This document shows, piece by piece, positions 1 through 40,321 of a DNA stretch of 40,321 nt. The notes under the pieces are model-generated. The model was given only the letters and a program-made list of their open reading frames with translations. It did not search any database and had not been told where the DNA came from. The first letter of the stretch is position 1. Each line of letters opens with the position of its first letter. The position numbers and the translations under genes are program-made. Source of the DNA: Candidatus Magasanikiibacteriota bacterium (GTDB lineage Bacteria > Patescibacteriota > Patescibacteriia > Magasanikbacterales > UBA922); NCBI GenBank assembly GCA_018061685.1, contig JAGOTR010000004.1, positions 1 through 40,321 on the forward strand, read 5' to 3'.

Positions 1-1
1 G

Positions 2-412
2 GTGGTCGCTCAAACACTCCAAGATCAAATTAACGCGCAAATAGGTGCAGGTGCGCGTGCGGCAGAAATTGGTTCCGCCGTTCCACCACAGCTTATTATT
101 GCAGAGCTTATCAAAACAATGCTTACCTTGGTGGGAACTATTTTTATGATTTTGATTCTCTATGGGGGATATTTACTCCTCACAGATAGAGGTGAAGGTG
201 AAAAGTGGGAAAAAGGAATCAAAACAATTCGAACATCTATTGTTGGGGTACTTATTGTGCTCGGTGCATATAGTATTACTCTATTTATAGGACGTGCATT
301 GATGCAAAATGTATATGGAAAAGAATATCAAAACAGAAATATTAGAATAAATTGTTCGGCGATTCGAGTTATTCAAGGAGATGGTTGTGAATCGGTTCGA
401 GTTATTAATTAA
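2..412 (+). CDS. TrbC/VirB2-like pilin-type membrane protein (5' truncated by window edge)
   Basis: This is a small membrane protein of 136 visible residues with two predicted membrane helices, at about residues 30-60 and 79-98. They are separated by a short charged loop containing a YGGY motif. The same architecture (helix, YGGY, charged loop, helix ending SITLF) appears in the next gene, so the two are tandem paralogues. This resembles the VirB2/TrbC pilin-like families that are common as clusters in CPR genomes. The reading frame is open to the first base of the window and no signal peptide is visible, while the paralogue has one, so the true start probably lies upstream. The last 40 residues hold two cysteines, which could form a disulfide outside the cell. 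The role as a pilin or secretion component is inferred from architecture only. Confidence 0.6.
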   Translation: MVAQTLQDQINAQIGAGARAAEIGSAVPPQLIIAELIKTMLTLVGTIFMILILYGGYLLLTDRGEGEKWEKGIKTIRTSIVGVLIVLGAYSITLFIGRALMQNVYGKEYQNRNIRINCSAIRVIQGDGCESVRVIN

Positions 413-418
413 TTTTTT

Positions 419-931
419 ATGCAAAAAAAAATACTACAATCTATTTTTTTAGGAATAAGTGCGATAGTCTGTTTGATTCAACTCGGATCTCCGGTGGGAG
501 CATACGCACAATATACAGACGATCTTAATACCCAACTTGGCGCAACCGTTGGAAAAAACGGGGCCGATATTGCAGAATCAAAAGACCCTCGATTGGTGGC
601 TGCATTACTTATTCGCACAACACTGAGTATTCTTGGAACACTTTTTTTGGTCTATGCCGTGTATGGGGGCTATCAAATTATGACAGCAGCAGGAGACTCG
701 GACAAAGTAACAAAAGGAAAAACCACAATAGTTCGGGCATCCTTAGGCCTATTAATTATTTTGAGTTCGTATAGTATCACTTTGTTTGTGACAACCAAAT
801 TACTTCCGCTCGAAACCCAGCGACAAGGGGCAACTGAACCAGATGAACCATTTGATGCTATTGAGAGAGGACAAAGAGAATACCTCAATACAGACCCCCT
901 AAACGAAGATATTAATGTGTGGAGAAACTAA
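419..931 (+). CDS. TrbC/VirB2-like pilin-type membrane protein
   Basis: A 170-residue protein. An N-terminal signal peptide (about residues 1-30, ending near AYA-Q) is followed by two membrane helices at about 63-85 and 104-125. These bracket a charged loop with YGGY and a Gly-Asp-Ser-Asp turn. The C-terminal 45 residues are hydrophilic and acidic. It is a paralogue of the gene immediately upstream: the spacing is 6 nt and the YGGY and SITLF motifs are shared, so the two are probably co-transcribed. The layout matches VirB2/TrbC pilin-like subunits, which are cleaved and inserted in the membrane. No ATPase or assembly gene of such a system lies in this window, so function stays at family level. 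A strong hairpin terminator begins at the stop codon. Confidence 0.65.
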   Translation: MQKKILQSIFLGISAIVCLIQLGSPVGAYAQYTDDLNTQLGATVGKNGADIAESKDPRLVAALLIRTTLSILGTLFLVYAVYGGYQIMTAAGDSDKVTKGKTTIVRASLGLLIILSSYSITLFVTTKLLPLETQRQGATEPDEPFDAIERGQREYLNTDPLNEDINVWRN

Positions 932-959
932 TCGGGATACATATCCCGATTTATTTTTT
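931..959. terminator. Rho-independent terminator between convergent genes
   Basis: An 8-bp perfect stem (931-938 with 943-950, four-base loop) is followed by a T-rich run on the plus strand. It ends the pilin-like pair. The minus-strand glycosyltransferase stop codon lies in the T-run, so the hairpin may serve both directions, though the minus-strand U tract is weak. Confidence 0.85.
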
Positions 960-2069
960 TAGTACGGTTTGAAGAATTATATCAGCAGCATTCATGCCAA
1001 CTTTTTCATGTGTTGGTTTTTTTTCTATTACTTCCTCAATATAGTACAGCAAATCTGTTTCTGTACGAACAATATTTCCATACCCTGATTCGGCAATATA
1101 TTCTGCATTGTGCTCTTCTTGGCCCGGGATTGGGTTCATAACAATCATGTGTTTTCCGAGTGCAAGACACTCACTCGTCGTACTTCCACCCGGTTTTGTT
1201 ACTACAACATCAGCAATGCGCATATACTCATCAATATCTTCAGTCCAGCCAATAACATTTATTTGTACATGTACATTTTTATTTTCTTCTGCTATTTTTT
1301 TTAACGCGGTCAAAAGACGCGAATTTTTTCCCGCAATCGCAATAATACGAACGGGGCAAGAAAAAGAATATCGCAACAAACGATTCAGTACAGCATCACT
1401 TTTCATAAATCCTTGCCCCCCAGACAAAAGAAGTACAACAGTTTCTTTGTCTAAAACACCATATTTTTTTTGAAGATCAATTAGTGATTTTTTTTCAAAA
1501 AACAGAGGTGAAACGGGTATACCACTTTGAATCACGTCTTTTGGAACAAATGCTCGATGCTTAAAATCCCACTTCATTTTATTTGTAGCAACAAAATAAG
1601 TGGCCTGTTCTGATAAAAGCCAAAAGGAATGAATCCCATAATCAGTAATGACTAAATACAGTGGGATGTCACGCCATTTTTTTTCTTTAGATTGTTGAAT
1701 AATTTGTGCAGGGAATGAATGTGTGCAAATAATAGCGTCTGGTGCAAACTCTGCCAAAAAAGTATAAAACTTTTTTGCATGCAAGTGATTGACTGTTTTA
1801 ATAAGTGAAGAAATACCTTTTACCCGGCTATCGGTATTTGTTTTTTCATAAATATATCCCCATAGGGCAGGAATAGTTCGCACAAGAACATCGTATGTTT
1901 CAACAATACTATTTCGCATAGTACGCGAAACATAGTCCATCATATCAATATGAACAAATGTTCCGTCCGGGTAACGGAGCTTGGCCGTTTGTTCCAGTGC
2001 CTTGGCAGCATGCACATGCCCGGCACCAGCTGATACTGATATAATTAAAATTTTCTTTTTTTCGCTCAT
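951..2069 (-). CDS. GT28-family diacylglycerol glycosyltransferase (MGDG synthase / UgtP-like)
   Basis: A 372-residue glycosyltransferase of the MGDG-synthase/UgtP type, which moves a sugar from a nucleotide-sugar to diacylglycerol at the inner face of the membrane. The N-terminal MGDG-synthase domain opens with a beta strand and a glycine-rich turn (ISVSAGAGH). The C-terminal GT28 half carries LLSGGQG and the donor-binding KPGGSTTSE, followed by a P-x-PGQEEHNAEY acidic motif. All are family hallmarks. A longer reading frame extends to 2117, but the ATG at 2069 begins directly before the conserved KKKILIISVSAGAGH and is preferred. No ribosome binding site is evident. The gene stands alone on the minus strand. 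The lipid and sugar substrate cannot be told from sequence. Confidence 0.85.
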   Translation of the reverse strand: MSEKKKILIISVSAGAGHVHAAKALEQTAKLRYPDGTFVHIDMMDYVSRTMRNSIVETYDVLVRTIPALWGYIYEKTNTDSRVKGISSLIKTVNHLHAKKFYTFLAEFAPDAIICTHSFPAQIIQQSKEKKWRDIPLYLVITDYGIHSFWLLSEQATYFVATNKMKWDFKHRAFVPKDVIQSGIPVSPLFFEKKSLIDLQKKYGVLDKETVVLLLSGGQGFMKSDAVLNRLLRYSFSCPVRIIAIAGKNSRLLTALKKIAEENKNVHVQINVIGWTEDIDEYMRIADVVVTKPGGSTTSECLALGKHMIVMNPIPGQEEHNAEYIAESGYGNIVRTETDLLYYIEEVIEKKPTHEKVGMNAADIILQTVLKK

Positions 2070-2142
2070 AGATTTAAAAGAAGGCAATGATATGGAGTAT
2101 AGGCAGGTAGTATGCATTTGTCAATCACAATAAAAGTGTACA

Positions 2143-2174
2143 TAAAAAAATCCCGGTTACACCGAGATTTTTTT
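2143..2174 (-). terminator. Terminator downstream of tRNA-His
   Basis: A 7-bp stem (2150-2156 with 2162-2168, one G-U pair, five-base loop) is flanked by an A-run on the left and a T-run on the right. It can terminate the minus-strand tRNA-His transcript before the glycosyltransferase start. Confidence 0.75.
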
Positions 2175-2198
2175 ATACTGTCTTTGAAAGACCCACAC

Positions 2199-2273
2199 TG
2201 GGGTGACCAACGGGGATTGAACCCGTGCTAGGAGAGCCACAATCTCCTGTGCTACCACTACACCATGGCCACC
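2199..2273 (-). tRNA. tRNA-His (GTG)
   Basis: Read on the minus strand, a full cloverleaf forms. The acceptor pairs 2266-2272 with 2203-2209, the T-stem is ACGGG/CCCGT, and the anticodon loop TTGTGGC gives anticodon GTG. Two histidine identity features are visible: an encoded extra G at -1 (2273) opposite discriminator C73 (2202). The 3' CCA is encoded (2199-2201), unlike the other three tRNAs here. Confidence 0.95.
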
Positions 2274-2375
2274 CCGCTAGGGGCCTTTTAAAAACGAAAG
2301 TAGTATATCGATTTCTTCGTATTTTGTCAATCAATTCTATATAAAAAATAACAACACCAAGCCTGAAACCTAAAG

Positions 2376-2418
2376 CAAAAAAATAAGATTAAGACGGAAA
2401 TACCAATCTTAATCTTAT
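2376..2418 (-). terminator. Likely terminator of the stomatin-like gene
   Basis: A perfect 12-bp inverted repeat (2383-2394 with 2407-2418) has an A-run to its left, which is a U-run in a minus-strand transcript. It lies 70 bases beyond the stomatin-like stop codon. The stem is AT-rich, so strength is uncertain. Confidence 0.5.
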
Positions 2419-2489
2419 CAATTGAGCTGGAAAACTTGCCCGCCAGAACCTTCAGCCCTAAGCAGGTGTTCTCTCATTCATTCGATATT

Positions 2490-3233
2490 CTATTTTTCTC
2501 CCATTCTTTCAAACGCTCGTAATACCTCAAGTGGCATGGCAAAAATTACAGTATTTGATTGGTCTGAACTTAAATCATTAATAGTCGACAGTGTGCGTAA
2601 ATGCAATGCACCGGGGGATTCCGATAACATACGTGCAGCTTGTGCAATGTTTTCTGCAGCCAATAATTCTCCACTTGCTTTAATAATTACCGATCGTTTT
2701 TCACGCTCTGCCTCGGCTTGCTTGGCAATGACCCGTTGCATATCATCTGGTAAAATCACATCTTTTAATTCTACTGTCTGTACTTTAATTCCCCAAGGGT
2801 CCGTTGCAATATCTACAATTTGTTTAATTTTTTTTGCAGCCTGCTCTCTGTTTGCCAGTAATTCATCTAATTCAAGCTCTCCAACCACATTTCGCATGGT
2901 TGTTTGGGCTAATTGACTCACCGCATACCAAAAATTTTCTACTTCCAAAATTGCTCGTGCAGCATCTGATACTTGATAGTAAATAACAGCATTAATTTTT
3001 GCCGAGATATTATCTTTGGTAATCGCTTCTTGGAGTGGTACGTCAACTGCTTTGACCCGAATATCTACTTTTGTCATGCTTTGAATAATAGGCAAAATAA
3101 TACGCCAACCCGGTTGTACTGTTCCAATATATTTTCCTAATTGAAATTTAACCCCTCGTTGGTATTGATTTACTTGGCGAATGCTAATAAGTAAAATAAA
3201 AATTACTATACAAATAAGAATAAATATAGGCAT
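2490..3233 (-). CDS. SPFH/stomatin-like membrane protein (slipin)
   Basis: A 247-residue protein of the SPFH (band 7) family. A single N-terminal membrane helix (residues 1-16) is followed by the stomatin signature around YQRGVKFQLGKY...QPGWRIILP. The SPFH core runs to about residue 170, with the conserved WGIKV-x-x-V-x-L-x-D block. A charged helical stretch then follows (EAEREKRSVIIKASGE), typical of slipin oligomerisation. Family members assemble on the cytoplasmic face of membranes and organise microdomains or regulate membrane proteases. No NfeD or protease partner is adjacent, so a specific role cannot be given. A sigma70-like promoter lies upstream. Confidence 0.88.
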   Translation of the reverse strand: MPIFILICIVIFILLISIRQVNQYQRGVKFQLGKYIGTVQPGWRIILPIIQSMTKVDIRVKAVDVPLQEAITKDNISAKINAVIYYQVSDAARAILEVENFWYAVSQLAQTTMRNVVGELELDELLANREQAAKKIKQIVDIATDPWGIKVQTVELKDVILPDDMQRVIAKQAEAEREKRSVIIKASGELLAAENIAQAARMLSESPGALHLRTLSTINDLSSDQSNTVIFAMPLEVLRAFERMGEK

Positions 3234-3271
3234 ACACGGTCAACTAATAATAAATAAGCGATTCTAATCAC

Positions 3272-3300
3272 ATCCTATCATAGTACTTGTACTTATTCAA
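3272..3300 (-). promoter_or_regulatory. Promoter of the stomatin-like gene
   Basis: On the minus strand, TTGAAT (3295-3300) and TAGGAT (3272-3277) are separated by exactly 17 bases. This promoter lies inside the inverted repeat 3280-3340. Confidence 0.55.
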
Positions 3301-3340
3301 TGGGTAATGTCTCACCCATATTGAATAAAAAAAGTACTAT
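3280..3340. repeat. Inverted repeat overlapping the stomatin-gene promoter
   Basis: Arms ATAGTACT (3280-3287) and TTATTCAATGGG (3293-3304) pair with CCCATATTGAATAA (3315-3328) and AGTACTAT (3333-3340), leaving a 2-nt bulge and a ten-base loop. It covers the -35 hexamer of the promoter, so it could be an operator or cruciform-forming element. Confidence 0.5.
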
Positions 3341-3666
3341 ATTTATATTTGTACTCTGTGTTTTTATTGTACGACATATTTTTTTTGCTTTATTCAAGCA
3401 ATAAATAAATTATAAATCCCACACAGTTTATTTGCAAAAAATATTTTATATATATATCTTAATTAAATATTTTTTTCACAGAGCACTCACTCTCAGCACC
3501 ACACAATCACCCTTGTTTATTATATCTACTATTGAATAATCCGACGCAGCCCTGGCGGGACTATGTGAGCCCTCGATACACACGGTGTACCGTTACGGCG
3601 GATACTCTTTTTAGAAAAATAAAATTCTTAACAGAATTAGTCACCAGCACGTAGTTCAATATTTTT

Positions 3667-3682
3667 TGTTTCACGTGAAACA
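3667..3682. promoter_or_regulatory. parS site 1 (ParB-binding centromere sequence)
   Basis: TGTTTCACGTGAAACA is identical to the classic 16-bp parS consensus and is a perfect palindrome. It is the first of three in 455 bp. Confidence 0.92.
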
Positions 3683-3859
3683 TCGGTACTGCTTTTATTT
3701 AATCAACCCACTTTTTGAAAAATAGGACTTAAAAATAAATTCAGCGCTAACCGTAGCTTACGAGATATTTTTATATATTTCAAAATTAAGTTATTTTTAT
3801 TCAAAATCTATAGTCAATAAAGTAGATTATAGATTAAGAGTAATTAAAAAATTTTAAAA

Positions 3860-3875
3860 TGTTTCACATGAAACA
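3860..3875. promoter_or_regulatory. parS site 2 (one mismatch)
   Basis: TGTTTCACATGAAACA differs from the parS consensus at a single central base. It lies 193 bp from site 1. Confidence 0.82.
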
Positions 3876-3886
3876 GTATTTTATAC

Positions 3887-3912
3887 ATTTGTATACACTT
3901 GTGTATACAAAT
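3887..3912. repeat. 26-bp palindrome containing two TGTATACA octamers
   Basis: Arms ATTTGTATACAC (3887-3898) and GTGTATACAAAT (3901-3912) are perfect inverted repeats around TT. The octamer TGTATACA, itself palindromic, recurs four times at 8011-8221. It resembles a dimeric protein-binding site placed between parS sites 2 and 3. Confidence 0.6.
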
Positions 3913-4105
3913 TAAATTTTATTTGTAATTACAGTATAAAAAAACAACTTTTTAATGTACATTTTATATAAAAAATAGTACTACTCAATAATACATCATT
4001 TTTAAACAAAAATCTCAGACCATCCAGCTGAAAGACAAAACAAAGCTCAACAGTATTGCCTACTCATACAACAAAAAATAGCGTGGACATCCTACAGAAA
4101 CCATT

Positions 4106-4121
4106 TGTTTCACGTGAAACA
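4106..4121. promoter_or_regulatory. parS site 3
   Basis: A second exact TGTTTCACGTGAAACA, 246 bp from site 2. The sites are non-coding and clustered, as expected of an origin-proximal centromere. Confidence 0.92.
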
Positions 4122-4199
4122 TTACTAATGATTCCAAGTTCATTCTGGGTTACAGGGAATAAAAATCCGGCGCAGGGAATTCTTTGGTATAATTTGGGA

Positions 4200-4490
4200 C
4201 GATATATTATATAGAGTTTGTTTTAAACCCATAGGCGCGATATACCCTCGTGAAAACATACTTTTTTATATACCAATAAAAAGGCCCCTAAACATATCGA
4301 TTGAATGAGACCAATTACCATTATCAATATTTGATTATTACGGAGTAACGAGCTCGTAAAGCCCTCGACCGACGTCGGATTCAAGTACCGTTTTATGCGG
4401 ACGGAGAAATAAATGAAAACTCATGTGTGAAGTAAATTCCAATCGAGTTCCGGGTAAGGTACGGCATTAAAATGGCTAACGCCGTTTTTT
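4200..4490 (+). ncRNA. Candidate small RNA, unidentified
   Basis: An extended -10 element (TGGTATAAT, 4185-4193) precedes about 290 nt without a gene, ending in a hairpin with a T6 run (4461-4490). The interval contains two adjacent 10-bp palindromes, ACGAGCTCGT (4348-4357) and CCGACGTCGG (4369-4378). I see no tmRNA, RNase P, SRP or 6S hallmarks. No clear -35 is present, so transcription is inferred. It may equally be a decayed element related to the patch at 3568-3602. Confidence 0.35.
4461..4490 (+). terminator. Plus-strand terminator before tRNA-Arg
   Basis: Stem ACGGCATT with AACGCCGT (one mismatch) is followed by TTTTTT. The U-run exists only on the plus strand, although the neighbouring tRNA-Arg is on the minus strand. 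It therefore implies a plus-strand transcript from the left. Confidence 0.6.
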
Positions 4491-4494
4491 ATTG

Positions 4495-4566
4495 TGACCC
4501 CACCACGAATCGAACGTGGATCAAGAACTTAGGACGTTCTTGTTTTATCCATTAAACTACAGGGTC
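4495..4566 (-). tRNA. tRNA-Arg (CCT)
   Basis: The minus-strand cloverleaf has acceptor GACCCTG paired with TGGGGTC, D-stem GTTT/AAAC, anticodon stem AGAAC/GTTCT with loop GTCCTAA, and T-stem CCACG/CGTGG. The anticodon CCT reads AGG. Discriminator is A (4495) and CCA is not encoded. Confidence 0.93.
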
Positions 4567-4759
4567 TTAGCCGTTTTTACATGTCGTACAATATATTATA
4601 CCATTTTTTTTCTTACTTGATTATTCGATATAAAATAGATATACTGTACCATACTATTGAGTCCCGAACTCCTATGCGACTCAAACAAACATATTTTTCT
4701 AAATAGATGGTCATTGTACCTGAAAAATCTATTCAAAATCAAGCGCTTTTTCTCTTTTT

Positions 4760-5890
4760 ATGCAAGTATTCATTGTTACACTGCTCACACTTCTCCTTAT
4801 TCTCGCTGCCGGTGCAATCTTTTTTTTATACAAAAAATTAGATCGTGCAGAAAGCACTACCGAAGACGCATCTGAAAAACAATCCTTTTTGTTGCTCCAA
4901 AATCAACTTCAGGACCTTATTAAAACCGTGGATCAAAAAATGTCTGATACCAATAAACAAGTTTCCAACACTGAACGACATTTACACCAAACACTTCAAG
5001 AGCAATTTACACAAAATACTCGGCTTATTAGTGGTATTACGAGTGAAAGTAGCAAAATAATCGCTCAAATAACAGAAAAATTGACCACATTAGACAAAAC
5101 AAACCAACAGGTAATCGGTTTTTCCGAACAATTAGGTAATTTAGAAAAAGTACTTACAAGTCAAAAACAGCGTGGCAATTTAGGAGAAGCCGGATTACAG
5201 CTCGTATTGGAAAACATGCTTCCACCCACAGCATTTTCTTTTCAGTATCAATTTGAGGATGGAGATACGGTAGATGCAGCTATTTTCACCAAAGATGGCA
5301 TTATTCCCGTAGACGCTAAATTTTCTCTTGAAAATTACACAAAAATTCTACAAGAGAAAGACGAAAATAGAAAAGAACAATTAGAAAAAGACTTTAAAAA
5401 CGATTTAAAAAAACGAATTGACGAAACAGCTAAGTATATTAAGCCAAAATATGGCACCATGGACTTTGCATTCATGTTTATCCCTGCCGAAGCAATTTAT
5501 TATGATTTACTGGTAAATGAGGTAGGTGCCGTCAAAGTCAATACAAGAAATTTGATTGAATATGCCTTTAAAGAAAAAAAAGTGATTATTGTATCACCAA
5601 CCACCTTCGCAGCATACCTCCAAACAGTTCTCCAGGGCCTACGAGCACTTCAAATAGAAGAAGGGGCAAAAGATATAAGAAAAAATGTAGAAATGCTAGG
5701 AAAGCATATCAATGCCTATGATTCATTTATGAAAAAATTAGGCGGCAGCCTTGGCACAACGGTAAACCATTACAATACGGCATACAAAGAATTAGCAAAA
5801 ATAGATAAAGATATTACTCGAATAACAGCAGGCGAACGGTTCATCGATCCATTACAGCTAGACACCCCTCAACAAGATGATGCTGCATAA
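4760..5890 (+). CDS. rmuC: RmuC family protein
   Basis: A 376-residue RmuC (DUF195) protein, a family linked to limiting recombination at inverted repeats and fold-related to nucleases. An N-terminal membrane helix (about residues 2-22) is followed by a long coiled coil (about 30-130). The conserved catalytic-like domain runs from about 130 to 340. Visible family blocks include QRGNLGE near 137, DAAIF and VDAKFSLENY, and MFIPAEAIYYDL and VIIVSPTTFAAYL. The acidic C-terminal tail is variable. The ATG at 4760 gives the membrane anchor at once and is preferred. It is separated from rpsT by a dedicated promoter, so the two are probably independent units. Confidence 0.92.
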   Translation: MQVFIVTLLTLLLILAAGAIFFLYKKLDRAESTTEDASEKQSFLLLQNQLQDLIKTVDQKMSDTNKQVSNTERHLHQTLQEQFTQNTRLISGITSESSKIIAQITEKLTTLDKTNQQVIGFSEQLGNLEKVLTSQKQRGNLGEAGLQLVLENMLPPTAFSFQYQFEDGDTVDAAIFTKDGIIPVDAKFSLENYTKILQEKDENRKEQLEKDFKNDLKKRIDETAKYIKPKYGTMDFAFMFIPAEAIYYDLLVNEVGAVKVNTRNLIEYAFKEKKVIIVSPTTFAAYLQTVLQGLRALQIEEGAKDIRKNVEMLGKHINAYDSFMKKLGGSLGTTVNHYNTAYKELAKIDKDITRITAGERFIDPLQLDTPQQDDAA

Positions 5891-5892
5891 TC

Positions 5893-5921
5893 TTGACAAA
5901 ACCGTCACTTTTTCGTATACT
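5893..5921 (+). promoter_or_regulatory. Promoter of rpsT
   Basis: TTGACA (5893-5898), a 17-base spacer and TATACT (5916-5921) give a near-consensus housekeeping promoter. The leader of about 57 nt contains a TCAACC/GGTTGA hairpin (5942-5963), which may affect translation of S20. Confidence 0.85.
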
Positions 5922-5984
5922 CATCAACATAACTCTCACGCTCAACCAATTTATTTAGGTTGAAATTATATACTATTATACCGT

Positions 5985-6251
5985 ATGCCAAATTTAGATA
6001 ATGCAAAAAAAGCAATGCGACAGGCAAAAAAACATGCAGCAAGCAATCTTGTTGTCAAAGTTGCCTACAAAAAAGCAGTCAAGACTATCAAAAAAGAAAT
6101 TGAAACCAACGGTTCTGATCTCAAAGAAAAATTACGTCTTGCACAACAAAAATTAGATAAGGCCGCCAAAAAAGGTGTTATCAAAAAAAATACCGCAGCT
6201 CGCACCCTTTCTCGATTAAGTAAACGCGTGGTAAAAAAAGTAAAAAAATAA
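5985..6251 (+). CDS. rpsT: 30S ribosomal protein S20
   Basis: An 88-residue, lysine- and alanine-rich protein with the S20 pattern. It opens with an N-terminal NAKKAMRQAKKHAASN block and continues as a three-helix bundle. The conserved C-terminal part, LDKAAKKGVIKKNTAARTLS, carries the GVIHKN-like signature seen in S20 proteins. S20 binds 16S rRNA early in 30S assembly. Length is typical for the family. It has its own strong promoter and a strong terminator, so it is a single-gene unit. Confidence 0.95.
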   Translation: MPNLDNAKKAMRQAKKHAASNLVVKVAYKKAVKTIKKEIETNGSDLKEKLRLAQQKLDKAAKKGVIKKNTAARTLSRLSKRVVKKVKK

Positions 6252-6261
6252 TACTATCAAA

Positions 6262-6330
6262 AATCCCCTTTATACTTTGGTACCCCTACCTCCCGGTAGG
6301 CGATTTCAGTATAAAGGGGATTTTTTTTAT
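6262..6330 (+). terminator. Terminator of rpsT with nested palindrome
   Basis: A 14-bp stem (6262-6275 with 6309-6322) is followed by a T8 run. The loop contains a GC-rich hairpin, CCTACC-TCCC-GGTAGG. That inner part resembles the GC-rich palindrome at 40109-40128, suggesting a repeat inserted into the loop. Confidence 0.88.
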
Positions 6331-6363
6331 TTGAACTCTTGCAACCAGTTTTTTTAACAAACC

Positions 6364-7335
6364 CTAGCGAACGCACAATTCTGCTACAAGAATATCTAAC
6401 AACACTTTTGAATCTGCTTTTCCTGTTTTCATATCAATATCCAATTGAAGAAGTGCTGTATACACACGCTCTAATTCTTGTTTTGTTTTTTTTTGTACGA
6501 CTCCTAGTGACTTTTTTACCACAAAAGGGTGAAGATCTAATTTTTTGGCAATCATCACACCGTCTAAAGACTGCTCTTTTTCAAATACATCTCGAATTTC
6601 AAGCAAAATCCGAAACTGACGCAAAATCATCGCAAACAAATACTGCACATCTTTTCCTTGACGATACTGTTCTTGTATTAAAGAAAATACTCGTACTGCC
6701 TGTCCTTCGACAACAGCATCCACAAGCGTAAAAATGTTATCATCTTCTTTGGGCGCAAGAAATAATTGAATATCGGAAAGGGTAATCTCACGAGCATCAG
6801 CATAACTTACTATTTGTGCTAACACACTTGATAACAACCACATATCTTCGCGAGAGTTCTGTGCCAAATAATCAACAGCTTCACTGGAAATACGTCCACC
6901 CAAGTCTGTTACCTCTCGCGCAATCCACCCACGTAATTTAATAGGTGTAAGCAAGGCAAATTCTTGGGCATAGGGCTCCCCAGCAAGCCGAGTAAATAAT
7001 TCTTTTGCGCACTTTTTTTTCGGAGGTACCGATCCTTCCCAAAAAACAATTACTGTGGAGGCTGGCAATGTTTGTTCTTGAATTTTTTGAAGTAATTCCT
7101 TTTGTACATCGTCCCACTGCGAAATAAGTATATTTTCAACCACCAACAATCTTTTATCTGCCAAAAAAGGAGTGGATTGTACGTGTTGCCAAAAGACACC
7201 ACTTGATTCTGAAAGGGCATTCACGCGAGCCACATTATACCCTTGTGGATCTCGGTCTGTTTTAAATTTTTCAATCAATTTATCTCGGTGCTGCGTTGAT
7301 CGAAGCGTATCAGCACCATACAAAAATAGAATCAT
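6364..7335 (-). CDS. holA: DNA polymerase III delta subunit
   Basis: A 323-residue HolA-like clamp-loader delta subunit, which opens the beta clamp during loading. It begins MILFLYGADTLRS, matching the family's first strand and (Y/L)GxDxxL motif. It continues with an AAA+-like module (residues about 15-200) lacking Walker motifs, as in delta, and a helical C-terminal collar with FTLVDAVVEG and YLFAMILRQFRILLEI. An upstream in-frame ATG at 7365 would add ten unconserved residues, so the start at 7335 is preferred. It is convergent with rpsT. Its partner clamp, dnaN, lies at 20.8 kb. Confidence 0.88.
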   Translation of the reverse strand: MILFLYGADTLRSTQHRDKLIEKFKTDRDPQGYNVARVNALSESSGVFWQHVQSTPFLADKRLLVVENILISQWDDVQKELLQKIQEQTLPASTVIVFWEGSVPPKKKCAKELFTRLAGEPYAQEFALLTPIKLRGWIAREVTDLGGRISSEAVDYLAQNSREDMWLLSSVLAQIVSYADAREITLSDIQLFLAPKEDDNIFTLVDAVVEGQAVRVFSLIQEQYRQGKDVQYLFAMILRQFRILLEIRDVFEKEQSLDGVMIAKKLDLHPFVVKKSLGVVQKKTKQELERVYTALLQLDIDMKTGKADSKVLLDILVAELCVR

Positions 7336-7419
7336 ACAAACATACGAACAAAATCTCCTCCTCATTGTAGTATGTTTTGACCCATATTGTAAACATAGTT
7401 CCCTTTTAGATAAAAGATT

Positions 7420-7428
7420 TGGTATACT
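7420..7428 (+). promoter_or_regulatory. Extended -10 promoter of doxX
   Basis: TGGTATACT (7420-7428) is an extended -10 element without a clear -35. It lies about 80 nt upstream of the doxX start. Confidence 0.5.
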
Positions 7429-7506
7429 TATATATAACTGAAAAAAATAGAGGAAAGGTCGATTTTTTTCTTGAAAAAATCTTATTATTATTTTTATAGA
7501 GTATAT

Positions 7507-7923
7507 ATGATGAAAAAATGGTGTTGTACAGAAAATGGAAAGGATATTGGATTGTTAGCGCTCCGCATCACGGTTGGTATTATTTTTATCTACAGTGGAT
7601 GGAGTAAGTTGAACGACATTAATTCAATTATTGGTATGTTTGACGCCATGGGATTTCCCGTTGCGGCATTTTGGGCATACCTTGTGGCTATCGTAGAATT
7701 TTTAGGTGGTCTTGCCGTACTTTTTGGGGTGTATACAAGAAATGCAGCACTCCTCCTCGCGATTATTATGGTTGTTGCACTGTTAGTGGCTCACACATCC
7801 GGACCATTTCAAAGTGCCATACCAGCCCTTTCTCTTTTGGGTGGGTCACTGGCCCTGTGGGGTGTTGGTGGTGGAAAATATAAACTGATGTCCAAACAAT
7901 CGGATTGCATCTGTAAAAAATAA
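7507..7923 (+). CDS. DoxX family membrane protein
   Basis: A 138-residue DoxX-family (SURF4-like) protein with four membrane helices. It has the family's LRITVGIIFIYSGWSKL opening helix, a short hydrophilic turn, FWAYLVAIVEFLGGLAVLFGVYTR across helices two and three, and a final small-residue-rich helix. Family members act in the membrane and are linked to thiol redox homeostasis, but the reaction is not settled. A CC near the N-terminus and a C-x-C pair at the end are cytosolic cysteines of possible relevance. A TTG start at 7471 would add a tyrosine-rich tail and is less likely than the ATG-ATG pair at 7507/7510. Confidence 0.85.
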   Translation: MMKKWCCTENGKDIGLLALRITVGIIFIYSGWSKLNDINSIIGMFDAMGFPVAAFWAYLVAIVEFLGGLAVLFGVYTRNAALLLAIIMVVALLVAHTSGPFQSAIPALSLLGGSLALWGVGGGKYKLMSKQSDCICKK

Positions 7924-7951
7924 GAAAAAATAAAAAAATCGATTCAAAGAG

Positions 7952-8000
7952 ATCCCGCCCTTCGCTTTTTATAAGCAATATAGGACGCGGGATTTTTTTG
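7952..8000 (+). terminator. Terminator of doxX
   Basis: ATCCCGC (7952-7958) pairs with GCGGGAT (7987-7993), followed by a T-run. Confidence 0.8.
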
Positions 8001-8286
8001 TATATACTATTGTATACAAAGTATTTTCAAATAAAATTATTATTTTTTTATATAAAAAAACATACTTTTCACCATATCACACACTTTTCACATGGTTTTC
8101 CCTATATATATCCACATATACATACATATTTTGTATACACTATTGTATACATTGTGGATAACTATGTGCATAAAACCACCTAAAAGTGGATAACTTTAGC
8201 AAAATAGTGTGTTTGTATACACAATTTTATACATTTTTTATAAAAAAAACATATTATTTAGCTAGTTTAAGCTAAAACTTAACATA
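8000..8286. other. AT-rich region with DnaA boxes and TGTATACA repeats
   Basis: No gene. On the minus strand there are two exact TTATNCACA-type DnaA boxes at 8153-8161 (TTATCCACA) and 8165-8173 (TTATGCACA), plus a one-mismatch box at 8185-8193. The plus strand has another one-mismatch box at 8108-8116. Four copies of the palindromic octamer TGTATACA occur at 8011, 8132, 8144 and 8214. Together with long A/T runs this looks like a DnaA-binding locus, 11 kb from dnaA. It could be an auxiliary origin element or a DnaA-titration site. Confidence 0.55.
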
Positions 8287-8315
8287 TTGACAAAATGTGC
8301 AAAATATGCTATGAT
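8287..8315 (+). promoter_or_regulatory. Strong promoter of the 8.3-kb structured RNA
   Basis: TTGACA (8287-8292), 17 bases and TATGAT (8310-8315). Transcription would start near 8322. Confidence 0.85.
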
Positions 8316-8321
8316 ATACAC

Positions 8322-8736
8322 AGATCATTCACAAAGCAATGAGGTATGTTCTTCGCAACAATGTTGTGGGGGACATTTCCCTCTTTTACTGCCTCATCTT
8401 TACCAAACTGACCTGTTATCTTCTCTGTTCTTTTAAAAAAGCAACAAAAAACAAACAGTCTCAGTAAAAAACACTTCTTCGGGAGAGTGCTCCCACACAA
8501 ATACACATACAAAAACAAATGTAAGAGGCAAGTTTGGTAATTTGGTAGCCCCAACCATATACATCATTGTGATTCGTCCGTGATGTTTCGGGGTTTCACC
8601 TTTGCAGGCTGGTAGAAGAGTTCCGTCGTCCCAGACGGATTGTTCTACACATCACTTGATGCGTATGACACGACTCTTGGGACAACCAAAGGGCCCGCCC
8701 TTACATTCTTGTACCATGGGGCGTTGGCCCTTTTTT
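8322..8736 (+). ncRNA. Structured RNA of about 410 nt, family not recognised
   Basis: A consensus promoter, no convincing protein frame and a strong terminator define a transcript of about 410 nt. Several long-range helices are visible. ATGAGG 8339-8344 pairs with CCTCAT 8392-8397. A 10-bp helix joins 8400-8409 to 8531-8540. GTGATGT 8580-8586 pairs with ACATCAC 8649-8655, which stacks directly on GTAGAA 8612-8617 with TTCTAC 8643-8648. That is capped by CCGTC 8623-8627 with GACGG 8634-8638. The size suits RNase P RNA or tmRNA, but I find no P4/CR-V motifs and no tRNA-like ends or tag frame. A housekeeping RNA with divergent sequence, or a lineage-specific RNA, are both possible. Confidence 0.65.
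8689..8736 (+). terminator. Terminator of the structured RNA
   Basis: GGGCC (8691-8695) pairs with GGCCC (8726-8730), with an inner GCCC/GGGC pairing, followed by TTTTTT (8731-8736). It lies immediately before the dksA-like promoter. Confidence 0.88.
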
Positions 8737-8743
8737 ATTTGTC

Positions 8744-8772
8744 TTGCAAAAGGTGTCGATTTCATATATAAT
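8744..8772 (+). promoter_or_regulatory. Promoter of the DksA/TraR-like gene
   Basis: TTGCAA (8744-8749), 17 bases and TATAAT (8767-8772). The leader is about 30 nt. Confidence 0.8.
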
Positions 8773-8809
8773 AAGCTCGTTTTGTTTTTACACTGTAATT
8801 TTACCCACT

Positions 8810-9202
8810 ATGGCTGCAGCAAGCACTTCACCATTTTCATCATCTTTTTTGGCACAAATTAAACAAGCTCTTGAAGAGCAAAGAACCCGCCTTACCAAAG
8901 AACTGGCTGGTGTTGCTGTACCCGGAGGAAAAAACGGAGAATTCTCTGCAGACTTTCCTGAGTTTGGGGACAAAGAAGATGAAAATGCAAAAGAAATTGA
9001 ACAATATACCACCAATAAACCGCTCGAGATGACGCTTGAAAAAGAGCTTGTTGACATTGAAAAATCATTGGAACGGCTTACAAACAACACCTATGGTATT
9101 TGTAAATATTGCCATAATGCAATAGACGAAAAACGGTTATTAGCGAGGCCAACATCATCTTCTTGTGTGAGCTGCAAAAAAACACTAACCAACGAATACT
9201 AA
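8810..9202 (+). CDS. DksA/TraR-family C4 zinc-finger protein
   Basis: A 130-residue member of the DksA/TraR family, whose members reach into the RNA polymerase secondary channel or act as related zinc-finger proteins. A helical N-terminal half (about residues 10-90) precedes a C4 zinc finger with C98-x2-C101 and C119-x2-C122 (GICKYCHNAI...CVSC). The gap between helices carries many acidic residues (EFGDKEDENAKE). The frame extends upstream to 8744, but that extension overlaps the promoter, so the ATG at 8810 is chosen. lspA follows within 12 nt and the pair is likely one operon, an arrangement seen in other bacteria. Confidence 0.88.
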   Translation: MAAASTSPFSSSFLAQIKQALEEQRTRLTKELAGVAVPGGKNGEFSADFPEFGDKEDENAKEIEQYTTNKPLEMTLEKELVDIEKSLERLTNNTYGICKYCHNAIDEKRLLARPTSSSCVSCKKTLTNEY

Positions 9203-9213
9203 ACCATATTCCT

Positions 9214-9687
9214 GTGGAGCACGCACTCACTCCGCACATACAAAAACGCCTCTTATACGCTATTGGTATAAGTGGCTTTTTTTTATTTCTTGATCAAGTA
9301 TGTAAATACCTGGTACGACAAGACGTATCGTTTGCTTGGTATATTATTGATCATATTTTCGGATGGGAATATTTTGCAAATCCCGGTGTTGCCTTTGGCA
9401 TACCCATACCCAACACGGTTATTATTATACTCACCCCACTCCTATTATTCGGGTTATTGTATTACTTTATACACACCACACATACCAATTGTGTATCAAT
9501 CTTAGGCGGCTCGCTTATTATATTGGGCGCAATTTCTAATTTTATCGATCGCGTATTGTTTGGCGTTACCATAGACTACATTCGAATTTTTACATCGGTA
9601 GCAAATATTGCCGATGGTATGATTATTGCGGGAGTACTGTTATTTTTGTATGATCAATATATTGGAAGTATGCGGATATACAGATAA
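9214..9687 (+). CDS. lspA: Lipoprotein signal peptidase (signal peptidase II)
   Basis: A 157-residue aspartic protease with four membrane helices that removes signal peptides from prolipoproteins. Conserved boxes are all present: D27-x3-K31 in helix one, NPGVAFG at 56-62, GAISNFIDR at 105-113 with catalytic D112, DYIRI, and NIADGMI with catalytic D134. The start is uncertain. GTG at 9214 follows the upstream stop and gives normal length, while a TTG at 9163 would overlap the DksA-like gene by 40 nt. The 3' end, including the stop codon, overlaps the left arm of the 148-bp palindromic element. A plausible substrate is the lipoprotein-like protein at 11372. Confidence 0.93.
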   Translation: MEHALTPHIQKRLLYAIGISGFFLFLDQVCKYLVRQDVSFAWYIIDHIFGWEYFANPGVAFGIPIPNTVIIILTPLLLFGLLYYFIHTTHTNCVSILGGSLIILGAISNFIDRVLFGVTIDYIRIFTSVANIADGMIIAGVLLFLYDQYIGSMRIYR

Positions 9688-9816
9688 TGCAGATTTACGG
9701 ATGCGATTGATGAATTGATTATTAGGTATATACCTATACCAATAATTTATTCATCTTATTATGCAATTCAACAAACAATCATATCCGTAAATCTGCATTA
9801 TCTGTATATCCGCATA
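9669..9816. repeat. 148-bp palindromic element, copy 1
   Basis: Two perfect 34-bp inverted arms (9669-9702 and 9783-9816) flank about 80 bp that is itself largely self-complementary. The lspA stop codon is inside the left arm. A second copy with nearly the same arms but a different centre is at 33209-33352. It may be a MITE-like non-autonomous element or a large structured repeat. It encodes no protein. Confidence 0.9.
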
Positions 9817-9842
9817 TTACTTATTTTTAACTAGGGAGGGAT

Positions 9843-11360
9843 ATGTTTACAAAAATAAATTCGGCTGCTGTGGTAGGCGTCGATTGTTTACCTATTACGG
9901 CAGAAGTTGATGTTGCGGGTAGTTGGCCCGGTTTTCAAATTGTTGGGTTGGCAGATACAGCGATTCAAGAAGCAAAGGAACGCATTCGTACTGCATGGAA
10001 AAATACAGACCTTTCGTTTCCATCAAACAGCCGCGTGGTCATTAACTTGGCGCCTGCGGATGTTCGAAAAGTGGGATCGGCATACGATTTGCCCATGGCC
10101 ACGGGCATGTTTATAGCGAGTGAAAAAATTGAGTGTGATGTAGCCTCATCATTATTTGTTGGAGAATTAGCACTTGATGGAACACTTCGCCACACGACCG
10201 GGATACTCCCATTAACTATTTTTGCAAAAGAAGCAGGGTATACCGCCATTTTTCTTCCGGCGATAAATGCACCTGAAGCAAGTATTATTCACGACGTCAC
10301 CGTGTATCCCGTTCGGACCTTTCGTGACATTGTAGATCACTTAACCGGTGTACAAAAAATTTCTCCACTCACACCACGCTCACACGACGTACTTTTTGGT
10401 GCACAAGAAACAGAAATGGACATGGCATTTGTAAAAGGACAAAGTTTTGTAAAACGTGCACTTGAAATAGCGGCAAGTGGTGCGCACAACATTTTACTTT
10501 CGGGACCACCCGGATCGGGGAAAACTCTTTTAGCAAGAACACTGCCCTCAATTTTGCCGAGAATGACCGTGGACGAAGCAATTGAAGTAACCAAAATATA
10601 TTCTGTTGCAGGGCTTTTGTCTGGCGACGTATCACTCGTTACCACACGCCCATTTCGCTCTCCACACCATAGTGCAAGTGGGGTAGCACTCGTGGGTGGA
10701 GGCAAATTCCCCAAACCCGGTGAGATTTCTTTGGCTCACCGAGGCGTATTATTTTTAGATGAATTTCCAGAATTTCCGCGATTAGTATTAGAAAATTTAC
10801 GCCAGCCACTTGAAGACGGCATTGTTACCATTTCACGAGCACAAGGCACACTCACATTTCCCGCATCATTTACCCTAGTTGCAAGCCAAAATCCATGCCC
10901 GTGTGGGTATGCAACGGATACGGAAAAACGATGTACCTGTTCACCTATAAGTATTTCTCGCTATCAAAAAAAGATTAGCGGACCCTTGCTCGACCGAATT
11001 GATTTACATGTAGAAGTACCACGAGTGAGCTTTGAAAAATTGACGGGTGACAGTGATAATGAATCATCGGGAACGATTCGAGAGCGAGTAGAAGCGGCAC
11101 GCGAACGACAAGCAATGAGACTCAAAGGAACACCGTATACCACAAACAGTGAAATGAAAAACAAAGAAATAAAACAATACTGTGCACTCAACGAAGCATC
11201 CCTCGCGCTCCTCAGACAAGCTGTTGAACGACTGCATCTATCAGCACGAAGTTTTCATAGAATTATTAAATTGTCTCGGACGATTGCTGATTTATCTCAA
11301 AGTGAAAACATTGAGACGGCACATGTGGCAGAGGCGTTGCAGTATAGGAGTAAAGAATGA
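9843..11360 (+). CDS. comM: ComM/YifB family Mg-chelatase-like AAA+ ATPase
   Basis: A 505-residue ComM (YifB) protein. ComM is a hexameric helicase that promotes branch migration when transformed DNA is integrated. The N-terminal ChlI-like domain (about 1-170) contains FQIVGLADTAIQEAKERI and DLPMA. The Mg-chelatase AAA+ core has Walker A GPPGSGKT (221-228) and Walker B GVLFLDEF (301-308). A cysteine cluster follows at C352, C354, C364 and C366 (NPCPCGY...RCTCS), and the C-terminal domain carries LSARSFHRIIKLSRTIADL. An unusually clear ribosome binding site (GGGAGGG, ending 3 nt upstream) sets the start. The gene follows palindromic element copy 1 and ends 12 bp from the convergent lipoprotein-like gene. 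Confidence 0.93.
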   Translation: MFTKINSAAVVGVDCLPITAEVDVAGSWPGFQIVGLADTAIQEAKERIRTAWKNTDLSFPSNSRVVINLAPADVRKVGSAYDLPMATGMFIASEKIECDVASSLFVGELALDGTLRHTTGILPLTIFAKEAGYTAIFLPAINAPEASIIHDVTVYPVRTFRDIVDHLTGVQKISPLTPRSHDVLFGAQETEMDMAFVKGQSFVKRALEIAASGAHNILLSGPPGSGKTLLARTLPSILPRMTVDEAIEVTKIYSVAGLLSGDVSLVTTRPFRSPHHSASGVALVGGGKFPKPGEISLAHRGVLFLDEFPEFPRLVLENLRQPLEDGIVTISRAQGTLTFPASFTLVASQNPCPCGYATDTEKRCTCSPISISRYQKKISGPLLDRIDLHVEVPRVSFEKLTGDSDNESSGTIRERVEAARERQAMRLKGTPYTTNSEMKNKEIKQYCALNEASLALLRQAVERLHLSARSFHRIIKLSRTIADLSQSENIETAHVAEALQYRSKE

Positions 11361-11371
11361 TTTTTTCGAGG

Positions 11372-11893
11372 CTAGGGACGATAGACTGGGGGAGTGACCA
11401 CATACAATTTACCTCCAAATCTTTTTACAACAAAATCAAACACTGTCTGAGAGGAAGATTGATCTTCGGTTGCACCGCAACAAGGTTCTGCAACAAAAAG
11501 ACTCCCATCAGCATACTGAAACTCCACGCGAAATACATACTCATCTCGTGAGACTTTTTTGGTATGTACAATGGTTGCTTGTAAACACGTCCCCGTTGCT
11601 TCGCAGTAATTTTGTAACACCTGTCCTAGGGTAAACGCATTGTCCTCATATACAGACACACTCTCCCAACCTTGAAAAAGGTATGCCGCTTGTTCAAACT
11701 CTTCGGATTCTAAATAGGTAAAAAATGAACTAAGTGTCATTTTGGCTTCATCAATATCGTTTGATGTTGTGGGAGCGTCCACCACTTTCGCCGGTACAGG
11801 TGTATGTAATGGTGTTATAGGTAAAGCACCCTGAAGAGGATCACAGCCAACACCGAGAACAAACGCACTTAAGATACAGAGAAAAAATTTCAT
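11372..11893 (-). CDS. Putative secreted lipoprotein of unknown function
   Basis: A 173-residue protein with an N-terminal signal sequence (MKFFLCILSAFVLGVGC). The cysteine after LGVG could be lipidated, although Gly at -3 departs from the usual lipobox. After a proline-rich linker, a domain of about 120 residues carries several cysteines (NYCEATGTC and EPCCG) and a helical opening (SSFFTYLESEEFEQAAYLF) resembling NTF2-like or DUF4878-type folds. Family assignment is tentative. An in-frame upstream start would overlap the methyltransferase, so the ATG at 11893, 7 nt after that gene's stop, is preferred. The two genes are probably one operon. Confidence 0.65.
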   Translation of the reverse strand: MKFFLCILSAFVLGVGCDPLQGALPITPLHTPVPAKVVDAPTTSNDIDEAKMTLSSFFTYLESEEFEQAAYLFQGWESVSVYEDNAFTLGQVLQNYCEATGTCLQATIVHTKKVSRDEYVFRVEFQYADGSLFVAEPCCGATEDQSSSQTVFDFVVKRFGGKLYVVTPPVYRP

Positions 11894-11900
11894 ACAAATA

Positions 11901-12602
11901 CTATTTTGAACGAAATGCCTCAAATAATTCAAATGAAACAGGGTATGTTTCCACGCTTTCAGTTTTTGAAACCAATCGCACAATGGAAAATCCCGCCTCT
12001 GTTAAAAATTGTTGCAGCATATCAAATTTGCCTAATGTACTCGAAAAGCCAATTAACAATCTTCCTTGGGGATTGAGATAATTCTTTGCTTGCATAATAA
12101 ATTTTTTCGTTGACACATACCCCGGATCGTATACTGCCTTTTGTAATACGCTTATATCTGTATCTGGATTAACATACCCAAACGGCGTATTCCAATAAAT
12201 AGTATCAAATTGGGTGTCTTTTGAAAGTGGTGTATATACATCACCATGAAGAACAGTTACTTTATTTTCAACCCCGTGACGGACGACATTTTCTTGTGTA
12301 TTTTTCACCGCATCTCTATTTATATCAATAGCCGTCACATGTGATGATCCTCGGAGTGCAGCAAATACCGTCGTGACTCCAGTGCCACAACCAATTTCCA
12401 AAAAAGTTTCTCCAGGGTGTATTGGTAATTCTTGAGCAAAAAATTCTGTATCAAAAAAGTATTTCGGAGAAAATACATTTGGATATATCACGAATGTACG
12501 CCCTAACACATCTACTGTATATGGCTGTTTTTCTTTTTGACTTTGTCGCAAAACTTGTTCAGTTCCATCTAAGTATTGGCTGTATCTTTTTTGAACAGGC
12601 AT
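11901..12602 (-). CDS. Class I SAM-dependent methyltransferase
   Basis: A 233-residue Rossmann-fold methyltransferase. Motif I is FLEIGCGTGVTTV, the post-I acidic end of strand two is AIDIN, and the motif IV equivalent is YWNTPFGY. That last motif replaces the (D/N)PPY of HemK/PrmC-type N-methyltransferases with NTPF, which still suits an amine or amide target. The N-terminal 80 residues are a short substrate-binding region. Overall it sits near the 'methyltransferase small domain' group, and the substrate cannot be named. The frame extends upstream to 12704 but without conserved residues, so the ATG at 12602 is preferred. It is upstream of, and probably co-transcribed with, the lipoprotein-like gene. 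Confidence 0.75.
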   Translation of the reverse strand: MPVQKRYSQYLDGTEQVLRQSQKEKQPYTVDVLGRTFVIYPNVFSPKYFFDTEFFAQELPIHPGETFLEIGCGTGVTTVFAALRGSSHVTAIDINRDAVKNTQENVVRHGVENKVTVLHGDVYTPLSKDTQFDTIYWNTPFGYVNPDTDISVLQKAVYDPGYVSTKKFIMQAKNYLNPQGRLLIGFSSTLGKFDMLQQFLTEAGFSIVRLVSKTESVETYPVSFELFEAFRSK

Positions 12603-12676
12603 TTTATTGTGCATACAAATAAATATAATTCTTCTCTTGTACATCTTTTTATTTTTGAAAAGATACATAAGGGAAT

Positions 12677-12722
12677 CCGAGATTGTGTGTGAGGGGGGAG
12701 GCACACACAGTAACGCTCTCGG
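12677..12722. terminator. Long hairpin after GC-rich island 1
   Basis: CCGAGA (12677-12682) pairs with TCTCGG (12717-12722), and inner TGTGTGTG (12684-12691) with CACACACA (12702-12709). It lies just downstream of the island's last stop. It lacks a clear U-run, so termination or 3' end protection are both possible. Confidence 0.5.
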
Positions 12723-12734
12723 GGACGTTTTTAC

Positions 12735-13202
12735 TCAGATGTCCACGCGCACCAGCTCGGCGGGCGCGATCCACAACTCATAGTCGCTCAACTCGATGAC
12801 GACGAAGAACTTGTCGTTCCATCGGACAGAACTTCCCTGCGTGATGGCGCGGGTCAGCTTGCTCTTGATGTCTGCGGGTACCGGAACCAGGCGATCTTCT
12901 TCACCTGGATCAATGGCAAAGCCGAACACCGGCAAAGCCTCGGGGACAGCATCATAGGAGTTGATGTGATCTCCAGCTTGTGAAAGCCCCCGGTGTCGAC
13001 GACCGTTTTTCTGAGCCTTCTGCCGCATGGCAGCCAACGAGAAGGGTCCGGCCTGCCGCTCGGTAGTGAAATACTCTGGGAGTTGGGTCATCATCCGACG
13101 ACCAATATCCGAGTTCACCTCAAGCGTGGACAGGGCCAACCGGAGGTTGTTGTCTTCAATTGCGGCGATTACTCGCCAGTTCTTGAAAAGGGGGCTTGGC
13201 AT
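12735..13202 (-). CDS. GC-rich orphan gene, island 1, second gene
   Basis: A 155-residue protein I do not recognise. It is clearly richer in G and C (by eye above 55%) than its AT-rich neighbours, with GC-ending codons. A textbook ribosome binding site, AAAGGAG, precedes the ATG at 13202. The reading frame continues upstream to 13313, but the SD-supported ATG is chosen. The N-terminal half is helical (PSPLFKNWRVIAAIEDNN...). The C-terminal half looks beta-rich, with a SSVRWNDKFFVVIELSDYELWIAPAEL stretch suggesting a small barrel-like domain. It starts 1 nt after the stop of the upstream island gene, with its SD inside that gene, so the two should be translationally coupled. The composition suggests recent acquisition. 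Confidence 0.7.
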   Translation of the reverse strand: MPSPLFKNWRVIAAIEDNNLRLALSTLEVNSDIGRRMMTQLPEYFTTERQAGPFSLAAMRQKAQKNGRRHRGLSQAGDHINSYDAVPEALPVFGFAIDPGEEDRLVPVPADIKSKLTRAITQGSSVRWNDKFFVVIELSDYELWIAPAELVRVDI

Positions 13203-13203
13203 C

Positions 13204-13452
13204 TCAGACTCCTTTCTTCTCTTGGCTTCCGCCAACAGGGTTGACCTTCTCGAGAGCTTCCTGGTACTTCCATTCCAGAATTTCTGCCGGCATGTCCGAC
13301 ACAGGAGGATCACATTCCGGAGTCCCCGCAGGAACGGGGATCTTGAGCTTCCAGCAGAACACTCGAACTTGCAAGGGGGTCATTCCCGCCTTTGCCCGAT
13401 CAAGCGCCTCTTGATGCCCCTTTTTGCGTTCGTCGGGAGAAAGTCGCGACAT
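13204..13452 (-). CDS. GC-rich orphan gene, island 1, first gene
   Basis: An 82-residue, largely helical, charged protein of unknown function starting MSRLSPDERKKGHQEALDRA. It contains a proline-rich middle (KIPVPAGTPECDPPVSDMP) and a helical end (EILEWKYQEALEKV). The ATG at 13452 is preceded by AGGTAGGTG, a plausible ribosome binding site; a GTG two codons upstream is less likely. It is GC-rich like its partner, from which it is separated by one base. A consensus promoter on the same strand lies 120 nt upstream, and the leader contains a GC-rich hairpin (13477-13498). Confidence 0.65.
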   Translation of the reverse strand: MSRLSPDERKKGHQEALDRAKAGMTPLQVRVFCWKLKIPVPAGTPECDPPVSDMPAEILEWKYQEALEKVNPVGGSQEKKGV

Positions 13453-13476
13453 ATACACCTACCTTTTGTGGGTTTT

Positions 13477-13498
13477 GCTGAAGCATGCTTGCCTCAGC
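13477..13498 (-). promoter_or_regulatory. Leader hairpin of GC-rich island 1
   Basis: GCTGA (13477-13481) pairs with TCAGC (13494-13498) around an AAGCATGCTT palindrome. It sits in the 5' leader, about 25 nt before the start codon, and could modulate translation. Confidence 0.4.
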
Positions 13499-13567
13499 CT
13501 GCGAATATACGCTATCTTTACTAATTGTTCAATACTTTTATAATATATATATAATATAATTATGCTA

Positions 13568-13632
13568 TGTATAGCTAAATAATATATATTTGTCAAAAAT
13601 ATTGACAAAGTACTATTCTTAACTCATACTAT
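13568..13632. promoter_or_regulatory. Divergent promoters between island 1 and TrmB-like regulator 1
   Basis: On the minus strand, TTGACA (13591-13596), a 17-base spacer and TATACA (13568-13573) drive the GC-rich island. On the plus strand, TTGACA (13602-13607) with TACTAT (13627-13632) faces the regulator, with a 19-base spacer. The predicted plus-strand start falls at about the ATG, implying a leaderless mRNA. The two -35 boxes form the inverted repeat TTTGTCA-N7-TGACAAA (13589-13609), so one bound protein could control both directions. Confidence 0.65.
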
Positions 13633-13638
13633 AATTAT

Positions 13639-14412
13639 ATGTTTTTAGAATCTCACCTCACAGAAATAGGATTTACCCAAAAAGAAGCCCAAGTCTATTT
13701 GGCCGCTCTTGAAATTGGTACAGCCTCTGTACAAGAACTCGCCACAAAAAGCATGCTGAAACGACCAACGGTGTATGTCATTTTGGAACAACTCAAACAA
13801 AAAGGCTTTATTCAAGAAGAAAAAAAAGGAAAGGGGAGTCACTATAGGGCAGCAAACCCAGACGTACTCAAACGAAAAACCCAAGAACAATCTGCAAAAA
13901 TAAGTGAAGCCATGCCCTTTTTACAAATGATGTATAAAAAAGATCAAGGCAAACCCCATGTAGACGTGTACGAAGGGGTTGAGGGGATAAAGCAAGTGTA
14001 TTTTGATTTAGTGTGGAAAAGTAACACAGAAATCTTATTTTTTTCTTCTATTCGAAAAACCTACGAATCTATCCCTGGGCTTTTGGAGTATTGGTTAGAA
14101 GCCGGGCTCACGCACCCCAACTTTCAAAAACAAATGCGAGAATTTATTAATCCCGAACCAACGGATATTGCGTATGCCAAAAAAGCCATGAAGCAAAACC
14201 CTGATCTCGCCGTGCGAATGATTCCAAAACAAAGTCCGTTCCAATTTGTGGGAACAGATAACGCCATTTTTGAAGACAAAATTATGATGGTTTGTTTTGA
14301 AGAAAAATTATTTACCACGGTGATTCAAAGTAAACCCATTGCCGACAGTCTTCGGGTACTCTATGAACTCGCCTGGAGTACGGCTACACCCCTTGAATCC
14401 GTCTTCGCCTGA
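13639..14412 (+). CDS. TrmB-family transcriptional regulator 1
   Basis: A 257-residue TrmB-like regulator. The N-terminal winged helix-turn-helix (about residues 5-75) shows the family pattern: LTEIGFTQKEAQVYLAALEIGTASVQELA, recognition-helix region KRPTVYVILEQLKQKGFI, and a wing with HYRAANP. A linker helix leads into an effector domain (about 105-250). It contains PHVDVYEGVEGIKQVYFDL and a NTEILFFSS strand, shared with the paralogue at 23192. The promoter suggests a leaderless mRNA. It is divergent from the GC-rich island and convergent with the M23 peptidase gene. The last codons and stop overlap a GC-rich repeat unit (14399-14430). Its ligand is unknown. Confidence 0.85.
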   Translation: MFLESHLTEIGFTQKEAQVYLAALEIGTASVQELATKSMLKRPTVYVILEQLKQKGFIQEEKKGKGSHYRAANPDVLKRKTQEQSAKISEAMPFLQMMYKKDQGKPHVDVYEGVEGIKQVYFDLVWKSNTEILFFSSIRKTYESIPGLLEYWLEAGLTHPNFQKQMREFINPEPTDIAYAKKAMKQNPDLAVRMIPKQSPFQFVGTDNAIFEDKIMMVCFEEKLFTTVIQSKPIADSLRVLYELAWSTATPLESVFA

Positions 14413-14430
14413 AGGCTACGCCGGACAAGT
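14399..14430. repeat. GC-rich interspersed repeat overlapping the regulator's stop codon
   Basis: The unit contains CTTCGCCTGAAG and ends GCCGGACAAG. It belongs to the same short GC-rich repeat family as the units near 18731-18786 and 36113-36230 (shared TTCGCC, GCCGG and CAAG elements). The TGA stop of the TrmB-like gene lies inside it. Confidence 0.6.
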
Positions 14431-14471
14431 AGTGTGGTTTCATTGATTAGCTCAATAATGAAACGGAAAAT

Positions 14472-14508
14472 AAAAAAATCATCCCGGCAGGTCGGGATGA
14501 TTTTTTTA
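14472..14508. terminator. Bidirectional terminator
   Basis: A 9-bp stem (14478-14486 with 14493-14501, six-base loop) is flanked by A7 and T7. It serves the TrmB-like gene on the plus strand and the M23 peptidase on the minus strand. Confidence 0.9.
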
Positions 14509-14523
14509 TTTTAGCCTGTTTTG

Positions 14524-15900
14524 TTAGCGGATATATCGAAGTGGGTTTTGTTGGGCACCATTCACGCGTACTTCAAAGTGAATATGAGGGCCAGTTGATC
14601 GGCCAGTTGATCCCATTGCGGCCAATGTTTGTCCCTGACTTACCGCTTGTCCGGCAGATACATATAATTCGGACGCATGAGCGTACAAAGTTTGTACACC
14701 CCCGCCATGATCAATAATTATGTAACAACCGTACCCACCATTCCATCCACATTGAGATTTTACTACCGTCCCTCCACGAGAAGCATAGAGTGGTGTTCCC
14801 ATAGGACCCGCAATATCCACCCCCGTATGTCGGAACCCAAAATATTGAGTAATACGAGAAACAGCGGTAGGCCACAAATAGCCTGATCCAGCCGGTGCAG
14901 AGACAGAGGGAGCCGGTGCAGTTACCCCAATCAAGGGTTTTGGTCGTGGAGCGACAATCACTTTTGGCGCGGGCTTTTCTCCATCAGGAACAAACAGGTC
15001 TTCTCCGACAACAATATCTGCGCCATCTTGTTGTAAATTGTTAAAGCTCACAATAACACTCGACTCAACATCATATAATTGAGCAATTTTTGACACAGTG
15101 TCACCCTTTGCCACCTTATGATAGAGGCCTGATGATGGAGGTATTTTTAATGTATCACCTGGACGAATATATGAGCGAGCCGTTAAATTATTTGCCCAAA
15201 GGAGGGAGTTGAGACTGACACCGTATTCTTCTGCAATACTGCCAATCACGTCACCCGATTGCACTTGATACAACACCAGTTCTTTTCTTCCAGAAGTATT
15301 CGTTGGATCCCACGCAGGTAAATCTATCCCAGGAAGAATAGAAGGCTTGGTCAAGGCACTTCCACCCACACTCATGGCAGAAAGGTCTTGTGCTTGAAAC
15401 ACCGACTCTTTTCCAACAAAACTAGGAGCATCCACACTTAAGGTTCCTTGCTTCCATGCAGGAATCGCGGTTCCCGCCAAAGTTCTTTCCAAATCGGCTT
15501 CTTCTACAATAATTTCATCAATAACAAAATTTTGTTCGCCTGGCCCTACCAACCGATAGAGTAACGTATTTCTTCCGGGAATACTCGTAATATCTTGTGA
15601 ATATAGTTTACTTTGAGGCAATAAAATAACCCCTATAACCAAAAAGAGGAGTACTTGTAATGTTCCTCGTCTTCCCAAAAGCTCTATAATTCTTCCGTCA
15701 AGCGGAAGTTGATATTTTTGACACTTCTTTTTGAGAAAAAAAAGTGCCTTATACAAACGAAACCCTACGGTATTTGCATACAGTTCGCGTACAGAAGAAA
15801 AAATACCAACAACCCGAAAAAACAACCATGCCGCACCACGCTTTCCATAGACGGCAGTTCGTAAAAGAAGGAGTAATAGTTTATCCGCAACATGCTTCAT
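14524..15900 (-). CDS. M23 family metallopeptidase with two LysM domains
   Basis: A 458-residue cell-wall hydrolase or divisome-type factor. A cytoplasmic N-terminal segment is followed by one membrane helix (about 81-98). An extracytoplasmic linker leads to LysM 1 (about 209-254) and LysM 2 (about 259-305), which bind peptidoglycan. A proline-rich spacer precedes the M23/LytM domain (about 342-455). Zinc-site residues are visible: H358-x3-D362 (HTGVD), H408, and H439-x-H441 (HIHFE). All ligands are intact, so it is probably an active endopeptidase. It may also contain a third short hydrophobic stretch near the N-terminus (LLLLLL). It shares a bidirectional terminator with TrmB-like regulator 1. 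Confidence 0.93.
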   Translation of the reverse strand: MKHVADKLLLLLLRTAVYGKRGAAWLFFRVVGIFSSVRELYANTVGFRLYKALFFLKKKCQKYQLPLDGRIIELLGRRGTLQVLLFLVIGVILLPQSKLYSQDITSIPGRNTLLYRLVGPGEQNFVIDEIIVEEADLERTLAGTAIPAWKQGTLSVDAPSFVGKESVFQAQDLSAMSVGGSALTKPSILPGIDLPAWDPTNTSGRKELVLYQVQSGDVIGSIAEEYGVSLNSLLWANNLTARSYIRPGDTLKIPPSSGLYHKVAKGDTVSKIAQLYDVESSVIVSFNNLQQDGADIVVGEDLFVPDGEKPAPKVIVAPRPKPLIGVTAPAPSVSAPAGSGYLWPTAVSRITQYFGFRHTGVDIAGPMGTPLYASRGGTVVKSQCGWNGGYGCYIIIDHGGGVQTLYAHASELYVSAGQAVSQGQTLAAMGSTGRSTGPHIHFEVRVNGAQQNPLRYIR

Positions 15901-16057
15901 ACTGGCAAAAACCCCTTAAAAATGTATAGTGAGCATACCATAGATTACGGCTTTTGAAAAGCCTCCATACCACTCTCCACAGGTTGACTTTCAGCTTAGT
16001 ACAGGCTATTATATGGGTCTATAAAATAATTTATTTTTCTTGTTATTTTCTTATCCT

Positions 16058-17377
16058 ATGGCACATACCATAAAAACGCTCCCAAAATCAGAAATAGAAC
16101 TTACCATTACTGTTTCGCCAGAAACGTATGCACCTCACCTCACCTCTGCGGCAAAAAAGCTTTCTGACCGTGTCGCTATTAAAGGATTCCGAAAAGGACA
16201 CATCCCAGCTGACATCCTCAAAAAAGAAGTAGGCGAAATGGCAATACTCCAAGAAGCATTGGAATCAATCGTGCAAGCCAGCTATGTTGATGCTATTACC
16301 AAAGAAAAATTAGACGTCATCGGCATGCCAAGTATTGATATTGAAAAACTTGCTCCAGGCAACGATGTGGTGTATCGCGCAAAAGTAGCATTATTACCAG
16401 AGGTCACCTTACCAAAGTTTTCTGATATTTCAATAACCAAAAAAGATCCAAGCGTTAATCCATCTCAAGTTGAAGAAACACTTGATGCACTTCGAGGTAT
16501 GCACGCGGTTGAAATAAAAAAAGAGGGTGAAGCAACGGGCACAGATAAGCTGGTCATTGATATGGATATGCTTATCGACAATGTCCCTGTTGAAGGTGGT
16601 CAGGCAAAAGGATACCAAGTGTATTTATCTGAGGACCATTACATTCCAGGATTCAATGAACAAGTAACCGGTCTAAAAAAAGATGATGAAAAAAAATTTA
16701 CTCTTGGATTTCCAAAAACTCATTATCAAAAACATTTAGCAGGTAAGCAGGTTGATTTTCAGGTAAAAGTGCAAGATGTATTTACCCGTGAATTGCCTGT
16801 GCTTGACGAAGCGTTTGCTAAAAAACTGGGTATTGAAAGTATTGAAAAATTACAAGAGTTACTTCGCAGTAATTTAGAAAATGAAGCAAAAAATAAATCC
16901 GACCAACAAGTAGAAATTGACATGCTCGACGCAGCAATTGAAAAAACCGTATTTGCAGAAATTCCAGACGTGCTCATTCATTCTGAAAAACAAAAAATGT
17001 TTTATGAATTAAAACGAGATTTAGAAAAAAATGGAGTGACAATTGAGCAATACTTGCAAGACATTAAAAAGAAAGAGGATGAACTATTTGAAGAATTCCA
17101 CACACAAGCACTCAAAAGGGCAAAAGCGGCGCTCTTATCTCGCCAAGTGGCAAAAGAACAAAACATTCATATTTCACCAGAAGAATTAAAGGGTGAAATT
17201 GAAAAAATTGCCCATACATACGAACATAACCCTGAAGCCCAAGAGAATTTAAAACGCCCAGAGGTTATGGATTCGATTGCTACCATGTTACAAAATAGAA
17301 AAGTCCTTTCTTGGATGAAAGATCAAGTGACGATCGCAGAAAAAATAGAAGAAAAAAAAACGAAACAAAAAAAATAA
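16058..17377 (+). CDS. tig: Trigger factor
   Basis: A 439-residue ribosome-bound chaperone. The N-terminal domain carries the ribosome-docking signature GFRKGHIP (43-50). The central FKBP-like domain spans about 155-240 with residual family features (DKLVIDM, YIPGFNEQVTGLKKDDEKKF). The C-terminal helical domain runs to a lysine-rich end. Length matches the family. A TTG six codons upstream is possible, but the ATG at 16058 starts the conserved first strand. It catches nascent chains at the exit tunnel. It has its own terminator at 17388-17410. Confidence 0.95.
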   Translation: MAHTIKTLPKSEIELTITVSPETYAPHLTSAAKKLSDRVAIKGFRKGHIPADILKKEVGEMAILQEALESIVQASYVDAITKEKLDVIGMPSIDIEKLAPGNDVVYRAKVALLPEVTLPKFSDISITKKDPSVNPSQVEETLDALRGMHAVEIKKEGEATGTDKLVIDMDMLIDNVPVEGGQAKGYQVYLSEDHYIPGFNEQVTGLKKDDEKKFTLGFPKTHYQKHLAGKQVDFQVKVQDVFTRELPVLDEAFAKKLGIESIEKLQELLRSNLENEAKNKSDQQVEIDMLDAAIEKTVFAEIPDVLIHSEKQKMFYELKRDLEKNGVTIEQYLQDIKKKEDELFEEFHTQALKRAKAALLSRQVAKEQNIHISPEELKGEIEKIAHTYEHNPEAQENLKRPEVMDSIATMLQNRKVLSWMKDQVTIAEKIEEKKTKQKK

Positions 17378-17387
17378 ACACAAAAAG

Positions 17388-17410
17388 TCCCGACTGAGTC
17401 GGGATTTTTT
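17388..17410 (+). terminator. Terminator of tig
   Basis: TCCCGAC (17388-17394) pairs with GTCGGGA (17398-17404), three-base loop, then T6. The same stem sequence recurs at 40082-40098 and, slightly longer, at 18879-18896. Confidence 0.88.
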
Positions 17411-17443
17411 CTTTTCCCATTTTTTTGCTATATTTGGCAGTAT

Positions 17444-17671
17444 ATGAAACAGCTACTTTCTATTCGTGTTACAACAAGAACGTCCAAACCAGCAATAGAA
17501 CAAATAACAGAGACTTCCTATACCGTACGGCTTACCGCACCACCAACAGGCGGACAAGCAAACAAACAACTTATTCAAATTCTTTCAAAAGAGCTCGGTA
17601 TTCCAAAATCACACATGAATATTATACGAGGAGAAAAAAGCCGAAACAAAGTAATTGAAATTACCCCTTAA
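17444..17671 (+). CDS. DUF167 / YggU family protein
   Basis: A 75-residue protein of the DUF167 (YggU) family, a small alpha/beta fold of unknown role. It shows the conserved core: a first strand (LLSIRVTTRTSK), then the signature APPTGGQANKQLIQILSKELGIPKS and a final strand with GEKSRNKVIEI. That corresponds to the family's P-x-x-G-x-AN and G-x-x-S-R-x-K motifs. It sits convergent with yidD, 6 bp apart. Confidence 0.88.
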   Translation: MKQLLSIRVTTRTSKPAIEQITETSYTVRLTAPPTGGQANKQLIQILSKELGIPKSHMNIIRGEKSRNKVIEITP

Positions 17672-17677
17672 GCTATG

Positions 17678-17947
17678 CTAAGGCAGATCAATTCCACCTC
17701 TTGTCCACGGATGGCAACGCAAAATTCTCCAGGCCGATTTCCATATACCACGAATAAGTCCGTATTTTTCAATTGACTGCTTACCGTATTCGCTGCAGGA
17801 AGGATAAAAAGGGCAATACCCGTGAGGGAAAAACCACTTGGCCCAAAAAGAATGGTCGGGTGAACATGTTTTTTGATACACCCATACAAAAAATATACCA
17901 AAAAATTTTGGCGCCTGCCGAAGAAAAGAAAAAAAGCTTTTTTTCAT
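17678..17947 (-). CDS. yidD: Membrane protein insertion efficiency factor YidD
   Basis: An 89-residue YidD. The family's hallmark cysteine block CPFYPSCSEY (C45 and C51) and the closing RILRCHPWTRGGID-LP (C78) are present. The usual final GG-x-DPVP is shortened to GGIDLP. An N-terminal amphipathic helix would associate with the membrane. YidD assists YidC-dependent insertion. It starts 6 nt after rnpA ends, as in the conserved rpmH-rnpA-yidD cluster. However, yidC does not follow; instead a convergent DUF167 gene does. Confidence 0.93.
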   Translation of the reverse strand: MKKSFFSFLRQAPKFFGIFFVWVYQKTCSPDHSFWAKWFFPHGYCPFYPSCSEYGKQSIEKYGLIRGIWKSAWRILRCHPWTRGGIDLP

Positions 17948-17953
17948 ATACGT

Positions 17954-18331
17954 TTATTTCAAAAGCTTTGCACGATGCAACAAACGCTCAATGTCGAGAG
18001 CAATATTTTGATATGAATTATCCAACACGATTGGCTTTGCTTGAACCAAAAGAAACACACCCTCTTTTAATTTTTCTTGTTTAAGATACAGACGAATAAC
18101 TTCTCTCATTTGCCGTTTTACTCGATTTCGTTTCACCGCACTTTTTGAAACTTTTTTAGAAACCACAAACCCAATTTTACACATATCTTTGGTATACAAT
18201 CTTTTTGGAAACGCAATGATATCAATCGGCCACACAAGAAGCGTTACAACAGCACCGCCAAAAAACCGTCCTTTTTCAAACACGATTTCGATGTCTCTTT
18301 TTTTCTTGAGGCGATTGTGTTGTTGAAGCAT
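17954..18331 (-). CDS. rnpA: Ribonuclease P protein component
   Basis: A 125-residue RnpA, which binds RNase P RNA and helps position precursor tRNA. It begins MLQQHNRLKKKRDIEIVFEKG, typical of the family. The RNR motif lies in KSAVKRNRVKRQMREVIRLY, and a strand-helix end carries VFLLVQAK. A longer open frame up to 18511 crosses a repeat element and is not conserved, so the ATG at 18331 is chosen. It lies between rpmH and yidD in the usual order. The partner RNA gene is not recognised in this window. Confidence 0.94.
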   Translation of the reverse strand: MLQQHNRLKKKRDIEIVFEKGRFFGGAVVTLLVWPIDIIAFPKRLYTKDMCKIGFVVSKKVSKSAVKRNRVKRQMREVIRLYLKQEKLKEGVFLLVQAKPIVLDNSYQNIALDIERLLHRAKLLK

Positions 18332-18347
18332 AGAAATAAAGGGGAGC

Positions 18348-18416
18348 GTCATCCCTAAAAAAGAGGAAATCCACTTATTCACGTATATTGTGGATCCCCA
18401 CTTTCGCAGGGATGAC
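18348..18416. repeat. Interspersed inverted repeat between rnpA and rpmH
   Basis: GTCATCCCT (18348-18356) pairs with AGGGATGAC (18408-18416), and ATCCAC (18369-18374) with GTGGAT (18390-18395). The right side resembles a GTGGATCCCC...GGGATGAC repeat found between genes in many bacteria. Confidence 0.7.
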
Positions 18417-18439
18417 ATGTACCCTGTCAGTATAACAAA

Positions 18440-18467
18440 AGAACCTCTGTTGTGGGAGGCTCTCGTT
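18440..18467 (-). terminator. Weak hairpin after rpmH
   Basis: On the minus strand GAGCCTC pairs with GAGGTTC (one G-U pair), followed by TTTTG. It may attenuate read-through from rpmH into rnpA. Confidence 0.45.
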
Positions 18468-18470
18468 TGT

Positions 18471-18647
18471 TTATCGAGTTTTGCGAGTACGTTTTCCTTT
18501 TTTCTCGTCACTCACGGTCAATTTTTTTCTTGACTTTTCACGACGTCTTTTCAACACAGACCGTCCATTTTTGGTACTCATACGACTGCGGAATCCATGG
18601 GTTTTTGCGCGTTTTCTTTTTTTCGGTTGGTAGGTTCTTTTTGGCAT
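18471..18647 (-). CDS. rpmH: 50S ribosomal protein L34
   Basis: A 58-residue, very basic L34. It starts [19 protein letters not shown] and continues [17 protein letters not shown], the near-invariant family core. It has a longer than usual lysine/arginine C-terminal tail. It sits in the canonical position upstream of rnpA, with dnaA diverging on the other side. A consensus minus-strand promoter is at 18702-18730. L34 lies near the peptide exit region of the large subunit. Confidence 0.96.
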
Positions 18648-18701
18648 ACAAACAAAATTAATGGGTTGACAGAAAAATCATGTTCAAAACGGTACCCAAC
18701 G

Positions 18702-18730
18702 AGTATATGAGAAAAAGATAAAAAAGTCAA
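18702..18730 (-). promoter_or_regulatory. Promoter of rpmH
   Basis: On the minus strand TTGACT (18725-18730), 17 bases and TATACT (18702-18707). The leader is about 50 nt. Confidence 0.8.
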
Positions 18731-18786
18731 GCCCTTCGACTCTCCCTGAGGAGCCTGACTATCGGCAGACAGTCGGGATTCGCCGG
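18731..18786. repeat. GC-rich interspersed palindrome between rpmH and dnaA
   Basis: GCCC...GGGC ends enclose GACT...AGTC and GGAG/CTCC pairings and end ATTCGCCGGGCAAG. It belongs with the GC-rich repeat family that also occurs after polA and at the end of TrmB-like regulator 1. Confidence 0.6.
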
Positions 18787-18841
18787 GCAAGCAATACTCC
18801 GCAGAAAAAACACAATGGGAACCTTAGTCCGACATGCAACG

Positions 18842-18933
18842 AAATGGCGCCAAAGAACACCATCTTTCGTGGCGTAAACCCCGACTGATGTCGGGGCACG
18901 CCACTGCCTCAAAACGGCTGCCGCCATTTTTCG
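18842..18933. repeat. Nested GC-rich hairpin before dnaA
   Basis: An inner CCCCGAC-TGAT-GTCGGGG hairpin (18879-18896) is enclosed by GTGGCGT/ACGCCAC (18869-18875 with 18898-18904). An outer AAATGGCG/CGCCATTT pairing (18842-18849 with 18922-18929) encloses both. A short T-run follows on the plus strand, so it may insulate dnaA from upstream read-through. Confidence 0.6.
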
Positions 18934-18958
18934 TTGTTTTTGGCTGTAGTTAAAAAAG

Positions 18959-18987
18959 TTATCCCCACCCTCCACAGCTTATCCACA
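18959..18987 (+). promoter_or_regulatory. DnaA boxes upstream of dnaA
   Basis: An exact TTATCCACA lies at 18979-18987 and a one-mismatch TTATCCCCA at 18959-18967. They sit about 90-120 bp before the dnaA start and may serve autoregulation or the origin. Confidence 0.7.
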
Positions 18988-19037
18988 GGTTAATAACTTT
19001 TTTGCTCTACTAAGCCATTTTTTCTTTTGTTCATATG

Positions 19038-19046
19038 TGATACTAT
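19038..19046 (+). promoter_or_regulatory. Extended -10 promoter of dnaA
   Basis: TGATACTAT (19038-19046) fits an extended -10 element and would start transcription about 25 nt before the dnaA ATG. No strong -35 is present. Confidence 0.5.
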
Positions 19047-19078
19047 TGTGAAGAACTTGTAAAAATCACCTTTTTCCT

Positions 19079-20458
19079 ATGACCAACTATGAAATTTGGC
19101 AAGCCGTACTTGCCGATTTTGAACTTAAACTCTCGAAGGCTAACTTTACGACCTGGTTTCATAATACAGGAATAGGTGAATACGATGCGGGGAAAATTAC
19201 CATTTGTGTTCCTAATACCTTTACCAAAAGTTGGCTAGAAAAAAAATATAATGCCGATTTAGCCAAAACAATAGAACGGGTCACCGGAAAACCCGTAAAA
19301 CGCATAGAGTACAAGGTTGAAAACATGAAAAATATCACAGAACAAGAATGTATTGTACAACAAGCCCCTGTGGTTTCAACTATTCAAACACCCATATATT
19401 CTCAAACCACTCAAAAAGCCACCCAATTTGGGCTCAACCCAAAATACACGTTTGATACCTTTATTGTTGGAAAAGGCAATGAATTAGCCCACGCAGCAGC
19501 CCAAGCCGTGGCCGATCGGCCAGGTGAAGCCTATAACCCATTATTTATCTATGGAGACGTTGGGCTAGGCAAAACCCATTTGCTCCAGGCTATTGGGCAT
19601 ACACTACTTGAAAAAAATCCTCAGACAAAAATTTTATACGTCAGTTCAGAAAAATTTACCAATGAATTTGTGGCTGCGGTAAAGCAAGGGAAAGCAAAAG
19701 AATTTAAAGACCGATACCGCACGGTAGACCTATTATTAATTGATGATATTCAATTTATAGGAGGAAAAGAACAAACCCAAGAAGAATTTTTCCATACATT
19801 TAATGAATTACACCAACTCGGCAAACAAGTAGTCATGACGAGTGACCGACCACCTAAGGCTATTCCCGCTCTTGAAGATCGGTTACGCAGCAGATTTGAA
19901 TGGGGAATGATTGCCGATGTGTCTGCCCCAGACCTTGAAACACGCGTTGCCATTTTACAAACCAAATGCCAAGAAAAAGGGCTCACTCTTTCTCAAGAAG
20001 TATTAGAGTTGGTTGCATCAACAGTACAAAGTAATATCCGAGAGCTTGAAGGCGCATTAAATAAAATTTCTGTATTTCACCAAATAAAAAATAGCGTGGC
20101 TTCTCTTGAGAGTGTGAAGTCTATGCTGGCAAGCTTTGAAAGCCAATCCATGAAAAAATCCGTTACCCCGAGGCAAATTATTAGCACGGTCGGGTCATTT
20201 TATGATATCGAAATAGACCAAATTACAGGTAAAAGTCGTGAAAAGAAAATATCACTACCACGACAAATTATTATGTATTTGCTTCGTACAGAGCTCCAAA
20301 TGTCGTACCCCGCGATAGGAAATGAATTGGGAGGGCGAGATCATACCACAGCAATCCATGCACAAACAAAAATAGAAGAATTATTTAAAGAAGACATGAA
20401 AATAAAACAAGATATTGAACTTATTAAACAACAATTATACGCACAAAGTATTAAATAA
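19079..20458 (+). CDS. dnaA: Chromosomal replication initiator DnaA
   Basis: A 459-residue DnaA. Domain I (about 1-70) is followed by a short domain II. The AAA+ domain III has Walker A GDVGLGKT (159-166), Walker B LLLIDD (218-223), sensor I in MTSDRPPKAIPALEDRL and the arginine-finger region RLRSRFEWG. Domain IV ends with the DNA-binding signature GGRDHTTAIHA (418-428). All ATPase and DNA-contact residues appear intact. It binds TTATNCACA boxes, of which exact copies occur at 18979 and 8153-8173, with one-mismatch copies near 20.5 kb. The ATG at 19079 lacks a clear SD. Confidence 0.97.
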   Translation: MTNYEIWQAVLADFELKLSKANFTTWFHNTGIGEYDAGKITICVPNTFTKSWLEKKYNADLAKTIERVTGKPVKRIEYKVENMKNITEQECIVQQAPVVSTIQTPIYSQTTQKATQFGLNPKYTFDTFIVGKGNELAHAAAQAVADRPGEAYNPLFIYGDVGLGKTHLLQAIGHTLLEKNPQTKILYVSSEKFTNEFVAAVKQGKAKEFKDRYRTVDLLLIDDIQFIGGKEQTQEEFFHTFNELHQLGKQVVMTSDRPPKAIPALEDRLRSRFEWGMIADVSAPDLETRVAILQTKCQEKGLTLSQEVLELVASTVQSNIRELEGALNKISVFHQIKNSVASLESVKSMLASFESQSMKKSVTPRQIISTVGSFYDIEIDQITGKSREKKISLPRQIIMYLLRTELQMSYPAIGNELGGRDHTTAIHAQTKIEELFKEDMKIKQDIELIKQQLYAQSIK

Positions 20459-20760
20459 GTAGCATCCACAAACTTTCCACACCCAATCCACAGTGTATAA
20501 CTGATGTATAACTCACATAAGCGAGTGGATAACAGCAGAAGTTGTACACAAGAAAAAATAACAAACACGATTCATGCACAAACCAAACACACGTGATCAC
20601 ACCATTTCACCACACAAAAAAAAACAAAAAAATTAGTGTTTAAGCAAAAAAAACATACTTATACCACTCATCCACTTGCCTACTACTATTACAAGTACTA
20701 TATATATAAAATAATAACCTTTTAGGGTGTGTGGACTATTTTTAACATTATTGATCAAAT
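20459..20760. other. Candidate oriC in the dnaA-dnaN intergenic region
   Basis: No gene in 302 bp. The left part has near-consensus DnaA boxes, for instance AGTGGATAA on 20524-20532, the complement of TTATCCACT. Several CCACA-containing 9-mers lie at 20465-20495. The right part has a box-like TCATCCACT (20668-20676), then TGC, then four DnaA-trio triplets CTACTACTATTA (20680-20691). An all-A/T stretch (20700-20718) follows. The order of box, GC spacer, trios and AT tract is that of the bacterial origin unwinding system. The dnaN promoter must also lie here. Confidence 0.65.
20668..20691 (+). promoter_or_regulatory. DnaA-trio element
   Basis: A weak DnaA box (TCATCCACT), a 3-nt spacer and the triplets CTA-CTA-CTA-TTA. 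The complementary strand reads 3'-GAT-GAT-GAT-AAT-5', the pattern bound as single-stranded DNA by DnaA. Confidence 0.6.
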
Positions 20761-21888
20761 ATGCAATTTACCTGTACGAAAGAAAACATTGCACATGGAC
20801 TCCATATTGTTTGTGGCTTAGCAAGTAAACCAAGTCACTTACCAATTCTTTCTCATATTCGTATTACAGCAACAGAATCGGGAGTCACATTAGTTGCAAC
20901 AAATTTAGAAGTCGCTATTCGTGCATTTGTTCGGGCTAAAGTAGAGGTGCCTGGTGAATGGACTGTGCCAGCAAAAACATTGTTAGATTATGTATCGTTG
21001 TTACCTGAAGAACAAATACGCATGTCGCTTGAAGGAACTGAATTGATTGTGTCGTGTGGACGAACAAGTACCAAAATAAAAGGTATCACTGCCGAAGAAT
21101 ATCCAGTTATTCCAGATGTAGAAGAAGATGCCCCGTACTTACTCGGAGCTGAAGTATTGAAGCAATCACTCGCTCAGGTTGCGTTTGCTGCTGCAAAAAA
21201 CGAAATTCGTCCAGAATTGTCTGGTATTTATATGGGATGCTTTGTTCGAGAAAAACAAGGAATCTTTTTTGCCGCAACTGATTCGTATCGGTTAGCTGAA
21301 CGATTTGTTCCTCTTACCACGGAAGGGCAAACGAGAGAGGTGATTATTCCCGGAAAAACAGCAATGGAATTTATTCGTCTTATTGGATTTTCTTTGGGAA
21401 AAGACGGTGTGGAACAAGATGTTCGTATTTGGCTCAGCCAAACACAGATTGCTCTTCGTTTTGATACATTTGAAGTGACTTCTCGATTGGTAGATGGAAC
21501 GTATCCTGATTATACACAAATTATTCCACAGGCATTTCAAACCACAGTGGTATTTTCTAAAGATGCCTTGGTGAATAGTATGAAAGCATCAAGCCTGTTC
21601 ACTACAACGGGCATTAACGCGGTTTCTTTGGTTATTAAGTCAGATGAGGGTGCGGTGACCGTTTCGTCAACCAGCACGCAAACTGGGGCCCATGAGACGG
21701 TATTGGATACGGAAGTGATAGGTGTGGATAATGATATTGTGTTGAATCACAAATATGTATTAGAAGGTATGCAGCATGTAACCGATGGGGATGTTGAATT
21801 AAAAATGAATGATAAAGAATCTCCTTGCTTGTTTTTGTCTAAAACGAGTGATGCGTATAAGTATATTGTGATGCCTATTCGGCAGTAG
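20761..21888 (+). CDS. dnaN: DNA polymerase III beta subunit (sliding clamp)
   Basis: A 375-residue beta clamp with three repeated domains of about 125 residues. Family blocks are visible: LPILSHIRITATESGVTLVATNLEVAI in domain one, ELSGIYMG and AATDSYRLAE in domain two, DGTYPDYTQIIP in the linker region. It ends YKYIVMPIRQ, equivalent to the conserved final MP(M/V)R. The clamp encircles DNA and tethers polymerase III; its loader subunit HolA is at 6.4 kb. It follows dnaA as usual, but recF and gyrB do not follow. Confidence 0.96.
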   Translation: MQFTCTKENIAHGLHIVCGLASKPSHLPILSHIRITATESGVTLVATNLEVAIRAFVRAKVEVPGEWTVPAKTLLDYVSLLPEEQIRMSLEGTELIVSCGRTSTKIKGITAEEYPVIPDVEEDAPYLLGAEVLKQSLAQVAFAAAKNEIRPELSGIYMGCFVREKQGIFFAATDSYRLAERFVPLTTEGQTREVIIPGKTAMEFIRLIGFSLGKDGVEQDVRIWLSQTQIALRFDTFEVTSRLVDGTYPDYTQIIPQAFQTTVVFSKDALVNSMKASSLFTTTGINAVSLVIKSDEGAVTVSSTSTQTGAHETVLDTEVIGVDNDIVLNHKYVLEGMQHVTDGDVELKMNDKESPCLFLSKTSDAYKYIVMPIRQ

Positions 21889-21932
21889 GGATTGATTGGT
21901 GAAAGAGAGTAACAGATTAGAAAAAAATAAAA

Positions 21933-21968
21933 ACCACGGGTGAGAAATTACCGGCGGTTTTTTTATTT
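21933..21968 (+). terminator. Terminator of dnaN
   Basis: AACC-A-CGG pairs with CCG-GC-GGTT around an internal mismatch and is followed by a T7 run. Confidence 0.7.
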
Positions 21969-22018
21969 TTGATTTTTTACTCTTCTATTCTTCCCAATAA
22001 AAATTGAGAAAAATATTT

Positions 22019-22033
22019 GGAGGGAGGGGTGGG
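22019..22033 (+). other. G-rich tract, possible G-quadruplex
   Basis: Four runs of two to four G separated by single bases lie 3' of dnaN and of GC-rich island 2. It could fold as a two-layer quadruplex on the plus strand, or be a C-rich 3' UTR element of the minus-strand gene. Confidence 0.35.
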
Positions 22034-22119
22034 TAGCACACGCCTCCAAAAATGGGTGGGAAAGAACTTTTTTGCGGCCTCTCACTGCTACCGTCCCTTT
22101 TTTGAAGGGTGTGAGAGAT

Positions 22120-22818
22120 TTAGTCATCGTACTCATCTCGTCGCCGCTGATCGGCGACGATGTTTTCAAGCGCTTCACGGGCGCTCACTCCTTGCCGCAG
22201 AGCACGAACTGCAGCGAGCACGAGGCTCTCGTTCTCGGGGAATTCAATCCCCTTGAGAACTTCCGCCAGCCTTTCGGTGGCGGAAACATCTTTTTCAAAC
22301 TGGGCAGCCACTTTCTCGGCAGCCACCCGAATCTCTTCATCTCGCCGAGCCGCCTCTGCGAGACACCACGCCACCCACGCGTCGACCCGAGGGTCGTTGG
22401 GGGTGGCCGCGACGAGGTCGCGAACAGCTTGTTCAGCCGTCTCGATGTCTCCGCCGTGCCGTGCGGCCAGTCCCCAAACCAGGACCTCACGGGAGTCGAG
22501 GAGAGCCTCGACCTGGGTGGAGGAAAAACGGCTGATGGGCAGTTTGGCGATCCACTGGAATCGCTCTCCGTTGAAGCCGTTGTGCTTCAGTTCGAAAGCA
22601 CAACATCTCGTTAGGGAAAGATGACTCTCCCAACTCTCTTTGTTGTGTCCCACCTGCCACCGCAGTTTTAGGTGGAGGAACTCATCTTTGGTGAATGTTA
22701 CTTCCCCTCCGTTTTGTACCTCTACCCTTTCGAGATTCTCAAATTCCCTGTCGTATGGGTGGACCTCGTGGTTGGGGCCGAGGGGTCCGTGAGAAGAATC
22801 AAACTGATGCTTGGCCAT
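22120..22818 (-). CDS. GC-rich orphan gene, island 2
   Basis: A 232-residue protein that I do not recognise. It has clearly GC-rich codon use unlike its surroundings. A perfect AAAGGAG ribosome binding site lies 7 nt before the ATG at 22818; the frame extends to 22860 but the SD fixes the start. The N-terminal 75 residues are hydrophilic (FDSSHGPLGPNHEVHPYDREFENLERVEV). The rest is strongly helical. A GLAARHGGDIETAEQAVRDLVAATPNDPRVDAW stretch reads like a TPR-type repeat, and the end is acidic (DQRRRDEYDD). Like island 1 it is transcribed away from a TrmB-like regulator, from a consensus promoter (23018-23046) with a leader of about 190 nt. Recent acquisition is likely. Confidence 0.7.
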   Translation of the reverse strand: MAKHQFDSSHGPLGPNHEVHPYDREFENLERVEVQNGGEVTFTKDEFLHLKLRWQVGHNKESWESHLSLTRCCAFELKHNGFNGERFQWIAKLPISRFSSTQVEALLDSREVLVWGLAARHGGDIETAEQAVRDLVAATPNDPRVDAWVAWCLAEAARRDEEIRVAAEKVAAQFEKDVSATERLAEVLKGIEFPENESLVLAAVRALRQGVSAREALENIVADQRRRDEYDD

Positions 22819-23191
22819 GATCAAACTCCTTTCAAGAGTTTTGTTCCTTCTGCGTGGCACGAGTTGATCACCTCATGCAGGAACGATTTTTGTGATAATG
22901 ATCGGGTGCAGTGTCCGACCATACGCCCATCAATTATGATAGACAGTTGCATTTCTTTAATGTGTTTAAAAAAATGGAGCTGCCTATTAACTGGTAGATT
23001 TTTATTTTTAACGAATTATGATACCATAAAAAATACATTGTGTCAATAATAATGCGTACAAATAAAGCATTGTTCATTAAATATAGCTTAAATAAGCATT
23101 TTATAATAAAAACTATTTGTAAACATAAAACTTAACAGGTGGTAATGTGTGTGGTAAAATGGAGCTGTAATTAGCCTAAAAACATATTCGT
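22819..23191. other. Regulatory region between GC-rich island 2 and TrmB-like regulator 2
   Basis: No gene in 373 bp. It contains the minus-strand island promoter and the plus-strand regulator promoter TTAACA-N17-TAAAAT (23132-23160). A GC-rich near-palindrome, part of the long island leader, lies at 22858-22879 (GCACGAG...CTCATGC). The left third is GC-rich like the island and the right two thirds AT-rich, so the composition boundary is near 22920-22960. Confidence 0.6.
23018..23046 (-). promoter_or_regulatory. Promoter of GC-rich island 2
   Basis: On the minus strand TTGACA (23041-23046), 17 bases and TATCAT (23018-23023). Confidence 0.75.
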
Positions 23192-23947
23192 ATGAATCAA
23201 GAACAATCACTTCTCACCCAATTTGGCCTTTCCGATACCGAGGCGCGGCTTTATTTAGTATTAAATATAAAAGGAGAACTGGATGTACCCGGACTTGCAA
23301 AAGAGCTCTCGTTAAGTCGCACCGCCATATATACTGCACTCAATATATTGATGACACATCAATTAATTGATTATAGAAAGGCGGGGAGAAATGCGTATTA
23401 TCGAGCCGGGCATCCAAGCCAACTCACCACATTGTTAGAACAAAAAAAACGTCAGGAAACATTGTTGTATCAAGAAATGGAAGGGCTTATGAATACATTG
23501 GTCGGCCCGTACCATCTTGGGTGTAATAAACCGGGTGTGCGTATATTTGATGGCGAAGAAGAAATTAGAACAGCATTGTTTGCCACCCTTGAAAGTAAAG
23601 AAGAAATTTTAAGTTTTGTAGAAGGGGGTGTTATTGAAACGTATTTGAAAGAAATAAATCAGGAATATGTAAAAAAAAGAATTGAAAAAAAAGTGTATAA
23701 AAAAATTATTACCACCGATACGATTGCGGCACGAACACGTGAGCATGGATTGAATCGGAAAGAATTTACTGAGTTAAAATATATTAATCCAGAAAAATAT
23801 CCATTTAAAACGTCTGTTCAAATGTATGATACTTCTGTGTTATATTTAACGTTAACAGAAACATATAAAATGGGATTTTTAATTCAAAACGAGAGTATTG
23901 CTGAATTTCATAAATCAGTGTTTCGATTTATGTGGAAGGTATTATAA
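23192..23947 (+). CDS. TrmB-family transcriptional regulator 2
   Basis: A 251-residue paralogue of the regulator at 13639. The winged helix (about 8-75) reads LLTQFGLSDTEARLYLVLNIKGELDVPGLA, with recognition helix SRTAIYTALNILMTHQLI and a wing with YYRAGHP. The effector domain (about 110-250) includes PGVRIFDGEEEIRTALFATL and EEILSFVEGG. Four lysine-rich turns (KKRIEKKVYKK) differ from paralogue 1. It is divergent from GC-rich island 2 and lies 17 bp upstream of the 950-residue gene, with which it may be co-transcribed. The effector is unknown. Confidence 0.83.
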   Translation: MNQEQSLLTQFGLSDTEARLYLVLNIKGELDVPGLAKELSLSRTAIYTALNILMTHQLIDYRKAGRNAYYRAGHPSQLTTLLEQKKRQETLLYQEMEGLMNTLVGPYHLGCNKPGVRIFDGEEEIRTALFATLESKEEILSFVEGGVIETYLKEINQEYVKKRIEKKVYKKIITTDTIAARTREHGLNRKEFTELKYINPEKYPFKTSVQMYDTSVLYLTLTETYKMGFLIQNESIAEFHKSVFRFMWKVL

Positions 23948-23964
23948 TTTTTTTATAAAAAGAT

Positions 23965-26817
23965 ATGAGCCAAGAATCCAATTTTCTTTCACGTTCTTCA
24001 ATGTCTCTTGCAGACCGTCGCAACATGTCTCCTGAACAACAAGCTGAGATGTCACGTGAAAGAATACACCATCTATTTGACCACGCGAAAAAGATTATTG
24101 CTGCTCGTGACGCTTCCTCCGATGAATTATTTCGGTTTACTCAACAATGTGTCGAAATGACGGGTATTTCAGGAGAGCTACACTATTTACCCGAAGCAGA
24201 AAAAAATAGTGTGAGAGAAAAGTTGAGAGTGATACAAGCAGACATACATGAATTATCTGAAAACAAAAAAGCGGATGAACGGCTTGCTTCGTTTCGTACG
24301 GTACCGGATCTCATTGCGAAAGCTGAGGAGCGATATGTATTATCTCAAGAAGAACTATCTATACTCCGAGACGCTGCGCATTTGGAACCAGGTCAAGGAG
24401 GCTTTTACGTACGATTTTTAATTGCCGTAAGTGGAGAAAATTCTAACAATAATGATTTGGAATGGTTAGGTTCTGCTGCCGGAGAAGAGAATAATACTGT
24501 CTTACAAAGTAGGGCTAATTCACTTGCTTTTGGGAGAAGACGTGCTTCCATTGAGGATATTCGTCATGCGTTAGCGCAAGAATATGGTCGCCAAGAGAAA
24601 TTTTTTTTGGAACAAAAGCGAGCGTATGAACAAACATACCCAAAAATGCTAGAAACATATGAACACGTGAAACATATAGCAGATGCATCGTATATACTAT
24701 GGAATCTTTTTAAAGACAGGGGTATCGTCTCTACATCTAAAAACATTCCGAATCGGGAGGGTACATCTGTTCGAGATGCACTTGTTGCCGTGTTTAAAAT
24801 ATTATCAGGCAACACATTTGACGGAAAAAAAATTCCTCCCATGGAGGTGGAGGAGTTTTATAAACTTGCTGATGCCTGTATTTCGGGTGATGAGACTATT
24901 ATTGCCGAGTGGAAAAACAATGTGGCGGCATTTCAAGAAGAAAAAGAACAAGAAAGAGCACGAGAAAAAGAGGCTTCTGTTCAAAGAAAAGAGAAACCAG
25001 AGATAGACATTATTAATTCTGCCGAGTGGGTCACTACTCAAGCCACTGCAATAGAACGTATTATTAGCGAGAGATCATTTTGGTTGGTACAAAATTTTAC
25101 ATTTGTTTGTAAAGAAGTACATGCACACAAAAGTGCATCAAGGTTTGTTGTCGTTTTTCAGGGCCTTGGTAAAGATTTTGAAATTGATCTTGATGGTTTG
25201 TATGATCCTTCTGATTCTAAGAGCTGGGGTCGACCGTGGGAAAAAAAATTTTTTAGTTATAGGGTTGGTGAAGCGGCCATCGCAGTTCTTTCGGCAAAGT
25301 TAGCTCCTGTTTTTGAAAAAATAAAAAAAGATGTTGAAGAAAAAAAACGTGTTATTGCAGAGCAACAAGAAAAACGTAATAAACAGCAGGAAGAAGCCAA
25401 AAGACAGCAAGAAGTTTTGCTTGTCGAAGCTTTTGCTCTGCAAAAACAACAAAATGATATGGTTTGGGAACAATCAGTCCCATCTCTTTTGGCACAAAGA
25501 GATCATCTTTTATCGCGAATGGCGTTGAGTGATGATGATTTGTATGCCCATGGACTTTCGCACTCAATACTAGACAAATTGTCTCGCGAATTAAAAATGG
25601 CCGAGCGCCATATTCCTACTCGTGATACATTTGATCCTAAAAAACATAATTTTAACGAAGCACAAAGAATATTGAGTGACATTGATCGTATACTCAATAC
25701 TTCCTTGGGAAGAGAAAAAGAATCATTGCCCGAGCCAAGCACACCACTGGAACAAGAGGTTCGTGATGCGCAACATGATGTGCTAAAAACGAAAAAAGAA
25801 TTTGAAATATATGGTGCCGCAGGATCCAACTTGGAAATAGCTAGAGTGTTGGCAGGAACAATTATGGAGAAAGTGGGTATGCGTAAGGCATTTGAGCTGC
25901 TTACAAATATTTGTAACGCTTCATACGGAAGAGGAGGAAAGCAAAAAGATATTGAAGATATATTAGGAAAAGGATCAGGTGTTCCTGCGAGTATTCAAGA
26001 TTTTTATCTTTTTTCCAAGGCTCGGGATGTCGAAAGTGTTCTTGAGGCAGCACGACGAATTTTAGAAAAAGGAGATACCAAAGACATGACTCTTTCTGTT
26101 GTATCTCAACCCGCCGTACTGGTTCCTACTCACGATATTTCACAGCCTGTTGATGGTGGTATTTTAACACAAGCTTTAGATACATTAAAAACTTTGTTTG
26201 GTAGTGCTCCCTCAAGGGACGTCCCCGTTTCTGAAAAAAAACAGTCTGGTGGAGGGTATAAAACACCTGAAAAAAATGTAGGCAGAGAAAAAACGGAACA
26301 AGAAACGCGTGCCTTTCAAGAAAATTTAGACCTGTTTGAGGCCTTATTGGAAAACATCCCACTTCGAACGACTGACAAGAAAAATCCGAGAGATAGTGCT
26401 GCCTTTGAAAAAATAACAGAAAAGAGAAATCGTTTGCTAGATAGAATAATGATTTTTCGACAAGACATTGAGCAATTACCCTCTGATGCAACAAACCTGA
26501 TACTTACCTCTATGCAAGGCAAAATTGTTGGATTGAGAGGTGACGTGCACCAGTTGATACTTTCAAGAGAGGTTGCAATCGATTTAAAAAAAACAGATAT
26601 TGTTCACGACTGGAGGCAGCAGGTTGAAACCTTATGGACACAAATACCTACGGTTTTGAAGCAAGATGTAGGTGATCTTATCCCCGCGGAAAGTATTCCA
26701 ATTGTTGTGAAGAAAGCTCGAATAGAATTATTAAAACAAGTAAAACATATTCAGGCAGGAAGAGATATAGGACTAAAAAATTTGATAGAAGATATTGCAC
26801 AGCAGTATATGGAATAA
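23965..26817 (+). CDS. Large orphan cytoplasmic protein with coiled-coil segments
   Basis: A 950-residue protein with no family I recognise. No signal peptide or membrane helix is visible, so it is probably cytoplasmic. Segments: a helical N-terminal third; a charged coiled coil about 310-345 (EEKEQERAREKEASVQRKEK); a compact region about 355-445 with FTFVCKEVHAHKSASRFVVVFQGLGKDFEIDLDGLYD, which looks like an alpha/beta domain. Then come a glutamine-lysine coiled coil about 450-490, a helical region, a low-complexity linker about 750-790 (SEKKQSGGGYKTPEKN) and a helical end. It is 17 bp from TrmB-like regulator 2. It is convergent with another giant orphan, sharing a terminator. Confidence 0.7.
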   Translation: MSQESNFLSRSSMSLADRRNMSPEQQAEMSRERIHHLFDHAKKIIAARDASSDELFRFTQQCVEMTGISGELHYLPEAEKNSVREKLRVIQADIHELSENKKADERLASFRTVPDLIAKAEERYVLSQEELSILRDAAHLEPGQGGFYVRFLIAVSGENSNNNDLEWLGSAAGEENNTVLQSRANSLAFGRRRASIEDIRHALAQEYGRQEKFFLEQKRAYEQTYPKMLETYEHVKHIADASYILWNLFKDRGIVSTSKNIPNREGTSVRDALVAVFKILSGNTFDGKKIPPMEVEEFYKLADACISGDETIIAEWKNNVAAFQEEKEQERAREKEASVQRKEKPEIDIINSAEWVTTQATAIERIISERSFWLVQNFTFVCKEVHAHKSASRFVVVFQGLGKDFEIDLDGLYDPSDSKSWGRPWEKKFFSYRVGEAAIAVLSAKLAPVFEKIKKDVEEKKRVIAEQQEKRNKQQEEAKRQQEVLLVEAFALQKQQNDMVWEQSVPSLLAQRDHLLSRMALSDDDLYAHGLSHSILDKLSRELKMAERHIPTRDTFDPKKHNFNEAQRILSDIDRILNTSLGREKESLPEPSTPLEQEVRDAQHDVLKTKKEFEIYGAAGSNLEIARVLAGTIMEKVGMRKAFELLTNICNASYGRGGKQKDIEDILGKGSGVPASIQDFYLFSKARDVESVLEAARRILEKGDTKDMTLSVVSQPAVLVPTHDISQPVDGGILTQALDTLKTLFGSAPSRDVPVSEKKQSGGGYKTPEKNVGREKTEQETRAFQENLDLFEALLENIPLRTTDKKNPRDSAAFEKITEKRNRLLDRIMIFRQDIEQLPSDATNLILTSMQGKIVGLRGDVHQLILSREVAIDLKKTDIVHDWRQQVETLWTQIPTVLKQDVGDLIPAESIPIVVKKARIELLKQVKHIQAGRDIGLKNLIEDIAQQYME

Positions 26818-26825
26818 TGAAAAAA

Positions 26826-26856
26826 ACGTCCCCTTACGTAAGGGACGCTTTTTTTT
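26826..26856. terminator. Terminator between the two giant orphan genes
   Basis: CGTCCC and GGGACG arms with an inner TTACGTAA palindrome (one bulged C) are flanked by an A-run and a T8 run. The stop codon of the minus-strand gene lies inside the stem. Confidence 0.85.
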
Positions 26857-29497
26857 CAAACCCATATATCCGTTTTCGACAACTGGCTTCCGTACAATAG
26901 TATCTCGGCATGGTATAGCCAGCCTCAAATAATTGTGTAGAAAGAGAAAATATCTTTTCTTTCTGTTTTTCGGCATCTAACTCAATCACAACAGGCGAAA
27001 CCCCCTGTTGTATCAATTCTTGAATTAACTTGCCGTCTTGTTCTATTGCTAACCGACCGAGTTCTTGGGGGGTTTGTTTTTTGAGTGAGGCCGATAGTTC
27101 TCCTGCTTCTCTCGACATAGAAAATCGTGCGTATTTGCCTAACTCGCTGTGCATACCAACACCGACAAATCCAAGGGTTTCTATATAGTATGTCCCAATA
27201 GGTGAATCTGGTGGAAATGTTGCCTCGATTGTTTTTGTTTTTCCCGCTTCACCAATTGTTTGTTGTAAAAATTTATTTCCTATACCGGAGCCACGAAGTT
27301 CGGGGTGGACATTACAGGCCGCAAAGTACAGTCGATTATCACCCATATCTTCTAATCGTAAGAATGCGAGAGATTGTTCGCCATGTTTTTGCGCCGTTTT
27401 GGTTAACAGATGAAATGTGTTTTTTTGTCGCTTTGCTTTCATCTCGTCAGACTCTTCAAAAAGAAATCGTTGGAATCGCTCAATGAACTCTGGTTCATTT
27501 GCGTAATTTTCAGAAAAGACGGCGAACATTTTTTCTTTTTGTTCGGTGGTAAGTTCGTTGCCATTTATTTCGCAAAGGTCTAGCCCGCGAATGTCTGAAA
27601 AGTCTAATCGAGAGGTTTCTTTACATACGCTTTTAAAAAGCGCACCAAAGTGAAGCATGTCTGTTTGAATTTTTTTTAATGCACTGAGTATCTCATCTGG
27701 ATCTTGGGAGTGTAGAAGGGGAGTCAATTTTTGGTTTGCTCTTTTGAGTATTTCTTGTACGACAAGTCGGGTATCAACTTGGGTGTGTTGGTGATTGTCT
27801 TGAAAAAAATCAGCCACGAGCGCTTCTATTTCGCGAGTAGCCTCAATAATGTCTTGGTATTGTTCAAATACGGCATTACTCACTTCGGGAGTGTGTTTTT
27901 TGGCAAAGTCTACCAGTGCTCGAGGAGACTGTGCATTTTCTGCTCCTGCAAAAAAGGTCTCTACAAATGCTACAGAATTGAGTCCTCGTGTGTGGAGTAT
28001 GTGTGCGAGTTGTTCGTATGCCGCATCCTGTTGTGTGGATAAAAATTTTAACAGTTGCAGTTGACTCCGTAAATTGATATCGCTGTAGGGAATCCCTAAC
28101 TGTTTTTCAATATATTCTCGCACACGAGGGTGGTGGAGGGATTGAAATACAAGTTCTTCTTCTTTTGTTGTGGCTTCAGTATAAAATGGTAGTGTTGATG
28201 GTTCAGAAAGTACGGTGGTATTTTTTTCAAAATGGACGAGGGGGAGTGATTCTTGCGTACGGCCCAAAAAAGTTGATATTTCTTGATGGAGTATCGTGAG
28301 TAAAGGTTCTTTATGTTTTTTGATTCGTGTCCATCGCTCCGTAACTATCGGACTTGGGGGTGTTGAACGGTGTAAAAAAAGTTGCCACTCGTCTGGTGTT
28401 AATATTCCTAATCGATCAAATATCTGTGGCATGCTTGGGGCAATATGTTGTTCTACAAATTGAAGCAGTTGTCGGAGTTCCTGCTGTGTTGGTATTGGAT
28501 TTTTTTCTAACCAAACAAGCACCTGTTGAAACGGGCGAATATCAGGCACTTCTTGCACGGGTAGATTTTTCTCGGCAATTTTCCCTATATGACGTACCAA
28601 TCCACTTTGATCACTTATGCCGACAGCATCCTTGGATAGTCGTACAAAATGGTGTCGTCTGTCGATGGGTTTATCGGATCGGAGCGAACGAGCAAGAAGA
28701 TTATCTTCTTCTTGTGCCGCATGTGTGAGACTCTCACTTCTTCCCGAACGGTATTTTCCAGGTCGTTCCATGACACCCTGATGAGGAGATTCTTTTATTT
28801 TTCTTATTGCTTCTTTACTTAATTCTGCTGTGATTCGAACGAGTGGGTATGGCGAACTTTTTACATGTTCGAGGATTCGTTCTACCACGCCTAACGCTCG
28901 TTCTGTTGCTTCTAATTGTGCAGCACGGATCCCTATCGTTTCGCAGGTGAATATATAATCAATTTGTTGACTCACTGGTGCTGATTGTATTTGGCGGATA
29001 ATTTCTTCGGCACGGGCCTGTGTACTCAATTGTTCTGTTAATTCGCCAACAAACTTTCCACCCACAAACATTTGGCCCGCAGGAATTCTACTCAAGCGTG
29101 AAAGCACTCCAAGTTGCGCCCCGCTGTCTAGGTGACTGAATATGGACGGTGAAAAATAAAACAGCGTGTCGCTGGCTCGAGCAGACAATACTTCTGATTC
29201 ATCAGGATGTTGTTCAGATCTTTTTTCGATTTCGTTAATATATTCATGTAAAAATACCTGTACAATAATAGGGTCAAGTTCGGTGGCTTCAGTTCCGCAT
29301 GCACGGAGTTGTGTCTCTATTTGTTCACAAATTGTGGCAGGAGAAAGGGTCAAAAACTCTTTCTCGCTTTTACTGAGAAGAAACACACAAAAATCGCGAG
29401 CATGCGCACGAGCAGTATCTTGTTTTTTTTCAAAGTCAGGAGTCCCTTCGCGTAGTGGTTCCTCTGGGTAACGTGTTTGCGGTAGGGCTTCTCGCAT
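26834..29497 (-). CDS. Large orphan protein with C-terminal GNAT acetyltransferase domain
   Basis: An 887-residue protein. About 640 residues of unrecognised, mostly helical sequence precede a GNAT-type N-acetyltransferase domain at about 650-790. It shows a strand LYFAACNVHPELRG followed by the acetyl-CoA loop RGSGIGNKFLQQTI and a later YYIETLGFVGVG strand-turn, as in GNAT motif B. A final segment contains a cysteine pair (CTEASC). No signal peptide or membrane helix is seen. The ATG at 29497 is preferred over one at 29533, which adds an unconserved basic tail. Substrate is unknown; a self-contained modifier of a protein or small molecule is possible. It sits between the other giant orphan and PBP1A. 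Confidence 0.72.
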   Translation of the reverse strand: MREALPQTRYPEEPLREGTPDFEKKQDTARAHARDFCVFLLSKSEKEFLTLSPATICEQIETQLRACGTEATELDPIIVQVFLHEYINEIEKRSEQHPDESEVLSARASDTLFYFSPSIFSHLDSGAQLGVLSRLSRIPAGQMFVGGKFVGELTEQLSTQARAEEIIRQIQSAPVSQQIDYIFTCETIGIRAAQLEATERALGVVERILEHVKSSPYPLVRITAELSKEAIRKIKESPHQGVMERPGKYRSGRSESLTHAAQEEDNLLARSLRSDKPIDRRHHFVRLSKDAVGISDQSGLVRHIGKIAEKNLPVQEVPDIRPFQQVLVWLEKNPIPTQQELRQLLQFVEQHIAPSMPQIFDRLGILTPDEWQLFLHRSTPPSPIVTERWTRIKKHKEPLLTILHQEISTFLGRTQESLPLVHFEKNTTVLSEPSTLPFYTEATTKEEELVFQSLHHPRVREYIEKQLGIPYSDINLRSQLQLLKFLSTQQDAAYEQLAHILHTRGLNSVAFVETFFAGAENAQSPRALVDFAKKHTPEVSNAVFEQYQDIIEATREIEALVADFFQDNHQHTQVDTRLVVQEILKRANQKLTPLLHSQDPDEILSALKKIQTDMLHFGALFKSVCKETSRLDFSDIRGLDLCEINGNELTTEQKEKMFAVFSENYANEPEFIERFQRFLFEESDEMKAKRQKNTFHLLTKTAQKHGEQSLAFLRLEDMGDNRLYFAACNVHPELRGSGIGNKFLQQTIGEAGKTKTIEATFPPDSPIGTYYIETLGFVGVGMHSELGKYARFSMSREAGELSASLKKQTPQELGRLAIEQDGKLIQELIQQGVSPVVIELDAEKQKEKIFSLSTQLFEAGYTMPRYYCTEASCRKRIYGFEKKASLT

Positions 29498-29547
29498 AAT
29501 GGTACTTTTATATATCTTGAATTTGTATGCCAATTATATCGTATGTA

Positions 29548-29582
29548 TAAAAAAATGACCACGTTTCCGTAGTCATTTTTTT
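29548..29582 (-). terminator. Terminator of the PBP1A gene
   Basis: ATGAC-C-ACG pairs with CGT-A-GTCAT (29555-29563 with 29568-29576, one mismatch), flanked by A-run and T-run. It separates PBP1A from the downstream GNAT gene on the minus strand. Confidence 0.82.
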
Positions 29583-29584
29583 CT

Positions 29585-32290
29585 TTACAAATCTATCGGT
29601 ACAAGAACTTGGAATTCAGGAGAATTATTTCCAAAATTTACCACAAAGGATACGGTGTCTTCTGCTTGATTCCCTAAATCATCCTGCACAATAACAGTCA
29701 GTATGTGATTACCAGGCGTAAGCCACGGAAGTTCTTTTTGTAAGTTAAACGGATGTTCATATACCACGCCCGCATACGTCTCATCTATCTTATATGTCAC
29801 TTTATTTACCCCACGAGGGGCCGTGGCTCGAATGTCGGTAATAATGGTTTGAGATGTGTATACTGTGCTTGTGGTGGGGTACACGATTTCAATCGTGGGA
29901 ATAAGGTCCATTGAATACACATCGTCTTCTCGTGTCGGTGGCTCTTCAAATACAATTTCCCAATTTGGGTCTGCGGCTTTTTTTCGGTCAATCCAATTTT
30001 TAATGGCATCTTCCCATACTTGATAATGAGGATCACTCCCTGGATTCTCTGGAACAGCACCCTGCGGGTCATCTTTTTGTACATAGTGCAGAATGTCGTG
30101 GGCTTGTGTGTATGTTCTCTCTACAATAAGTTGTGCGGGAGTGCTCGAATTGGCGAGATTGCCAGTAATTTTGTTCACGCGAAGGGTGACTGAACCACCG
30201 GTTGACCCGCGAAGTGCTGGTTTGTTTGTTTTGGGTTCCGGCAGTGGTGGAAAAGACTCTACCGCACTTCCTTCTAGTGCTTTTTTCATAAAATGATTCC
30301 AAATGGGTGCTGCCACACGACTGCCACCATCACCCTTGGTCATCGGGGTATTATTAGTATTTCCTGCCCACACCCCAGCGACGAGTGATGGAGTGTACCC
30401 AACCGTCCATGCATCTACATAGTTATTTGTGGTTCCTGTTTTTGCTGCCACAGGCCTTCCTGGTAAGGTAAGAACACCACCACTTCCAAATGCATATGCT
30501 CGGGCAGCATCATCACTTAATACATGTGATATGGTTGCTGCTACATCTGCCTCAAGAACTCGTTCACCGGACTTTTCTTTCCACTCGTATAGCACGCTTC
30601 CATCTTTGTCACTTACTTTTAAAATAGATACGGTATCTTGCTTTATTCCTTGATTGGCAAAAACACCAAATGCTCGAACATGTTCAAGTGGAGTTACTTC
30701 ACCGCCACCTAATACTAAAGAAAGTCCAAAATTTCCATTGCTGAGGGTGCTGTATCCTAATTTTTCTGCAAAAGCAATTGCTGGCTTTTCTCCTACCAAA
30801 TACAATGCTTTTACTGCGGGAATATTTAAGGATCCTTGAAGCGCCTGCCTCATGGTGACTGGGCCACGTTCTTGTAAATCATAATTTTTTGGTATATAGG
30901 GTTTGGTACCAGAAAGATCAAAATTTGTTTCTACATCAAACACGACCGTGTCTGCTGTATATCCTTTTTCAAATGCAGCGGCATAAATAATTGGTTTAAA
31001 CGATGACCCTGGTTGTCTTTTGGCAAAGCGGACGACATCAAATTTTCCATCAATAGTATCATCAGAAAAATCTCGAGAGCCCACAAAGGCAACAATATTT
31101 CCATTTTTAGGATTGAGCGCCACGAGGCCGGCATTGTTTGCATTTGCTGTTTCAAATAATTTTTCACTTTCTTCTTGTACGGCCTCTTCTGCCGCTTGTT
31201 GCATGTTCCAATCTAGGGTCGTGATAACTTTGAGTCCACCAGAATCGACCATTTGTTCTCCATATTCAGTAACTAATTGTTCTTGTACGTACAGCACGAA
31301 ATGGGGAGCATTAATAGCACCATAATTTTTTTGCAATACTAATGGTTCTGCCTGCGCTGCATTTTTTTCTTCTTCGGTAATGTAGCCTTCGGCGTACATA
31401 CGAGCAAGAACAAAATCTCTTCGAGTTTTTAATGCTTCTGAATTATTGAGATATCGGGTGGGTGCTTTTGGAAATCCAGCGAGGGTTGCACTTTCTGCCA
31501 ATGTCAGTTCGGATACGGTTTTGCCAAAATAGCTTTGAGCGGCAGATTCTATTCCGTAATTGGTAGATCCGTAGGGAATTTCATTAAAATAAATTTTTAA
31601 AATTTGATCTTTACTATATTTTTGTTCTAATCGAATAGAAAGAATAATTTCTTTTGCTTTTCTTGAGAGTGTTTGTTCTGTTGTTAATATAGCATTCTTT
31701 ACTAGCTGCTGTGTGAGGGTTGACGCACCTCCACCAATACGACTTTGACCAAAAATACCATACACAAAAGAACGAGCAATACTTAATGGGCGAATACCTT
31801 TGTGTTCATAAAAAGCCGTATCCTCTGTCGCTATCACTCCATCAATTACATCTTGGGGAATATCTTCAAGCTCGACGAGGGTTCTTTTTTTATCTGCAAA
31901 AATTTCATATAAAAGATGCTCGCCTGTCCTGTCATAAATTTTGGTACTTTGGGCAACGTGTCTGTCTGTAAGTTTGTCTGGATCGGGTAAATCTTTGCTT
32001 GCCCAGGCAAACAATATAAGTATCCCAACGAATCCAACTACTCCGATACCAAGTATGGCTTGGAACATCTTTTTTCTGAGCGAGGCATTGCTCGCCCCCT
32101 TTTTTACGAGAGCCATAATAAGTCGAATGGGAAGATATAAAAGGAAAAGAAGGGCTTTTCCCAGCCGTAAAAGCACTCTTTTTATGGTTGATTCAGGAGG
32201 AGTGTTTATTTTGATGGGGGTAGAAGTCCACTCCCGTTTGGGTTGTTTTTTTGAAATATATCCGTAATTTCTTTTGTTTCTCTGAGTCAT
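29585..32290 (-). CDS. Class A penicillin-binding protein (PBP1A-like)
   Basis: A 901-residue bifunctional peptidoglycan synthase. Hydrophobic segments at about 45-62 and 77-97 anchor it. The GT51 glycosyltransferase domain has ATEDTAFYEH with catalytic E156 and GGASTLTQQLVKN (187-199). The transpeptidase has SxxK S429-SF-K432, SLN (487-489) and KTG (617-619), all intact. The extracytoplasmic tail from about 770 is threonine- and proline-rich. It ends in a beta-sandwich-like module (IEIVYPTTSTVYTSQTIITDIRA ... HILTVIVQDDLGNQAEDTVSFVVNF) resembling cadherin/Big domains. This tail is longer than in most PBP1A proteins and may bind the wall. The basic N-terminus (RNKRNYG...KKQPKRE) lies in the cytoplasm. 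Confidence 0.95.
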   Translation of the reverse strand: MTQRNKRNYGYISKKQPKREWTSTPIKINTPPESTIKRVLLRLGKALLFLLYLPIRLIMALVKKGASNASLRKKMFQAILGIGVVGFVGILILFAWASKDLPDPDKLTDRHVAQSTKIYDRTGEHLLYEIFADKKRTLVELEDIPQDVIDGVIATEDTAFYEHKGIRPLSIARSFVYGIFGQSRIGGGASTLTQQLVKNAILTTEQTLSRKAKEIILSIRLEQKYSKDQILKIYFNEIPYGSTNYGIESAAQSYFGKTVSELTLAESATLAGFPKAPTRYLNNSEALKTRRDFVLARMYAEGYITEEEKNAAQAEPLVLQKNYGAINAPHFVLYVQEQLVTEYGEQMVDSGGLKVITTLDWNMQQAAEEAVQEESEKLFETANANNAGLVALNPKNGNIVAFVGSRDFSDDTIDGKFDVVRFAKRQPGSSFKPIIYAAAFEKGYTADTVVFDVETNFDLSGTKPYIPKNYDLQERGPVTMRQALQGSLNIPAVKALYLVGEKPAIAFAEKLGYSTLSNGNFGLSLVLGGGEVTPLEHVRAFGVFANQGIKQDTVSILKVSDKDGSVLYEWKEKSGERVLEADVAATISHVLSDDAARAYAFGSGGVLTLPGRPVAAKTGTTNNYVDAWTVGYTPSLVAGVWAGNTNNTPMTKGDGGSRVAAPIWNHFMKKALEGSAVESFPPLPEPKTNKPALRGSTGGSVTLRVNKITGNLANSSTPAQLIVERTYTQAHDILHYVQKDDPQGAVPENPGSDPHYQVWEDAIKNWIDRKKAADPNWEIVFEEPPTREDDVYSMDLIPTIEIVYPTTSTVYTSQTIITDIRATAPRGVNKVTYKIDETYAGVVYEHPFNLQKELPWLTPGNHILTVIVQDDLGNQAEDTVSFVVNFGNNSPEFQVLVPIDL

Positions 32291-32329
32291 AAAATGTGCT
32301 TATTTTAGCCAAAATATTGCGTTCAAGCC

Positions 32330-32358
32330 TTGACAAAAAGGCACTTTTATGATATACT
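32330..32358 (+). promoter_or_regulatory. Promoter of the 3D-domain gene
   Basis: TTGACA (32330-32335), 17 bases and TATACT (32353-32358). The leader of about 105 nt includes a CCAA/TTGG pairing but no riboswitch pattern I recognise. Confidence 0.85.
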
Positions 32359-32469
32359 ACTCGGTCTTAAAAAACAAGACACCAACCTCTCTTGATTGGA
32401 ACGGCATTTTCATCTTGGGGGTAGACACCGGGTATATTTATTCATTATACTACTGACCTTTGTTATTCT

Positions 32470-33042
32470 ATGGTATATACACGAATCTTGTTGAAAAAAA
32501 GTATTATCTCAATCGTATTGATGTCGATTGTGTCGCTTACCGCGTTTCCTCAAACCGTTGAAGCTCGAAAAGAAGAAACCATACGAGAAACCGTAAAAGC
32601 GTTGTTTCAAAAAGACTCAATACAAAACATTTCATTTCCCCAAAGTAACACGCGTGCTCCTCGCGCGGTAAGAACGATGACGTTGACTGCCTACACGAGT
32701 CATGCGAATCAAACCGACTCTACGCCGTTTTTACCTGCGGATGGAAAAGACTACCGTGTTGATTTTGAAAAGTACCAAGTGGTACGAGCTATCGCTTCAA
32801 ATGATTATCCATTAGGAACAGAATTACGGATTCCAGAGCTTGAAAAACACTTTCCTGAATTATTTGCTCATGGTGAGGCTGTATTCACTGTTCGTGATCG
32901 TATGAATGCACGATATACAGGGAAAAATAGAATGGATGTTTACGTATTACTTGCAAATGAAAAAGGTGAGATTGACTTAGATGCCTCGTTGAAAGCTGCC
33001 AAGCAGTTTGGCGTTAGACGTTTGAGTGTTGAAATCTTGTAA
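32470..33042 (+). CDS. Secreted 3D-domain (DPBB) protein, putative cell-wall lytic factor
   Basis: A 190-residue secreted protein with a signal peptide at about 1-32 (SIVLMSIVSLTAFPQTVEA). The C-terminal 3D domain (about 68-190) has the double-psi barrel pattern: TLTAYTSHANQTDSTPF, then VRAIASNDYPLGTELRI, VFTVRDRMNARYTGKNRMDVYV and the closing AKQFGVRRLSVEIL. The conserved aspartates in RDRM and RMDVY are present. Relatives such as YuiC and the Rpf/MltA fold act as lytic transglycosylases or stationary-phase wall factors. With PBP1A, divergently encoded, it forms a wall synthesis and remodelling pair. Confidence 0.88.
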   Translation: MVYTRILLKKSIISIVLMSIVSLTAFPQTVEARKEETIRETVKALFQKDSIQNISFPQSNTRAPRAVRTMTLTAYTSHANQTDSTPFLPADGKDYRVDFEKYQVVRAIASNDYPLGTELRIPELEKHFPELFAHGEAVFTVRDRMNARYTGKNRMDVYVLLANEKGEIDLDASLKAAKQFGVRRLSVEIL

Positions 33043-33063
33043 TATACATACAAAAAATAAAAA

Positions 33064-33091
33064 AGCTCGGCCGATAGGCTGAGCTTTTTTT
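33064..33091 (+). terminator. Terminator of the 3D-domain gene
   Basis: A 9-bp stem (33064-33072 with 33077-33085, one G-U pair, GATA loop) followed by T7. Confidence 0.88.
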
Positions 33092-33132
33092 GTGTTTTTT
33101 CGTAGGTGACCCTCTTAAAAAGAAGGGAGTTG

Positions 33133-33204
<72 letters not shown>

Positions 33205-33208
33205 GTAA

Positions 33209-33352
33209 TATGCTGATATACAGATAATCCAGATTTACGGATAATATTGTTGATTGGGTGAATAGCTTATTGGATTTTCGTACTATTAATTCAATACTCT
33301 ATTCCTACAATCAACCACATCTGTAAATTTGGATTATCTGTATATCCGCATT
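33209..33352. repeat. 148-bp-type palindromic element, copy 2
   Basis: Arms nearly identical to copy 1 (GATATACAGATAAT-CCAGATTTACGG and its complement) flank a different AT-rich centre. The two arms differ from each other at only a few bases. It lies between tRNA-Cys and polA, within a 200-bp stretch that has no gene. Confidence 0.85.
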
Positions 33353-33410
33353 ATTTTATCATTGCTGGGTCTTTTTTTCAAGTACCTCATGTGTTATGAT
33401 ACTCGGGTAT

Positions 33411-36110
33411 ATGAAACACCCAGAGACACTTTTCGTTATTATTGATGGGCATGCGATTATTCATAGAGCATACCATGCACTCCCACCCATGACAACCAAG
33501 GATGGTACGGTGGTGCATGCCGTGTATGGATTTGCATCCATGCTTATGAAAGTCATTGAAACACTGCACCCTACCCATATTGCGGTGGCTTTTGATGTTG
33601 CGGGTGGAACGTTTCGTGATGAGGTATTTGCGGACTATAAAGGAACCAGAAAGCCAGCGGACGATGATTTGTATGCCCAAATACCACTGGTATATGAGTT
33701 GGTTGAGGCTTTTGGTATACCTATCTACACCCAAGAGGGGTATGAGGCCGATGATGTTATTGGTACGGTGGTAAAGAGTTTGGGAAAGAAAAAAATTAAA
33801 AGTGTTGTGGTAACGGGTGATAAAGACCTTCTTCAGCTCGTTGACGAGTGTATTGGTGTGTATCTTTTGAAAAAAGGTATGTCTGAAGGGCTTACCTATA
33901 CTCCAGCATTGGTTCAAGAACAGTTTGGTTTTTTACCAGAATTTATTCCTGATTGGAAAGCACTTCGGGGTGACCCATCGGATAATATTCCGGGTATTGC
34001 GGGCATTGGAGAAAAAACAGCAACGACGTTAATTCAGGCACTCGGAAGTCTTGATGATATCTATCGAATACTCGAAAAAGATTCTTCCAAATTATTGGAC
34101 GTTGTTCGTGCTGGTGTTATTCAAAAATTACAAACAGGAGAAAAAACTGCTCGCATGAGCTATACCTTAGCGACTATTTGTACGACCGTACCAGATTTGA
34201 ATTTTGATATGGATACGTGCGTATTGGGGGAGACACTTCCGGTAGAAAAAATAAAAACACTGTTTCAAAAATTTGAATTTTTTTCTTTAATAAAACGACT
34301 CGGACCGCAGCGTGCTTCTTTGGAGGAAAAAACATCAGGGTCTGTATCTGTTGTAAAACAAAAAAAAATACAACCACCTGGACAGGTGACAGAAAAAAAT
34401 AAGAAGGAATTTTTTAAAAAATTGCAGCAGTCGGATGTTATTTTTATTCGAGAGGTGGTGGAGGGTGATGATATGAATCCAACGGCGCTCGCTGGTTTTT
34501 TATTTTTTTTGGAGAGTCAGGCATTTTTTCTTACCCAGGGCAGCGTACACCAAGAAAAAGATACTCTCGTCTCAATTTTTTCTGACACAAAAAAGATAGT
34601 CGTGGGACATGACTTGAAACAATGTTTGAAAGCACTGTTACTGTATACTATTGACGTCCACGCGCAATTGTTTGATGTAATGATTGCCTCGTATGTATTG
34701 AATTCAAGTAGTCGCGCTCATGATCTATTTTCGATTGTTGAGCGGGAACTTGGGAAGACACTGTCACCCGTTTCTGTCCAAAAGACACTTCTTGGCGTTT
34801 CTCCCGATGCTTTTTTAGAGGGGTTAGTATGTTGCGAGTCACTCTATGATGTATATAAAAAACGCCTTACTGAAGACGAAAATTTAGGGCTATTTACGAG
34901 CATGGAAATGCCGCTTATACCAGTGCTGACACAAATGGAAGTGAATGGTATTTTTGTTGATATCCCCGAGTTAGAGAAGTTGTCATCACGCGTCACAAAA
35001 GATATTGCAAAAAGAGAAAAAAATATTTGGAAACAAGCAGGCAAAGAATTTAATGTTGCATCATCTGTTCAGTTGCGAGATATATTGTTTGATACCATGC
35101 AACTTCCAACACAAGGAATTAAAAAAGGCAAAACAGGGTATTCGACCGCTGCATCAGAATTAGAAAAATTGCGAGACATCGACCCTATTATTCTTGACAT
35201 TGAACAATTTCGAGAATTGGAAAAATTACGGAACACATACATCGATGTATTGCCGACACTGGTAAACCCAGATACAAAAAGAATTCACACCCATTTTAAT
35301 CAAACGGTTGCGGCAACAGGTCGACTTTCAAGCACCAATCCCAATTTACAAAACATTCCCATCCGAACTGAATTGGGTCGCGATATTCGGCGTACCTTTA
35401 TTGCGGCACCTGGATACACATTAATTGCTGCCGATTACTCGCAAATTGAACTTCGTATTGTTGCTTCGCTTGCACAAGACAAAAACATGTTGGCAATTTT
35501 TGAGCGAGGAGAAGACATTCATACGGCAACAGCCGCTGCAATTCACGGTGTCCCACTCCAAGACGTCACAAAAGATATGCGTCGTTCTGCCAAAGAAGTG
35601 AATTTTGGTATTCTGTATGGTATGGGCGCGTATGGTTTGGCCTGGCGTGCCGGCATTTTGCAGGCAGATGCAAAACGCTTTATTGATGCGTATTTTGAAA
35701 CATTTTCTGGTGTAAAAAAGTATTTGGAAGAAACCGTGACTATTGCAAAAAAAACAGGATATGTAGAAACCTTGTTTGGTCGAAAACGGCATATTCCAGA
35801 ATTGACTTCGCCTAATTTTCAACTCCGACAAGCGGCTGAACGTATGGCTATTAACATGCCAGTGCAGGGGACTGCCGCTGACATTATGAAGTTGGCGATG
35901 ATTGCCGTCGACACCACGCTTGATGCGTATGCACTCACCGATGCACGGTTGCTCTTGCAAGTGCACGATGAGTTGGTGCTTGAGGTGAAACCTGAATTGG
36001 CACAAGAAATTGCCGATAAAGTACAATCTGATATGCAAAGTGTTTCGGCTCTTCGCGTACCTATTGATGTGTCTGTATCAATTGGCACGTGTTGGGGCGA
36101 TATGAAATAA
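33411..36110 (+). CDS. polA: DNA polymerase I
   Basis: An 899-residue PolA with three modules. The N-terminal 5'-3' exonuclease (about 1-290) has FVIIDGHAIIHRAYHALP, YEADDVIGT, VVTGDKDLLQLV and LRGDPSDNIPGIAGIGEKTA. The central 3'-5' exonuclease-like region (about 300-500) lacks the catalytic D-x-E of its first motif and is probably inactive. The polymerase has motif A DYSQIELRI (about 675), motif B with KEVNFGILYGM (about 727) and motif C QVHDELVLEV (about 850). An ATG at 33396 overlaps the TATGAT -10 element, so the ATG at 33411 is preferred and the mRNA is almost leaderless. It performs nick translation and repair. Confidence 0.95.
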   Translation: MKHPETLFVIIDGHAIIHRAYHALPPMTTKDGTVVHAVYGFASMLMKVIETLHPTHIAVAFDVAGGTFRDEVFADYKGTRKPADDDLYAQIPLVYELVEAFGIPIYTQEGYEADDVIGTVVKSLGKKKIKSVVVTGDKDLLQLVDECIGVYLLKKGMSEGLTYTPALVQEQFGFLPEFIPDWKALRGDPSDNIPGIAGIGEKTATTLIQALGSLDDIYRILEKDSSKLLDVVRAGVIQKLQTGEKTARMSYTLATICTTVPDLNFDMDTCVLGETLPVEKIKTLFQKFEFFSLIKRLGPQRASLEEKTSGSVSVVKQKKIQPPGQVTEKNKKEFFKKLQQSDVIFIREVVEGDDMNPTALAGFLFFLESQAFFLTQGSVHQEKDTLVSIFSDTKKIVVGHDLKQCLKALLLYTIDVHAQLFDVMIASYVLNSSSRAHDLFSIVERELGKTLSPVSVQKTLLGVSPDAFLEGLVCCESLYDVYKKRLTEDENLGLFTSMEMPLIPVLTQMEVNGIFVDIPELEKLSSRVTKDIAKREKNIWKQAGKEFNVASSVQLRDILFDTMQLPTQGIKKGKTGYSTAASELEKLRDIDPIILDIEQFRELEKLRNTYIDVLPTLVNPDTKRIHTHFNQTVAATGRLSSTNPNLQNIPIRTELGRDIRRTFIAAPGYTLIAADYSQIELRIVASLAQDKNMLAIFERGEDIHTATAAAIHGVPLQDVTKDMRRSAKEVNFGILYGMGAYGLAWRAGILQADAKRFIDAYFETFSGVKKYLEETVTIAKKTGYVETLFGRKRHIPELTSPNFQLRQAAERMAINMPVQGTAADIMKLAMIAVDTTLDAYALTDARLLLQVHDELVLEVKPELAQEIADKVQSDMQSVSALRVPIDVSVSIGTCWGDMK

Positions 36111-36112
36111 CC

Positions 36113-36230
36113 CATCTTCGCTCCTACTGAGGTCGGAGCTTCGCCGGGCAGGGAAAGGTATGACGTTATCAAAAACTTGCCCGGTGTAGTCCTCCCGTAG
36201 CCCTCAGGCGAAGGTGGACGAAGCCGGGTA
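36113..36230. repeat. GC-rich interspersed palindrome after polA
   Basis: A long imperfect hairpin. CCATCTTCGC pairs with GCGAAGGTGG, CTGAGG with CCTCAG, and CCGGGCA with TGCCCGG. It starts 2 nt after the polA stop and probably forms its mRNA 3' end. It belongs with the repeats at 14399 and 18731. Confidence 0.65.
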
Positions 36231-36263
36231 ATTTCTCTTTGTACAGACAAAAAGTAGGTGATG

Positions 36264-36272
36264 TGCTATACT
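36264..36272 (+). promoter_or_regulatory. Extended -10 promoter of the propeller-protein gene
   Basis: TGCTATACT (36264-36272) is an extended -10 element, about 65 nt before the start. No clear -35. Confidence 0.5.
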
Positions 36273-36339
36273 TGTATTAGAGAAGAAAAAAACTGTTCTT
36301 ATATACAGCTTTTTTCTCTATTTTTGGTCGCATTTTCTC

Positions 36340-39870
<3,531 letters not shown>

Positions 39871-39873
39871 AAA

Positions 39874-39904
39874 AAGATTCTTGTCTAGTGCAAGAATCTT
39901 TTTT
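39874..39904 (+). terminator. Terminator of the propeller-protein gene
   Basis: A perfect 10-bp stem (39874-39883 with 39891-39900, seven-base loop) followed by a T-run. Confidence 0.9.
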
Positions 39905-39905
39905 G

Positions 39906-39934
39906 TTGACGAAACGCTTTTTTTGCTGTAAAGT
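39906..39934 (+). promoter_or_regulatory. Promoter of tRNA-Ala
   Basis: TTGACG (39906-39911), 17 bases and TAAAGT (39929-39934). The leader contains a TGTTAACT/AGTTAACA hairpin (39964-39971 with 39978-39985). Confidence 0.7.
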
Positions 39935-39994
39935 TTCTAATCATTAATACCCAGTGAGTTAATTGTTAACTGTGAAGAGTTAACAGTCAACGCA

Positions 39995-40067
39995 GGGCCC
40001 GTAGCGTAACGGTTATCGCGCTTCCATGGCATGGAAGAGGTTAGGAGTTCGATTCTCCTCGGGTCCA
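39995..40067 (+). tRNA. tRNA-Ala (GGC)
   Basis: The cloverleaf has acceptor GGGCCCG with CGGGTCC, including the G3-U70 pair that marks alanine tRNAs. Anticodon stem CTTCC/GGAAG has loop ATGGCAT, giving GGC. T-stem is AGGAG/CTCCT. Discriminator is A and CCA is not encoded. Confidence 0.94.
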
Positions 40068-40074
40068 CATAATA

Positions 40075-40149
40075 TAGAGCGTCCCGACTGTGTCGGGAAG
40101 GTTAGCGGCCTGCCTGCCGGTAGGCAGGTTCAATTTTCCTCTGGTCCAC
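40075..40149 (+). pseudogene. Decayed partial copy of tRNA-Ala interrupted by palindromes
   Basis: The last 22 bases (40128-40149) match the tRNA-Ala T-arm and acceptor end (40047-40068) with only three mismatches. AGGTTAG upstream is also shared. In between sits the 20-bp palindrome CCTGCCTGCCGGTAGGCAGG (40109-40128). The anticodon-arm position is taken by the hairpin TCCCGAC-TGT-GTCGGGA (40082-40098). No cloverleaf forms, so it is not a functional tRNA. Confidence 0.65.
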
Positions 40150-40167
40150 TTCGTATACAAAAACAAA

Positions 40168-40193
40168 AATTCGAATAATTCGGATTTTTTTTT
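40168..40193 (+). terminator. Terminator of the tRNA-Ala transcript
   Basis: AATTCGAA (40168-40175) pairs with TTCGGATT (40179-40186, one G-U pair), loop TAA, followed by a T-run. Confidence 0.75.
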
Positions 40194-40227
40194 CAAAAAA
40201 ACTTGCTTGAAAGATGGGTATATCTAC

Positions 40228-40257
40228 TTGATTTTTTTCAAAATTCTGCCATACTAT
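40228..40257 (+). promoter_or_regulatory. Promoter of ychF
   Basis: TTGATT (40228-40233), 18 bases and TACTAT (40252-40257). The predicted leader is about 20 nt. Confidence 0.55.
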
Positions 40258-40282
40258 CCCCATTATTTCATGTTCTTCCCTT

Positions 40283-40321
40283 ATGCTCTCTATCGGAATC
40301 GTCGGCCTGCCAAACGTAGGC
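40283..40321 (+). CDS. ychF: YchF-type GTPase/ATPase (3' truncated by window edge)
   Basis: Only the first 13 codons are present: MLSIGIVGLPNVG. This matches the N-terminus of YchF (OLA1), whose G1 loop reads GLPNVGKST. YchF is an Obg-related P-loop protein that prefers ATP and binds ribosomes. Obg or another small GTPase is possible on so short a piece, but the distance from Met to the P-loop fits YchF best. Confidence 0.75.
   Translation, partial: MLSIGIVGLPNVG

Follow-up and report, generated by a model that had tools for sequence, protein, structure and literature searches.

Does the non-coding DNA at 3667-4121 of this stretch, which contains three closely similar 16-bp palindromes, represent the centromere of the chromosome, and what is the second palindrome that lies among them? 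The whole stretch analysed, which has a length of 40,321 nucleotides and is termed the window, derives from a draft genome (G000) of 851,401 bases in 63 contigs, which is ~90% complete. It belongs to the Patescibacteria, very small and mostly uncultured organisms in which chromosome segregation and replication timing are largely unstudied. The three sites and the genes that define their surroundings are as follows.

2490 to 3233, minus strand: gene for an SPFH/Band-7 protein, on the other flank of the parS block
3667 to 3682, no strand assigned: parS1, exact TGTTTCACGTGAAACA
3860 to 3875, no strand assigned: parS2, TGTTTCACATGAAACA, with one mismatch, a variant common among relatives
4106 to 4121, no strand assigned: parS3, exact TGTTTCACGTGAAACA
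4494 to 4566, minus strand: tRNA-Arg(CCU), whose position next to the parS block is conserved in the order
4760 to 5890, plus strand: rmuC-like gene after tRNA-Arg(CCU), a frequent neighbour of the parS block
19079 to 20458, plus strand: dnaA, with the GC-skew minimum just beyond
20761 to 21888, plus strand: dnaN

The earlier note on this DNA reported two exact copies of a 16-mer and one single-mismatch copy in a non-coding block, and these copies are indeed located at 3667, 4106 and 3860, respectively. The window contains no further parS site with up to three mismatches beyond these three. When the whole draft genome of 851,401 bases is searched, parS1-3 are the sole copies with one mismatch or less, and the next-best match is a single site with two mismatches on another contig. 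The 16-mer is therefore not scattered around the chromosome but concentrated in one intergenic block, as the note proposed, and the sites of relatives cluster at the same locus. The number of exact copies of a 16-mer expected by chance in 851 kb at ~39% GC, calculated by hand from base composition, is ~3e-4, so that an exact pair can hardly be due to chance, again as proposed. No ORF of at least 80 aa is present around the parS sites between the Band-7 gene and tRNA-Arg(CCU)/rmuC. The possibility that the block encodes a structured RNA was rejected, because the Rfam matches are confined to tRNA-Arg and the folding z-scores are -0.30 and 0.24.

The 16-bp palindrome matches the parS consensus TGTTNCACGTGAAACA. 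The distance from parS1-3 to dnaA, given as about 15 kb in the note, is 15.0-15.4 kb by measurement, and the cumulative GC-skew minimum at ~21 kb of the window places the origin at dnaA-dnaN. The sites are thus within the origin domain, as they are in 26 genomes, in which the distance from parS to dnaA ranges from 5.5 to 42 kb with a median of 17 kb. Genes for TrmB-like HTH regulators flank dnaA-dnaN at 13639-14412 and 23192-23947, and two tandem genes at the left end of the window (2-931) are similar to those for type IV secretion pilin-like proteins.

For comparison, 59 genomes were used, the own genome among them. A parS site with one mismatch or less is present in 27 of them. In the order, which is probably Magasanikbacterales, tRNA-Arg(CCU) is mostly close to the parS block. 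The genes for tRNA-Ala and rmuC are often neighbours as well, and the block is usually located upstream of rmuC. Many genomes without a near-exact parS contain degenerate copies, such as TGTTCCACGGGGAACA, AGTTCCATATGGAACT and TGTTTCTTGTGAAACA, at the usual locus. For the relaxed motif GTTnCnnnnGnAAC, the parS blocks give 105 matches (a total in which a few loci are counted twice), where shuffled sequences predict 2.6, and 149 kb of parB loci used as a control give one. These results indicate that the sequence of the parS sites drifts while their position is conserved, such that location outlasts sequence. The idea that half of the relatives have ParB without parS mostly does not hold; many of these genomes have degenerate parS at the same locus, and the contigs of others end there. 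Covariation of ParB specificity positions 179/201 with parS drift was also considered, but inspection by eye reveals no clear association. The genome of G006, which is 98% complete, contains parS-like palindromes and a copy of the second palindrome at the usual locus, yet a full ParB is not found in it. The number of parS copies is large in some arrays; eleven exact copies are located within 1 kb in G028 (L018), and five copies with a regular spacing of 48 bp are located at G173:C3:41546-41751.

In a sample of 145 genomes of the phylum, HTH_ParB is present in 97 and absent from 48. The exact 14-bp parS core is present in 17 of the 97 genomes with HTH_ParB and in none of the 48 without it (Fisher p = 8e-4). 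Clusters of a symmetric parS variant, GTTCCACGTGGAAC, are observed in other lineages of Patescibacteria, with five copies in G143, three in G157, and two each in G115 and G170. ParB/parS systems are common on plasmids, and the sites could in principle have come from the partition system of an integrated plasmid or phage, but this origin is extremely improbable, because families across the order share the synteny of the block with tRNA-Arg(CCU) and its proximity to dnaA, and because 58 of the 59 genomes have a ParB_N score that exceeds the family cut-off.

The note concluded that this organism keeps a ParB-parS system whose parA and parB lie outside the window, and a genome search for a parB-like gene bears this out. 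A parA-parB operon, in which the parA gene is immediately upstream of a full parB gene, is located on contig C47 (locus L005), and no other ParB-type gene is present in the genome. The ParB protein has the ParB_N, HTH_ParB and ParB_C domains. The ParA protein is a Walker-type ATPase of the AAA_31 family with the motif KGGVGKTT. SMC is encoded on contig C32. The ParB residues reported to contact parS are Q162, G170, K171, S172, R173, N178, G201 and R204 in Caulobacter numbering (PMC7383237), and all eight are retained in this ParB according to a residue count in the alignment with B. subtilis Spo0J and Noc.

The sites might instead be bound by Noc, as NBS-like sites, or by another ParB paralogue. 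The best NCBIfam score of this ParB is to the Noc model, but this score is 233 bits and the cut-off is 315. Specificity for NBS depends on the set Q-K-K-R, which consists of Q173, K179, K184 and R201 (PMC7383237). The residues of this ParB at the corresponding positions are R-T-D-G, which excludes Noc in place of ParB. In addition, the site agrees with the parS consensus, not with NBS, and the genome has a single ParB-type gene. Binding by Noc or a paralogue is therefore highly improbable. The three sites almost certainly form the parS centromere of the chromosome, which belongs to a canonical ParABS system and flanks the dnaA-dnaN origin on one side. By analogy with known families, ParB dimers would load at parS in a CTP-bound state and slide into the adjacent DNA, and ParA, together with SMC, would separate the newly replicated origins. 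This part of the locus is ordinary biology, a member of a known system.

Two points go beyond the note, namely that parAB lacks origin linkage in this group and that the block contains a further conserved palindrome. A par operon in the origin domain is usual, although not strictly defining, for chromosomal ParABS (PMC7022226). The distance from parB to dnaA is 169 kb in G044, 180 kb in G009 and 118 kb in G058. In G027, which is a single contig, ~225-300 kb separate parB from the skew minimum, which is masked; this distance corresponds to roughly 0.23-0.30 of the genome. Thus, parAB is not linked to the origin in these four genomes, in which linkage is measurable. The apparent lack of DnaA in G027 is an artefact, because 72 kb around the skew minimum are masked as N (G027:C1:816001-888000), and absence from this run around the origin is no evidence. 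In almost every relative, parAB adjoins tRNA-Leu(CAA) (L005 on C47; L032-L060), and its distance from dnaA, where it can be measured, sets it apart from the par operons of most bacteria, which are linked to the origin.

The second palindrome, P2, was spotted when the intergenic block was compared with those of relatives.

3888 to 3911, no strand assigned: P2 palindrome, TTTGTATACACTTGTGTATACAAA, between parS2 and parS3, with its centre ~32 bp from that of parS2

P2 is a 24-bp palindrome with the consensus TTTGTATACACTAGTGTATACAAA, which recurs in several families and is apparently undescribed. Loci of the parS zone, which total 236 kb and some of which overlap, contain the sequence TGTATACA 59 times, and it is absent from 149 kb of parB loci. 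When whole genomes are searched for the 22-mer core of P2 with up to three mismatches, one to six copies are detected in 43 of the 59 genomes, and the reversed pattern is detected in none. Five copies are counted in the own genome at this threshold, two of which have no assigned position. When up to five mismatches are allowed, P2 is detected in 35 of the 43 parS blocks of the order and not found in the other eight; the reversed control gives no match, and none of 57 parB loci has one. The centre of P2 in the parS blocks is often 23-80 bp from that of parS. These searches began from a consensus of the same group of genomes, so that the site profiles are biased towards this consensus. The controls with the reversed pattern and the parB loci, together with the scan of 80 loci described below, guard against this bias only in part, because some of the 80 loci are from the same genomes. 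A hairpin or cruciform was rejected as an explanation of P2; its arms show only weak symmetric covariation, which fits a site for a protein dimer.

Further copies of P2 are located in the window together with DnaA-box-like sites.

7998 to 8019, no strand assigned: P2 copy that precedes dksA-like/lspA and differs from the 22-mer core at two positions
8131 to 8152, no strand assigned: P2 copy with two mismatches
8213 to 8234, no strand assigned: weaker P2 copy with four mismatches
8108 to 8193, no strand assigned: four DnaA-box-like sites at 8108, 8153 (exact TTATCCACA), 8165 and 8185, among the P2 copies
8744 to 9202, plus strand: dksA/traR-type zinc-finger gene that follows the P2/DnaA-box element
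9163 to 9687, plus strand: lspA (signal peptidase II)

The three P2 copies and four DnaA-box-like sites are contained in a long non-coding stretch, 7924-8743, and eight relatives have a comparable arrangement. Each of the nine dksA/lspA loci examined has one or more exact TTATCCACA no further than 200 bp from P2, the background being 0.2 box-like sites per 400 bp, and the number of TTATCCACA near P2 varies among these loci (G052, G022 and others). The dksA-like gene is present in eight of the nine P2/DnaA-box stretches; it is not found at that of G028, which a lspA-like ORF adjoins. An oriC at 8.0-8.3 kb was considered and rejected, because in four relatives both the GC-skew minima and further clusters of DnaA boxes indicate dnaA-dnaN. 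The cluster at 8.0-8.3 kb is therefore read as an accessory DnaA-box element, and the stretch at 7924-8743 is a candidate for a DnaA-titration or replication-control element.

P2 is also found at 15 loci between a gene for a small HTH protein and a divergent gene for a sigma-70-family (ECF-type) factor. A scan of a species-level genome collection for the HTH gene gives 80 loci, mostly from Ca. Magasanikbacteria and Uhrbacteria. A P2-like site with up to five mismatches is located upstream of the HTH gene at 70 of these loci, the reversed control is found at none of the 80, and no additional P2 copy is found elsewhere in them. The divergent sigma gene is present at 72 of the 80. At L214-L242 and L304-L383, a conserved pair is observed, in which the gene for an HTH_17/excisionase-like protein diverges from that for the ECF-type sigma factor, which is followed by one for a DUF5667 protein. 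The HTH protein also has an additional C-terminal motif that is conserved, GIGQxVxxWxIxNxLYSPNPK, and the GxGQ..W..N..SP pattern of its tail is invariant. In its predicted structure, a winged-HTH core is modelled with confidence (pLDDT ~90 for residues 11-60) and the tail is uncertain; a long helix is not predicted after the HTH, in the low-confidence part of the model. The fold of the core matches those of phage Xis, BldC and MerR-type domains and, at a lower rank, RacA and a plasmid Par protein, with Z values of 5.8-7.2 that may reflect merely a common arrangement. The match to RacA (chain 5i44_B, Z 5.8 over 60 residues) is tied with those to many MerR-type proteins. The sequence profiles give weak matches to excisionase/HTH_17 models (TIGR01764, PF12728), and the score to the BldC subfamily model is at best 14.1 bits, with a cut-off of 77.

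This small HTH protein is probably the one that binds P2, as its conserved promoter site suggests. In the 12 genomes that have P2 both at parS and at the HTH promoter, the two sites differ by a mean of 2.14 letters within a genome, versus 2.91 letters for shuffled pairs (p < 1e-4) and 2.63 for pairs shuffled within a family (p = 4e-4), a resemblance that could partly stem from relatedness or base composition. In G027, P2 is absent at up to three mismatches, and the HTH gene is absent from 912 kb of unmasked sequence. The within-genome likeness of P2 and this double absence agree with one protein that may read all of the stations. An HTH gene of this kind is not found in the 372 kb of the own genome read besides the window.

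The HTH protein would bind P2 at its own promoter, and would thereby repress or tune this promoter and that of the divergent ECF-type sigma gene. It would also bind P2 at the centromere and at the DnaA-box cluster, and would thus connect the origin domain. A rival explanation is that ordinary parS stands alone and P2 is the operator of a local regulator, which tunes nearby promoters without a role in the chromosome. P2 is strongest and most regular in the divergent promoter of the HTH and ECF-type sigma genes, as expected for an autoregulated factor, and the P2 copies at dksA/lspA are likewise upstream of genes. However, in the parS blocks P2 shares the non-coding DNA with the parS sites, often close to them, and in the window it is several hundred bp from any start codon. 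Moreover, P2 at dksA/lspA is always accompanied by DnaA boxes, which is not predicted for a plain operator. The operator explanation keeps a considerable share of the probability, somewhat short of half. A ParABS centromere with P2 bound by the HTH protein that connects the origin domain is, as a composite reading of the locus, likely. It is nearly an even question whether the role of P2 and the HTH protein extends beyond ordinary transcription control to the organisation of the chromosome. Perhaps P2 and the HTH protein even constitute an undescribed origin-domain system of Patescibacteria, which couples replication initiation with segregation physically or temporally, although we hold this only tentatively. 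For such coupling, a single protein of the MerR/excisionase fold would sit beside ParB at the centromere and on the DnaA-box element, and would autoregulate its synthesis.

An open-access literature search that combines ParB, parS and Patescibacteria gives no paper. The locus supplies exact centromere coordinates for Patescibacteria. The part worth following is the second conserved palindrome, which joins the centromere, the DnaA boxes and one regulator gene, and the ideas on P2 and parS are directly testable with purified proteins and short DNA.

The system resembles known chromosomal ParABS systems in the exact parS sites, their clustering in the origin region, the full set of ParB domains and contact residues, the adjacent ParA and the presence of SMC. 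It differs from them in that parAB, wherever its position can be measured, is distant from the origin (in three relatives, 118-180 kb from dnaA), and in that the parS sequence drifts strongly in some genomes while its location is conserved. The candidate element at 8.0-8.25 kb resembles datA/DARS as a conserved non-coding group of DnaA boxes that is separate from oriC, at a distance of roughly 10-25 kb from dnaA, but it is paired with P2 copies. The HTH protein shares the fold of its core and weak profile matches with BldC/excisionase-type (HTH_17) proteins, but it scores far under the BldC cut-off, and has an extra C-terminal motif and palindromic sites. The HTH protein may also be comparable to RacA of Bacillus subtilis, a small MerR-like winged-HTH protein, whose DNA-binding domain is among the fold matches and which has inverted-repeat sites around the origin alongside parS. 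In contrast to RacA, the HTH protein has no predicted long coiled coil, its tail being modelled with low confidence, and no sign of sporulation or polar anchoring is seen here. The P2 sites also differ from those of RacA, in that they are AT-rich, few in number, probably autoregulatory as well, and mixed with DnaA boxes.

Follow-up and report, generated by a model that had tools for sequence, protein, structure and literature searches.

The DNA upstream of dksA-lspA in Candidatus Magasanikbacteria almost certainly encodes a real, widely conserved, and undescribed structured RNA. In the window (the whole 40,321-nucleotide stretch that was analyzed), it is a discrete gene at 8287-8736 with a transcript of about 410 nt and its own intrinsic terminator. 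Sequence comparison indicates an RNA gene of about 350-450 nt that Patescibacteria have conserved and that is present as a single copy in the window's family. By the same comparison, its lineage is much wider than one genome and takes in the phylum Patescibacteria. The existence of the transcript is predicted from the promoter, the terminator, and conservation. The features of the locus are as follows.

8153-8193, pair of DnaA boxes, TGTGGATAA (8153-8161, exact box, minus strand) and AGTGGATAA (8185-8193, one mismatch), 32 nt from start to start
8195-8285, AT-rich stretch with GCTAAA/TTTAGC repeats (TTTAGCTAGTTTAAGCTAAA) between the DnaA boxes and the promoter
8287-8315, plus strand, sigma-70-type promoter TTGACA-17-TATGAT with an extended -10 (TG extension), 11 of 12 consensus matches
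8323-8333, plus strand, boxA-like antitermination element GATCATTCACA at the 5' end of the transcript
8346-8376, plus strand, H1 hairpin, 14 bp in the predicted fold, which most relatives have
8381-8620, plus strand, central domain with closing helix P2 (8381-8394/8607-8620), P3 (8402-8413/8527-8538), an A-rich strand (about 8500-8519), and the P4 arm (8544-8600)
8621-8685, plus strand, 3' domain with local hairpin P5 (8623-8627/8634-8638) and an alternative long-range helix (8628-8633/8678-8683), from covariation
8689-8737, plus strand, P7, conserved two-tier intrinsic terminator hairpin with a T tract, a 9-bp outer stem with 8 covarying pairs, and an inner CC/GG stem
8744-8772, plus strand, separate dksA promoter TTGCAA-17-TATAAT, 10 of 12 consensus matches
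8810-9202, plus strand, dksA/traR-type zinc-finger gene (PF01258), conserved downstream neighbor by synteny
9163-9687, plus strand, lspA (signal peptidase II; PF01252), second conserved neighbor

Fold and covariation of the RNA

The first-pass annotation had proposed a structured RNA without a convincing protein between a consensus promoter and a strong terminator, and each of these elements is present. The promoter is the best among ten promoter-like sites of the region. The total number of such sites is at the chance level, so the promoter alone is no proof. A near-identical promoter stands at the equivalent place in about 25 of 30 relatives, whose fetched loci have a nearly perfect TTGACA-17-TAtnnT promoter 440-780 nt before dksA and DnaA boxes upstream of it. 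The terminator is the P7 hairpin with its T tract, and the conservation of the hairpin itself is unusual. We saw no ORF that the relatives share.

The plus strand from 8323 to 8738 folds at -129.7 kcal/mol (z = -5.0), and none of 100 shuffled sequences folded as well. The strands of the P2 closing helix are CUUUUACUGC and GGUAGAAG, and the central domain contains a conserved unpaired AAAACAAAAACAAAA strand. The P3 arm is absent in Uhrbacteria, and P6 of the 3' domain is shortened in the window's genome. P5 and the long-range helix share one strand and both covary, so that they either form in alternation or make up a strained pseudoknot.

A BLASTN search of 39 relatives with the RNA returned only the query itself and one chance match because the RNA sequence diverges. 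Homologues were therefore gathered by synteny: the dksA gene (PF01258) was collected from 59 relatives and the upstream regions were read. The relatives' transcripts, taken from promoter to terminator, align into one RNA. It lies upstream of dksA-lspA in nearly all Ca. Magasanikbacteria relatives and is also found in Uhrbacteria, Falkowbacteria, Buchananbacteria, Parcubacteria SG8_24, and a 'Paceibacter'.

Plain MAFFT alignments submitted to RNAalifold gave 38 pairs in the central domain and 35 in the 3' domain. Compensatory double changes occur in 28 of the 38 central pairs (alignment A2) and in 29 of the 35 pairs of the 3' domain (alignment A1) at the first count, or 30 of 35 on recount. Both domains together, with the recount, have compensatory changes in 58 of 73 base pairs. 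The wider alignment A8, which was fitted to the model and is hence biased towards the structure, has 31 of 38 covarying pairs. None of 500 shuffle controls was as good on nearly every measure, and 1 of 500 tied on one A2 measure. The cells pairing on the named structures amount to 92% and 87%, compared to 79% and 70% in the shuffles and 31-53% with slid partners, a control that collapses. The paired columns contain 104 G-U and 28 A-C combinations, an excess that assigns the RNA to the plus strand. Compensatory changes in independent genomes have thus preserved the helices, as is general for structured noncoding RNAs. One of the two helices picked out by the first-pass annotation, 8400-8409/8531-8540, corresponds to P3, where 8 of 10 pairs have compensatory double changes in relatives. 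The other, placed at 8580-8655, is not conserved; the region instead forms P2, the P4 arm, and the overlapping alternative helices at 8623-8638 and 8628-8633/8678-8683.

Models of the RNA were used to follow its distribution. In the window, R2 matches 8377-8621 (125.7 bits) and R1 matches 8606-8740 (59.9 bits), and both models match loci outside the training set (for example, L016, L026, and L032). In the 39 relatives, R1 picks up a single strong copy in 21 of the 25 genomes of the same family. This copy lies at the dksA locus, and no second strong copy turned up in the family. The RNA and dksA of genome G014 are at the ends of different contigs. The counts leave out weak R1 matches on the strand opposite true loci, which stem from the palindromic P6 hairpin. 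The broader model R3 locates the RNA in 135 of 381 sampled genomes of the class, a lower bound obtained with strict filters. Among the top 23 newly fetched class loci, dksA follows within 900 nt in 22 and exact DnaA boxes lie upstream in 22. Outside the class, most matches at E <= 0.01, notably in two families, precede dksA and have a TTGACA promoter; the matches L194, L197, and L201 look like chance. The idea of a new RNA class of this lineage thus holds for the novelty of the RNA, which has covariation and no Rfam match, but its range is the phylum, wider than one genome could have shown. A contig labeled Firestonebacteria (L135, MFGS01000137.1) carries a Magasanikbacteria-like dksA and the RNA (R1, 114.6 bits) and is probably misbinned.

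Leader and upstream region

The published boxA consensus derived from E. coli is GYTCTTTAANA in gammaproteobacteria (PMC5725501). In the 75 nt that follow the -10 box, boxA-like elements are present in 34 of the 66 leaders compared to 1.2 expected from shuffles. Some leaders have exact copies of the consensus (GCTCTTTAACA in L016; GTTCTTTAAAA in L017, L189, and L190). The window's copy, GATCATTCACA, departs from it, and about half of the leaders have a degenerate boxA or no match to it. The own genome's 16S leader carries the boxA GATCATTACAA, and an Uhrbacteria 16S leader carries GATCATTCACA itself. No such boxA leader was seen by eye in eight RNase P or tmRNA genes. These data place a boxA sequence close to the start of the RNA. 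The 16S leaders of Magasanikbacteria also have a conserved AACGTCTATTCAAA-like element downstream of boxA (L171-L175). Several 16S rRNA genes (L174, L175, and L176-L179, in genomes G020, G421, and G017) are in separate pieces, pointing to inserts within the rRNA genes or to contig breaks.

The 350 nt before the -35 element contain 97 exact DnaA boxes in the 66 loci compared to 0.29 expected, and 59 of the 66 have at least one. Pairs of boxes 31 or 32 nt apart occur in 28 cases in the homologous loci. The boxes are about 100-160 nt upstream. Both they and the boxA leader had been missed by the first-pass annotation, which had recognized the RNA. At some loci outside the class, the RNA is present and the DnaA boxes are weak or missing. 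GCTAAA is found in 32 of 66 loci compared to 5.4 expected, and the AT-rich stretch at 8195-8285 is a possible unwinding element. The RNA locus therefore has the oriC pattern, a DnaA-box cluster with an AT-rich candidate unwinding element, as judged from sequence. The DnaA boxes in the window are flanked by four TTTGTATACA-type near-palindromic repeats (7997-8243; TGTATACA pairs 12 nt apart), which look like operators or a partition/initiator site.

The dnaA gene is 7-18 kb from the RNA in 14 of 16 genomes. In the window, the gap between rnpA (17954-18511, minus strand) and dnaA (19079-20458, plus strand) holds DnaA boxes TTATCCCCA and TTATCCACA at 18940-19000, and dnaN is next at 20761-21888. 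Cumulative GC skew in the window is lowest near 21 kb, closer to dnaA, and is noisy in two other genomes. The rnpA-dnaA gap, near the skew minimum and 11 kb from the RNA, is a classical origin candidate. The DnaA boxes in this gap and the skew minimum mean that the origin may be there.

Comparison with known RNAs and alternative explanations

Rfam 15 (4227 families) at the gathering threshold gave no match to the RNA in the window or in 56 homologous loci, and the checks for RNase P RNA, tmRNA, and 6S RNA proposed by the first-pass annotation were among those that came back negative. A permissive scan of the window stretch at E <= 10 returned noise only, and five homologous loci at E <= 1 returned nothing but one noise match elsewhere in L083. 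ARAGORN and Rfam detect four tRNAs in the window and nothing else. The RNA is not described in the literature searched on noncoding RNAs in Patescibacteria, Parcubacteria, and Magasanikbacteria, a coverage that excludes preprints and most subscription journals.

The locus has no RF00010 or RF00011 match, and RNase P RNA is encoded at other loci in 35 of 38 relatives. A tmRNA, sought by its tRNA-like domain and tag frame with RF00023 or ARAGORN, was not detected at the locus. Candidates are present elsewhere in 39 of 39 genomes, 36 of them above the family cut-off, and the window genome's own tmRNA is on another contig (C60; G000:C60:8524-8921). The locus does not match RF00013, and its fold is not the single bubble-bearing hairpin of about 190 nt that typifies 6S RNA. 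No 6S RNA above threshold was found in the relatives; a lone sub-threshold 6S-like match (L168, G002:C2:449-546; 37.9 bits, E 1.8e-6) occurs in one relative only. RNase P RNA was not matched in the window's own genome, whose assembly is 89.5% complete. The four genomes without a match are G000, G018, G027, and G034, the last three of which are 97-98% complete; rnpA is present in the window. They have either a divergent RNase P RNA or an assembly gap.

The size of the RNA, together with the RNase P RNA and 6S RNA that were not found, would fit a very divergent form of RNase P RNA, tmRNA, 6S RNA, or SRP RNA. This identity is very improbable: RNase P RNA and tmRNA reside at the other loci just described, models R1 and R2 do not match those genes, the permissive Rfam scan gave only noise, and the fold is unlike all four families. 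Short ORFs are present on both strands of the locus, as a short protein gene or chance structure in AT-rich intergenic DNA might produce, but the covariation, the phylum-wide recurrence, and the fixed architecture leave this explanation refuted for practical purposes. The near-constant dksA neighbor and the two mutually exclusive covarying helices before the terminator raise the idea that the RNA is a long 5' leader or attenuator of dksA-lspA, with a conditional terminator and alternative helices that switch readthrough. We consider this unlikely. The dksA gene has a promoter behind the terminator here and in several relatives, the gap from the model match to dksA ranges from about 200 to 1300 nt, and a leader of this size with conserved distal domains and an rRNA-type boxA would be unusual.

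A role in cis at the origin has more to recommend it, although we regard it as a tentative alternative. The DnaA-box cluster would be all or part of a replication origin, and the RNA or its transcription, which runs away from the AT-rich stretch, would regulate origin opening like mioC/gidA transcription or plasmid RNAI/RNAII. The exact boxes in most loci, their 31/32-nt pairing, the GCTAAA stretch before the promoter, and the proximity of dnaA are consistent with this idea. However, the rnpA-dnaA gap also has DnaA boxes and is near the skew minimum, the RNA persists at some loci outside the class where boxes are weak or missing, and transcription alone needs no compensatory changes along 400 nt. 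The known origin-proximal transcripts are likewise transcription units beside DnaA boxes, but they are mRNAs or plasmid primer RNAs, and to our knowledge none is a conserved chromosomal structured RNA with a boxA.

Other known systems resemble the RNA in part. Leaders of rRNA operons with boxA and NusB/S10 antitermination have a strong promoter, boxA within tens of nucleotides (PMC5725501), and an untranslated structured product, and the same element is in the own genome's 16S leader; here, however, the product is not rRNA but a single 400-nt RNA with its own terminator. The RNA is like tmRNA (RF00023) and RNase P RNA (RF00010/RF00011) in size, multi-helix fold, and presumed single-copy housekeeping role, but it lacks a tRNA-like domain, a tag frame, and the RNase P core. 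Like 6S RNA (RF00013), it would be expected to be a widespread, abundant regulatory RNA, but it is about 400 nt with several domains. The large bacterial RNAs OLE, GOLLD, ROOL, and raiA are ornate, conserved, and mostly of unknown function. All four are in Rfam as far as we know, whereas the RNA here has no Rfam match and another genomic setting.

Proposed role and significance

We propose, with a probability of about 0.5, that the gene encodes an undescribed, Nus-antiterminated, trans-acting housekeeping or regulatory RNA and abuts a predicted DnaA-binding region. The strong promoter would start the RNA, with the boxA-like element in its first tens of nucleotides. A Nus complex on boxA may maintain the processivity of RNA polymerase along an RNA that is highly structured and not translated. 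The model is that of rRNA operons, where boxA antitermination protects long untranslated transcription from Rho. The predicted fold of the transcript begins with a hairpin, continues with the closed central domain and its unpaired A-rich strand, and ends with the 3' domain, where two helices are alternatives, and the terminator hairpin. The RNA would then work in trans as part of a ribonucleoprotein, and it would be stable, probably abundant, and similar in size to RNase P RNA or tmRNA. The conserved fold, the discrete terminator, and the separate dksA promoter suggest the trans function, for which the analysis found neither a partner protein nor a target, and the tight synteny with dksA and the DnaA boxes would also suit a function in cis. 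DnaA bound just upstream may tie transcription of the RNA to the replication cycle, a control of the promoter suggested by motif position. A more speculative and rather doubtful extension is that a phylum-wide RNA under DnaA control, beside or at the origin, links transcription or growth in Patescibacteria to their chromosome cycle, with the exclusive 3' helices as a switch and the neighboring DksA in the same circuit.

Few structured RNAs are known to us that are ancient, large, single-copy, and conserved through much of a bacterial phylum (rRNA, RNase P RNA, tmRNA, SRP RNA, and 6S RNA). Patescibacteria genomes are pared to essentials, and a further large conserved RNA in them suggests that some important task is handled there neither by proteins nor by known RNAs. 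The rRNA-style boxA and the DnaA-box neighborhood are directly testable leads. The family is ready for Rfam and can help to annotate genomes and metatranscriptomes of Patescibacteria. An apparently basic part of the patescibacterial cell machinery has gone unnoticed, its fold kept across the phylum and its letters not.
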